A program made the position numbers and the translations under genes. A model generated the notes under the pieces. That model saw only the letters and a list, made by a program, of their open reading frames with translations, searched no databases and was not told where the DNA came from. Shown here piece after piece: positions 1-64,000 of a stretch of 64,000 nt of DNA (the first letter of the stretch is position 1; each line of letters begins with the position of its first letter). The stretch spans positions 18,203,351-18,267,350 of the forward strand of contig NC_065544.1 of assembly GCF_932294415.1 (NCBI RefSeq), in the 5' to 3' direction. The stretch comes from Quercus robur (lineage: Eukaryota > Streptophyta > Magnoliopsida > Fagales > Fagaceae).

Positions 1-165
1 AACTTCTGTTATCTTTTTCTTTTTGGCATCAAAACCTGTACTTCTGCTATTTGGTTCACGTAAGCCCAGTCCCTCAACCCATTCTCTACAAATTTATTGT
101 GATGGGCTGCTTTGGGCTGAAATCCACACATCCGTTGGGCTAGAAGTTCAAATCAAGTCCCCACA
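1..165 (-). mobile_element. End of a degenerate LTR (window edge)
   Basis: Read on the minus strand, this begins TGTGGGGACTTG at 165 and continues with GGCCC-type tracts and AATAAATTTGTAGAG. The same order occurs at the start of the solo LTR at 4786 (plus) and of the one ending at 57652 (minus). It is therefore probably the beginning of a third LTR of the same family, cut off by the window edge. No internal retroelement domain is visible. It is old and broken or solo; the family level is uncertain. Confidence 0.45.
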
Positions 166-1504
166 TATATATAAAACATATTGGCTCCTTTTATCAGTGC
201 AATTTATTAAACTCATGCTGCTTGCCGCTGTGTCAGGGTATTTGGAAATCCCATAAATCAACATTCAAGGGATGAAGCTACACTACCGCTATTTTTTTTT
301 TTTTTGGGGGGGGGGGGGGGGTGGGGTGGGGGGGGGGGGTGTTACTTATAAGTAGTCTCCTTGCCAATATGTACCCTGGGAAAATTTGAAGAAAGAGAAT
401 TCAAATGATGAAAAAGGGTGAAATTTTATCAAATAGAGTGGGGGATTTCCATGTTGGTACTCAACTATTAATCAAAATATTTTCCAAAATGAACTTTATT
501 TATTTTTTGACAAACAACTGAACTATATATATATGGTGTTATATTGTTTGGTCAGAATGAAAAGCAAAAATATATATATTTGACAGTTGCCTTCCTCCAA
601 GTCATTTGAACCTTATGCAAACCAGTAACTGTGGTGAGCATTTACAATTTCCTTTTCTTTTTGAAGTTTAATATATAGGTTGTAGCAGATTCAGACCTGT
701 CATTATCAGATTATCAAATCACTTTCTTATGTTATACATGCAAGGGTCAGGTATATGACATATTTTCCACCCGTGCCAAACCCCAGCTAGGGTGGATAAA
801 ATGCGAGAGAATACTTATACAAACAAACATTAGAAATATTTTCTCCTACCATTGTCTTTGATACACCATGAAGTCATCCATACCACTATATATATATGTA
901 AAATAGAACAACCAAAGAAACACACTTTCTTCTTTACTACCCTAATATTCTCATTAAAACCATTTGATTTATATTATTTGGTAAGAACAAAAGGCAAAAC
1001 TATATATTTAATTGACTTCCTCCAGTCGATTCAAATATTACAGGATATGCAAACCAATCTTTGTCAATCTTGCTCGCTTGTTTATGATTTTTTTTTTTTT
1101 TAACATTTTATAATTTGTTTGAAGTTCTAGTGACTTGGAGTAGATTCAAATTGTTGTTCATGTTGTCAATTACCACCTTTATGTATTACACAGAATAATG
1201 GTTAAATTCACCATTTAATAGTTTATTTGACACATACATACTTAAAAGTAGTGGGGTCAAATATTTAACATATTTTCCAGACGAACCGAATGGCTAGGTG
1301 AATAAAATACAAGTTACTTCTTTTGCAAACAAATATTTGATTTATTTTTTCCTAGTACATTTTCTAATACAATAAAACTAAAGCATGCGTATACCTATGT
1401 ATAAATACTAAATGATGATGGAACATAACAAAACTTAAACACTCTCTCAAGTCTCAAGTCTTAACCTCAAACACCCCACAACAAATTAAGGCCTTCTGCC
1501 ATTC
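166..1504. other. Gene-free spacer with G-homopolymer
   Basis: AT-rich spacer downstream of the first PP2 gene. The only striking object is a T-run followed by an almost pure G tract at 306-339. Short open frames have no recognisable domain and I call none of them. Confidence 0.6.
306..339 (+). repeat. Poly-G tract
   Basis: About 34 bases of G interrupted only by two T, directly after a run of T. Such a run could form a G-quadruplex, but homopolymers of this kind are also error-prone in assemblies. No gene starts close to it. Confidence 0.9.
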
Positions 1505-2674
1505 TTAATTAGCTACTTTTGGCTTAATTTTGATTCCTGCAAGAACCATGCCTCCTTTCCACCAGTCACTCTCAACTTCAAACATACCAAACTCCACATT
1601 CCCAGCAGTACTCTCCTTGACAACTGAGAATTCGCCGCCGGGGATCTCATGCCACACGTCATTTTTCTCCCGGTAGGACTCGAGGTTCATGCTCTTCACA
1701 GTCTCTTCTCCATTGATTCTCACCTTGAATTTGATTGGAACAGAATGCCACCCAAAAGCATCCACCTTGAACTTCACAATATAGTATATTTCATATTTTG
1801 AAGCCGGAGCTTCCTTGGAGAAATTGGAAGAAGGTACTTTCCCTGTGACCTCAATCCAGTTCACTTGGAGCAGCACTGCACCATCTTTGAACCCTGTCAA
1901 CCTGGGAATCCAAGGTACCATTAAAAGAGAACAAAGATACATAAAGAAATACTGAAAGATAGAAACTTTTACAATGAAACAAGTTTGATTAAAAAATATT
2001 CATTATGGTGTATTAAAAGACATAAATTAAAGATTATCAACTCATTATTTTTTAGCAGATTATATAATTTGCTTGTTTTTGAACATTTTTTGAATTAGAC
2101 ATGACCCTAATACAATTCTAATGATACAACTTGAATCTGATATGTTTTGGCACTAGGATCTGCCAATGCATCTATAAATCAAAACCTATATAACAAATAC
2201 CATAAATAGCGAAGTTGGATCAATTAAAAACCATTATTTCAAAACAATGAACAAGTATTCAAAGAATTATATTGAATTTCTTACTGAGTTTCCTCTTCTG
2301 AAAGACTAATCAGTTGCCAAAAACGGGGATCATTTCCCCATATGATGTTTAGAGCTTTGATAGGGACTTTAAATGATCCTTGAGGGTTTGGGTCGACTCC
2401 TACATTAGAGGATTCCTGTGGAAAAATAATTAATTAAATGTATCCTCCTTGAAATCAAAGTTAAAAAACAACATAATTAATGACATTACTATACAAAAAT
2501 CTAAGAATCGAGTGTGCAAATGTAATATAAACCGATTAGAGTTTCTAATGTATTGTTTGAAGATGATCATGAATATGAATATGTATAAGAATATAAGAGT
2601 GTACATATATATATACTCACAGCTTTTCGATGCGGATTAGAGTGACCATCTCTATGTTCATGTGAGTACTCCAT
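1505..2674 (-). CDS. Phloem protein 2-like lectin (PP2-A type), copy 1
   Basis: Three exons on the minus strand: 2621-2674, 2285-2415 and 1505-1901. All introns are GT-AG and the exons sum to 582 nt, giving 193 residues. The start is the ATG at 2674 (MEYSHEHRDGHSNPHRKA), followed by a PP2 core with IIWGNDPRYWQL, a VNWIEVTGK block, DAFGWHSVP and a C-terminal WKGGMVLAGIKIKPK. PP2 proteins are GlcNAc-binding lectins, classically of sieve elements and companion cells, with roles in phloem plugging and defence. There is no signal peptide or membrane segment, which fits a cytosolic or phloem-exudate lectin. A second PP2 gene of the same exon plan lies upstream on the same strand, so the pair is a tandem duplicate. 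A longer frame into intron 2 exists but would lose the first two exons. Subfamily assignment is from memory. Confidence 0.9.
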
Positions 2675-4785
2675 CTTAACTTTAGCTGTAAGCTATATAA
2701 ATTTGGGTTTCACAAATAGCTTCAGATTGTTATCAACTATATATATATGATGAAGAAACTTGAATGTACATATATAAAAATGCATGCAATATTGTGAAGC
2801 CATTAATGGCGTAAAGTGGTACTTCACTACTACGTATCCACTATCCTCAATGTGTCATAGTTACGTGTAATGATTTACGATAAGCATTCAACCGAAAGCA
2901 ACGTATATATTCCTTGAGCTTTCTTTTGTTTTTTTTAACCTTTTCCTCTTATATCATACGTTTCAATCTTTTCTCAAAAGCTAGGCAAGAATGGAAACCG
3001 TAAAGGACTGTCTTATCTCTAAAGTGAATGTTTAACACCAAGTACACACGAAACAAAAACAATAATTGTATTATTATTATAGGGAATCTTGAGTATAAGA
3101 AAATTATTCGTTTATATTTATTAATATAGGATTCACATGGTAGACTGAACAAATGTGTATAATGTTACACTTAATTTTATGCAAATGCATACAATATTGT
3201 ACATTTTTTTTTATAAATATATATAATATTGTACACATTTTTTTAGTCTATAGTATAAATTTTATATTGATAGCACAATATAAACTAATAATTGTCCCTA
3301 AAATATATTTGTTTTTTGTCCTAGCTAGCTTAGCAAAGGCAGACGGTATACAATAAAATGTACACAAAGAAATGAGTATATTTATGTAATTAATTATGCT
3401 TAATGAATGCATGTCATCAACTCTTTTTCCTCTTCTAATTAATTATAATCAAAAGGAGATGGAGGTTCATTGTTTTTATACTTAGGCAAGTTATTAGCTA
3501 TATATTAATTAATTATGAGCCCTTTCCAAATATTAGTTAACTAGCTAGATCTGACATGCATCTTTCTCAAAAAAAAAAAAAAAAGAAGCTAGATCTGACA
3601 TAAACATGGTTCATGTAGAAAGTAGTATAAGGGTTTAGGAGGTAGATAAGATAGTAGGATATTAATCTTATCTTCTCCGAAACTATCAATATATATATAT
3701 ATATATATATATATTATCATGTGACTGGTAAGATATTGCTGGGAATAACTGTTTCTTTCTTTCTTTTTTTCTTTTTTGGGTCAAAAGAATAACTGTTTCT
3801 TTCGTACTTTAATAAAGAAGTGTAAAGCAAATTAACAATCACACCCGATCGAATATTGCTGAGAGTTGTGTCCTACCCAAATTTCTCTTTCCTTTAGCAA
3901 CGTGATTCTTGTCATGGCCTGATCTCGATCACCCGCTAAAACGTGTGTCACGTAGACCCTAAGCCCTTTTTTCTTTTTTTGGGATATAGAACATGTAGAA
4001 TCTAAGCTACCACATTTGATTTGGCGGGGTATGTCTCATAAAGCAATGATTAGTTCGAATCTCTTATTTTCTCTCTCTTTTTATCCAAAACAAACTTATT
4101 TAGAAAACTCTTCTGCCATTTTTTTCTTGAACTCATCCAATATATATACTTGAATAGATCAAGATTTGTTTGTCGTATAGGTATTCCAAGCCATCACAAC
4201 TGACTTGTTGGCAAGTTTATTACAATCGGGATTTCAAGTAAGATTGATAGAAAGGCTTTACTAATTGGATCTTATCTTTTGTTGAAAAAAAAAAAAAAAA
4301 AAAAAAAAAAACATTGTTAGCAAGAATTTGACCTTAAGGGGAAAAAAATTATAACTTTCTTTCTCACACATACACATACAACATGAGTCAATATATTGGG
4401 AAAATGAAAGGCCTACCATTGTGAATATTATTATGTGATATTTTAATACAGAAAAACCTAAAAAAAGAGAGATAAACATATTGGTTATATTGTGTTTACG
4501 TATTACGGTTTTTTACAAATGAAAATCTGTTTTCCAAGTTCTTTTTCAATATGTTTAAAATTTTACTTAAGATTCAAAAGGAATTTTGGTAGCTAGACAG
4601 AACCCAAGTAAAACTTTCATAATTTATGTTATTTTGGTTAATTTATATCTGTAAAATGTTCAAATTTTAATAATAACTTTAAAACTATATCACTCTCAAA
4701 AAAAACTTTAAAACTATATCAGAAACATCTTTGCATCCAAAGTGTGCGCACTTTGACATTTTAAAATATAATTTAAAATTAATAT
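2675..4785. other. AT-rich intergenic spacer
   Basis: Promoter side of PP2 copy 1. It contains poly-A/T runs (for example 3571-3584 and 4285-4310) and a perfect (TA)n microsatellite near 3690-3714. I see no gene or RNA here. The 5-base AATAT at 4781-4785 is the left target duplication of the solo LTR that follows. Confidence 0.6.
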
Positions 4786-5570
4786 TGTAAGGACTGAAAT
4801 TGGATTGGTCTCAAAACCGGATTGGACTCAAACCCCAACGGCCCAAACAATAAATTTGTAAAGCGTGGATAGAAGAATTAGATCTATCCTAGAAGAAAAA
4901 TAATTAGATTTAACGGTTCAAGACGGTTAGACACAAGTAAGATGAGAAAATCTATCTTCGGAATAGATCAAGTTTTTTGTATCATATGGTGTTGTTGAAT
5001 CAATAAAATTGTACCAGAGTTCTAGTCTTTTTCCTTGATTTTTTTTTTCAGTACATCTTTCCATGTTATATACTACAATTTTAGTGTCATCATTACCATA
5101 CACGTGTAGGTTAGATTCGGGGAACTCCTTCCTGTCCCATCCAGCACCTCCCAGAACCAACAACCAGTAGCTGTAAGGCTGCTTGATCACTGTTCAGGCA
5201 TCACTTCCACATTAATGCAGTCAGAGAGTTGGCTAAGAGGCATTTAATGCGGAGGTAGCAGTTTTTGAAGATATTTATTTACCTTTCTTTTCTTACCCCT
5301 AGTCCAATGTCCCACCCTTAGTTGTGGTGTAACTCCGAAGTAAGTTCGTGATGATATGACACTCAGATCTACCTTAGACACATGTTGCCGAGAAGGCTTT
5401 TTTCCTCGGACGCTTATTGGACCTATCTCATATTGTCTCTACTCTTCTCTTCATTCTGTTCTACTCATAATCTTATTTGGTCCTCGTCGGATGGTCTAAC
5501 GTCCTCGGATAGGGCCATAAGCCCAGTTAATACTGATTTAACAATGCTTCCTAATTAACTGGCCCCCACA
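4786..5570 (+). mobile_element. Solo LTR, 785 bp, with 5-bp target duplication
   Basis: The segment starts TGTAAGGACT and ends GGCCCCCACA, so it has the TG...CA ends of an LTR. It is flanked by identical AATAT at 4781-4785 and 5571-5575. There is no gag, pol, primer site or second LTR beside it, which makes it a solo LTR left by LTR-LTR recombination. Its first 120 bases resemble the minus-strand LTRs at 1-165 and 56850-57652. Superfamily cannot be told without the internal region. It is a fossil; age cannot be set from a single LTR. Confidence 0.8.
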
Positions 5571-5575
5571 AATAT

Positions 5576-6519
5576 CAAAAGATAGAATTTGTTTATGTAA
5601 TTGTCCCATAATTAATTTATTTACACAAACTATTATGAAGAAGAATTAATTACTAATTAATAAGGAATTTGGCATCTATGATCAATTTTTTTTATCACTC
5701 CTGAAAGAAAATAGTGCTACATTTATTGTAAAAAAAATTAATACTCTTTCTTCCTTCTTCTTTTATTTTATTTTATTTTTATTATTTCTTTTATTTTAAT
5801 TTTTTTGAAAATAATACTCTTACATCCTTATTTTTCTTTCTTCTCCTATTCTTATTTTCTATTTATAGATCTTGAAGCATAAAATAGGAAAAAAAAATTC
5901 CTTCTGTTTTTTATTTTCTATGAAGTTTGAAGTGTGAAATGTATAATAATTGATTAGTGCTTATAATATTTTTAAAAAAATACATAAAGGAAATCAATTA
6001 CAGATATATAATTCATTTCAAAAAAACATTATAAATATATAATTCAATCATTACAAAACGGGGACAGAGGATTTAAATTTTAAATATTTCCTTCACAAAT
6101 TTCAAAAAATATCAACTGATTGAGTCACAAGACTTTTGATATATTGTTGTATTTCTCTATATATGCCCATTATGTAACATAAGGACATTGCTAATCTAGA
6201 ATTATGTGAAGGGAAGACTCCCTTAATCATACATAAACGCTGAAGTTCAGAAATATTGATTATATATGTTCTGCTCCAAAAATAAAAATCATTCATTTAT
6301 TTCATAAAGCACAAATACATGTACGTGTACATATATTAATAGCAATCTTATTGTATTATTTCCCACAAAACATTGTAGGAACTGTCTATGATTTGGGTTT
6401 ATATAAGCCCCACTGATCATCACTCTTTATTTAATTTCGACACTCATTCGTGCTCTACTTACTCTAATAAGTGAAATACAAACCACAAACTATAATAGAG
6501 TCTATATGTTTTATCAACT
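5576..6519. other. AT-rich spacer downstream of PP2 copy 2
   Basis: Very AT-rich sequence with several TTTTATTTTA-like runs (5760-5800). Nothing recognisable as a gene. The last 150 bases are likely 3' UTR of PP2 copy 2. Confidence 0.5.
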
Positions 6520-7878
6520 TCAAGAAGCTGTAGGGGGAGGAGTTACAGGAACTTCTTTGATGATTGCGTTGTAAATTTTGAGACCTCCCTTCCATTTCCC
6601 ACTCCAGACTTCATACATACCGAAGTAGATCTTGTTGTCAGTACTATTGGCATTATCATCAACTTTGATATCAAGAGTTTCAAGAGGAATCTGAAAATTC
6701 CCTGACTTGGGATTCTCCAATGATGATCTTTTCCAAGAGTATTTTCCCCTTTTTCCAACCTTGGCCATCACGTAAACATGGCATCCATTCCATCCAAATG
6801 CATCTGGTGTCAATGATACTTCAAACCCTATTTCATACTTCTTGCCTTTTGTTCCATCGAATGTACCAGTTACCTCCAGCCAAGACACTTGTATCAATTC
6901 TGCAGGACTGCCATTAGCACTACAAAACAAAACAATACCAGAAAAGATAAAATTAATTAAATAAATGCACTGATATAACCGTCATACTTCTTATTGTGGG
7001 TATTGAATCGGATAACCATGTATTTTGTATGCGTACACATGTACCAAATTATATATCAGACGTTTACTAGACTAATCAAACTAAGAATAAGAACATATAA
7101 ACAGTCATAAGAAACTCTAATTGTATTTCGACTTGCCTAAGTTGTGACTCGTGACAATAATAAATAATGTTAAAGCAAAAGCACGAGCTTTCTTTTACTT
7201 TGTTCTACTTTTTCTTATAAGCACTATATCTAGATTTGAACCCAAGTGCTTAACTTCAAAACAAAAGCCTCATTCTTATGTGTGTACAAATATTGACACT
7301 AAACATAAGTGTTGTTAGAAAGGAAAGGGAAAAAAAAAAAAATGAAACATGCATGCGTATAAAATTTTAAAACTTACTCTTGTGGTAAGCGCCAGTATCG
7401 ACTGTCATTGCCCCATATGATATTGAGTTTTTTTGGAGGATATCTAGTCGTCACAATGCCATTTTCTGTCTGTATGTGTAAAAACATTGTCTTAGTAAAA
7501 TATATAAATTAAAATCTTGAACATTTAAAAGCATACATGTACAAAAATACAAACATATCATGTTGTACAGTTGTAGTAAACATTTAACAAAGGCCATAAA
7601 TATAATATCTTAGGTTAATCAGGATAAAAATTCTTAAATATGTAAAACGAAAAAGAGCAAAAGGATTGTCTACATTACATAAAGAAAACGGGAGACAGTA
7701 TTTATTTAATGCAACCACAACATGTAAAGCACATTTATTATATGATTTGTTATCAAGTATTAAAGGCACAAGTATAAGTGTTTGTGGGGTGTGGGGGGAA
7801 GAATCGGGATTCAAGTCTTCAGAAGAGAGCTTTTACATACATATACATTTAGATTAGGTTATAATAGAATTTATATCT

Positions 7879-7912
<34 letters not shown>

Positions 7913-8008
7913 TATAAAAATAAAAAATAAAAAAAGCACAATTGTCTTTAAATTAAGGAGTAAAAGAAAAGGAAACTTGCAATTGTGATCAAATAGCCCC
8001 ACCACTTC

Positions 8009-8042
<34 letters not shown>

Positions 8043-8869
8043 AACGTAAACAAGTTTTAAATTTCACTTAAATTAGGGAAGTAAAGTCATTTATTTTTAC
8101 TTATATTTATATGGTGAAGTATTTCGTAAATGGACGAAAAGGTAATATTTATTATCCTGTAATTAATATAAACATTGATTTACCATTTGCATTCAGTATT
8201 TATCATATAAAAGAAATTTAACATCATGGCTGAATTTTATATTAATTTGATATGATTTACTATCCAATCTATAAAATGGCATATTTTTATATAATTTTGG
8301 AAAAAAAAAACTTTAAATTCAAGCATAGATAAGATTTTTAAAATTCTCTAATTATCTTGATGTATTGTAAACATAAGAGTACGAAGAGACAATGTAATCT
8401 AATGATGAATTTTTTTAAATACTCATCCAACAATAAGTTATTGAATTGCAAAAAATCATAAAAAGTTATAATAAATATAAATATGTAACAATAATATTCT
8501 AACACGCACTTGCGCACATATTTGATTAATAGTTAAAATTTAGGTATAATTCATTAAGTGCATTAATACATTATATTCCTTAATTAAAATCAAACACAGT
8601 TATATTGAATTTATTTGTTCTAAGAAAGGACAATAATATTATTTATATATTTAAATTTAATTGAAAATTTTAATGTTACTGCACTTAAAAAACTATATAT
8701 TCCCATATTTTATCCTTGTTAAATAATCTTATAATCACAATAGTAGGTTAATCTATACGGGTGTTAAGTATGTGAAATTGTTTATAACATAAAAAATAAT
8801 GCTTACCTTTGTTTCTGCTTGCACGGTGGGAAGCGAATCCCAATGAGGTTTGTTTGTACTTGCAGCCAT
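6520..8869 (-). CDS. Phloem protein 2-like lectin (PP2-A type), copy 2
   Basis: Three minus-strand exons: 8807-8869, 7378-7469 and 6520-6919, summing to 555 nt (184 residues) with GT-AG introns in the same phases as copy 1. The ATG at 8869 gives MAASTNKPHWDSLPTVQAETK. Exon 2 carries LNIIWGNDSRYWRLPQ. Exon 3 carries ELIQVSWLEVTGTF, DAFGWNGCHVYV, KIYFGMYEVWSGKWKGGLKIYNAII and a short Pro-rich tail (VPVTPPPTAS). Role as for copy 1: a carbohydrate-binding phloem lectin without signal peptide. The introns are longer than in copy 1, and intron 1 holds two long (TA)n runs near 7880 and 8015. The shared plan and strand point to local duplication, but the two proteins differ a great deal, so it is not recent. 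Confidence 0.9.
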
Positions 8870-9944
8870 TTGGATATGTGTCAAGTAGTAACTAATGTGA
8901 GTTTCTTTGTGCTTTTCTTCTTTTCTTCTTCTTCTTCTTCTTATAGTTTTGTCTAGCGAATGGAGGTTGAGGAGTTATGAAACCCCTAGTGAGCTTTTTA
9001 TATAATAAGAAAGACGAAGAATATGCCTGCTTTAGTAATAAAGATTACCCTATTGCCTTCCACAAGTAAAGTGAATGGGAAAATATTTGAAAAGTAAAGG
9101 AATCGAGTGAATGTGATTACATGAAGGTGCCTTAGCTGCATAAAAAGAGCATATGTTCAGATTATTAGCACAAGTCATTCCAACCATAAGAAATAACGAA
9201 GGAGAGAGAAAGAATAAAAAATACTTCAAAAGTGAATATGTGTATATATATAAAGAAGTGTTACATTTAAGTTATATGATTTAAAATTTTAGAGTTTATT
9301 ACTTAATATATTATGGATTTTTATGGATTGAATAATTAATAACTCGATCTAAATAATTAGCATTAAAATAGTTAAAAATGGATTGAATTAAATAAAGTTA
9401 ATTTAATATAAAATTATTAGATTGTGTAACTTCCATATTTAGTATAACTTGAGTCAAGCACCTGAGTACTTTTTATGGATTTTTAAGTTATTAAAAAAAA
9501 AAAGGTAGATAGTGGGTGAGGGGGATATAATATTCAAACAACAAACATGAAATATTACAAACAATGTTATTACTATTGAGCAATTACAAGAGACGGCGCC
9601 CCATTTGAAACCCTAAAATTTTTTTTTTCTCCCTTAAAATAAAAGTTTGAACACTTTGACCTAATTTTTTTTAAGTATAACTAAAATAAGCTCAAATATG
9701 ATTCTCTTAGCAATATCTTGGCCTTTTTAAACCCGCACAAAAAAAAAAAAAAAAAAAAAAAAATGATCTAAATTTTGGGAAATAATAACAAGCCCAACAA
9801 CGAAAGTAAATATTAATTGTTAATCTTAAACCTTAGAAAAAACTCATTTAAATCATAACAAATTCGAAACAAATCAACCACGTGGAAGATCAGTGGATGA
9901 ATAATTGATTTTTTTTTTTTTTTTTTTTTTTGAGAAAGGATGAA
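8870..9944. other. Spacer upstream of PP2 copy 2
   Basis: Contains a TTC microsatellite near 8918-8942 just upstream of the PP2 start, probably in the 5' UTR or core promoter. Otherwise it is AT-rich with long poly-A (9738-9763) and poly-T (9909-9931) runs. No gene seen. Confidence 0.5.
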
Positions 9945-10151
9945 CAATTGCCTTTTACAAGATTTCATATTTTGAAATCGTTGCATAATATCTTCATAAT
10001 CATTTATACGAGCTAATCTCTTTTAATGTATACAATCAATCAGGATGAATAATTAATTGATTGTATACATTGAAAGAGATTAGTTCGTATAAATGATAAT
10101 GAAGATATTATGCAACGATTTTAAAATATGAAATCTTGTAAAAAGCAATTG
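9945..10151. repeat. Long near-perfect foldback (inverted repeat)
   Basis: A left arm of about 96 bases (9945-10040) is matched in inverse orientation by 10056-10151, with only a 15-base loop between (10041-10055). The arms differ at a handful of places, for example a missing base in the ATTATCATTTATAC stretch. Both outer ends read CAATTG. The transcript of either strand would form one long hairpin. It could be a foldback MITE, an inverted duplication or a small-RNA precursor; no target duplication is clear. Confidence 0.85.
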
Positions 10152-10920
10152 TAAAACTTTATATATTTAAATATTTTTTAAGTGATATTGATATATTCAA
10201 GTTCCCATCTGTTTAGATTTTTTAAAATTTATATTTCTTATTAACCCCTCTAAAATATGATTCTAGAGCCGCAGGTGGCTATTAGTCAAATGCTTTTATG
10301 AATGAGTTTTTTAACGTATAAAAAAAAATTGAAATATTTAAACAAATAAATTTTCCTAGGTGAGGTGTAATCTTCAGCCAGTTGTGCTAGGCCATGGAAT
10401 AAAAGTGGGTAAATATTAGAACACGTAAAGAACTAGTTCTTTGTCGTTGGTTTCCACTTAAGTTGCATTGTGGAATCCAATCTCTTTTCACTTTTTTTTT
10501 TTTTGGGGTCCCAGAATAAAAGAAAAATACTTTTCCTCTTTTCATCTCTGTGTGCGATGCCTTCTCAATTTGGTCGCGATATAGCAAATAAGACAGCCAC
10601 GGGCCACCCTTGTCTTGTTACGGAATATAGATCTACAAGTTGTCTTCAACAATGTTCCCAAAAAATAAAAATAAAAAGGTGGTGGAGAAGTAAAATACTC
10701 TATTATCTAAAAGAAAAGGGAATAATTACGGTTAGTTATTGACCTTTCATTAAGGAAGGAAATATGCCGCACGCTTGTGTGGCAAACATGTTTTTCATAC
10801 CCATTCAAATATACGATTTCTGGTAATATTATAAAATATTTCTGAAATTTATCGCGGTACGATTGGATAGAATAAATACTTATTTATTTATAAATTTTTA
10901 GGTTAGGTATCTTATTGTAG

Positions 10921-11045
10921 ATTTTAATTAGCTCAACTGGTAAAGTTTCTAATAATTGAATAAAATATCTGGATTTCAATCCCCGCCTACACAAAAAACC
11001 GATTAGGTAAATTATTGTAAATCAATCACAAGTTAAACACTTAAG
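10921..11045 (+). mobile_element. tRNA-derived SINE remnant, family A
   Basis: TTAGCTCAACTGGTAAAG near the start resembles a polymerase III A box, and CTGGATTTCAATCCCCGC a B box. It is followed by the CACAAAAAACCGATTAG segment. The same three blocks in the same order occur at 19443-19596, so these are two copies of one SINE family. The 3' end here is uncertain. Confidence 0.65.
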
Positions 11046-11837
11046 CAAGTTATGCCACCACCCACTGATGTCACACACTTTCAAAACTTTGAAATTAAAT
11101 TCCAATCTTTCAAAAGCTTTCTAATTCAAATCATATAAAGTTTTTTTTTAGTAAACAGACAAGAAAATAGTAATATTGGTGTTTTAAACTAGGTTTATAA
11201 TACATTACATAACCAAAGTACAACTACAAAATGGCCTAACATTTGTAATTGTAGACTGGGGTTATAAATAGCGGACACTAAACACACACAACCAATATGA
11301 GATAAACATCTCAAATCATATAAAGTCATTAACCAAAAATGCAATGTGGCTTAGGGTAACGTAATGTTTGTATATAACACACACACACATATACTAGCCT
11401 CATTGGGTGTAGTCTTTTAATTTTCTATATGAGATTTAAGTGTATGTTTAATCATATTATGCATTGAGGTGAAAAAAAAAATTAAATTAAATTAAACGTA
11501 GTGAGAATAGAGAGCAAGGGAAATTGAAAATTAAAAAGAAAAAGGTAAGTCTTGATAAAGCGCAAAAAAAAGAACAAAGAAAATGTGAGTGATTGAAGGA
11601 ATATAGTAGAGTTGGAGCAATTCAATTTTCTGAATATTGAGTTTGAAAACTAATGGAGAGTTGTCCTATTCTGTAGGCTATGTTTTAGGTAGGAGCTAGA
11701 ATTTAGGAGTTTTTAAATTAACAATTTTACATATATAACCTTATTATTTAAGCTTTACGAAATGGTAATTTTAAATATATTTTGAACATCAAAATTGAAG
11801 ATCTCAAACAAGGTAAGTCTCTTAAGTAGTAGTAGTA

Positions 11838-11873
<36 letters not shown>

Positions 11874-13579
11874 GTTAAAATAATTTAGAGTTTATCCCCC
11901 TATTTTTGACAAGTATATCTTAAACCCTAAAAAGCCCATTACCTAGAAGATGATCTCAAATTCAAATCCAGTGTACCTTAATAAGAATAACACCAATTAA
12001 TTGACAAAAGTCACATACCTAAATTTAAACTTCTTTTTCCCTTTTACAAGAATTTTAAACCTTATCTTAAAGTTAGGCACTTCAGGTCAATCCAACGAGC
12101 CACTACTTTGCTCTCGTGGACGGCCTAAAGTCTGAATGGAAAGGGTTTTATTCCCATTCCTCTCTATCTCTTTCGGCCAAGCATACTAGAGATTCAGAAG
12201 CTCAGAGAATTAAGCGTGGAATCTAATTTTATGTCACTACCTTTCATATTCTCCTCTATCCCCACCCTGTTACGTTTATTTTGGGATGTACTAATTAATG
12301 ATGAGTTGGGGAACAAAAGAAAACACAAAAACAAAAACAAATTTTTTTAATAATAATGCTCATAAATCACTAAAGTCGACGGAAAGTGAGACCAGACAAA
12401 GAAATATTGCAAACTTACGAAGAATTTAAACCAAAGAACACATTTCTATGAGCTATGAACATTTGAATTACCAAAGGGAAAAGAAAAACGAAAAGAAAAG
12501 AACAGTAGGTCAAACACCTATTAGATTCAAAACCAATTCCAAATTGGAATATGTTAAAAGCTTTAAAGAACCAAAAAAAGAAAAAGAAAATATTCATATG
12601 TCGTGTGAAAAAAATGAATGAGCTATCAAAATTCAAAGCCGAACACGTATTCAATTCCTACACCACTTGAAGCATTTCCACCCACTTTTTGTGTGATTGA
12701 TTCGTGCCGCACCACCTGCAAAATCAGTCTGGGACCGAAAACCACCTCCCCACACACAGCCTGCTATCGATCTAACCAATTTGCTTTTCAAAAACCCATC
12801 TTCTCTGGGTCCACTATAAGACAGTATAAACAAAAGTGACTTGCATGGGCTTAGATTTTACCACTTGGGATTCAAATGGCAAGGTCCCATTACATTTGGA
12901 TGGTCATATGAACGATATAATTGTTCACCATGCATGCATATGGACCATCCCCGGATGTGAAATCTAACTCAAACGCACAAATGATCTAATAGGACCCTTT
13001 TTGTTGCTCTCTCACTTGAGGATAATCCAAAGCCATTCAAAATTTGTAGCAAATCAATAGCACATGGCCAAGTACTTGGAAGTAAATGTTTAACATATGT
13101 TTTCTTGCCAACCATTTAATTAGGACCAAGCCTTGAACCAGCTGTATAATGAACTCAATGTATAAATGGTGAAATTCCAGGAATGACAAGCAGCAATTTC
13201 TACATATGGTGGAAGTATGGAGAAAGCTACACTGGTACAATACATAACCAAAATTAACTGGAAAAGTTAACTTTTGGATTAATGAATGTGAACAAAATTT
13301 TTCAGAGACAGTCAAGGAAGAGGAAATTGAACATTTACGTTCAGTTCTCAAGCAAACAAAGATGCTTTCCACTTATGAGAAGCATACTAATATGCATACA
13401 CATCAACTCTTTCCAAGGTTCAAGCACTTGACCCCGAATCAAGTGTCACTGATAAAGTATATACATCCAAGTCTTTACAAGGTTCAACCACCCAACACAA
13501 AATATGATGTCTTCCCCTCATGTCTCAATCCCCCAAATCAAGTTTAAGTATGAAAGAACTTCAAACAACAATAATAATT

Positions 13580-13729
13580 ATGCAGGAGCCAACCCTGACA
13601 TTTTTTCTCAATATGTTTGGAGGTAGAGGCATCACCAATAAACTTGCTGGAAAGTGGAAACCAGACTATGAGGACTATCCCAAGATTGATAACCTGAATC
13701 CTGATGGAAGCATACAGGCTTTAAGTTAG
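13580..13729 (+). pseudogene. Unidentified coding-like terminal exon fragment
   Basis: Following an acceptor-like TTATGCAG there is an open stretch ending at TAG 13727-13729. It includes FLNMFGGRGITNKLAGKW and DYPKIDNLNPDGSI, which look like real protein rather than noise. I do not recognise the family. No companion exons could be found upstream, so it may be the last exon of a broken or captured gene, or of a gene whose other exons I missed. Confidence 0.3.
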
Positions 13730-14648
13730 TAGAAGGTGATCATCACTTAAAACCTTGATTTTAATAAAGGACAAAGCAAATTCTTAGAGCTGGGAATACA
13801 ATCCTATGTCCTTCCTGTAGTGTTTAACTGACAGAGGCCCATTTGAAGGTCCAACATCCATGCTATTTTGCATGTATGAGATCAAGGTTGAGGTACTCCC
13901 AAGTAAAATTTTGCCAGCTCTTTGATAGCCAGTTAATCAACCCAAGTTTGGACTGGACCTATATTTTCTTTTGAAATTTCGCACTAAGAACAACTTATAC
14001 CATCTATTATTGATTAAAAAGATATTTGGGTGCATCTCAAATGGTTATATAGTTTCTTTTCATAGAATGTGAGGACAAGGCTTAAGCTTGATCCTATTAG
14101 AATTTTTTTTTTTGTTAACATACTGTTGGGTGTGAGTCTTTAGATCTTTGGAAGAATCATTTAAATCTTTTAGGCAGAATGGCAAATCAGAAATTCACCA
14201 GTCATAAACTCACAGGCCCAATCCAGAGAGGAGAAAGTAGAAGGGAGGTTTGAGAAAAATTTTGCTACAGGCACATATTTTGGAGCATCATATTATTTTT
14301 TCTTGAAAACTGCAAAATCTTTTATGGAGAAATGCTAGTGAAAGACTTAATTGGAGCTTTCTTTTGGAATGAAAATGATGAGCTATAAATCCTATACCAA
14401 TTGGAAACTTGTTAGATTGAAACCTATGAAGACAAACATAGCAAATTTACTTCATGCACAAACACATAGACATCTCAATACACATTGAGCAGGTATATGG
14501 ATAGACAATAGACAGAGATTGACAGAAAAAGAGGCAGATAGATTTAGAGAGATGAGTAATTACTTAATTTCAATAGAAGAAACTGCTTTAGAATAAGTAT
14601 TACACAAACAGTGGCTGAAGATGACAAAACACTCCCTGCAATTATCGT

Positions 14649-17600
14649 TCAATCCATTTTCTTGAGAGCCATAGATGCAGAAACCAAATCTTCAGCAGTC
14701 ACTGGCTTGTGCAGCTGCATTCATGCACAAAATTTTAAGTAAGGTGGCTGGAAGAGCCTGTGAAACCCTTTTACTCGATTAATGTCAACTAAAGTTAATG
14801 GTATTAACTATTAACCACAAAATAATCACAGAAGGCAGGAGAAGATTCATAAAATTCATGGAATTATTAATTTAAGAGATTGCAGAATTGTATCTTATAC
14901 ACAGACACCTGCATAAATTCCTAGTTAAGAACATTTAGGAATTCAATCAACTGCAGACAAATTAATTCCAGCTTGATACGAGACAGCTGTCACAAAAAAA
15001 TGTTTCCCAAACACACTTATGTGAATTTAACTGAGATAACCCTGACCTATTTCCAACCTAAACTAACAGCAAAAATAATGAATATGATTTAGCTGATGAC
15101 CTCAACTTGACAGAAATAATAACCAGGCCCTTACTATCATTCTCTACCTAGGAACAGAATTAACATATCACTCAAATAATCCAATTAACTTATCAGTTCA
15201 CAACTTATTTAGCCCAGCTCAAAATTTTATAGCGAGATTAAAATGGCAGTCAAAATTGACCCAGGTATCATATTTGTTCCCACAGATATAAACTTCGAGC
15301 TTGTTTAGTTAGCATATATGAAGAATTTTTGTTCATAAGCACAACTATTTTCTGTGTCAAATATGTCTCATTTTTCATACAACACTCAAATAACAGTACA
15401 CGACACACGGAATTATTTTTGCAACAAGTCTAGGGACAACATTTTCCACAACTATTGACATTGTCTATTGTGATTGGTGCATGACAAAAGTGATATCATT
15501 GGTGGACTCATGTGAAGGTGGTGTTACTTCAATCACAACTCACCACCTTAACAATTTGTGAAAAAAATTTGTGTCCTTGGCATTGCTCTTGTTTGTGTAC
15601 CAAGTTTTGTGTTTCTGAACAACAGTGATGAAGCAGAAATTTACCGCTTCGGCAACAGAGAGCCAGTGAAAAGAACGGGAAAAAGCATCATCATGTGAAG
15701 GGAGGGTGTCATGATTCCAATATGTTAGATTTTGAAATTTTGCCTTCACCTCCCAGCAGCTTGAGTTTTTCTCTTCAGACATATCAGAAGCTTTTCTCTT
15801 GACAAAACTCTTCTTTCCTATGACAAAGCCTGCAGAAGACTAACTAATTAGACAAGAGGATCTATTTTATAAAGAACAATGTAAAATCCAATATAACTTA
15901 GGAGAGCCATCAAAGACAGCAAGAACAGGTAGGGGAGTTAGAACAAACCAGGTAAATTAATCATATAAATCAAGCCAAGCAAAACAAATCTTAAAAAACT
16001 GATGTAAATTTTACGTAATCTACTTTGGAGCTACACCAAGGGTAAGAAGCTTAGTGAGGCAAGAGCTTTGACTAGGCTAAGGTGTGAAGAGACGATACAA
16101 TACAAGCTACCACATAGGATAGATTGATGGGAGTATAGCAATAACTAATTGTAAATTTTATTGAGAGTCTAGCTTTATAACTATGTTATTAAATTGTAAT
16201 TCTCCATATTGGCGAGTCATCATCAGAATTTCTTTTACCCTTGTTCTACTTAATATAACCGTAAAATGCGAAGCCTAAATGTAACAGCAAAGCAGCTTAT
16301 CCTCTAAAATGTTGAGTGAAAATGAGTAAACAGCATGTCAGTGTCAAGGGTGCAACGAATGAACGAAATGAGCCGCTGTCCCTGGAAAGGTCCAAACTGT
16401 TTATCTTGTGCAATATGGAGTGGGGCAATCATAGAAGAAAAGAGGGTGTCAACACTGAACAGTGTAGGCATTAGTTCGAGACAAGATGGCAAATGGCAAA
16501 TGATTTTTTTTTTTTTTTTTTGAGGTATATGATATTCTAGTATTAGTAACAGTTATAGAGTTTTTCAAAGGAAAAAGCATCTTTAAAGATATCAATGCCC
16601 TAATCCTAGTCAAATCCCAAGTCCAATCTTACTTGGTGTGCAAGTAAAGAAATCCTAATACTATTTGTATCACAAGTCTGAGGATGGGTTTTGGGGCGAG
16701 GTGGGGGAGATGGATTAGGGCCTATATTTCTACAATTAGATTCTCAGTACTGGTGAACGGGTCTCCTGTGGGTTTTTTTGGTAGTTCTCGTGGTATTGGC
16801 CAAGGGGATCCCCTGTCTCCATTGTTATTTCTCTTGATTATGGAGGTGTTGAGCAGGTTTTTGAAGAGAACAGAAGATGGTGGTTTTCTTTGTGGTTTTC
16901 AAGCAAGGTCTCATAGACAAGGAGGTTTGAAAATTTCTCATCTTCTTTTTGCTGATGACATTATTTTGTTTTGTGATACTTCCAAAGAACAGTTATTATA
17001 CATTTGAATGGTATTAGTTTTTTTGAAGCTATTACGAGCTTGAGAGTCAATGGTGGTAAGAGTGAGATTGTGCCGATGGGTGATGTTGGGAATTTGAATG
17101 TCTTGGTCCATGTTTTATGTTGCAGGGTGGGTAGCTTGCCCATGACTTATTTGGGCATGCCGGCTCATTATAAGGATTCATTGATATGGAACCCTATTAT
17201 AGAAAAGATGGAGAGATAGCTCTCTGGCTGGAAACGACTATATCTGTTAAAAGGTGGCAGGCTTACTTTATTAAAGAGTACCCTCTCTAGTCTTCCCACC
17301 TATTTTTTATCCTTGTTTACTATTCCCCAAGCGGTGGCAGTTAGACTAGAAAGGATTCAGAGGAATTTCCTTTGGGGAGCCTCCGAGGATGTTTTTAAAT
17401 ATTCGTTGGTTGCTTGGGAGAAGGTTTGTTTGCCTGTGGAGGATGGTGGTTTGGGGATCTGGGGGGTTGGGTTGTTTAACCAAGCTTTGCTTGGTAAGTG
17501 GTTATGGCGTTTTGGGAAGGAAAGTAATAGGCTATGGCGACAAGTTATTGCAACCAAGTATGGTGAGGCTAGAGGAGGTTGGTGCACTAGAATTGTAAGA

Positions 17601-19276
17601 GGTACTCATTGGTGTGGGATGTGGAAGAGCATTAGAGAAGGAGCGGAGAAGTTCTTTGGACAGGTAGTGTATAATGTGGGGGAGGGTCATCGTATTAGTT
17701 TCTAGCATGATCCTTGGTGTGGGATTACTCCTTTAAAGGACCTTTTTCCTGATTTGTTTACCCGTTGTTGGTCTAAAGAAGCTTGGATTTTTGACCTCAT
17801 TGTATCTGCCTCAGAAGAGGGAAGTAGGAGCTGGAATTTTCAATTCCGTCGAGCTCCAGAGGATTGGTAGCAGGAAAATGTTTGTTCTTTCATTGAGTTT
17901 CTGTATTCCTCTATGCCAAGGGGTGAGGGGGATTATACCTTGACTTGGAAGTTGACTAAGAAGGGGGTGTTTGATGTGCGCTCTTACTATAAGTTGTTGT
18001 CTGATCCTCTCAATGAGGTTTTTCATTGGGAGTGTATTTGGTGTGCAAAGGTGCCTAAACGGGTGTCTTTCTTTTTATGGACAGCAACTAGGGATGGGAT
18101 ATTCACTATTGATAATCTAATTAAGAGAGTTCAATCCTTGATTAACAGGTGTTGTTTATGTTGTTGTGATGGGAAAACTGTGGATCATCTTCTACTCCAC
18201 TGTAAGTTTTCTCATGCATTATGGAGTGCAATTTTCGAGGTATTCGGGATCCATTAGGTATTGCCAAAAATAGTTAGCTCTCTCCTCTTTGCTTGGAGAA
18301 ACTGGTTTGGAAAGCATCTGTCAACCATATGGAATATGGTCCCAGCATGTTTAATGTGGCTGGTTTGGACGGAACGCAATACACGCGTCTTTGAAGACAA
18401 TGAGATAACCTTAGATCTTTTAAAAGCTCTTCTCTTCAGTACCTTGTTTCAGTGGGCGCGTATTTGGGGTTTTACGAATTGTATTTCCATTTTTGAATTC
18501 TTACACTCTATTAGATTAAGTTTTTGAAACTGCTGTATTTTTTCTTGATCAAAACGTTCACCATCGTGAACATGATGCGCAGCATTTTTGAATAAAAGTT
18601 TCATTACCTATCAAAAAAAGGATTTAGCCTAATATAAATACCCATTAATGGATTCACTGTAATACACAAAGCTTAACAGTAAAGACGTAGGATGAACACG
18701 TCGATTCCCTCCTTTATATTAATTGATTTTCTTCAATTTCTATTTTCAAATGGTTTTAGTAGGCCCAAATTAGAGGCTTACTGTGGGTGGAGTCATTGAT
18801 GATGATGATGATGACTGAGGCATTATTACCATAAGGAATTAAGGAAACATAGATGATGAAATGAGTGTAATGCATAAAGTCTATAACAAATTGGGCACAC
18901 AAGTGATTAGAAAAAGACAAATGTTTTTATGTATACGATTTATAACACTATTCATATGTATTATAATATTTAAACAATTTACATGATTCAATAAATAAAT
19001 TTTTTTTTAAAAAAAGAAAAAAAAGAGGGAGTACTAACCAGAATAGGGATGTGGAATTGGAAGAGTAGTTCCGAGCAAGTTTCTTCCTCGGAAAAAGGAC
19101 TCTTGAATCCCGGTGGTGGGTGTGGGCTTTGGTTTGAAATATTGGGAAACGGAGGAAGGCCCATTGTACTTGACGGAGCAAGGGAGTTGATGGACCTTAC
19201 CGCTCACATCCTCAATCTTCAACCCTTCTTCTTCTTTCACACTCAGATTGATCTCCGTTTCCGTTTCCATTTCCAT
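14649..19276 (-). CDS. RNASEH2C: Ribonuclease H2 subunit C
   Basis: Three minus-strand exons: 19039-19276, 15645-15829 and 14649-14714, totalling 489 nt (162 residues) with GT-AG introns. The protein starts [13 protein letters not shown] at 19276. It contains the family blocks [40 protein letters not shown] and [14 protein letters not shown], and ends [32 protein letters not shown]2C is a non-catalytic subunit that, with subunit B, scaffolds the catalytic A subunit of the nuclear RNase H2 complex, which removes ribonucleotides and RNA-DNA hybrids. Intron 1 is about 3.2 kb, mostly because of an L1-type LINE lying antisense to the gene. The splice pattern keeps the frame across both junctions, so the gene looks intact. 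The 3.2-kb intron separates the first 79 codons from the rest. Confidence 0.87.
16684..18618 (+). mobile_element. 5'-truncated L1-type LINE in RNase H2C intron 1
   Basis: Plus-strand reverse-transcriptase C-terminal half followed by the plant-LINE zinc-binding domain. Visible are [30 protein letters not shown], the catalytic-site box [11 protein letters not shown] (FADD), the [23 protein letters not shown] block, and the zf-RVT region with [24 protein letters not shown] and VDHLLLHC. In-frame stops and at least one frame change (near 17005, 17217, 17703 and 17868) show it is dead. A short A-run after AATAAA-like sequence ends it near 18618. No target duplication could be matched. It is older than the LINE at 44814-47156. 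Confidence 0.85.
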
Positions 19277-20261
19277 TTTGCCTAAACTCTTTCACTTTTC
19301 TTCTTCTTCTGCCCTTTCCTTTAATCCCGATATTTATTTTCCCGCGCTATTCTATAATTTACTTTCTAAGCGGGAGAGGTTATTTAATAGTATTTACTCT
19401 AATATTGGGGAAGGAACCCATCCAACAAATAAAATTAACGAGTTTTAATTAGCTTAACTGGTAAAGTTTTCGACGATTATATAAATGATCTGGAGTTCAA
19501 TTTTTACCTAACAAAAAAAATTGATTAGGGTCTTAATCTAACGATAAATAGTTATAATCAGAAGCAAACATCATACGATGAAACTCTTTAAAAATAAAAA
19601 CACACAAAATTTAATTCAAAGCAAAAGGATAAATGATATATTTTTTTTTTTAGAAAACATAAGAAATCTATTTAGTTTTAGAAAATAATACTCTACTCCA
19701 TAAATGTTGGTCAAACTCTATTAAATTAATATTAAAAATGTTGTGTACTAACCTTGCTTAAAGGCAAGTTTCCAAAATCATCATCTTTTAGATTTAATTA
19801 TAGAGTATATTAATATATTTAGTATTACTTTCTTTCTTTTTTTTAGTTTTTCAACGAGTTGCAGAGAGATTTGCCATTACAAGTATTTTTGTGCTTGATA
19901 AACTTTATTTTATTATTCTAAATTTTTCGGTTATGTTTTTAACAATCATGGTTAAACTTTGATAAAGAGAGTTTTATAGAAATTTAGAATATTTTGTTAC
20001 TGATATAAACAAAAAATGGGAGTGTTATTTTTTTCAAATGTCAAGAGAGAAGTGTTTTTTCCTTTCAAGTTTGAGGTAGAGTGTCATTTTTCCAAACTTC
20101 AAGGGAAGTGAATGTAATTACCCTTCTAATTTTAAATTATGGCATCCTCTGTCTCACAATCCTTTCACATTTGTTCTCTTTTTAAATAAAGAAATAATGT
20201 ATGTATTGGATAGATTCATAGATATATGTGATTTAATTTAATTGACCCCAAAAAAAAAAAA
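19277..20261. other. Spacer with RNase H2C promoter and a SINE
   Basis: The first 150 bases are the presumed 5' UTR and promoter of the minus-strand RNase H2C gene (TTC-rich, with CCCGCGC near 19341). A SINE follows at 19443, then AT-rich sequence up to the Pack-MULE. Confidence 0.5.
19443..19596 (+). mobile_element. tRNA-derived SINE, family A, second copy
   Basis: TTTTAATTAGCTTAACTGG (A-box region), a decayed B box in GATCTGGAGTTCAATTTTTA, ACAAAAAAAATTGATTAGGG, and a 3' body with AATCAGAAGCAAACATCATA and GATGAAACTC. It matches the copy at 10921 over its first 100 bases and is the longer of the two. Confidence 0.65.
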
Positions 20262-20717
20262 GCGAAAACACCATTTTGGTTCCTATTTTCATAACAATCA
20301 ATTTAGTCTATGTTATTTTTAATTTACATTTAATTTGGTTCAACCTATTAACTTACTAACGAAAAATACCTACATGGCAAACTGAATGTACTGTTAGTAC
20401 ACTTTAAGTTTACATGGCAGCTGCAACAATAACATTAAATGCCACATCATCAACATTTGGAAAATTTTGATTTATCATTTTTTTAAGAAAAAAAATTACT
20501 TATGGGACAAACATAAACCCAAAAAAATCAAACCCAAATCCTCAAATCTCAGTTCTTCAAGCACAAATCTCTCATCATTCAATACCAAATCAATCAATCA
20601 ATAGCATATATGAAATCCAAAAGTTCATTTTCCAATTCCTTGGTAACAATTATGTTCAGCAAAAAACACAAAAATCAAACATAAACAACACGTTCTTTAA
20701 GCAAATCCCACCACTAA

Positions 20718-20756
<39 letters not shown>

Positions 20757-21352
20757 GAGTTTGTTTCAAGTGGACGTTGAGACTGATGTGGCTATGGTGG
20801 GACAATCTAAGAAGAGAACGTTCAAGAAGTTTAGCTTCAAAGGAGTTGATCTGGATGCTCTTATCCACATGTATACCAATCAGCACATTAAGCTCTAGAA
20901 GGATATATGAGAACATAAAGTAATCAAATGGATCTGATTTGTATTGTTTCAAAGGGGTTTGAAACGCAAGTTTGTGGCCCTCATCAAGAAGCTTCACAGG
21001 GCCGTGGCCCGTAATTGCTTTTTAACCACTTGATTTTATTTTTGGATTTGCTTAAAGAATACACTGGAAGTGGATTTGGGTTGGATTTTTCTGGGTTCAC
21101 GTGCTTCCTAGATTTTTTTTTTTTTTTTTCTCTAAAATTGATAAATCAAATTTTTTCCAAATGATGTGGCATGTAATATTATTATTTTAGTTGTCACGTA
21201 AGCTTAAAGTGTGCCAACAATACACATTATTTGTCATGTAAGCGTTTTCCATTAGTAAATTAACGGTATGAACCAAATTGATTATAAATTATAAATAACA
21301 TAGACCAAATTGATTAATATGAAAATGTAGGAACCAAAATAGTATTTTAACC
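20262..21352 (+). mobile_element. Mutator-like element carrying ribosomal protein S15 gene pieces (Pack-MULE)
   Basis: The left end (20262-20490) and the inverted right end (about 21125-21352) match over roughly 230 bases. Both contain TTTTGGTTCCTA, CAATTT.GTCTATGTTATTT, ACACTTTAAG and a GCCACATCAT block, so this is one unit with very long terminal inverted repeats. There is no transposase. The middle holds plus-strand ribosomal protein S15 (uS19) sequence plus a (CT)n tract. Host poly-A/T runs at both edges prevent reading a 9-bp target duplication. Long TIRs, captured gene pieces and lack of transposase are the definition of a Pack-MULE. Confidence 0.75.
20770..21011 (+). pseudogene. Captured cytosolic ribosomal protein S15 (uS19) fragment
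   Basis: Two stretches are readable. At 20770-20895: [20 protein letters not shown] followed by [20 protein letters not shown]. At 20947-21011: FQRGLKRKFVALIKKLHRAV. In the S15 family these flank a short Arg-rich FHARARRR-type segment, which here is replaced by about 50 bases containing stops. Only the N-terminal third of the protein (the intact family is about 150 residues) is present. A (CT)n run at 20720-20754 may be the parent gene's 5' UTR. It is not expected to make S15. Confidence 0.8.
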
Positions 21353-21825
21353 AAAAAAAAAAAAAAATCCTGGTCATTCCTCAAACTGAGTCAACCAAAT
21401 TACCCATCCCCATCTACCTCCAGCCTCACCCACATATTTTTCGATTTTGTTGGCATATTCACTAGCTTCACACACACACACAAAAAAAAGATGATTTAAA
21501 GAATGATATTTGATGTAGACAAATTGAAATACTCAAAAAGGGAGAAATGCATAATCCTACTTTCATATAACATTTTGAGATTATCAATGATTAATATATG
21601 ATAGATGTAAATATGACCAAGTGCAATATTAATGAACATATTTCCTACAACACATTGGGATTATATTGTAACCCAAATCCAGGGTGTCAAAATCTTGATC
21701 TAGAAAGATCCATCCTCTGACATGTATGAATCTGAAGCCTTCTTAAAGATCACTGTTTGGAGTGAAGGTCACAGCTCAATACTTGACTCCACGCATTCTT
21801 TTTGCCCGAAGGACAAGAGAAACTC
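21353..21825. other. Spacer and EXO84C 3' UTR
   Basis: A CACACA run at 21468-21482, then sequence that is probably the 3' UTR of the minus-strand EXO84C gene. No other gene seen. Confidence 0.5.
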
Positions 21826-24800
21826 TCAGTTCTCAGGATCAGTGAACATAGGGCTATCAAGTTCACCCATACTTGCAGAAGCAAAAGACTCAAAAGATTC
21901 CATCGTTGAGAGGGAAGAAGCAGAGTAATCCGAATCTGTGACAATTTCGTCAGGCGGAATAATGTGGTCTTCATCAACTTCAGATGTTTCTGACCCAGAT
22001 TCAGGTGATAGTAGTATTTTTATTGCCGACTTCGCAGTTTCAACAAACCATTCATCCTCAGGGAGTGCTCTGGTGAGACATGGCAGTTTTTAGGTTCTAG
22101 TGAAACAAGGGTGGTAAAAGGAAAGGGAAATTGGAAAGAGAGAGCATGCATTACCTTTGTGGATCTATGCCTCTAGCAGAAAAGGTCCTGATTGCACGAG
22201 CAATAATGGCTGATGCAATCTGGTGCACATGCCGAGATGGGTAGCCAGCAAAACGTGCAATTTCAACAGTGAAGTGCATATCAAGAATTAACTGCCAAGA
22301 CAAATTCAACTCAGACCTAGAGAGAGAGAGAGGTAATAACAAAGCTAATTCTAGAAGATATATATTAACAATATAATGAATCAATGGGCCTGTAGATATT
22401 TCCTGGAGCACCAGAAACATTGATAGAAAATACTCACACTACATCATCCAAAGATTGCCAGCCCTCCCTTGAATAAGAATAATGGAAAACTACAGAACTT
22501 AGAACTAAAACAAAAACTTAATTAGGAGGCTTTTGGATGAAATTCTAACCGGAGAGAACATTTAATTTCTATTTTTAATGTATATATTTTGACTGGAAAC
22601 AACTACAGTTTGGATGGGAACAAGTACCTGCTGCAACCCAACTGGATGAATAGGGATTGAATCATCCTCAAACACCCCCCAAAATTCTTGTTCATCAGAC
22701 AACCACATTACAACTGTCTCTGTTAGCCTAGCTAGCAAAATTTTCTGTAGTTTGTCTTTCCCAAGTAACACATCTCCAGCCACAGTAGCCAACTGCTGCA
22801 GCTTAGAAAATAATGCCTGCAATAGTAACACAAATCTCAGTATTACCTGGTAAGAATTGTGTGCAAGACTCTAACATTGTGATTCAAAGTAAGAGAAATT
22901 CAAGTCTTAAAGAAACTTGTTGGGCATCCATACTATATAATTAACACTCAATAAAGTTTCTCAGAATGTGACCCACAAGCAGGCAACAAAAAAAGGGAAA
23001 GAAAATTATAGGAAAATAAGTTTTGAGAGAAATATAAACAACCCCAATCAGCATATGTTTTTTGCCCCCTCTCTGGTATTAAAATCAAAGGAGCAATTGA
23101 ATGCACAGAAATATAGATTAAGTCAACTAAGCCTTGACCCCTAATTATATTAGGATCAGCTTTATAGATCCTCATCAACTAATCAGGGTTGGCCATATGT
23201 ATTTTTTTCAGCATACACACAACTAAATATTAAAAAAGGTCGTATCCAATGCACAAGGACCCCGCTTTTGCACTATTGGGGAAAAGTAGTTGCTAGGCAG
23301 CCTTACCCTTAACATTGGAGAGGATGATTCCCAGACTCAAACACATGACACATCACTTGGGCGATGGACACTTGCCATCACACCAAGGTCCAACCTCAGG
23401 ACACAACTATATATTAATAGTCAAAAATATATAATCAAACATATATGTTAAAAAAGAGCTGGTGGAGAAGTTTGAATTATTCAATATGGATAAGATGATG
23501 AAAATACTACAAAATCACATAAGGAATATTGTTAGAAGAATTTTAAAATAGGTAGTGACAATGCATAAAACCCTTTTTTTTGTATCAATAATGAATGACT
23601 TTATTAAGATACATGCCACATCTCATGTACACAGGTAGTGTACTAGGAAGGCCAAGAGAATCAATAGAAAGTGCAGACAAAAAAAAAACCCTGCAAGCAA
23701 AGAAAAAGACAATGTATAAAACTAAGAGGAAAACAACATTATCAAATGTTCAAATGGAAGCCTTGGACACACAGTGTAGCATCCAAGGACCACAGAAAAA
23801 CACTCCTACATAAGAGGCAGAAGGATGACCTGAAATGGAAGCGAAGGCAGAGAGTCAGGGTCCCAATACAGATCCTTTCCATCCTCACTCAAGTAAATCC
23901 TTGCATTTAATTGTGTTTTTCCTTCTCTTGAATAGATGAAACTCAAAACATACTGCCGACAGAAGTGATCTTTAAGCTTGTCAAATGAGGGCTGAAGATG
24001 GCGCCTCCAATCCTTTAAATCTGTTGTAGTGTTTGGGCTAGGCACATCTTCAGTGGGCCCACTTTTTTGTCCATTGCTTTCATTCTGTCGCTTCCAAATA
24101 ATCATTACAGCATTTGGTAATAGTTCGTCTAAAATGGTAAATGCTATTCCCAATATTGCAAGCTGTTCTGCATCTGTTTCACCTCTAAAGGGTATGACTT
24201 CTTTCAGCTCTGTAAGATTGTCATCATCAGAGGGACTTGGCAGGGATTTGCTCAAAGCATCCATGTATGTATCAAAGAGATGTGAGACCCTACTTAAAAT
24301 GTTTCCTCCAAAATGTGTAATGGCCAAGGGGGTTAGCTGTTCCAATATATCCTGTATGGAATTTTTGAAGTCCAATATCAAGTTATAAATTGATTATCAT
24401 GTCACCATAAACTATCTGAGCAGTTTCCAGAAAATCTCTTGATATTCACACCGCACAAAGACTTCTTATGCAACTAAGCACTAGCACATGTGCATGTACA
24501 ACACGCAGAGAGAAAGAAAGAGAGGAACCAACATGATCTTCAAGTGCAACCTTCAAATTCAAAACATACCACCATGTGTACTAATTATAATTCAGTTCTC
24601 AAGCACACACATATTAGAGACACTGACATAGATACCCAAGATTTAATGAACATTTACAAATAGAAGGGCATGTCCTTAGAAGTCTAAACGTATACATGTG
24701 AAATGAATGCATGTGAATTGAATTGACTTAACCAATTATTATGCATCAAAGCTTCATAACAGAAGCAGAGTTTTGCAAGCACCAGTATGAAATACAGCGG

Positions 24801-27800
24801 AGAAGTAACTGCCTTAGAAAATTTAATAAACCCCAGTTGAGACATAGTAATACAAAACCCTACTGTGTCAATACCCAACTATTGGTATTATAATACGATC
24901 AAATAACTATGGACCACAGGACCAAATTACCTAAGAGTAATTTGAATTAAGACTTCAGTGAATCATCTTAAGATGACTTATATTTCCTCTAGAATTTCCT
25001 TTCCCAACTTTTTTTAGTTTAAAAAAGAAAAAGGGAAACTTTGTCTAAAGTGAGTTAAAATTACATGGTCCAAAACCATCTAATGATCTAAATCTTTTAG
25101 GTAGTACAATATAAGTAAAAATTGTCAATACCATGCATAAATAAACATCTAAATCAATAATGTGCTTATGGTACTAGTACAAAGACAAAATTGATTGCTC
25201 TAGTGATAGCCAAATCATAATGAAGCAGGCCAACTTACTTCGACAATGCACATAAATCTCATGCCACTATCAGCAGGAATGCTTTCTGATGAGTTTCCAA
25301 AAGCAGACAATGAAGATACAAAGTGAGGTGAGACCAGCAAGCTCTCATCAAGTTCCACCAAATCAAAAAGTAGTCTTCTAGCCCGTCTAAAATTTAACTC
25401 TAGAACTTCTTCAATGTAAGGTCGCAAAAGCACCAAAAGTAATTTTGACAGTTTCAAGCCTTGTGATTCCAACATTGAGCAGTAGTTAAGACTAGCCTGC
25501 ACACAAATGCTAGCAGCTCGTAAAGCAGAAACTGTCTCAGAAGAGGGTGCATTCTCTTTCACCAACCGTACAAAATATTCGATTTCCCACTCAGCCCATT
25601 GAACAATTCTGTTGGTATAAATGGGATTGTCGCCAAATATTGATGCAGACTCCTTTGTTGTCAGTGAAATTATAGAAAATACTAGCTTAGATAATGTAGC
25701 TGAAAAAGTTTTTGGACAGACATAACATGAAGGAAGAAGAACCTCAATGCTCCTTTGGAGGCGCAACTTATTAGATTTTAGTAGTAACTGATGTGCCAAA
25801 GGACCTTTTCCAAGTTTTATCAAAGCAGATAAGGCCGCCTTCGTCTCCTTAACACTAACAGAAGGTTGTTCAATAATCTGAACTAGCTGATCCTCAAGCA
25901 TTGCTTTTCTTTTCAAAAAAGCAGATTTGTACTGTGACACTTCACCTAGCGATGTATCTCCTGAGCCTTTCAGATCAGGAGAATTTCTCTCTTCAGCATC
26001 TAATGCCTCTAATGCTTCTTCAACTTTATGTTCAGCCAAAAGAACATCAATATGCTCCATAAATATCATCTTCTTATCATCTCTTTCACTAGGTAAGGGA
26101 TCTTGAAGTTCAGAAATTTCAGGGTCTTGTTGTGGTTCAAGGTTGTCTCCATTAGATTGTTTCCACTCTTCCAATTCACGGCATAAACCAGTCATCAAAT
26201 CCTGCACAAGGATCCCTTGAGATGAAATATGCTTTTGCAGCTCAATCAATTCATGTTCCATTTCCACGGCCTCTTCAGATATCCTACAATTTATTGTTTA
26301 GATCAATTCACATGTATGTGGATCTGACATTATGTTAATAAACCAAATGATTAAATAAAGTACATATTCTCTGTTCTAGCTTCCAGGCTTGAAATTGCTG
26401 AAACCTCCTAACATTTTCCTGATCAGACCATTGAACCTAAGAATAAACTCCAGTTGCCAAGGTAAAAGCCAGAACCATTTTCTATGGCCTGACAAGAGGA
26501 CTTCATCTCACGCCATTGACAGGATTACTATGGTATCAGCCATGAAGTTCTCATAATGACTTCAAAATCCAGTACCCATAAAATCTCTCACAAACACATG
26601 GACTAAAACATAAGTTTTTAATACATTAGCCAAGGTCAAACTTCCAAGTTCCAACATTGCCACTTTCAGTTTATTATCAAATATCTAGTTTAGTTAGGAA
26701 TGTATCATATGAGTTTCTCCATCTTTTTTATGAGTTGTCTTGTCTTCAGAAATATCAATTCTAAGCACTTGAAAGTTGGGAATAGATAACTAAGCACACA
26801 TCAGTAGACAATGCTTTTAAAGAAAATGATTTATTTGGTAGCTCTAAACTTTTTGCTTGTTTTAGAATAATAAATTAGACACTCATTACATCACCTCAAT
26901 GGTTGGTCAGAATTAGTAAGGAGTAACTATGGGTACCACTTGCTTCTATCTGGCATAAATAACAAGAGTAATTTTTTATGGGATGACTATGACGTTCTTT
27001 CCAATTTCCTGATATGCAGTGAAGGGAGATGTGCTTTTAAAGAACTTCATGAGCCCAACATATAGAAAAGATCTTCAAATGCTTTTTCTATATCATTGGC
27101 TAGGAAGCATGGACACTTCATTTGAGGTATTGTACCCGTGTCAGACAAGGGACACGTCTGGAACACTTCTGCACATGTGTCCCAGTCATGTCCTTTTTTT
27201 TTTTTTTTCCAAAAAGTTTGCTGGACATGGGAGGGACACTTATCTTTTATTTCTTTTTAGTTTCAATTGTGAACACTTATCTAGTTATCTTTTATTTACT
27301 CTTTTAAATCTTATTCTTGGTTTGTATTCTAATTTCTAAATATCATTTTGTTAGTCATGAATTTACATTACTATCTATTATTGCTCTTAAATTGATATAT
27401 GTTTAACAGTGATATACTTGCTCATACTGAGGAGTAACAATGTAGAAACCCCATTTCTATTACCTCAAGAAAGCTAAGAACTTTGTTTGCATATTGCCAC
27501 ATAAGTTCTCTACTGCATCCTTTAAATCCAAGAGCTCGCAACAAAGCTTTCTTATTCCCTGCACAGATTGACATGTTTAGCTAGTAGAATTACAAATAAA
27601 ATTAGTCATTACATCAGAAGAGATAATATTAAAACAATAAAATTAGGCATACTTCTTACACTTATTTCAAAATTGGGTAAAGGCATCAGAAGATAGCCCA
27701 TTCGAAAAATAGAAATGCTATGGTATCTGGACAACACAACTTACCTCAAAATACAGAAGACCCAGATAAAAGAAAGTAGCTTTAGATCCAAAAATTATGC

Positions 27801-28353
27801 AAGGCAAGACTAAGGTAGAAAAGTGGTAACTTTCAAACAATTGAATTGAGAAACAGGAAATTTCTAGTGTAAGATTTGATAGAAAGAGTTAACCTTGGAG
27901 TAACACCAAATACAAAAGAATCTCCAATGCTTACATTACTTTAATCATGAACTGGAATCACTGTAGTGTAACCCAGTATTGAAAGGAAAGTCCAATCTAT
28001 TCACTTTATGCACAGTACTACTAACTCAAAAATAGAATATACCCAGATAGCAAAAACTGATTTTTCCCACGTATAAACTTCAAAAAATGAAAACCCACAC
28101 CAAAAGAAAGAAGTTTGTTGAAGCACATGGGAAAATAAACAATTTTATTCAACGCTTAAATTGAAAATGAGAAATTGGAATGAAGCTAAAAAAATGAGAT
28201 CAGAAACATGATTGATAAAATGGGAGTTGGGAGGTGGTAAAAGGAAAGAAGAAAAACCTTTTCAGTGTGGGATTGGTAGAGGGAGTCGACCTTCGACTGT
28301 GGGATGATTCTTTCAATTGATGGGAAGTCATCGTCTTCTTCACTGCTCTCCAT
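21826..28353 (-). CDS. EXO84C: Exocyst complex component EXO84C
   Basis: Seven minus-strand exons: 28258-28353, 27464-27558, 25239-26283, 23830-24351, 22628-22816, 22155-22291 and 21826-22069. They total 2328 nt (775 residues) and the frame is kept through all six introns. The start [20 protein letters not shown] and the N-terminal helical region [20 protein letters not shown], then [20 protein letters not shown], match plant EXO84C. The large third exon carries the Vps51/EXO84-type coiled coil and the start of the cullin-repeat-like body. The later [17 protein letters not shown] and [20 protein letters not shown] blocks continue that body. The C-terminus is acidic ([20 protein letters not shown]). 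EXO84 is one of eight subunits of the exocyst, which tethers secretory vesicles to the plasma membrane. It is about 20 residues longer than my memory of the Arabidopsis protein. The start and splice sites look normal and I see no damage. Confidence 0.93.
23255..23400 (-). mobile_element. SINE-like remnant in EXO84C intron
   Basis: Read on the minus strand: GACCTTGGTGTGATGGCAAG (A-box-like), GTGTTTGAGTCTGGGAATC (B-box-like), then AAGGCTGCCTAGCAACTAC and GACCCCGC-type 3' sequence (rc of GGGGTCC...), the order seen in Au-type plant SINEs. It is degenerate and the ends are approximate. Confidence 0.45.
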
Positions 28354-28432
28354 TTTACACTATATTTTATTGTCCTCCCTATCCTCCTCCTTCTTCTTCT
28401 TCTTATTTTTCAATTTTCAGTCACTGATTTAC

Positions 28433-28464
<32 letters not shown>

Positions 28465-30452
28465 CAAAGGGGACCATTTATGTCAAGTGTCAAGTAGCTA
28501 ATAGCTGATGTGTTTGCTGTGAGTTTGGTAATTGGCACTTGTGAAACATTGCTTTTTCTAAGAAGCCACACAAGTACTATGACCTTATTGGTTTGTGAAG
28601 CCGTCAAACCTGTCTAAATGTAATATGTAATGTGAATGTCTATAACACATTACTCCTTCGAATCCGGTTGAGTTGTCGGTCTTGGATTGTAAAGTCTATA
28701 CTCAAATAGTTGCTCAAAAAAAATCTTACTCAAATAAATAACTTGGATAGAAATATGTTTATACTAAAAAAAAAAAAAAAAGCTTTTATAAAGATGTAAT
28801 TCTGTCAATAAACAAATTAATTGAATAAGTAAGAAACAAAAAATTGACAAACAAGCACTAACTAATATTATGCTAATCATTTTTATATATATATATAATT
28901 CAAGTGTTCATTTAATAATTTCATGTGCACTTTTTTTTCATATTTTATTGAGAGGTAGAGAGTTATGATAATTCGATAATAAGAGTGATTGTCTAAAATC
29001 ATGTTAAAGATGTTGTCAATCAACCATAAAATGTGTGTATGTAGACTCACTCACAGAAAACCCATGTTTATTTCTATATAAAATAAATCCAAATTATATT
29101 ATAATTACTTGAATTATGTACCAATTGCCGTTTCAATTTGATTTCACATACATTAGTTTTGTGTCAAGTATTCATCTTATTCAAAATTCTCTTAAGTATT
29201 GATTGAAACATCAATGAAAGAATGAGTTGTCTTTTGTCTCCTCGATGTGGTGAAAAGTGGTGGGAACGAAAGGTTTTGTCTTTTTTTCTTAGGAGTTGGC
29301 AACATGAGGTTGAAGCAAGGAATGTAAAATTTGAATTTTTGTACACATGTCATGTTTTCCCTTCATCATCTCCTCTCTTTTTTATAATTATAATATTGCA
29401 GTGTATCTTCTTTATCTCTAGTATAGTCTTCTTTTGGTTCACTATTTTTAAATCAAAAGTTTGGACTTTAGTGTGGAGTGTGGACATTGTAAGTTTGTTA
29501 CCCAATGACCTAAATGGCCTATTAGTCGTTTGTGTTAGATTTTTGCCAATTATGGCCTAGTTTGTGTAGACAGGTACTTGGGCTTTGATGAAGAGTACAT
29601 TGTGCTTTCAGCCCAAATCTTAAGATTAGGAAAATTTGGGCTCTTAAGCAGTAGAGAGGCGTGGCCTTTTATCATTTATGCCTGTCTCGTGTAACGATGA
29701 ATTGGACTTTTGAGTCCATTTCGTGAAGTGATGAGTTTTAAGCTTTTGAGTCCATCCTGTACAGTGGAGAAGATCTGGACCCAATTTATCAAGAAATGTG
29801 AAGAACTTTTGGGCAAAAGCCCAACTCGTGTAGCCTTAGGAAATATTTTGGGTTTTCTTTGGGCCTAAAGCTAATTTGACCCATTATTCGATATTTTATT
29901 CAGTTTTTTGCCAACATAACTTTTACCATAACTTGCTTGCTTAAATTGATCACAAATTTTTTTAATGGAATTAGACAGAATATTTAAATTGAAACTTATA
30001 ATACTCAATTGAAAGAAAGTGAAATTAAAGGGCTAAAATGAATATAAATCAAATTTAGTATGTGCAATTTGCATTTTAGCCTTATTTCTTTGTTTTGTAC
30101 ATACTAACAGGATGTGGTTGTTCAATAAAATCATGTCCAGTGGCTTAAGGCAAGTTTAAAAAAAATCCTCAAGTTACACTTAGAGAGTATAATTTGTAAT
30201 TAATTTAATGAAAAGTACTATGTCTACAATATTTTCACAACAAGTTATAGGTGGTTAGTTGTTATTGGTTCTAATTTGAACCTACTACTGAAATTATTTT
30301 TTTGCTCCACCAATAACAACTTAACACCTAAGATTTATGAAAGTGTTGTAGACATATCATTTCTCTAATTTAATACAAAGATAAAAGTAAACAAACCCAA
30401 TGCATGGCTGTGGAAGTTAGACATTATAATGTTGCGTTTTTAGAACAAAAAT
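28354..30452. other. Intergenic region upstream of EXO84C
   Basis: Contains a (AG)n microsatellite at 28437-28464 about 90 bases upstream of the EXO84C start, likely in its 5' leader or promoter. Sequence around 29570-29880 is richer in GC and has repeated 'CTTTTGAGTCCAT' motifs, perhaps an old repeat, but I cannot name it. No protein gene is supported. Confidence 0.5.
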
Positions 30453-30525
30453 GCCGTCTTAGCTCAGCCGGTAGAGCGCGTGGCTTTTAACCACGTGGTC
30501 GTGGGTTCGATTCCCACAGACGGCG
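30453..30525 (+). tRNA. tRNA-Lys (anticodon UUU)
   Basis: A 73-base cloverleaf with no intron. The acceptor stem GCCGTCT pairs with AGACGGC, with discriminator G at 30525. The D arm reads GCTCAGCCGGTAGAGC. The anticodon stem CGTGG/CCACG encloses the loop CTTTTAA with UUU at 30486-30488, and the T arm is GTGGGTTCGATTCCCAC. CCA is not encoded, as expected for a nuclear gene. It decodes AAA/AAG lysine codons. It sits 85 bases upstream of the FKBP gene on the same strand and has its own internal A and B boxes. Confidence 0.97.
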
Positions 30526-30609
30526 TTTGTCTAAATATAAAATCTTTTGTTAATTTTTATTACGTTGCAGTCCTCACAGCCACACTTCATTCATCTTCTT
30601 CAACAAAAC

Positions 30610-33600
30610 ATGGTGATGATGATGATGATGTTTCAGCTCAGACCCCATATTCATATTCTTCAATACCAATACTACCATCCCACTACTACTCCAAAATCAG
30701 CATATAATATCAATAACATCTCAAAATGTAGAAGAAGAGAGGCAGCAGCACTATCTCTTTCCTTATCACTACTACTATTCCCATCATCATCATCATCATC
30801 ATCCTCTTCTTCTGCTGTTGCCTCAACTTCAGCTTCAAAATCATCATCATCATCATCATCCGAGTTGTTGTTTTTGGACATCCCAAATTCAGGGGGTGTT
30901 AAGGTTTTGGACCTTCGTGTTGGCTCTGGAGATGTCCCACTCCATGGCAACCAGGTACATTTATGTCATTTTTCACTTTTTCTTTCTTTTTATAATATAT
31001 TCTTAGCATGACATAACAATATATTCATATAGAGTAACCATTAAGTTACACATGATGTAATTCTTTATTGATATTACACCATTTAACCACTTTTTTTATT
31101 TTATTGAGTTAATGTAATATTTTGAGAATCAACCATTAGATTATACAAATCTCTCCTTGATCTTGATGTCTAAGAGTCAGTTTTTCCTAATTTTGAGGCT
31201 CCAGTCTCCAAGTTAAGTGATAGAAAATAGAGAATCTTTTTTTTTTTTTTTAAATTCTTTAATGGAAATATGGAAATTTTTGAATTATATATGAGTATGA
31301 CTAATCAAGTGATAAAAATGTAAAGACTATACTTTGAAGTGATAATCAATCATGTGCTGTTCTTATGTATAATACTAGTTAAGCAAAAAACGGATAAATT
31401 AATGATTAGATCATAGATGTGTGTACTGTTGCCAATGAGCTATGGTTTAAATCACATTTCATTAACAAGTGGAGGAGGGTGAGGTTATAGGATCTGGCTA
31501 GAGTGAATTCTGCCATTTCTATGAAGTCAGATATGATACATGGTTGCTTCCCAACTGAGCTTGCATCGAACTGATCTGAAACTCATGCCTTTCCAATTCT
31601 ACAATCCCCAGGTTGCAACATTTAGGACTATTGGTAAGACAGCAACTCATAAACTCCTCTCAGATTCTACAACTGAAGGAACATGCAAAGAACAAGTGAT
31701 TCCTATTTTCCAAGAAGACCCTGCAGAACATATAAATGTAATCCCCTTTGTAGCCTCATTACAAGAGCCTATCACATTCATGAGTGACCAACCTATTCTT
31801 TGAATGTAAAGTAGCCAATGATTTATGAATGCATGCTTTGGAATAGTTAAGGGGAACCAAACCGGCTTCCATCAACTGATCACAGGATGCTTTGATCTAA
31901 TCTCATTCCAAGTTTCTGCACAGTTGAATCTTTTAGTCTTGGATTACACCCAAATGGGCTAGTCCTCATCACCTAGCTCTGGATAAACATTAACTCCTCT
32001 GATCTTGCAGGCTTACATCTCCATTCTTTTCCTTTAGAACACGAGCCACTCTTGCATCCATGCTGCTAGCAGTAACATATATAATATTATAATTCTGTAA
32101 CCATATTTCTCATACAAAGCCCTATCCGGATGCCACCAGTTATGTCAAAGAAAAACATGCCTACCATCCCCTACTGCATATTTCAGGTGCCTAGCCAAGC
32201 TCCTAAAATCTTCCTCCATCCCCAGTTACTATCATGGGGAAACTTTGCAACCCAAACACTCTTCCCTTTTAGGTTTTAAGCGTTATTCAATTTTCACTAT
32301 TGGTCTTGAATCTTGCATTCATTATGGTTTTTAGTCTTAATTTTTCCTTGCCTAACCTCTCTAAGATAAATGTGGACCATATGAGAGGGCTTAAAAGTAC
32401 CCTTTTTTTATTATATAATTTGATAGTTACAATAATGGGGAGGGGAATTTGAACCCTGGTTTTCCTAATAAAGGAGAACAAGCTATGCCACTGAGCTACA
32501 AGGCTCTTGGCAAAATACATTAATATCAATTGAATAGCTACTTCTCTTTGTAATTATTTCAATTTACATTATGTACAGTTACATTCTTGATTTGTTGTGT
32601 GCATGGGCCACACTGTAGCAAACTTACATGGCCAAGTTATATTTTGTGGGCCTGTGGCTCTATACAACCTTAGTTTTAGTCTGGTGCACCGAGTTAGCAA
32701 GTAATTAATATTTTCTTCAAGTATTGGGTTAGAACTTAGAAGTTAAAACCATAATGGAATGTATTTTCTGACTACTGATAATTGCTGCTTATGACCGAAG
32801 CAAATTGGATGACAATAAAAATCCTGAGCATTTTTTGAGCTAGTGTTCCATGAAACAGGGAAAATAGTACATTGTTTACATATTTTACCTTTCAATATAT
32901 TTTCTGTTCATTTTCGAATTAGAAAAAGTAGGAACATTTGACAGACAGAAATCAAATAACCTCTAGCATTTATCAGCACCCACTAATCCGTCTTTTTTTG
33001 AGTTGTGAAGGTTGCAATACATTACTATGGAAGGTTGGCAGCGAAGCAAGGATGGCGCTTTGATTCAACATATGATCACAAAGACGAAAATGGAGAATCA
33101 GTGCCCTTTGTGTTTGTTCTTGGGTCTGGGAAAGTAAGTCTTGATATCAGTATTCAAATTAGTTATCATTTATAGAGACTTCTATGTCCATAATTGCAAG
33201 ATACAAGCATAGCAGTCTAGACAAAGTGGTTGCATGTAGCTGCTGCATTTATTTTTTGGGCCTTACCATTTATCTATGTATCTTTACTCTAAATTATAAG
33301 GATTCCTTCCTTTTAATGTTCCTTGGTCAAAGGGAGCATCAGCCAAGAAATATCTAACCATATATATATATATATAAAAATTACTCAGCCCTTTTATTTT
33401 TGTTAAATGTATACATTAAAAACTAGGAATGTGATTCAATTTTCACAATAAGACTTCATGTAAAATTTTGTCTGCTGTTTTGCAATCATACTTTTATTGT
33501 TCTTTCTGAATGCTTAAATGAAGCATTTATCTTCTCTGTAAATTAGCTGAAATGTAGGAACATGTATTCATGAACTAATATCCCTTGAATTCAAATATCC

Positions 33601-34856
33601 AGCAAGATGTTTTTTGCTTCTGAGCTGGCCAATATTGCCTTAATTCGAAAGGAACTTTTGACCTTTTTTAGGGTAGATGACACTATTAGGAACCGGTATT
33701 GTACTATTGTTTTATGGCATTAGTGAAACCAACTAGAAAACCATTCATACCTTCTAAAATTTTATTTCTTTTTTTCCTGGGGCTGCATTCCTGCTCTGTT
33801 TGTGTGTGTATCAAGTCCAAAGTGACATGGCATTCAAGGTTGTCGAGACCGACAGTAAGGTCCTTCCCTCGATCAAGTCTTTCAGACTATCTTTTTTGAT
33901 TTATTGAGCAAGTGGGAAGCTCTTTATGTTGACATATCAAATCTATGCAGGTGATTTCGGGGATAGAAGCAGCTGTGAAATCAATGAAAGTAGGTGGTAT
34001 TCGAAGAGTCATCATCCCTCCATCCCAAGGATACCAGAACACATCACAAGAACCCATACCACCCAATGTATTTACTCTATTTTCTTCCAAATTCTTTCTG
34101 TTACTGCTTTTTTTTTTTTTTCTGCTCATTTGTTCTTGGAATGGATGCTTTTTACTTGTCCAATGCTTGAGCAGAAAATAGCTCAATTTTTTTTTTTCTA
34201 GGTGAATACTTACTACTAATATGCTTGTTAATTGCTATAATATTCATGGATTAACAAAATTGTCACCACCAAACTTTTATGCATCCCTTTTCCAGAAAAC
34301 GTAAAATATAAAAGAGATCATGTAGTTGATCTTTAAAGATTGTTTTAGCCTTTAGGACATAAATGCATTGAGGGATCAGGGATGGTATTGAATATGAAAT
34401 TGAGGTTCAGCTGTTCAGAGAGTGCACAGTATTAGAGGTATAACCGTATAAGCAAGGATGATTAATCATTGTTGGACTAAATGGTAAAAGGGTGTCTCTC
34501 TGGCACCAATTGATATGACTTATGTCCTAATATTGAACTGAAAAAATAAAACTCACATAAGAGAGAGATTTTATGCTTTGCTTTGATGTGAATGGTCATG
34601 TTGGTTATTCCTTTATGAGTTCCAATTCATTAAGTATGCTTTGAAAGTATGACTGGGTTACAGTAGTTAGAAAATTACAGAACAAATGCAAATATATAAC
34701 TTTTTCATTGATATGCTTGTTTTTCCCCCCCAGTTTTTTGACAGGCAGAGGCTATTTACTACCATTTTCAATCCAACTCGTCTTGCCAATGGAGAAGGGT
34801 CAACATTGGGAACTCTCATTTTTGATATTGAGTTGGTCAGTGTCAGGCATCAGTAA
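30610..34856 (+). CDS. FKBP18: Chloroplast FKBP-type peptidyl-prolyl isomerase, FKBP18-like
   Basis: Four plus-strand exons: 30610-30954, 33011-33133, 33951-34067 and 34734-34856. They total 708 nt, or 235 residues, with all junctions in phase 0. The first about 85 residues are a plastid targeting region: MVMMMMMFQL..., then CRRREAAALSLSLSLLLF, a twin-arginine followed by a hydrophobic stretch, and two Ser runs. This suggests delivery to the thylakoid lumen. The FKBP domain follows: VKVLDLRVGSGDVPLHGNQV, AIHYYGRLAAKQGWRFDSTY, VFVLGSGKVISGIEAAVKSM, KVGGIRRVIIPPSQGY and LGTLIFDIELVSV. FKBPs catalyse cis-trans isomerisation of X-Pro bonds; many lumenal ones lack some active-site residues. I chose the ATG at 30610 because it begins the Met-rich leader; an in-frame ATG 63 bases upstream lies close to the tRNA. 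Assignment to FKBP18 within the family is from memory. Confidence 0.9.
31515..32275 (-). mobile_element. Degraded L1-type LINE 3' remnant in FKBP intron 1
   Basis: On the minus strand, pieces such as KGKSVWVAKFPHDSNWGWRK and ILGAWLG near 32220-32275, and NRNHLFFACSFSCRI near 31670-31720, match the linker and zinc-binding (zf-RVT) part of plant LINE proteins. Frames are broken many times, so this is an old remnant. It lies antisense to the FKBP gene. Boundaries are approximate. Confidence 0.6.
32403..32514 (-). mobile_element. tRNA-derived SINE, family B, copy 1
   Basis: On the minus strand it begins GCCAAGAGCCTTGTAGCTCA with an A box (TAGCTCAGTGGCATAG), then a B box (GGGTTCAAATTCCCC), and ends in ATTGTAACTATCAAATTA and an A-rich tail. 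The same layout is at 43760-43864. It sits in FKBP intron 1. Confidence 0.7.
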
Positions 34857-35064
34857 CCTACTTAGAATACTATTGAGTCTGAAAATGGTTTATAGCAGGA
34901 TCCATATATATATGATTATCAATGTGTCCCGGCTTAGGACTGATTGATAATGCCTAAATATGAAAATGATTTCTGAAATGGATTGTTTGCTGAATACACT
35001 TCAGTGATGACAAATTACTGTTTTAATTGTAATTTTGACTTTTCAATAGTCAAGAAAGGAAAAG

Positions 35065-35107
<43 letters not shown>

Positions 35108-37169
35108 GTTTTCAGTGATATTAGCTAGGGTGCAAAATATGCATTTCTGTACTAAATTCTTTTTTTCAGCAAGAAATACTTTGGATTTTGTTTTAGAATT
35201 TAACAATAAGTTATCTCATTTTAAGTAAAATATAATTAATTAATCAATAAATAAATGAGTTTGGATTCATTAATAAATATACGTGAAACAAATTTGAGAT
35301 TAAATTGCTAAAATTTAATAGAATTTGGAACGAGTTTAAGATCTACACTTTTTAATAAATTTGAATTTAGAATAAGTACTTCAACCCAAACGTGTCTTTT
35401 TCCATTTTTAAGTATGTGCACTGAATGAACAGAAGTGGACAGAAGGGACCAAAGTGAAACGAAGGAACCGAAGACATACTATTTTCAATGGCCTAGCAAA
35501 TTACTTTATGAACACCCCACCCTAAAGCCAATCTCAATTCTCACACCGGTAATATCAAAAACAACAAAACCATCAAAATCCGGTCAAACCCAAAAATAAC
35601 TGGACCAAGAAGTCATTATGCATTTAAAAATAACTGGATTCTATTTAAAACATTTTATGTAAAATAATTTTAGTGCGGCATTATTGAAGGAAATTAATGT
35701 CTATACTCGGGTATTGTCAAATGTCAATTGTCATGCTACTAAATAGTTTTTGTTTTTTATTTTTTAAAATTATTGGTTTAATGAGCCCTCTCTCCTTTTG
35801 GAAGTTTATTTATTTATTTTTTTGGTGGTAATTATCGGGTACTCTTTTGTCAAAAAAAAAAATTGCATTTTTTTTTTTGTAATTCTTAGTTATTATGTTT
35901 TTAATGATACTAATTACTGAGTGGCATTTTTGAAAGAAATTAATACCTGTATTATAATGGCACTAAATTGTTTTTAGTAGTTTTATTTAATCATTAGTTC
36001 AATCTTCTTTTAGAAATTTTTTTTTTTTTTTTTTTTTAATCATTTGTCAACTAATGCATTTTCAACCAAATTATTGAAACATTGGAAGGGGAATGGTAAT
36101 CATTTTGGTGAGTTATTAGTGTGCATTAAGACTTGAGGACTACTATCGTAATACAATTCTTTATTTCTCTAATTAAATTCAATCACAACACAAAAGTGGT
36201 CTTCCTTCAAGGGTAATTAAATTCAACCATGTATTGAGCAAAAAAATCAAATTCAACTATGTAGCTTATTGGTCAATATAGTCACGTGATTGAACTTACT
36301 TGGGGAAATATAAAACATTATGAATTGTACCTAAATCTTGTCCTAATTTAAATAGATACCAAAATAATGATAGTCCTAATTTAAATACAAGATCGAAAAG
36401 AATGCATTGGATGGATGCCTGAACATGTTTAATTTTTTATAATGTAACAAGATCTCATCCACCCTTTTCAAAATGGTTGGATAGAATCTTAGGAACTTCA
36501 TGTTAGAGTTACACTAAGAACTCTTTGAGGATCTTTACACTAAACGACCATTGCAGCTTAAGGTTTGAACCTGGCTTTTCTCCAATTCTCCCCTTATTTT
36601 GCTGAATCTCATTCTAGTCAGCTGCCACCATACTAGTAACTTTTCGCTTGTTTGCCAATCACCAATTAGAGCATCTTAACAACAACCTACCTCCAGCAAC
36701 TAATAATTAGAACAGACCCAGTCAAGAACATGGATTAAGAACTCAAAAGCTTTAAAAATATGGGTGTATAAACTAATTAATAACCCAATAGTTCATATCA
36801 TATTTACAATTTCCATACTCTAATCCACCCCCAAACACAAAGTTACAAGTTCATGAATCGCGACCAGCATCATCTAATCAGGGGATGCATACACATTGTC
36901 ACTCCTTGTTTTGCTGGTTTTTCAGTGTGATTATAAAGTAATACTAATACCCACTCCTAATCAATAAGAGAAAAGAATTTACTAGCCACTCAAGCCAAAT
37001 TCCCCTCAATCATTCAACAGTCAGTAAGTTCCATGCCACTAGATGATTTTAGTTGGCTGCATGAAGTTTCCCGTGAAAAAAAGAAAAGAAAAGAAAAAAA
37101 CCTCTTTTCACATCAGTGCCTTTGTGGTGGAGGTTGGCCTTGGTTCTAAAATGGTGAGAAACTTGTTAC
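34857..37169. other. Convergent spacer between FKBP and Der genes
   Basis: Includes a (GA)n microsatellite at 35073-35104. At about 35230-35480 lies a single copy of the repeat found duplicated at 51.8 and 55.8 kb, here without the MITE (empty site at 35315-35323). T-rich runs occur at 35860-36040. No gene is supported. Confidence 0.55.
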
Positions 37170-38924
37170 TCATGAAGCCAATTCCAATTTTCTATCACGT
37201 GGCACAAGATTTGCTTGTGTCCTTGCAGCTCTACCTGTAAACAAATCAAACATACACTTAAATTGATTAAATGTTTAAGTAACCATTCCAACATCGCAAG
37301 TCAAACTAATTCCATTTTGTTACACATTTTAAAAAGCAAGACCATATTATCAAGAGCGGGATCATCACCCAAAATAGGTGACACAAATGCATACATGCAT
37401 AGAAAAACCATACATGCATAAAGTCTACCTTAACAAGTTGGCACCATTATTGAAGCAACTGAAAGAAACAAATACCATGGTTATAACATAAGAATGCTAC
37501 TGACCTTCATCTTTTTCCATTTTTCGTCTGCTGCGCCAAAGAAGACGAATTGGAGTACCAGCAAACCCTGCATTTGTACGTAGTTGCTTCTCCATATAAC
37601 GCCGGTAAGTCTCAGGGAAAAGTTTCTCATCATTAACAAAGAAAACAAATGTGGGTGGTCTTATGGCAGCCTGCAAAAGGAAATCAAGTAAGATACACTA
37701 TATCTTGGAGTGGTTCATTTATACAATACATTAAAAAAAATACACTATTTGCATTAAAGGAGAAAAAAGTTCATAAAACAATTCTACCCTGCCCTGCCCT
37801 GCCCTGACATAGCGCACATCATTTCCAAATTCCAATTCTTCGAAATCTAAGCCGTAATCCCGAGGAATTGAGATTGGCTACATAAATCCTTTTACGCTTT
37901 CCAATCCTATCTAGGACCATGTTGTCAGTTACCTCTTTAATAGTCATATCTTTCCTTCTATCCAAGTTTTATTTTTTATTTTTTATGGTGAATTCATTAA
38001 TTTTTTTTTTTTATTTTACCTTTATTTTTTCCTTTTGTCTTTTTCCAGATTAATATTATACACTTGTACTAGTTCATTCCTAAGCCTTCATTGCACATTT
38101 GCACATATCTAACAATCTAAGACAATTCTCCACCACATTCTATCTTCAACTGATGCCATCCTCACATTCTCACATAGGCAGAGCTAGGAATTTTTTCGCA
38201 TGGGTCTTAACTAAAATAAGTAAATAAATACATGGATTTGATAATATTCTGCTTAAAAGAAAAACAAACAGGTGTTTGTTAACTATACTACAGCCAAGTT
38301 CCATACTCATCAAACCAAGCACTATTGAATATCAATGAAAAAAATCCAATTTTTCTTCATGGAAAGTTGTGGTTATGAGGTTAATAAGGACCCTTTTGTA
38401 GATATGCCATTTTAACTTTATCACAATAATTTGGATGGTACTCTAAAATTTTAGTCTGTAGCCCAAGATATTTGAGAAGATTTTCCAAGTCAACTTTAAG
38501 ATGGATGGTTTTGCTTTGAACAATTTCATTCTGACTACTAGTTTCTTGGGCAAATACCGTTTGCTTTGATATTGGTTTTCTCTTGAGAAATTTATCCAAA
38601 AATAATTCAAAAATAGCAACTTCAACACTCTTAAGAATTTAATTTCAATATTTTTAATTAACAACCTAACAAAAACTTTGCACTAAACTAATACAGAATT
38701 TAACTAAAACTGTGAATACTTAAATGAGTTTTATCTTTTAGGACCACTTTTAGAATTGCGATAGGATCTAATCCTTTTTCAGAGGTTCTCATAATTGCCC
38801 CACAAAAAAAAAAAACTAAAGAAAACTAAAAATATTATTTATAAAACAAAAATAAAAAATAAATCAGTGGATGCAATTGTATAGATATTTCATATCTCTT
38901 AAATTTATTTATCCTTTTTTTCCC

Positions 38925-38960
<36 letters not shown>

Positions 38961-41900
38961 CAGCGGGTGCAATTGGACCCACTCAAAAATATGTATCTCT
39001 GCCACTGCTTTCTCACAAATAATTTAATTCTTTATTCCATCTTTCCTAGTGTTGCCACAAATCCATCTTAACATCCTCATCTCTACTACACTCCTTTTAT
39101 GGACATGTTCCAAGAGGGAGTGGGTCCCTAAAATTTCAGCATCTCTAGATCCAGTAAAACTCGAACTAAAACCACATGCTTTTGGCCAAAATTGTATGTT
39201 AAAAATACTTCAGCTCTATCTAACAAAATAACATAATGAATTTGTTCTAAATTGAATCTTTTCTCAAAAACTACGATAATGCATCACTGATAAAATGCAT
39301 CAAAACACCCATGGTATACAGACTACCGCCATATATTGCATTACCTGAGTGCAGTAATAAACACGTCCTCTCTTGCCACCTCGGGTCCTTGGAGGTGATT
39401 TAAAAGCTAGTGATTCCCGTACAACTTGATTTAATATGGAAGTGCTAAGCCTTCTTGACCTCTCCTTTTCAACTGTACTAGCAGCAATAATGATCCTGCA
39501 CTTGGCACAAATGCGATTACCTAGGACTTGCTAAGCTAAGATGCTCAGGTATCATATACAGTAAAGAATTTTCTTAGAGACAATAAGAAGTGCAGAGGGA
39601 GGATAGAATTTGGAAAGAATGCAACTGGACTGTAGTTATGAAACAAAATATATTCTTTTATGGTTCAGTTGAACATACTTGTCAACATTATGACCAGCTA
39701 TTGCAGTTGAATAAACAATAGGTGCCCAATCAAGAACACGAATTTTCTCCCTAACGTCTTGCTCATAGTATGTTGCGGTCTGCTGATTTTTATTTGGTAT
39801 GGTATCCCATTTGTTGACAACTATCAGGCACCCTTTCCCTTCTCTCTCTATCCTTTCAGCAATCCTGCAATCCTAGGATATTAAGGAAATACAATATAAC
39901 GTAATTAAGAACTGATCACTAGTGGAAAGTACCAGCCTGCATCTCACCTTATTAACAGGCCAAAGAGCAGTAATTCTAGATTTGAGAAAATCAAAAGAGC
40001 AATCCATTCTCTCAAAATATTTCTTGAAGCTCAAGTTATCACCATCATTCATCTAATATGAATTACTTTCTTTCAAACAATGATCTCAATTAATAAAGCA
40101 TAGAGAATCCAAATGTCTGCAGCACCAAAGAGCTTTTCAAGGAAAAAAATATTGAAATCAAGTGGAGAGTGTGATAAGACAGCCTCTACTTAGGGGCAAG
40201 AGATCATCTGCAAGACTAAAACATTTTCAGCTACCATATCTGCTTTTCTCTCTCTATTTGTTGGTTAAAACCCACCAACAGTGGATCATATAAATTTCAG
40301 CTATTCAAAAATTATATCTGGAATTGGCCAGACAAGTGAAGCTTGTAGAATGCCTTTTGAAATGGAAATGGATTAGTATTACACACTTATTCACATATAA
40401 AGCATTCTATGCCCCTTTGAAACTGATTACTACTTACTTTAATTGTTATGATTAACTTGATTAGTTTAAAATTTCTGTGAAAATTTGATATATTAATCTA
40501 CTTGATTCCGTATGTTACTAATAAGTCGCAGGCCAAAAGAGAAAAAACTCAAATTTGTTAGAGACACTCTTCCTGTTTTGGTCAATGAAACTGTTTTGCA
40601 ATCAATGGCCAGGACTGCTAAAAGAAGCGTGGGTGTGATCCACCAAATGCACAAGCACTTGAAACTGTGGTAGACTCTGTTTATGATTTATATTGAGGAG
40701 CCAGAAACTCTGTGGTAGGCCCTCCTTATTTGAAAAAATATTTCAAGAGGGATTTTTGAAAAGTTGGTGGTTGGAAAAGCAATCCTCAATTCCATATTTT
40801 CTCATTTTTCAATTCCAAAACATGGTACCAGAGCTTTTGCATATCTTCGGTCTTATGATTGAATCCTAGGAAACCCCCGTTCTAGTAATTTCATCTATTT
40901 TGCATGCTTACGACACTAAGGTCTAGACTAATATCAAGGTTGTTGGATGGGATTACAAATGATGGGGGATGTTAGTGTGTTTTAAGCTTGAAAGACATGG
41001 CAGCCCCCTTATTAGAAAGCTTATATAAAAAGACAGCAAACATGAAAAAATATGGATTTTGGGGTGAGATGGGCAGGGGATGTGCACCCCCAAAACCTTT
41101 TTCTTTTTCCCTGAGAATAGACACCCCACGACCTAAATTATGGACTAACCTTTTGTCTGTGAGGTGTACTTATTCTAGTAATGATCACCTTTTCAATAAT
41201 AGAATCCTAAACTGAATTTATACATTAAGAGTAATCATGAAGCACACGCAGAAAATCACAATTCTTGTGTCACCCCAAAGACAATGCATAAGACCACAAT
41301 TCACAGTAATGTAATGTTTAACTTCACATAATACACCTCAAACAACATCAATAATTTAAAATATTTATTGAGACGCATCATTTAACGTAATGAAAATAGA
41401 TTCTGGGTATCCTGCAGTTTTGAGTAAATATCAATCAATCCATCATAGGCATAATTATTTTCACCATATATAGCAACAGGGTGCTATGCAGTTTCCAGCA
41501 CAAAAAAGGCAGAAAACTCAAGAACTTCTTATAGTATGTTAAAGCTATCACGGGCACAATTGCTTGCACCACATTTTGCAACAAGCTACAATACAGTTTT
41601 ATTTCCAGCACAAATAAGGTCTAAAGCATGCTCTTAAAACATCAATTAGATTATGACCCTAGAAAAAGACATGGATGAAGTACCTGTTCCGTGATACAAG
41701 CCATGGCCTCGATGACAAGAGCGACAACATCAGAACGACGTACGGCTCGAAATGCCCGATTCACTGATAAAGCTTCTGTAATACTACCTGCTGAAGCTAC
41801 AGCTGCCCTTCTTCTAATTCCAGCAGTGTCTATAAGCCGGAACTTCTGCAAACAAGTAATTATTGTCTAAAGTATCTGGGAAAATTTGTGAGTGTAATAA

Positions 41901-42101
41901 ATGCATTTTTAATTCATTAATGATTCCACACTACGGATGGTTATTACTCTCCTATTTAAGCAATATTACAGCACATATAGAGTAGCTATCCGATAACATG
42001 CACTCATTTGTAATGCATGTAAACCAACAAAATTAAGATTCCATCAATCAACTAGCAAGATCTGTACTAATATTTCAATCTTAAAAAGTAGAAGGGAATA
42101 C

Positions 42102-42135
<34 letters not shown>

Positions 42136-42344
42136 CCAAGTTGAGGGAGCTAAATAAAGGTAGAGGAAGACCAATAATAACATTAATAGAAAGTGTAGTA
42201 AAAAATGGCATGTCAATTAAGGAAGTAACTGAGGGTATGATTTTGAATAAAATAGAATGGCGGAAAAGAATACATGTGGCCAACCATGACTAGTATGTTG
42301 AGGATCCATAACCCACCTCAAAGTTTTGGGACTAAGGCTTGGTT

Positions 42345-42384
<40 letters not shown>

Positions 42385-45300
42385 GTATGATATCCTGTAT
42401 AACATTATGCATTTTATATTTATTATTTGGCTAAGCTCACTGTATCTAGATATTCATAAGTTTTGGGCAATAACACAAATGCAACTGGAGCACTGCTCAA
42501 TGACAGGTTGAATATGTTTTTTTTTTAATTTTATAAATAAATGACAGGTTGAATATGTAAACTAATCAAACCTGGCCATCTGGTCCAGTAAATTCAGTAT
42601 CAATGGCATCACGAGTAGTACCACTGATTGGGCTAACAATTGTTCTATCCTCTCCAACCAATGCATTCAAAATGCTACTTTTACCAACATTTGGTCGGCC
42701 AACAATAGCAATTGCAGGAACATAATCTTCTTCTTCTTCATCACGAATTTCTGTACCCTATTTATAAGCATAGATGGATTAAATAAACAATAGTTTAAAA
42801 GCACCAGAGGTGAAAATGCTTATGTGTGCAGTACACTTGATAATGGCCAGAAGTGCAAATTTTGTCATATTAGGAAGAACTACTCAAGAAAATATCAACA
42901 AGCTCAACAAAAAATTTGGAGCTCAGTACGTAGGTTTCCAATTTCATCAAACTGTCGTACTGATACAAAAACTCTGTAAGAGTTAGATATTCAACTTTTG
43001 GACATACAAACCTCAATTTTTTTCAGTCCTGAACAAACAAGATCAAGAAGCTCTCCAGTTCCAGTCCCAGATACAGCAGATATTGGAAGTGGTGAAAACC
43101 TAATTGATCAATCAAAAAGTGAGGTACACTTTTTAATATCAGAACCACATAAGTGAAGAAACAAGAAATTTAAGTCCACCATGAATATCCTATAAACTTG
43201 ATTCTAGTGACAGATTCTGTCAAATACAAAACTCATTCTACACAATCCATATATTTAAGTAATAGACAACACTGCAACACGCACACGCACACGCACATAC
43301 ATAAACATAATAAATGGAATCTTGGACATAACATTCTTTATGAAGTCCTAACATTCAGAAAAATTACTTTGAATTTCATCACTGCAAAACTCATGAAATT
43401 ATCTCTATTTCCCAAATTTCTAGTCTTTCACCTTGTCTTTTCAAAAACTATAAAGTCTGCCAAAGAATCAATGTGACCCCAAAGGTGAAATGTTATATAT
43501 ATATATATATATATATATATACTCTCTTTGTCCCATTTTGTTAGTTCCGTTTAGAAAATCCAACTTTTTAAGGGAACATTATTTAACGCATTGTCTTTCA
43601 AATAAAATATATAAGTTTCCAAACTGCCCCTTAACCATTTTAGTTTAAAAAAATAAAAGTAGTGAAAAAAGGGTATTGAATTTTCAAATAAAGTAATGGT
43701 AAGCTAGAAAAGTTATTAAGGGGTATTGATCTCTCATGTAATTTAAGATGGACATTCTTCTTTTGATAATTCAATAGTTACAATGGGGGAAGGGAGAGTT
43801 GAACCCTAGACGTTTCCATTAGAAATACTAAGAGGTGCCAGTTTTGAGCTACAAGGCTGTTGGCTTAAGGTGGACGTTCTTTACTATCAAGAAATACGTT
43901 TCCTAACTATAATTTAAATGCACAATTGAATTACAACTACTTGCAAATGATGAGCACTAATCCATTTATCAAAACTCACAAAGCTTAACAAAGTATCCAA
44001 CACAAAGGGTTTCTCCCATAGAAATAGTATATAACAAATTTTGATGTTAACTTAGAGAGTCACATAAAATAGAACTAGAAGATGGTATCCAACCAAACAT
44101 CAGTGTGTTTTTCCAAAATAATAATAAGAAGAAGAAGAGAAGAATATAGAAACTACATTAGTGGAGTCCGCTAAAATATATTAACATGCATTGACTATGT
44201 TAGAGACAGAATCTAATGCAGTCCAAGTCTCAAGCCATTATAATAGAGGATTCATGGTCGTTTTTCCACATTTATATGCAGCCTCCAGATGGTGCTCCTT
44301 GGTGCATTAGATATAATATCACAATCATACATATACGTACTAAATTAGCACAACACAAATACCACACAAATTCACATTAAATTTGGAATCATAAAAAGCT
44401 AAATAAAATTAATGTTTAAACAGAAATCCACATTGTTAACCAATACACAACTGCTATGTGACTGAAGACCAATACTCTTGTCAAAAACTTGAAAATAAGA
44501 AGAAGAAAGGAGATAATAAGAGACGCCTCACCCCAAGGACCAAAACTCTGATGCTTGCATAAGTCCTTTACGTGGAGACTCACACTTGTTAACTGCAAGA
44601 ATGACATACTTATTTGAGTAGTTCTTTCGTAGCCAGTCTCCAATTTCTTCATCAGCTGCGGTCAGACCTGCCTGTTCATCATTATCTTTATTTCTTTGTA
44701 TTATAAACATTTGCTTGCCCAATTATAAAGACAAGAACTTGGAAACAAATGAAAACATTCCAAATAGGTTGAATATATAGTTCCCAAGAAATTACTATTA
44801 CTAGTTACCACCCCCTTTTTTTTTTTTTGATAAATAACGTAAGAATATTATTAATAATAAAAAATTGCCAAACCGAGTACATTGGGGATGTACTATGGGG
44901 GCACAAATCAAGAAACAAAAGAACAACGGTCAAGAAAAATAGAAAAGGAAGAACAAGAAAAAAGAGAAAAAACCACACTCCATTCAAAGAGAGTGCGAAA
45001 AGAAAAAGGATTTAATCTCCAGCAAAGAGCGTTCGCAACCCTCAAAGTTTCTAGCATTCCTTTCACGCCAAATGCACCAAATCAAGCAGTGAGGCACTAA
45101 TTTCCAAATATCAATGTGACGATGTCGCGCAAACTTTCCTTGCCAAGCCTCAAACAACTCAAGAACAGTATGAGGCATAACCAATTGAATACCAAACAAG
45201 CAGAAAACCAAAGACCACAACTCCCAAGCTATGGAACAATGAAGTAGAAGATGATCCACCGGCTCCCCACACCTCTTACACATATAGCACCAGTCAAGCA

Positions 45301-48300
45301 CTATCACTCGCCTTTTACGAAGGTTATCTGTTGTTAAAATCTTACCTAAGGAAGCAAACCAAGAAAAGAAAGCTACCCTTGGAGGAACCTTCGATTGCCA
45401 TATCATTTTCCATGGAAAGGAAACAAGATTAGGAGGGTAGAAGGAACTATAATAACCTCTAACCTCAAAACCTCTATTCCTTGCAGGCTTCCAACAAACC
45501 TTATCTGGGCCAAACCCCCGCACTGAAGAAGAATATACCAACTCCATAAACCGATCAAAGGCTTCTTCTTCCCAATCTTGTGGTGGATGACGAAATTGCA
45601 CATTCCAGTGAAATCTCCCAGCCGGCCAACCCATAATTTCAGCCACCGAGGAATCCTTTGACCTACTAAGACAATAAAGCTCCGGAAAGGCCTCTTGGAG
45701 GGTACAATCCCCACACCACACATGCTTCCAAAATTTCACTCTAGTACCGTCCCCCACATCATAAACAAGAATTTAGAGAAGTTCAACCAGCCACTTCTAA
45801 TGTATCTCCACAAGCTGACCCCATAAGGACTTGTCACCTTCTTCGTACACCAACCACCCCAAATGTTCCCATATTTTGCCTCTATAACCCTCCTCCATAA
45901 AGCATCAATCTCCGAGCCATACCTCCACAACCATTTACCTAGTAAGGCAGAATTAAAAGTACCCAACCGTCTAATACCCAACCCCCCAACCTGCAAAGGC
46001 CTACAAACCTTGGCGCAATTAAGTAAATGAATTTTAGGTTCACCTCCAATCCCATTCCACAAAAAATCTCTCTGTAATTTCTCCATACGCTTAGCCACCT
46101 TACCTGGTAAAGGAAGAAGAAAAAGAAAGTATGTAGGTAAAGAAGATAGTGAGCTTTTAATGAGTGTCACCTTACCCCCTTTAGATAAATACATTCTCTT
46201 CCACCCTGCTAATCTCCTCTCCATTCTCTCTAGGATAGGATTCCAAACAGATAAGTCCTTAAATTTTGCACCTAATGGAAGGCCCAAATATTTCAAGGGT
46301 AGAGAAGACTGCCCACACCCCAACAGACCCACCAAAACCTCCAAATTGGGTACCCCACCAACAGGTACCAACTCGGATTTCCCCAAATTAATATGAAGCC
46401 CTGACACCTCCTCAAATCTAGCAAGAATCGCCCTTAAATTAGCAATCTAAGAAGGTTCAGCATCACAAAAAAACAGAGTGTCATCTGCAAATAAAAGGTG
46501 AGACACCATCACTGATTGACCAGCCGTACTACCCACAGAAAAGCCTGAGAATTCCCCAGCGGAGGCAGCCACATCCAACATACAACTTAATACCTCCATC
46601 ACAATATCAAACAATAATGGAGATAAAGGATCCCTTTGCCGAAGCCCCCTAGAACTTCCAAAGAAATCAGTTGGGCTACCATTGATTAGGATGGAAAACT
46701 TTACAGTTGAAATGCAATACCTTATCCATTTTCTCCATTTCTCTGAGAAACCACAGCGCTGCAACATATACATCAAAAAATCCCAACTCAAATGATCATA
46801 CGCCTTCTCCACATCCAATTTACAAAGCACACCCGAAACTCCTGACTTCAATCTACTATCAATACATTCAAAAGCAATCAAGACGGAATCCAAAATCTGT
46901 CTACCCTTCACAAAAGCATTTTGTGAATCCGAAATAAGCACATGCGCCACCCTACGAAGCCGATTGGCCAACACCTTAGAAATAATCTTATAAATCCCAC
47001 CAACTAAGCTGATAGGCCGAAAATCCTTGACCTCCACAGCATCCACTTTCTTAGGAATAAGGGCAAGGAACGAAGCATTAAGACTCTTCTCAAACACCGC
47101 CTGAGTATGGAAGTTGTGGGATACAGCCATAATTTCAGATTTCAAGACACCCCAACATTACTAGTTACCACCCTTAAGGCCTTTGTATATTGAAATATTT
47201 CTTAGAAGGCCTTCCAAGGTGGAAAAGAGGCTCCCTATGATATGTCAACATGTGCTTCACCGTGAGAAATGATCTTCAACATAGAGATAACTTTCTAGGC
47301 AAATCTTAAATTTATGCATAACAGTACTACCAAATTCCTACAGGCCAGAAGACACAATACATTCATTCACAAAAATAGCTTTAAGTTCCAAGCACACAAA
47401 GGAAAAATATACTATGTTTTTTCCAGCACTAACAAGCATGGGAATCTGAAAGAGAAAGTTCAAGAGGATTGGACAAAATAATGGAAAAAAGACAGACAGT
47501 ACATTTAAGTCATACAATCATGCAAAATACCTGTCCATCAACAAGAAATACTATGACAGATGCTTCTTCCACGGCTGCTATAGCTTGTCTCTCAATCATT
47601 GAGGGCATTTTGGCAACAGCTGCCTCCCTGGAGGCCAGTGGAATCCCATCCATACCAATTGTTGTGGTAATAGCCAAGTCTTCCATAACATCAACCTGTG
47701 ACTTTGCAATATTGAGAACACCTCCAGTATCAACCACCATAAATTCATACTCTCCCCAAAAGGATCTACCATACAAGCGATCCCTAGTAACTCCTGGTTC
47801 ATCCACCACAATTGCCCGGTTCCCCTATATTAATCAAAGAAAGTCAGCTTTCACTGTGAAAACACACGTGGAAGTTTCAATTTTTATTCCCACAGTATGG
47901 GAAAGCATCAATACTAATCAGAGAATCAAAAGCCAGAATTATTGATCAAATACCCCAACAAGACGATTAAACAGTGCTGATTTACCAACGTTTGGTCTTC
48001 CAACAATTGCAACCCTTGAAAGTAGATGGTCACGGATCTGCACATTGAATTTATAAACTTTAGTAAGCAACAGCTAAAGTTTATCAGTTAAATTGCACAT
48101 CAAACGTTATCAAGAAATATCAGTTAAATTGCATCACTGAAACATGCAATTTCTTTAGGTTCTTTATCTATTTTTGTGGTTAACTTTGAAATATAAATAA
48201 ACAAAATTGAGGGTAGGCGCAAATTATGGAACTTTTTCTTCCCATATTTACAATAAATTGGGAGTAAAGCTGCCTACCAATCACCTCTCTCAGATCCCGC

Positions 48301-51300
48301 AAAAGTAGAAGCTTTGTGCACTAGGTATGACCTATATATAACAAACTTTCACAAGGATATCCTTTGTTATTCTTAAACTTCATTTATATTTTACACTGTC
48401 AACTTCTTGTATCTTATAAATAAGTGATTCTTAATTTCAAGGTTATCTACTATTAACCAAAGTACCCACAAATATACTTCAAGTAAATCTCACAAAAACA
48501 ATGAAAAAAAAAATGATTAACCCTCACACTTCTCGTGATATTACATTACATGTATACCATAGTATTTTTTATATTTTCTAATTCATAAATCTTTTTTTTT
48601 TTTTGGTCTTCAGCTATTTGATTTTGTGGACAAATACAGAGGAAAATATGATGGCACTATCTTTGTGGCCCAAAAGTACTACCAATCTATCAGTGGTTAC
48701 AATGTAAGTTTTTTTTTTTAATGTAAACATGTTTGGTGTCATGTAATTTGTAATTTTTAATAATGTGAAGCTAGATACACTTTAGATTTGTAATGTCTAA
48801 TCTGATCCATAAATTGGATCGATAAGAGAATGGTTTTCAATTAATTTTGAAGACTTACTACTGCAATAATAGTGTTTATGTGGTTTGTTTTTATTGATTT
48901 GATTTTGGTGTGTGTGTGTGTGTAGGATGAGTTGCTTTGGGCTGCTGCATGGTTGTACCAGGCAGCTGACAATCAGTACTACTTGAACTACCTTGGGAAA
49001 AATGGTGACTCTCTTGGTGGAACTGGATGGAGCATGAGTGAGTTTAGTTGGGATGTCAAATATGCTGGGGTTCAGAAACTTGTGGCCAAGGTAATAATTC
49101 ATGAACTAAACTATACTACTTAATTTGCTTTTTCAGAAATATGTTACATGTTGAAAATCACATGGACTTCATTGTATGATAATTTGTCAATCAAAAACCT
49201 CATCCATGTAACAAGTGCATGAATAATTGGTTTATCTATTTGCTTGCACTTCCTAATGCAAGGGAAAGCTGGTGGCAATGCATCAGTCTTTGAGAAGTAC
49301 CAGGAGAAGGCGCAGAATCTTTCATGAACAATTGCCTTGGAAAGGGCAGTTTGAATGTTCAGAAGACTCCCAGCAACCTTATCTTCCACCAGAGGTGGAA
49401 AAACATGCAATTTGTGAATAGGGCATCTTTTCTAATTGCTGTCTACTCTAATTATTTTGCTTCTGCTGAAAGAAACATGAATTGTGCTTCTGGAAATGTT
49501 TCACCATGAGCTTATCTCCTTCTCCAAAAAACAGGTAATTTAATTATATTGTGCAAATTCTACATTGTTTTTGTTGAATTGAGCTTTGATTATATCACAA
49601 GTAATAAAGATTTGCACAAGTTATGTGAAGCATATAATTGATGGTATGAAATGTTAAAACTCTCAGGTGGACTACCTTTTTGGGGACAATCCAAGAGCCA
49701 CAAGTTACATGGTGGGATATGGAAACAACTACGCACAACAAGTTCACCACAGGGCTTCCTTGATTGTTTCCATCAAGGTTAACCCTTCATTTGTCAGCTG
49801 CCGTGGGGGTTATGCCACTTGGTTCAGCAGGAAAGCAAGCGATCCCAATCTCCTTGTTGGTGCAGTCATTAGTGGTCCGGATTCCTATGACAACTTTGCT
49901 GATGAAAGAGAAAATTATGAGCAAACTAAGCCTGCCACCTACAACAATGCTCCTATTTTTGGTTTATTGGTATGACTAAGTGGTGGTCATGGTGGGTATA
50001 ACCAGCTCCTTCCAAGTAAATGCGCTATAACATGATCATCTCTAAAATTCACTTACATTGACTTATTATGGGCATTTAATCACAATATTTGATGGATAAA
50101 CTTTTCTTACAGCAGTTGCTCCAGCACCTAAACCTGCTGTTATCCAACCAAAGCCAACTCCAAAATCCAAAGTTATTCCAGCTCCAGGTATACCCAGACC
50201 TCTTATGGTCCATGTAATTTACCAAATTTGTTTAGAGATGAGCTTTACTAATTTTTAAAATATGTATTGGAAAATAAGGTCTAACTGAGGATCATGTTTT
50301 GCAGCAGCATCTTGAAGCCCAATTGCCGTAGAACAGAAGTTGACAACTTCATGGAATGCCAATGGGACAAATTACTACAGATATTCCACAATTGTGACAA
50401 CAAGTCTGCTAAGACACTGACGGATCTCAAGCTTTCAATTTCCAAGCTTTATGGTCCTATATGGGGACTAACAAAGTCCGGTGATTCCTATGTTTTTTTT
50501 TTTTTATCATGGCTCAACACTTTAGCTGCTGGAAAGAGTCTTGAGTCTGTCTACATTCATTCTACTTCGACAACAAACATATCCGTCTCAAGCTACACTT
50601 TGGCGCCCTAAGAAAGAAACTAAGATACACAAAGATGGTTCACACAGTTTGTTGGAAGGTTCACATAGTTTCTCAGGTTGTAATGTAAAAATTGTGCAGC
50701 TATACACATGCAATCCAGAAAGGTATTTTTCTTTTTTCTTTTAAAATTTTCATCTTTACTTGTTGATTTGGGATTTTGGTAGGATTTTAGATGAAAGTAG
50801 GATAAAAAAGGCTGAAGCTTGGAGGGAGAAAGGCGTGAAGAGACAGTTTAAAAAATGTGCTCATCCTCTTTCATCTCCACATCATTACTTATATAGAGTG
50901 ATCTAAGAGAGGGGCAATGAAAGATTAACAATTGAGAACTAAAGGAAATGACTTTCTCAATAAATTTCAAGTTTTTACTTTCTTTGTACTTCAAAGAAGC
51001 TTTGGGTGTCAGTTGGGTTTTTGTTGTGACTGATTGATGATGTTGTAAAGTTTGCAACAATTCCTGTTTCCCATATGAATAGAGTTTGAGTAACAACACT
51101 AGTTTCATAATTTCATCACATTCCAAATTTGATATGTTTTACAAAATTTAATTTGTTTTTGAGAGACAACATTAGCAATGAACCACTACCTTATTATTCA
51201 CACATTAACAAAGAAAGTAAATAGCTTTAAAAATGGGAAATGGGTTACTGACATTTATAGTGGTAATTTTACGCTTGCTCTGCTTTCGACCGCGTTGGAT

Positions 51301-51753
51301 CGGAACATTGGGCTCGTCCTCTGAAACCAGATGACTTGATTGAATACAACAAAAATTGAATGGAAATGAAAATTCAAATTCAAAATCGAAAGACTCACCG
51401 ATTGTTAACTGGTGGGATAAGGAGGAAGAGTACTCTCGAGCAGCGTTTCTGGCTTCTTCCTCGAGCGCGGCGACGTCGATATCCTCGCCGTCGGATTCCT
51501 CTCCGTCCTGGTTCTGGTTCTGGTTCTGTTTTGGTTGTTGTTGTTGTTGTTGTTGATTGGTGCTTGAGAAACGGGAAATGTGGTGGGGAAGAGAGCGTTT
51601 GGAGAGAGAAAGGGAAAGGGAAAGGGAGAGATGAATTGGAGAGAAGAAGGAAGGAGGTTTGGGAATGGGAATTGGGGAGAGAAGGGAAAGGGTTTTGGAG
51701 AGAGTAGTACTGGAACTGGAAGAGTAGAACAAGCTTAGCTCCACACCTTGCAT
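37170..51753 (-). CDS. DER: Plastid double-GTPase Der/EngA
   Basis: Twelve minus-strand exons: 51399-51753, 51253-51320, 47954-48037, 47531-47824, 44532-44671, 43012-43099, 42572-42757, 41684-41845, 39679-39872, 39345-39495, 37505-37670 and 37170-37234. They sum to 1953 nt (650 residues), in frame throughout. The N-terminus is a Ser/Leu-rich transit peptide ([20 protein letters not shown]), then a Gln/Asn tract and an acidic segment. GTPase domain 1 has GRPNVGKS at about 154-161, DTGG at 201-204 and NKCE at 295-298. Domain 2 has GRPNVGKS at 363-370, DTAG at 411-414 and NKWD at 479-482. A KH-like C-terminal domain follows ([20 protein letters not shown]). Two adjacent G domains plus KH is unique to Der/EngA, which helps assemble the large ribosomal subunit, here of plastids. 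The gene spans 14.6 kb because its introns host several mobile elements and a GH9 pseudogene. The 51253 donor (AAT|GTCAGT) is the least certain junction. Confidence 0.92.
38173..39007. mobile_element. Non-autonomous hAT-like DNA transposon in Der intron
   Basis: The left end CATAGGCAGAGCTAGG and the inverted right end CAGTGGCAGAGATAC form short imperfect terminal inverted repeats of the CAGTGGC(A/G)GAG type. Flanks are CATTCTCA (38165-38172) and CTTTCTCA (39008-39015), an 8-bp target duplication with one mismatch, as hAT transposase makes. No transposase frame is present in the 835 bases; a long poly-A run lies near the right end. It occupies most of the intron between 37671 and 39344. Confidence 0.65.
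42140..42350 (+). mobile_element. RTE-type LINE 3' tail in Der intron
   Basis: An open stretch reads [20 protein letters not shown] then [13 protein letters not shown], the very C-terminus of plant RTE/BovB-like reverse-transcriptase proteins (consensus RGRPK.T...W.....HVADP). It is followed by AAAGTTTTGGGACTAAGGCTTGG and a (TA)n run, which is the usual RTE end. Only the last about 200 bases of the element are present. Confidence 0.7.
43494..43742. repeat. (TA)n run and Stowaway-like MITE end
   Basis: A (TA)n run at 43494-43520 is followed by ACTCTCTTTGTCCCATTTTG, the typical terminal motif of Stowaway MITEs (CTCCCTCCGTCCCA). The mirror end was not found, so the MITE is either broken or more decayed on the right. 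A SINE has inserted just downstream. Confidence 0.4.
43760..43864 (-). mobile_element. tRNA-derived SINE, family B, copy 2, with 17-bp target duplication
   Basis: On the minus strand: AACAGCCTTGTAGCTCAAAA (A-box region), TAGGGTTCAACTCTCCC (B box) and CATTGTAACTATTGAATTAT at the 3' end, matching the copy at 32403-32514. Flanks TTAAGATGGACATTCTT (43743-43759) and TTAAGGTGGACGTTCTT (43865-43881) are a 17-base duplication with two differences. It lies in a Der intron. Confidence 0.75.
44814..47156 (-). mobile_element. Young 5'-truncated L1-type LINE in Der intron
   Basis: Minus strand, 2343 bases, inserted between two perfect copies of ATTACTAGTTACCACCC (44797-44813 and 47157-47173), the hallmark of target-primed reverse transcription. 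The poly-A tail is the T-run at 44816-44829. Protein-coding parts in order are reverse transcriptase ([71 protein letters not shown]) and the zinc-binding domain ([38 protein letters not shown]). The 5' part, with endonuclease and ORF1, is missing. Only one in-frame stop (TAG at 46447) and one frame change near 45760 separate the segments, so the copy is fairly recent. It lies in the same orientation as the Der gene and takes up most of a 2.86-kb intron. Confidence 0.93.
48614..50611 (+). pseudogene. GH9 endoglucanase (class C, CBM49) 3'-half pseudogene, antisense in Der intron 2
   Basis: Exon-like blocks with introns still in place: 48614-48703 ([14 protein letters not shown]...), 48926-49090 ([20 protein letters not shown]...), about 49263-49535, 49667-about 50010, about 50113-50188 (a Pro-rich linker, [20 protein letters not shown]) and about 50305-50611 (CBM49 carbohydrate-binding module, ending [13 protein letters not shown]). 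The GH9 C-terminal catalytic segment with [20 protein letters not shown], which includes the proton-donor Glu, is present. The N-terminal half with the catalytic aspartates is absent. Frame changes near 49325, 49507 and in the CBM exon, a stop at 49975-49977 and a T-run insertion near 50493 make it dead. Intact class C GH9 enzymes are secreted beta-1,4-glucanases. Kept introns mean it arrived as a DNA duplication, not through RNA. Confidence 0.88.
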
Positions 51754-51907
51754 TGTTGTGCTTGTGGGGTTGGGAAGCTTTGGCCTTGGCGGTTAAACCA
51801 TTTATCTTTATTGTCTTTTTTTTTTTTTTTTTTTCCTTTTTTTTCTTTTGCAAATTTGATTTTTTTTTTTTTTTTAATTTAGAAGCATTTGCTAAAATTT
51901 AATAGAA

Positions 51908-52304
51908 GGATAAATTATAAATTACACCCTTAAAATTCAGAGTGTTTAGATTTTACATCCAAAAGTTTTAGAATTTGACTTTTACTCCCTGATGTTTGAG
52001 GACATTTAAGTTTTACATTTTGACGTTTCAAAATTTAGATTTTACTACTTGAATTTTAGAGGTGTTTAGATTTTATTCCATAAAGTTTGAGAATATTTGG
52101 ATTTTACACCCTAAAATTTTAGAATTTGAGGGTGTAAAATTCAAATGCCCTCAAACTTTAGGGGATAAAATCCAAATTTTATAATGCCAGGATGTAAAAT
52201 CCATACATCCCCCAAACTTCAAGGGATAAAATCCAAATTCTAAAACTTTAAAGTGTAAAATCCAAACACCCCCAAACTTTAAAGGTATAATTTGCAATTT
52301 ACCC
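51908..52304. mobile_element. Palindromic MULE-type MITE, copy A
   Basis: 397 bases flanked by TTAATAGAA at 51899-51907 and 52305-52313, a perfect 9-bp target duplication typical of Mutator-like elements. The ends GGATAAATTATAAATTACAC and, inverted, GGGTAAATTGCAAATTATAC form long inverted repeats, and most of the element is a near-palindrome of 'TGTAAAATCCAAA..CCCTCAAACTTTA' units. The unoccupied site is seen at 35315-35323. No coding capacity. Confidence 0.85.
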
Positions 52305-52552
52305 TTAATAGAATTTGGAACAAGTTTGAGTTCTATATATTTTAATAAATTTAGATTTTAATTAATTCTCAACTCAAATCTATCTTTTCTCATTCTTAAG
52401 TAAGTCCATCGAAATGGACTGGAGTGAATCAAAATGGACCCAAGTAAACCGAGGCCGAAAGGGACCAAAATGCAATCATGTGAACTGATTTTTTTTTTTT
52501 TTTTTTAAGAAAAAAAATGGACTTCCCTAACTTCCACTTGAACTCACAATTA

Positions 52553-52722
52553 GTGTGCATTTGGGAACCGATTAAAAATTAAAATTATTTTATTATTTAA
52601 CTTATTTTTGCTACTATTTATGGACTCCACTGTACTATTTCAATTAACTTTTACCTTTATCTACAGTACTTTCAACAATAAGTTTTCAGTTTCAGCAAAA
52701 TAAGCGGTATCTAAACACACCC
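52553..52722. mobile_element. Small MITE with TTA target site, copy A
   Basis: 170 bases bounded by TTA on both sides (52550-52552, 52723-52725). The ends GTGTGCATTTGGGAACCG and, inverted, GGGTGTGTTTAGATACCGCT are imperfect inverted repeats. TTA duplication suggests a PIF/Harbinger (Tourist-like) MITE. The same element is at 56516-56685 in the second copy of the composite repeat. Confidence 0.6.
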
Positions 52723-52994
52723 TTAATATTATTTTATAATATATCAATTATAATAGAATGTCAACGACCATGATTAAAAAAAAAAGCTATAAAAATATGT
52801 GACATTAGATTTAAAAAAAGAAATCCAAAGTAAAATTGGATGGTACCAAAAACCTTGTAGGCTGTAATTCAACTAATTAGCACATTCTAGTGTCATTTAA
52901 AGTTCAAATCCCTTAATCCTAAGTATCAAATTATATACCATTATTTTTATCTTTTTCCTTTTCTAGTAGTGCTATAGGTAGTTTTATGCAATAC

Positions 52995-55800
52995 TGTAAG
53001 GTTGAATTTATTCAATCATTAGTTGGCTTTATTCCATGCCAAAATTGCTTGTAATTCAGCATTTAGAAACCCTGTTTTTAGGTGAGAATCATATAAGGAT
53101 AATGTGTGAGAGAGTGTGAAGAAAAGCTCAAGATTGTGCACTCAAGAAGGGCCTCACTACTGGATCTCGCGACTAGCGAGTCGCCAAAGGTGGCACACGT
53201 GTGAAGCATGCAGGGAGCTAAAGAGTCACGTCAGCTGTTGCACTACAAGACAAAACTTCCAGTCTGGCCAGGCAATTACCTCGCGACTCAAACTCACGAC
53301 TTGTTCCAGTCGCGAGCTCGAGTCGCCAGAACACCCTATTTGGTTGTAACTGACTCTTCGTATTTCATACACACCCTACTATAAATACCCTTATACTCAC
53401 GAAATGTAGAGAGTTTCTAGAGAGAATTTTGAGAGAGAAACCCTAAAGAAAAACAAGATTGACTCATCCACAATCTTCATCATTTGATTTTCCAAATTCC
53501 TCTACTCTCACCCTCTCCATTGATACATTCTTGAGAGGTACATTAGTCAAATCCTTATCTCACGATACCCATATCTGTGAGGAGGCATTTTGGTACTTGG
53601 GAAGCAGTTCGGAAGGGACCAATTCATTTTGGTTGATGCAATGGGCTATTGCGGGATCCGGTAAACTAGAGAAAACAAGGTTCGGCATAACCCTGTTGGA
53701 GTAAGAAGCTTGGAGGGTTTAGATGCACTGGATAGATTAGGCTTGGAGGGTCTTCTACTATTCATGTATCCCAACTTTATTCTCTAGTAGATTATTGACC
53801 GCTTAGAGGGCGACGGAGAGGTTTTTCGCCGAGAACTTTGGATTCCTCTTCGATAACACATCGTTGTGTTGTCTTTGTGTTTGCATCTCTCTTCCCTTAA
53901 TCTTTGCCTTTTAATTACTGCTGTGGTTGTGATTAATTTCGGTTTAGATTGTTTTACCAATTCTTTTTTAGCTTATATTCATATTTCGCACATACATTAT
54001 TTGATTATAAGCTTGTGTTGGTAATTTGTACATTGGGGGTCTAAACGTTTATAGGTGTTTTACACACTATTTGAACATTCAATTGGTATCAAAGCGGGTG
54101 CACTTGCTGTGGTTTAATTACCTAAGTGCGATCCTTGACCCCATTTGAGATGGATCGATCTCAATCTCTAAATGCTCCACCATATTTTGATGGTAGCAAC
54201 TATGCCTTTTGGAAGTCCGGATGAGGGCATTCCTATGTTCAATCGATGAGATTGTTTGGGATGTAGTAGATGTAGGATGGACTAGGCCAGAGGCCGCTAA
54301 ATCCGTATGGGATAAGGCGGCTCTCGCGGCAGCTAATGCAAATAGCAAGGCACTAAATGCTATTTTTTGTGGTGTTTCTCCAGATGAGTTTTACAGGATT
54401 TCTCACGTAACAATTACCAAGGAGGCATGAAAAATATTGGAGACCACCTATGAAGGCACGAAGAAAGTGAAGGACATTAAGTTACAGATGCTAACCACTC
54501 AATTTGAAGAGTTGAAAATGAGTGAAGACGAGTCATTCGACTCATTCTATGACAAGCTGAATGAGGTGGTTATTGGCAAGTTCAACTTGGGTGAGAAGAC
54601 GAAGGACTCAAAGATAGTGAGGAAAATCCTTCGATCATTGCTAGAGAGCTTCCGTGCAAAGTTTATAGCAATTGAAAAGGGCAAGGACCTTGATGATATC
54701 AAAGTTCAAGAACTAATTGGCTCACTTCAAACTTATGAGCTGTCGTTGCCATCACAAAGGAAGAGCAAATCCCTTGCTCTTAAGACAATTAATGAGAGGA
54801 TGGAAGCTCACAACTCATCAGATGAGGATGAGGTCAAGAAAGATGTGGCATATCTTGTGAAGAATTTCCGAAAATTCTTGAAGTTTAAGAAGAATGGAAA
54901 ATTTGCTGAGAAGGGAAAATTTCCAGGTTTCGGAAAGGAGAAAAAGGACTTCAAGAGGAAAAATGGGAAGGAGTCTCAATCCTCTCAAGGAATCACGTGC
55001 TTCGAATGCAACGGACATGGACATCTTAAGAAAGAGTGTCCCAATTATTTGAAAGGGAAGGGCAAGGTGCATGCCACTACTCTTAGTGATTCAGACTCTT
55101 CCAATTCAGATTCGGAAGAAAGCTGTGATGGAGAAGGGAACTACTCTACCTTTATGACCATTGCTCCCATCGAATTTTCGGATGATTTGAGTTTGCTAGT
55201 GGAAAAGCTTGGGGAGCACACTGAAGTGGAATCAATGGGAGTAGTAGAAGAATCTGATGTTGAGGATGATGAAAGAACAGTGGGACTGCAAGAAACATAC
55301 AATTCCCTCCTTGAGAAGTCAGGAGAATATGCAAGAATGGCTAAGGCAGCCACTAAAAAGATGAAGAGGGCAGAGGAAGATTATAGAAGTCTTCTAGTGC
55401 GATACAAGGAGATCAAATGTGAAATGGAGACGCTGAACGGAGAGTTAACCGAAGCTTATTCAGAAATCAAATTCCTTGAGCTTGAGGTGATTCAAGCGAA
55501 TGCTATAGTAGAGCAGGTTTCCTCAAAGAAGCTTGATGATGTACTTGCTCGTCAAAAACCATTCACTGATAGAAGCAGATTGGGATACACCAGAAAGAGC
55601 AGTTTGGCTGCAAATATATCCAAGGAAATGAAGTTTGTGAAAGCCAAGGAACCGATGGTAGCTACCACTACTGCTGAGAAAGTGAAGGTGGAGAAGAAGA
55701 GGAATGTGACTGACCAACGGGTTTTGATTAAGCCTCGTAACCAATCAGTGGTCAAACTTGAAGCTAAAGGGAAATCACTTCCAAAAACACAACGGGTTTT
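52995..55800 (+). mobile_element. Broken Copia-type LTR retrotransposon
   Basis: A probable 5' LTR runs from TG at 52995 to CA at 54081 (about 1.09 kb), with TATA-like sequence near 53381. A primer-binding site complementary to initiator tRNA-Met (TTGGTATCAAAGC) follows at 54083-54095. The gag region after it shows the plant Copia gag (UBN2-type) and a CCHC zinc knuckle (CFECNGHGHLKKEC, about 55000-55040). Protease, integrase, reverse transcriptase and the 3' LTR are not in the window; the element ends near 55800 against the second composite repeat. It is broken. Age cannot be set from one LTR. The 3' edge shares the short string TTTTCC with the start of the repeat. Confidence 0.85.
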
Positions 55801-55873
55801 CCTTTTTTTCGTTTGCAAATTTGATTTTTTTTTTTTTTTTTAATTTAGAAACATTTGCTAAAATTTAATAGAA

Positions 55874-56272
55874 TGATAAATTATAAATTACACCCTTAAA
55901 GTTTGGAGTGTTTGGATTTTACATCAAAAAATTTAAGAATTTGGCTTTTACCCTCTAATGTTTAGGGATATTTAAGTTTTATATTCTGACGTTTCAAAAT
56001 TTGGATTTTACCCCCTTAAATTTTAGGAGTATTTAGATTTTATTCCATAAAGTTTGAGAGTATTTGGATTTTACACCCTAAAATATTAGAATTTGAGGGT
56101 GTAAAATTCAAACACTCTCAAACTTTAAGGGGGTAAAATCCAAATTTTATAACGTCAGGGTGTAAAATCCAAACATCCCCCAAACTTCAAGGGATAAAAT
56201 CCAAATTCTAAAACTTTAAAGTGTAAAATCCAAACACTCCCAAACTTTAGAAGTATAATTTGCAATTTACCT
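55874..56272. mobile_element. Palindromic MULE-type MITE, copy B
   Basis: 399 bases between TTAATAGAA at 55865-55873 and 56273-56281; the same insertion, at the same site, as 51908-52304. It was present before the composite repeat was duplicated. The two copies differ by scattered single bases. Confidence 0.85.
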
Positions 56273-56515
56273 TTAATAGAATTTGGAACAAGTTTGAGTT
56301 CTATATATTTTAATAAATTCAGATTTTAAATAATTCTCAACCCAAATCTATCTTTTCTCATTCTTAAATAAGTGCATCAAAATGGACTGGAGTGAATCAA
56401 AATGGACCCAAGTAAACCGAGGCCAAAAGGGACCAAAATGTACTCATGTGAACCGATTTTTTTTTTTTAAAGAAAAAAAATGGACTCCCCTAACTTCCAC
56501 TTGAACTCACAATTA

Positions 56516-56685
56516 GTGTGCATTTGGGAACCGATTAAAAATTAAAATTATTTTACTATTTAGCTTATTTTTGCTACTATTCATAGGTCCCACTGTACTA
56601 TTTCAACTAACTTTTACTTTTACCTACAGTATTTTCAACAATAAGTTTTCAGTTTCAGCAAAATAAGCGGTATCTAAACACATCC
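56516..56685. mobile_element. Small MITE with TTA target site, copy B
   Basis: Same element and site as 52553-52722, flanked by TTA at 56513-56515 and 56686-56688. It is the same insertion carried along by the duplication. Confidence 0.6.
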
Positions 56686-56849
56686 TTAATATTATTTTAT
56701 AATATATCAATTGTAATAGAATGTCAACGACCATGATAAAAATTAAAAATAAAATAAAAAGCTATAAAAATATGTGACATTGGATTTAAAAAAAGAAATC
56801 CAAAGTAAAATTGTATGGTACCAAAAACCTTGTAGGCTGTAATTCAACT

Positions 56850-57652
56850 TTTAGGGATAAAGGCCCAAAATTGTATATTAGGCCTTAGGTTTTGGTCGGG
56901 GACGTTGATTAGTTCGAGGACGAAGACGAATAAGCAGTTGTGAGAGTGTTATGTTCAGAGTCTCATGAGTAACGTGCAAGCGGAAAGGTTGGGAAAGGTG
57001 GTCCGAGGAGGATTGTCTCCTCCAATAAACGAAGCACAGATCGAATGTATGTTTTATCACTTAAAGTGACATTCCAGGAAATGCCACTAAGAGGGACGTG
57101 CCTTATGAACGTACTGGAAGAATGGGAGCTCATAAATATCTAAGGGAAAGCTACTATCACCGCATTAAATACTCTGCAGCTAACTTTTTAGCTATATTAA
57201 TATGGAGAAGACCCCTGAATAGTGCTGCCTTGGCTACCTCAACTCATAGAAGGCCTGAGGAGATGTCCGATAGGACATGCACTCAAGTAGTGGCTTAAAT
57301 GATTAACAAGTGTAAGGTCAAGATCATCAAAAGGGAATTATGTAATGTAAGAGACCCTCCATGAAAGAGGATCAGAAAAGAGAGAGAAAAAGAGTGGTAG
57401 TAATCAAAATTGTATTAGTAATTTGTTCAATTGATTTATATTAGAACTTACCTCCTCGAACCATACCGAGAGTGAATTTATTTGGATCGATCCTTCTTGC
57501 TTTCGTTTAATTATCTGTCAAACTCATTCTGGCTGTTGTTCAACTCATTAGGGCCTAATTCTCTAACCTACTCTCTACAAATTTATTGTACTAAGTTCAC
57601 TGGGCCAATATCCTTTACATTTTGGGTTTGGGCTCCAAAACGTGTCCCTACA
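56850..57652 (-). mobile_element. Solo LTR, 803 bp, with verified empty site
   Basis: Flanked by CAACT at 56845-56849 and 57653-57657. Copy A of the composite repeat has the single CAACT (52870-52874) with nothing inserted. On the minus strand it begins TGTAGGGACACG, similar to the LTR starts at 4786 and 165; its other end (TCCCTAAA) has drifted from the CA consensus. No internal domain is present, so it is a solo LTR and a fossil. Confidence 0.85.
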
Positions 57653-57994
57653 CAACTAATTAGCACATTTAAAGTTCAAATCCCCTACTCCTAAGTATCA
57701 AATTATAGACCATTATTTTTATCTTTTTCCTTTTCTAGTAGTGCTATAGGTAGTTTTATGCAATACCTTTAGCATTTTTTTTTTTTATATATATAAGATA
57801 GAAATCTTACTTAATCAAATTTTTTTTTAGATAGTACTTTAACTTAATTTAAAAAAAAAATTAAGTGTATATGTGTGAAGTTTCCTTACCACATTCCTTG
57901 CTTCCCATCCCACAAAAAATCATATATATTTGTAGAGTGGCTATCACCAAGTTAGTTAGGTAGTTCTTTTTTTATTTTTAGCGAAGCAATCAAC

Positions 57995-58150
57995 AAACGT
58001 AGCTCATTGGTATGGGCCAAATGTCATGGGCTTATTCCTGAGGTCGCAGGTTCTATTCCTAAGCCCCGGTCTCACTCACACGGATCTGTGAATTATGATT
58101 TGTGCCACTGTGAAAGTGACGCTCTAAAATGTAAAATCTCCCCCATTAAA
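57995..58150 (+). mobile_element. tRNA-derived SINE-like element upstream of TAF8-like gene
   Basis: GTAGCTCATTGGTATGGGCC resembles an A box and GGTCGCAGGTTCTATTCCTA a B box at the right spacing. A non-tRNA body follows, ending CTCCCCCATTAAAAAGG. It ends about 70 bases before the TAF8-like start codon, so it may supply part of that gene's leader or promoter. No clear target duplication. Confidence 0.55.
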
Positions 58151-58220
58151 AAGGAGGCCTTGCCTAGGGTTTGAAGCCCCTTCTCCCCTTCTTCTTCTTC
58201 TTCTGCAACAACAAATCACC

Positions 58221-59114
58221 ATGAAAGCAAAGCCTCCTTCAAAACCCAAAACCCATCTTCATCTTCATCAAGAAGAACCCCAAAACCCATCAGAGTTCTC
58301 ATTCGCCATAGCCAGAATAGCAGTCTCGCAGATCTGCCAGTCAGTGGGGTACAAGGCCACCCAGCTCTCCGCACTCAACGCTCTGACCGTAGTGGCCACC
58401 AAGTACCTCGAGGCCATAGCCAAGTCGGCCTCTTCCTTGGCCAACACCTCCAACCGCACGCAGTCGAACCTGCTGGACCTCACACTTGCCCTCCACCACC
58501 TCGTTACTCTCCACACCTCCACTCTCTTCTCCCTCTCTTCCTCCGGAGGAATCATCAGAGACCTCGCTGACTTCGTCTCCTTCCATGACGAAATCCCATT
58601 TGCCAAGCCAATCCCACGCCCACAGATTACTTCTATTCCTTCCTGGGCTTCTACTTCTTGTTCTTCTTCTTTTTCCCATGTGCCCAAATGGCTGCCCAAG
58701 TTTCCTGATAGTGTTATTAGTTGCTCAGTGAATGAGAGAAAGTGTGGGGAGAGGTTGTGGGAGGATTCGGTTTTGGGTGGTGGAGGGATTGAAACTGAGT
58801 ATAGTACTAGTACTAGTGATGTGATTGAGCAGGAGAAGCTAAAGGAGGGAAAGCTTGAATTGGATTTGGAGAGAACAGGGAAAGTCAGGTTTAGAATTAC
58901 TACAACTAGAGGAAGAGGCGGTGGAGGTTTAAGGAGGGTTTGTAGAGAAGAGAAAAGGGTGTGTTGGAATCATCATAATCATCATTACAATAACAAGAAT
59001 ATCACCAATAATAGTATTAATGATGATGATGTTCTTGATGATGATGATCAAAGTAATGGGATTTTTGATGATGAGGGTCTGAAGAAGAGTGGCTTGAAGA
59101 GAAAAAGAAGATAG
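58221..59114 (+). CDS. TAF8: TAF8-like histone-fold (bromodomain-associated) protein
   Basis: Single exon, 297 residues. The start ATG at 58221 follows a TTC-rich leader, in CACC-ATGA context. Residues about 25-105 form a bromodomain-associated (BTP) histone fold: FSFAIARIAVSQICQSVGYK, TQLSALNALTVVATKYLEAI and NLLDLTLALHHLV. A Pro-rich segment with IPSWASTS and HVPKWLPKFPDS follows, as in plant TAF8. The C-terminus has a Gly/Arg patch, a His/Asn tract, an acidic run and a basic end (LKRKRR), probably a nuclear signal. TAF8 pairs its histone fold with TAF10 in TFIID, the general factor that loads TBP at RNA polymerase II promoters. It could be one of the shorter TAF8-like paralogues rather than TAF8 itself. 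No stop or frame damage is seen. Confidence 0.85.
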   Translation: MKAKPPSKPKTHLHLHQEEPQNPSEFSFAIARIAVSQICQSVGYKATQLSALNALTVVATKYLEAIAKSASSLANTSNRTQSNLLDLTLALHHLVTLHTSTLFSLSSSGGIIRDLADFVSFHDEIPFAKPIPRPQITSIPSWASTSCSSSFSHVPKWLPKFPDSVISCSVNERKCGERLWEDSVLGGGGIETEYSTSTSDVIEQEKLKEGKLELDLERTGKVRFRITTTRGRGGGGLRRVCREEKRVCWNHHNHHYNNKNITNNSINDDDVLDDDDQSNGIFDDEGLKKSGLKRKRR

Positions 59115-60458
59115 TAGTTGTTTCATTCATGTTTCTTTATATAAATCAAAGTGTAAATGGTCCCAAATCTCGAACTTGTTCACTGATGATGCTCTACACC
59201 GGCTTGGGGACCACTGACCAGTAGGATACGTTGCTTTGACAAGAGCTTGGCGCGCATATTATATTACTTTGTCATGGTTATAATTTTTTGGATAAGCCTT
59301 TGTGATGGTTATAACTTATATATAGTCTTTGTTCACATGACATGGAACACTAATATATATGTATTATAGCCTAGTTATCCCATCAAATTTTTGCTTCGAA
59401 TGGGTGGAATGAGAAAAACTTGTCTATGGCCAGAAATTTTTTTTGTTAAAGACTTGCTATTTTTTTATATATAGGGAAAAATTAAACTCAGAGAACAATG
59501 CAGTTTGTAGTTGAAGCCGCTCTCTCAGTGAGTTAATCAGCATGATATAAGTTTTGTTAATTGCTACTGTTATTCCAAGGCATTTACTCAACTGCTTGAA
59601 ACACAAATGGCCCTCTCCTAAAACGGAATTCTTCCTCTGCAAGGTAATCCTCGCATGAACAATTTTTCGGTCATCCTCTCCTAAAACGGAATTCTTCCTC
59701 TGCAAGGTAATCCTCGCATGAACAATTTTTCGGTCATCACAATATACCGCATAGCCTACTGCAACTGCACTAACTTATTAAGTACTTGTACACTAGAAAA
59801 GCCCGAATTTCAAGTTTCAACTAGAGAAAGCTATAAGCCAATAACACATCTTAGGGAATTATTGGCGCAAGGCCTTTTAAGTTATTTGGTCACGAAAGTA
59901 CAACAACTCTGTGACAGTCTCTGTAATATTGACTACGCCCAAAACATGCTGAGGATTGTAGTTTCTTCCACTGGTTTTAGAATTCAGCAATATTGGAACA
60001 ATAAAAACTAAAAAGACTACCCAAACCTGGCCATTAATGTTCTTTGCCCAAAATAATGCAATACCTGAAGATTTTTAAAGCAGGATTTTTAAATGCAGGA
60101 AATTGCAAGCAACTAAAGGTTGTCCCAACCTGGCTCTTGTTCAAGTTCATAAGCAGGCACATATACCATTTTGCTCACTAAGATGAATTAAGAAAAGTAC
60201 ATCACTCACGAGCATCAGTCATAAATAAGCTTCAAGGCAATCAAGCAAACTATATTTATGGAAAAGCATTCTGTTACATAAAAAGAACTTGTAGGGTTCG
60301 TTCACACACAAAAATAAATTTACTTCGTGCCGAGTATCTGGAAGTTGCTAGATTGAACTACATACCAAGTCATGACATATACATATATAATATTTCTCTT
60401 GATATATAATTGCAAGTTTTGATAAACAAGACAGAAGCCTCTGGCAGAAAGCAGCTTA
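59115..60458. other. Spacer between TAF8-like and VAMP genes
   Basis: Convergent spacer. It contains a perfect 63-base tandem duplication (59612-59737). The rest is probably 3' UTRs and unclassified sequence; no gene is supported. Confidence 0.5.
59612..59737 (+). repeat. Perfect 63-bp tandem duplication
   Basis: The unit 59612-59674 (starting CCTCTCCTAAAACGG and ending TTTTTCGGTCAT) is repeated without any difference at 59675-59737. Identity over the whole unit means it arose recently or is an assembly artefact. On the minus strand it stays open across both units because 63 is a multiple of three. Confidence 0.95.
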
Positions 60459-60858
60459 TTATTTTCCACAGTTGAACCCGTGGCAAACAGAGAGGACTAT
60501 GATGAGGATCAACGCTATCAGAATTCCCAAAACAATCAGCTTGATCTTCATATTCTGCAGCCACATTTTCCTCCGGATTTTTGTACCAGAGGTCCGAAAG
60601 TCCTGTGCCTGTAAGTAAATCAGTTTTCCCCATGAAATTGAGATGAGTGAACGCCATTTGTTTCCAAGGAAATAAAATCTCACAAAAAAACTCATCAACA
60701 TTGTTAAATAATGAGTTTGTATACTTTTTATGTCATTATAATACTAAAATTATGGAATTCATAATATGAGATCATTGAGGCACAAATTTGATGTCCAACC
60801 AATATGAGAGACTAATCTACCGGATCGTCTCCCCACTCTCTAGCATTTTTTTTATAGG

Positions 60859-60894
<36 letters not shown>

Positions 60895-62111
60895 CCTGCA
60901 TTTTTACATATCTATCAACATTGCAGATTTTCTTTTTATTGGTAAGTTAGATGGGTTTTGAACCCATGACCTCACCCCCATTGTATTCTTATGAGGGGAG
61001 AAAGTGTCGTTTGAGCAAGAGCTCATTGGCCAATCAGCAGTCAGCATTACAGATTTTGCAAACCCAACAGTATCCATAACCCACAGATTTGAACAAAACT
61101 CCAATAAGTCTGGAAAGAAACTGATTCATGAATGTTATAGCAAAGAAAGAGCAAATCTTAATCAACAGGTTGAAGGTGTTTTAACTTCTACTCCACTTGC
61201 ACATCCAGATAATAAGGTAAGAGAATGTATTATCCAAATTTCTTTCAAGTTAAAATCTCAGAAGCAAATGTTTGAGAGTGAGCACCACTGACCTGTTGAT
61301 GAAGGTTCTCAGTCTTATCCACCAGAAGCTCTATCTTTTCACCTCTATCTAAAACCTACATCAGAAGTCAAAATGGAAGTGTGCAATGATTAAGCCAATG
61401 GATGTTTTTGAACATTAATCAGAGGGCATCTTCAAGAGGCAAGGCCAGCAAGTTAATTGAATGACTAACACTGAAACCTGGCTCTTCAGTTTATATAATA
61501 TTGAGTTCAGTATTACACAACTAACAAGGCATTTAGAACAAAAAGTATGATTGTTTAGCTTACATGCACTAACGAAACATATAAAATTGAAGTCTAGTGT
61601 TTAAGCAGCAAACATTATGTGTATTCGCATCAAAATTAAAGTCAATTTGTGTGAGAATAAGGCAAAAAGTATTCAATACCATTTCAACATCAGCTTGCAC
61701 AAGTGATGAAATAAACAAAAGACCTATACCCACCCTTTCCCATTTACCATTTGAAGATGAATGAGAGAGAGTTTGTGCGTGTTACTATAATGGTAAGGCC
61801 AATTAAGTATAGCACACATCTACTATGTTTAGTGTTCCTCATAGCTATATGTAAGAAATCAGGTCAACAAAAATGGATAAGACAAAATATAACTCAAGAT
61901 AGGTGATGGTGGAAGGCAACAGAGGAAGTGGCACTGAGCCAAGTGTAGGTATTGGGGTGGAGAGAGACAGAGAGAGAATTTAAGTATTCTTTTGGAAGTA
62001 GATGTCAGCAAAATATTCACAAGTACTCTATTGTATTTAAACATGTAGAGCATATGTACAAGTCATAGTCATACATCCCCAAAATGAAAAACTGCTCTAT
62101 TGTATTTAAAC

Positions 62112-62152
<41 letters not shown>

Positions 62153-63954
62153 TTGAGATATTCCAAATGGGAGCTTCAGCCCTGTTAAATAATAACTTTC
62201 ATAACTTTTTTGGACCCTTCTTGCTAACCCATAGAGTAGACATGCATGAGTGCTATAAAGCGTACTTTCACACTTTTGTGCTATATTTTATACTTATACC
62301 AACATCTTGGACGGTAAAGAATGCATAGTACAAAAGTTAACAATATATTTGGTAGACATAAGGGGAGTTGAATGTAAACTGATAAGGCAGGAGTTATGGA
62401 GCGTTCTCTCCATGTATCCTGCTCATTTGTTAAAAAAAGTCCATGTGTTTTAGCATGTTATATTTCCCAAACATTTCTTATTAAGTGTTTATGCCGATCA
62501 CATGGTGCCAGTAGTCATGCGAAGTGTTTATGCCATATGCTGACAATACGTCCGGCATAAACTCTTCATGACTACTGATGCAATATATCCAGCATAAACA
62601 CATATCAGTGGTCTAAAGGCCTAGACGCTTTTTGTAGCACATATACAAGTCACTAACTCTACAAAGCATGTATAACTAACTCATTCTCTAATTTCAAGCA
62701 AACAAAATAAAAAAAGATTTCTTTTTGGTCTTCTACCAAAAGAAATCACTTTCTTTCACTTCTTCGCACCTACCCTCCTTGCACCACACACACCTACCCT
62801 TGTAGTGATTTTCGCTGTGACATTTTTCGCAATCCCTCATTCTGCTCCACACCTCCACCACATAACTCACTGGATTCCAACATCGTCACCCGATCCAACT
62901 AGATTCCACCTCAAGTTCACTCAATCCAGCCACTCAACTCCCTTCAACATACACAAATGTGCTAACACACACATGCACCCACATCAGATGGGATTCTAGC
63001 CTTGTGCACCTAGATGTGGTTGACACACTAAGATATGCCTCCTCCATGTCAAAACATGCATAAAAAATCAGCCTCCATATGGCTTTGTGCACATGATCTC
63101 TGCTATTTGTATGTCTATTGTCGTAATCACTCAACAACTAGTGGAGTCATAAACCATAAATAGGCACAATTAATTAAATGTTTGTATATTTCAAAGAACA
63201 ACAAAGAAGAATAAGAAGGAGAAATAATAGGGACTTGGGCTGATGTGGCCATCTTAAGACATTGGCGGTCCTAAAAGTGCAAATGGGAAAATGAAGATAG
63301 AAATAAAAATAACCAGATAGGTATAAATGTAATAATGATAAGACTAAGAATAATAATAAAAACAACAACCACTAGACGCTTAAGGCTATGGTAGTGCATA
63401 TGTAATATATCAATTCTATCATACTCCATGTTTAATTTGGGTGTATAAAAACTTCTTTAATGTCATTATAAGTGTACGTTCCTTTTAATCGATTTTCATA
63501 TTATAATTATTTTTCTTTTGTAATTTATAAATGTGGACATGTGAAATTCTATGGAGAATATATGTGCAATTCATGAGACTTGATGCAGCCAAATAATATA
63601 TCTACCTTTTCAATATTTTCCATCATAACACCTTTAACTTCCGATACTTGAGCTTTGACCTTTGCAAGCTTGCTAATCTCTTCAGGGTGATCAACACAGT
63701 ACTGCATGTGTTCCTTCAATTTTGGTCTGCAATGAATTATATTACATTAGCTACCATAAGAAGACAAAATCTTCCAGCATGTATTCTTGGAATCTCAATC
63801 AGAATAAAATACCCAAACTCTTTGTTAAGGCTGTTGGCTGGAGCTGTATCAGCCTTTCCAGCACTGTATCTTGACACGAAATCATCTTTGATGCGCTCCA
63901 GAAAAGCCATGGGCACTTGTCGCCCAACTGATTCATCTGCAACAACACAATATG
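60459..63954 (-). CDS. VAMP72-type R-SNARE (3' part; 5' exons off window)
   Basis: Four minus-strand exons: 63813-63954, 63606-63726, 61293-61355 and 60459-60608, all phases joining correctly. The readable part starts at [20 protein letters not shown], the end of the longin domain. The R-SNARE coiled coil follows ([40 protein letters not shown]), with the central zero-layer Arg in VLDRGEK. The end is a tail anchor, [20 protein letters not shown], then [11 protein letters not shown]. This is the VAMP721/722 family: vesicle R-SNAREs that pair with plasma-membrane syntaxins in secretion and cell-plate formation, the step for which the exocyst (EXO84C, same window) tethers vesicles. The N-terminal longin exons lie beyond 64000. 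The acceptor at 63955-63956 was chosen because it restores the TYCVVA block. The long intron 61356-63605 holds only repeats. Confidence 0.92.
60932..61044 (-). mobile_element. tRNA-derived SINE with 13-bp target duplication in VAMP intron
   Basis: On the minus strand: GGCCAATGAGCTCTTGCTCA (A-box region), GAGGTCATGGGTTCAAAACC (B box), ending in CTTACCAATAAAAAG. Flanks CATTGCAGATTTT (60919-60931) and CATTACAGATTTT (61045-61057) differ at one base, so the target duplication is clear. It lies in the last intron of the VAMP gene. Confidence 0.75.
61356..63605. other. Long VAMP intron
   Basis: 2.25-kb intron of the R-SNARE gene. Apart from the hairpin at 62485-62601 and a long poly-A at 62114-62148 it shows nothing recognisable. 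Short open frames here (for example 62805-62999) have no domain. Confidence 0.7.
62485..62601. repeat. Imperfect hairpin in VAMP intron
   Basis: Inner arms 62510-62534 (AGTAGTCATGCGAAG...) and 62554-62576 are complementary with two small gaps, and outer arms GTGTTTATGCC (62485) and AGCATAAACAC (62591) extend it. Loop about 19 bases. Could be a tiny MITE; no target duplication is visible. Confidence 0.55.
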
Positions 63955-64000
63955 CTGCACCATCGAGGAACTCAGTTAAATGTAACCAGCAGAATAAGAA

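Follow-up and report, generated by a model that had tools for sequence, protein, structure and literature searches.

A probable Pack-MULE family in Quercus robur with part of a ribosomal protein S15 gene, and an apparent second capture of nearly the same gene stretch

The closest described systems to the element reported here are the Pack-MULEs of tomato, PM-ZIBP among them. According to the cited sections of that study, terminal inverted repeats (TIRs) of MULEs typically measure 100-500 bp, tomato Pack-MULEs are most abundant at 1000-1200 bp, acquired sequence has been noted within extended TIRs, and the mechanism by which MULEs pick up genes is 'yet to be understood' (PMC3310237). Going by the same sections, our element shares with the tomato elements its dicot host, size, TIR length, gene fragment, multiple copies and, at the level of the family, a target-site duplication of 9-11 bp, but differs from PM-ZIBP, which has mostly tandem TIRs and a fragment of a zinc-ion-binding protein gene, in its single TIRs and ribosomal protein donor, and from the tomato Pack-MULEs described there in the presence of a second family with almost the same piece of gene. 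A length of ~1.1 kb with such TIRs is not unusual in the light of those sections, and the preliminary description of our locus, which had held a dicot example with very long TIRs to be noteworthy, went too far in this respect. Pack-TIRs, attributed to gap filling or FoSTeST, are similar in that template switching at short shared sequences was proposed and in that they are multi-copy with separate target-site duplications; they were described in animals, and the cited passages of that paper call an application to plant Pack-MULEs worth exploring (PMC8277862). Gene acquisition by fusion of neighbouring insertions is proposed in the cited part of PMC8903248.

We analysed a 64-kb stretch of Quercus robur DNA (C40:18203351-18267350, hereafter the window) against the genome of 785.7 Mb in 42 contigs. 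On sequence comparison, the element whose parts are listed in Table 1 is a Pack-MULE, the class first given to it, with captured S15 sequence borne out by its copies, their target-site duplications and a donor gene on C6. We read it as a non-autonomous element that would have captured DNA of a C6-like S15 gene by repair-linked uptake, been mobilized in trans by a MuDR-type transposase to at least five copies, and undergone decay of its cargo, and we put the probability of this reading at about 0.93.

Table 1. Parts of the S15-carrying element and other features located in the 64-kb window
Feature	Position	Strand	Remark
Whole element (probable Pack-MULE)	20262-21352	+	1091 bp; termini GCGAAAACACC / GGTTAAAATACT
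A-run (12 A) at left end	20250-20261	.	candidate copy of 9-11 bp target-site duplication
A-run (15 A) at right end	21353-21367	.	candidate second copy of target-site duplication
Left TIR, outer part	20262-20543	+	~282 bp; from arm/arm and copy alignments
Inverted piece of S15 intron 3	20544-20692	-	C6 gene, L035 ~2273-2124 backwards; first ~25 bases least certain
16-bp segment identical to inner TIR stretch	20693-20708	+	inverted partner 21044-21059; also in sibling arms
3' part of S15 intron 1	20709-20769	+	(CT)n at 20721-20754; homology of 20709-20720 to intron 1 weak
S15 exon 2 remnant	20770-20901	+	part of exon end deleted; boundaries from comparison with L035
S15 intron 2, shortened	20902-20945	+	from copy and donor alignments
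S15 exon 3	20946-21003	+	from tblastn, BLAST and sibling alignments
Start of S15 intron 3	21004-21033	+	overlaps inner end of TIR
Right TIR	21022-21352	-	up to 331 bp; innermost part common to elements without S15
Phloem protein 2 domain	6520-6981	-	
Reverse transcriptase fragment	16648-17007	+	Pfam on single frame
Exo84_C (exocyst) gene exon	25215-26297	-	
tRNA gene	30453-30525	+	only Rfam match in the window at gathering threshold
Copia-type gag	54431-55843	+	zinc knuckle just under cut-off

Alignment of 20265-20569 with the reverse complement of 21045-21348 gave 241 identities, 51 mismatches and 25 gap columns, at a score of 240 compared with a best of 36 among 200 first-order Markov randomisations. 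The inverted ends reported in the preliminary description do align, but their length had been put too low at ~230 bases (Table 1). At well over 100 bp the arms are long TIRs of the MULE type, and they are only ~78-83% identical to each other. Neither BLAST nor nhmmer found another long match to either arm in the 64-kb window (the best other BLAST match spans 32 bases), and the TIR pattern gave 0 matches to viral contigs. A candidate tandem sub-repeat in the left arm was dropped, its score of 39 lying below the 95% level (43) of 1000 randomisations. Two stop-to-stop frames of at least 100 aa overlap the element and neither matches Pfam at 0.001, which agrees with the original reading that no transposase is encoded inside. 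The flanks of this copy match at 11 of 11 bases, but both are A-runs on the same strand, and because such a match is homopolymeric it proves little by itself as a target-site duplication.

The cargo was identified by a tblastn search of the window with a uS19 protein, which gave one credible match (20773-21003, E=3e-16; all others had E of 5 or more), and by phmmer searches of the two translated blocks against PDB sequences, in which 34 distinct uS19/S15 sequences matched at 1e-9 or better and the best chain was 8auv_Y (3.4e-20), presumably of a plant uS19. Pfam assigned 0 families to these short blocks, and the second block alone matched nothing by phmmer at 0.001. The two S15 (uS19) coding blocks and the (CT)n tract of the preliminary description were thus recovered, the blocks being two exons split by a shortened intron 2, and what had to be revised was their place in the gene. 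The cargo begins within intron 1, includes exon 2, intron 2 and exon 3, breaks off in intron 3 and has no ATG; it holds exons 2 and 3 and not, as had been thought, the start of the gene. Similarly, the supposed pyrimidine-rich 5' leader of the parent is intron 1: in the S15 genes on C6 and C3, GTGAG and a CT-rich intron come straight after the ATG, the window tract aligns with this intron, and a leader or TOP-like element was rejected on these grounds. Given that introns are retained, the capture took place at the DNA level. S15 similarity reaching past the TIRs had been named as evidence that would speak against a capture, and it does not pass the inverted ends.

BLAST aligned the window element with the C6 gene locus (L035) at 1713-1890 (tail of intron 1 and exon 2; 78%), at 2027-2131 (exon 3 and the start of intron 3; 76%) and, on the other strand, at 2243-2124 of intron 3 (window 20569-20699; 72%, E=5.7e-15), placing a second piece of intron 3 in inverted orientation in the left arm. 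Two siblings aligned locally with L035 on the plus strand at 1703-2153 and 1703-2198, where the far ends are low-complexity TIR sequence, and on the minus strand at 2250-2118 and 2273-2118. The exact 16-bp match at 20693-20708 was reached by none of 2000 first-order Markov randomisations. In the window element the 3' splice site of intron 1 reads CAA, compared with CAG in the C6 gene, and a 7-nt insertion in the start of intron 3 is confined to this one of the five copies. The inverted intron 3 piece had gone unmentioned in the preliminary description.

The C6 gene consists of an ATG, the CT-rich intron 1 directly after it, exon 2, intron 2, exon 3, intron 3 and a last exon; its ATG, exons 2 and 3 and last exon are without stops, and the gene is apparently intact, with introns. 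The element therefore carries a fragment of a host gene of which an intact copy stands elsewhere, as is expected of a Pack-MULE. Within the interior and protein searches of the genome, a last exon was given only by the genes on C6 and C3, and in all five copies the exons are closer in identity to the C6 gene, from whose exons they differ by 8-18%, than to the C3 gene. By these alignments, the probable donor of the window-type cargo resembles the S15 gene on contig C6.

Searching the genome with the interior (20570-21043) yielded at least 12 places, from 9 first-look candidates. Five are elements with S15 cargo, namely the window element and those at C40:24.22 Mb, C35:15.14 Mb, C3:0.36 Mb and C41:28.90 Mb, the last internally deleted; the others are three places in the S15 gene at C6:40.226 Mb, two in that at C3:20.63 Mb, and one each at C41:35.0156 Mb and C37:32.794 Mb. 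The uS19 protein gave at least 14 matches, from 23 candidates, adding loci on C1 and C39. All five copies align end to end at 84-90% pairwise identity, with an internal order common to all. At exact ends, the C3 copy is flanked by a target-site duplication of nine in nine bases (TATATTTAT), the C40:24.2 Mb and C41 copies by eight in nine and the C35 copy by only seven in nine, and among 200,000 random pairs of 9-mers drawn from the window, 0.034% agree at 8/9 or better and 0.32% at 7/9 or better. The 9-11 bp duplication characteristic of MULEs is accordingly found at the level of the family, and several copies with different duplications attest to movement after capture. Because part of the exon 2 end and parts of intron 2 have been lost in common by the copies, these deletions predate amplification.

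Among four copies, identity is 742/834 (89.0%) in exon 2 and 299/330 (90.6%) in exon 3, compared with 821/885 (92.8%) in the inverted intron 3 piece and 275/296 (92.9%) in intron 1, so that divergence in the exons is no smaller than in the captured intron pieces. In-frame stops are present in all five S15-carrying copies. On these comparisons the cargo seems not to have been kept as coding sequence. That it encodes an S15 protein is very improbable, the stops and the decay of the exons arguing against one. A separate observation concerns the TIRs, which differ among the four copies about twice as much as the cargo (349/2033 vs 198/2127, for the selected parts 20310-20470 plus 21150-21330 and 20570-20690 plus 20770-21003), mostly by transitions in both. 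This difference is unexpected under simple co-transposition and counts against our preferred explanation; exchange of TIRs among family members, or methylation, could account for the faster divergence.

The TIR belongs to a much larger family. A genome-wide search with the terminal 30-mer at up to 3 mismatches found 745 tips (362 forward and 383 reverse), and 0 with the reversed-pattern control; siblings with other cargo, which the preliminary description had proposed to look for, are represented by five elements without S15. Two tips 7 kb apart led to L052, an element of 7010 bp with T-runs on both sides and TIRs 652 and 687 bp long (91% identity), whose outer ends match those of four sibling copies over at most 115-158 columns (78-83%) and those of the window copy over 92-118 columns (75-80%). 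Three of its four translated frames match, to DBD_Tnp_Mut, MULE and SWIM domains, and L052 is likely the autonomous type, with a putative transposase. The window element is thereby tied to the autonomous MuDR/Mutator elements through outer TIR sequence in common with an element that has MuDR-type transposase domains, and differs from them in having no transposase itself. PF10551 occurs at 150 or more places in the genome; comparing by eye the 150 places listed with the tips listed, which are part of the 745, we saw none within 10 kb of a tip.

Of eight other TIR loci examined, two have a clear duplication at exact ends (L044, which has no S15 cargo, 9/9; L045, 8/9), four (L046, L047, L049 and L050) show long duplication matches only with shifted ends or in A/T-rich runs, and for L048 and L051 no credible pair of tips was found. 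L049, L050 and L052 sit in A/T runs like the window copy, the last two specifically in T-runs, and such insertions of some family members hint at a target preference. L044, L046, L048, L049 and L050 form a sibling subfamily with the same TIR and another, non-S15 cargo of ~300 bp largely in common. In these five the TIR extends deeper inward than one would judge from aligning the two TIRs of the S15 elements with each other, and most arms end in TGGTTAA. Among the S15 elements this inner end belongs to the right arm; in the left arm the inverted intron 3 piece is followed by only 16 bases of inner TIR. Twelve bases at the inner TIR end, TTAACCATTTGA, are found in three S15 copies out of five, the window copy having changes at this point, and also in intron 3 of the C6 gene, where the captured stretch ends.

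Given this structure, we propose that a long-TIR MULE acquired genomic DNA of a C6-like gene, namely the stretch from intron 1 to the start of intron 3, exons 2 and 3 and intron 2 included, together with a second intron 3 piece in the opposite orientation. Uptake would most likely have accompanied the repair of a break within the element, in the course of which the repair strand would have jumped between templates where these have short sequences in common. The composite would then have been moved by a MuDR-type transposase from longer relatives such as L052 to at least five places, its cargo decaying after the spread. Capture of DNA in two orientations, the short shared sequences and a later spread with target-site duplications can be read directly from the alignments; the template-switching step is argued from those short sequences because no junction is fresh, the copies differing from each other by 10-16% and from the C6 exons by 8-18%.

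Two of the interior matches belong to a second capture family. The element at C41:35.0156 Mb is 1128 bp long, with termini GGGTAAATTGCAAAG, TIRs of ~360 bp (349 identities, 9 mismatches) and a perfect 10-bp flanking duplication; its sibling at C37:32.794 Mb, 95% identical to it, is 1143 bp long, with 335 identities and 20 mismatches between its TIRs and a perfect 9-bp duplication. Neither has TIR similarity to the window element by BLAST, and from TIR length and duplication size we assign the pair to a putative MULE-like family. The cargo of the C41 element reaches from intron 1 to intron 3 of the C3 gene at 94% over 443 columns, and because it is so similar to its donor the junctions can be read more closely here. 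About 51 bp of intron 3 of the C3 gene (L036 reversed, ~2245-2295) lie in both arms of this family; in the left arm, a short stretch in direct orientation that resembles the exon 3/intron 3 border comes next, before CT-rich intron 1. In both families an inverted intron 3 piece adjoins the left TIR, and the left breakpoint of the gene sequence falls in the CT tract of intron 1 or close to it. It thus appears from the alignments that two families with different ends independently took nearly the same part of two paralogous S15 genes.

A tentative extension of the preferred reading, which we consider possible and would not favour, is fold-back copying: a broken MULE end would anneal to the opposite TIR, copy into the captured gene DNA and switch template at repetitive tracts such as the CT tract of intron 1. 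Host introns would in this way become TIR and the TIRs would lengthen, and the short-intron 5' half of S15 genes would be a recurrent target through its CT tract. Growth of TIRs by capture is not new as such, because the cited sections of PMC3310237 note acquired sequence in extended TIRs. A related and rather unlikely idea is that the innermost TIR of the window family is itself S15 intron 3 DNA copied to both arms, and that the non-S15 siblings descend from an S15 carrier. It agrees with the right arm, which continues beyond exon 3 with intron 3 sequence collinear with the C6 gene, with the exact occurrence of the twelve-base stretch in innermost TIR and C6 intron 3, and with the second family, in which such a process is seen; against it, the overall similarity score was reached by 138 of 3000 randomisations and by 3 of 618 real 200-bp windows, and five non-S15 siblings have the segment with no S15 cargo.

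Fusion of two neighbouring MULE insertions around the donor gene, which then moved as a unit, is the Pack-TYPE model that the cited part of PMC8903248 proposes for several superfamilies, but we regard it as improbable here, given that the two pieces in the cargo come from a single gene and face opposite ways, that the copies have deletions in common, and that BLAST of the window element against 5.5 kb around the C6 gene gave S15 matches only and no TIR. Reverse transcription of a spliced S15 transcript and its insertion into a MULE, which an A-run at the 3' side might recall, has next to no likelihood: introns 1, 2 and 3 are all represented in the cargo, which is decisive, and the A-runs flank the entire element, beyond its TIRs on either side. 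Equally negligible is an origin with no transposon involved, in which a pseudogene region folded back or was segmentally duplicated in inverted orientation. The low identity of the arms would suit it, but five copies that have their ends in common and are dispersed over four contigs, convincing separate target-site duplications in three of the five, the genome-wide tips and a relative with transposase domains together count decisively against it.

In the titles and abstract openings of the Pack-MULE and Mutator-like element papers listed by literature searches, a body from which subscription papers are mostly absent, no S15 capture was found. Two apparently independent captures of nearly the same S15 stretch, from paralogous donors and by families with different ends, make it possible to test template-switch models by comparing breakpoints across related species. 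Nothing points to a functional consequence for the S15 gene itself.

Elsewhere in the window, the reverse transcriptase fragment is one that we take to be LINE-like, and judging by eye from the sequence near 21.8 kb, the Pack-MULE may lie just beyond the 3' side of the Exo84_C gene. A third S15 copy, of the C3-gene type, occurs in L031 (C1:21.316 Mb, ~1529-1784; 81%) and L032 (C39:46.574 Mb; 87%), extending from the middle of exon 2 to intron 3; no long inverted ends were found around it. It lies within a 2.6-kb block common to C1 and C39 at 85%, where one frame of 164 aa is still open, and the opposite-strand frames on both sides of it resemble, to our eye, what we assume to be a Rab-type GTPase.
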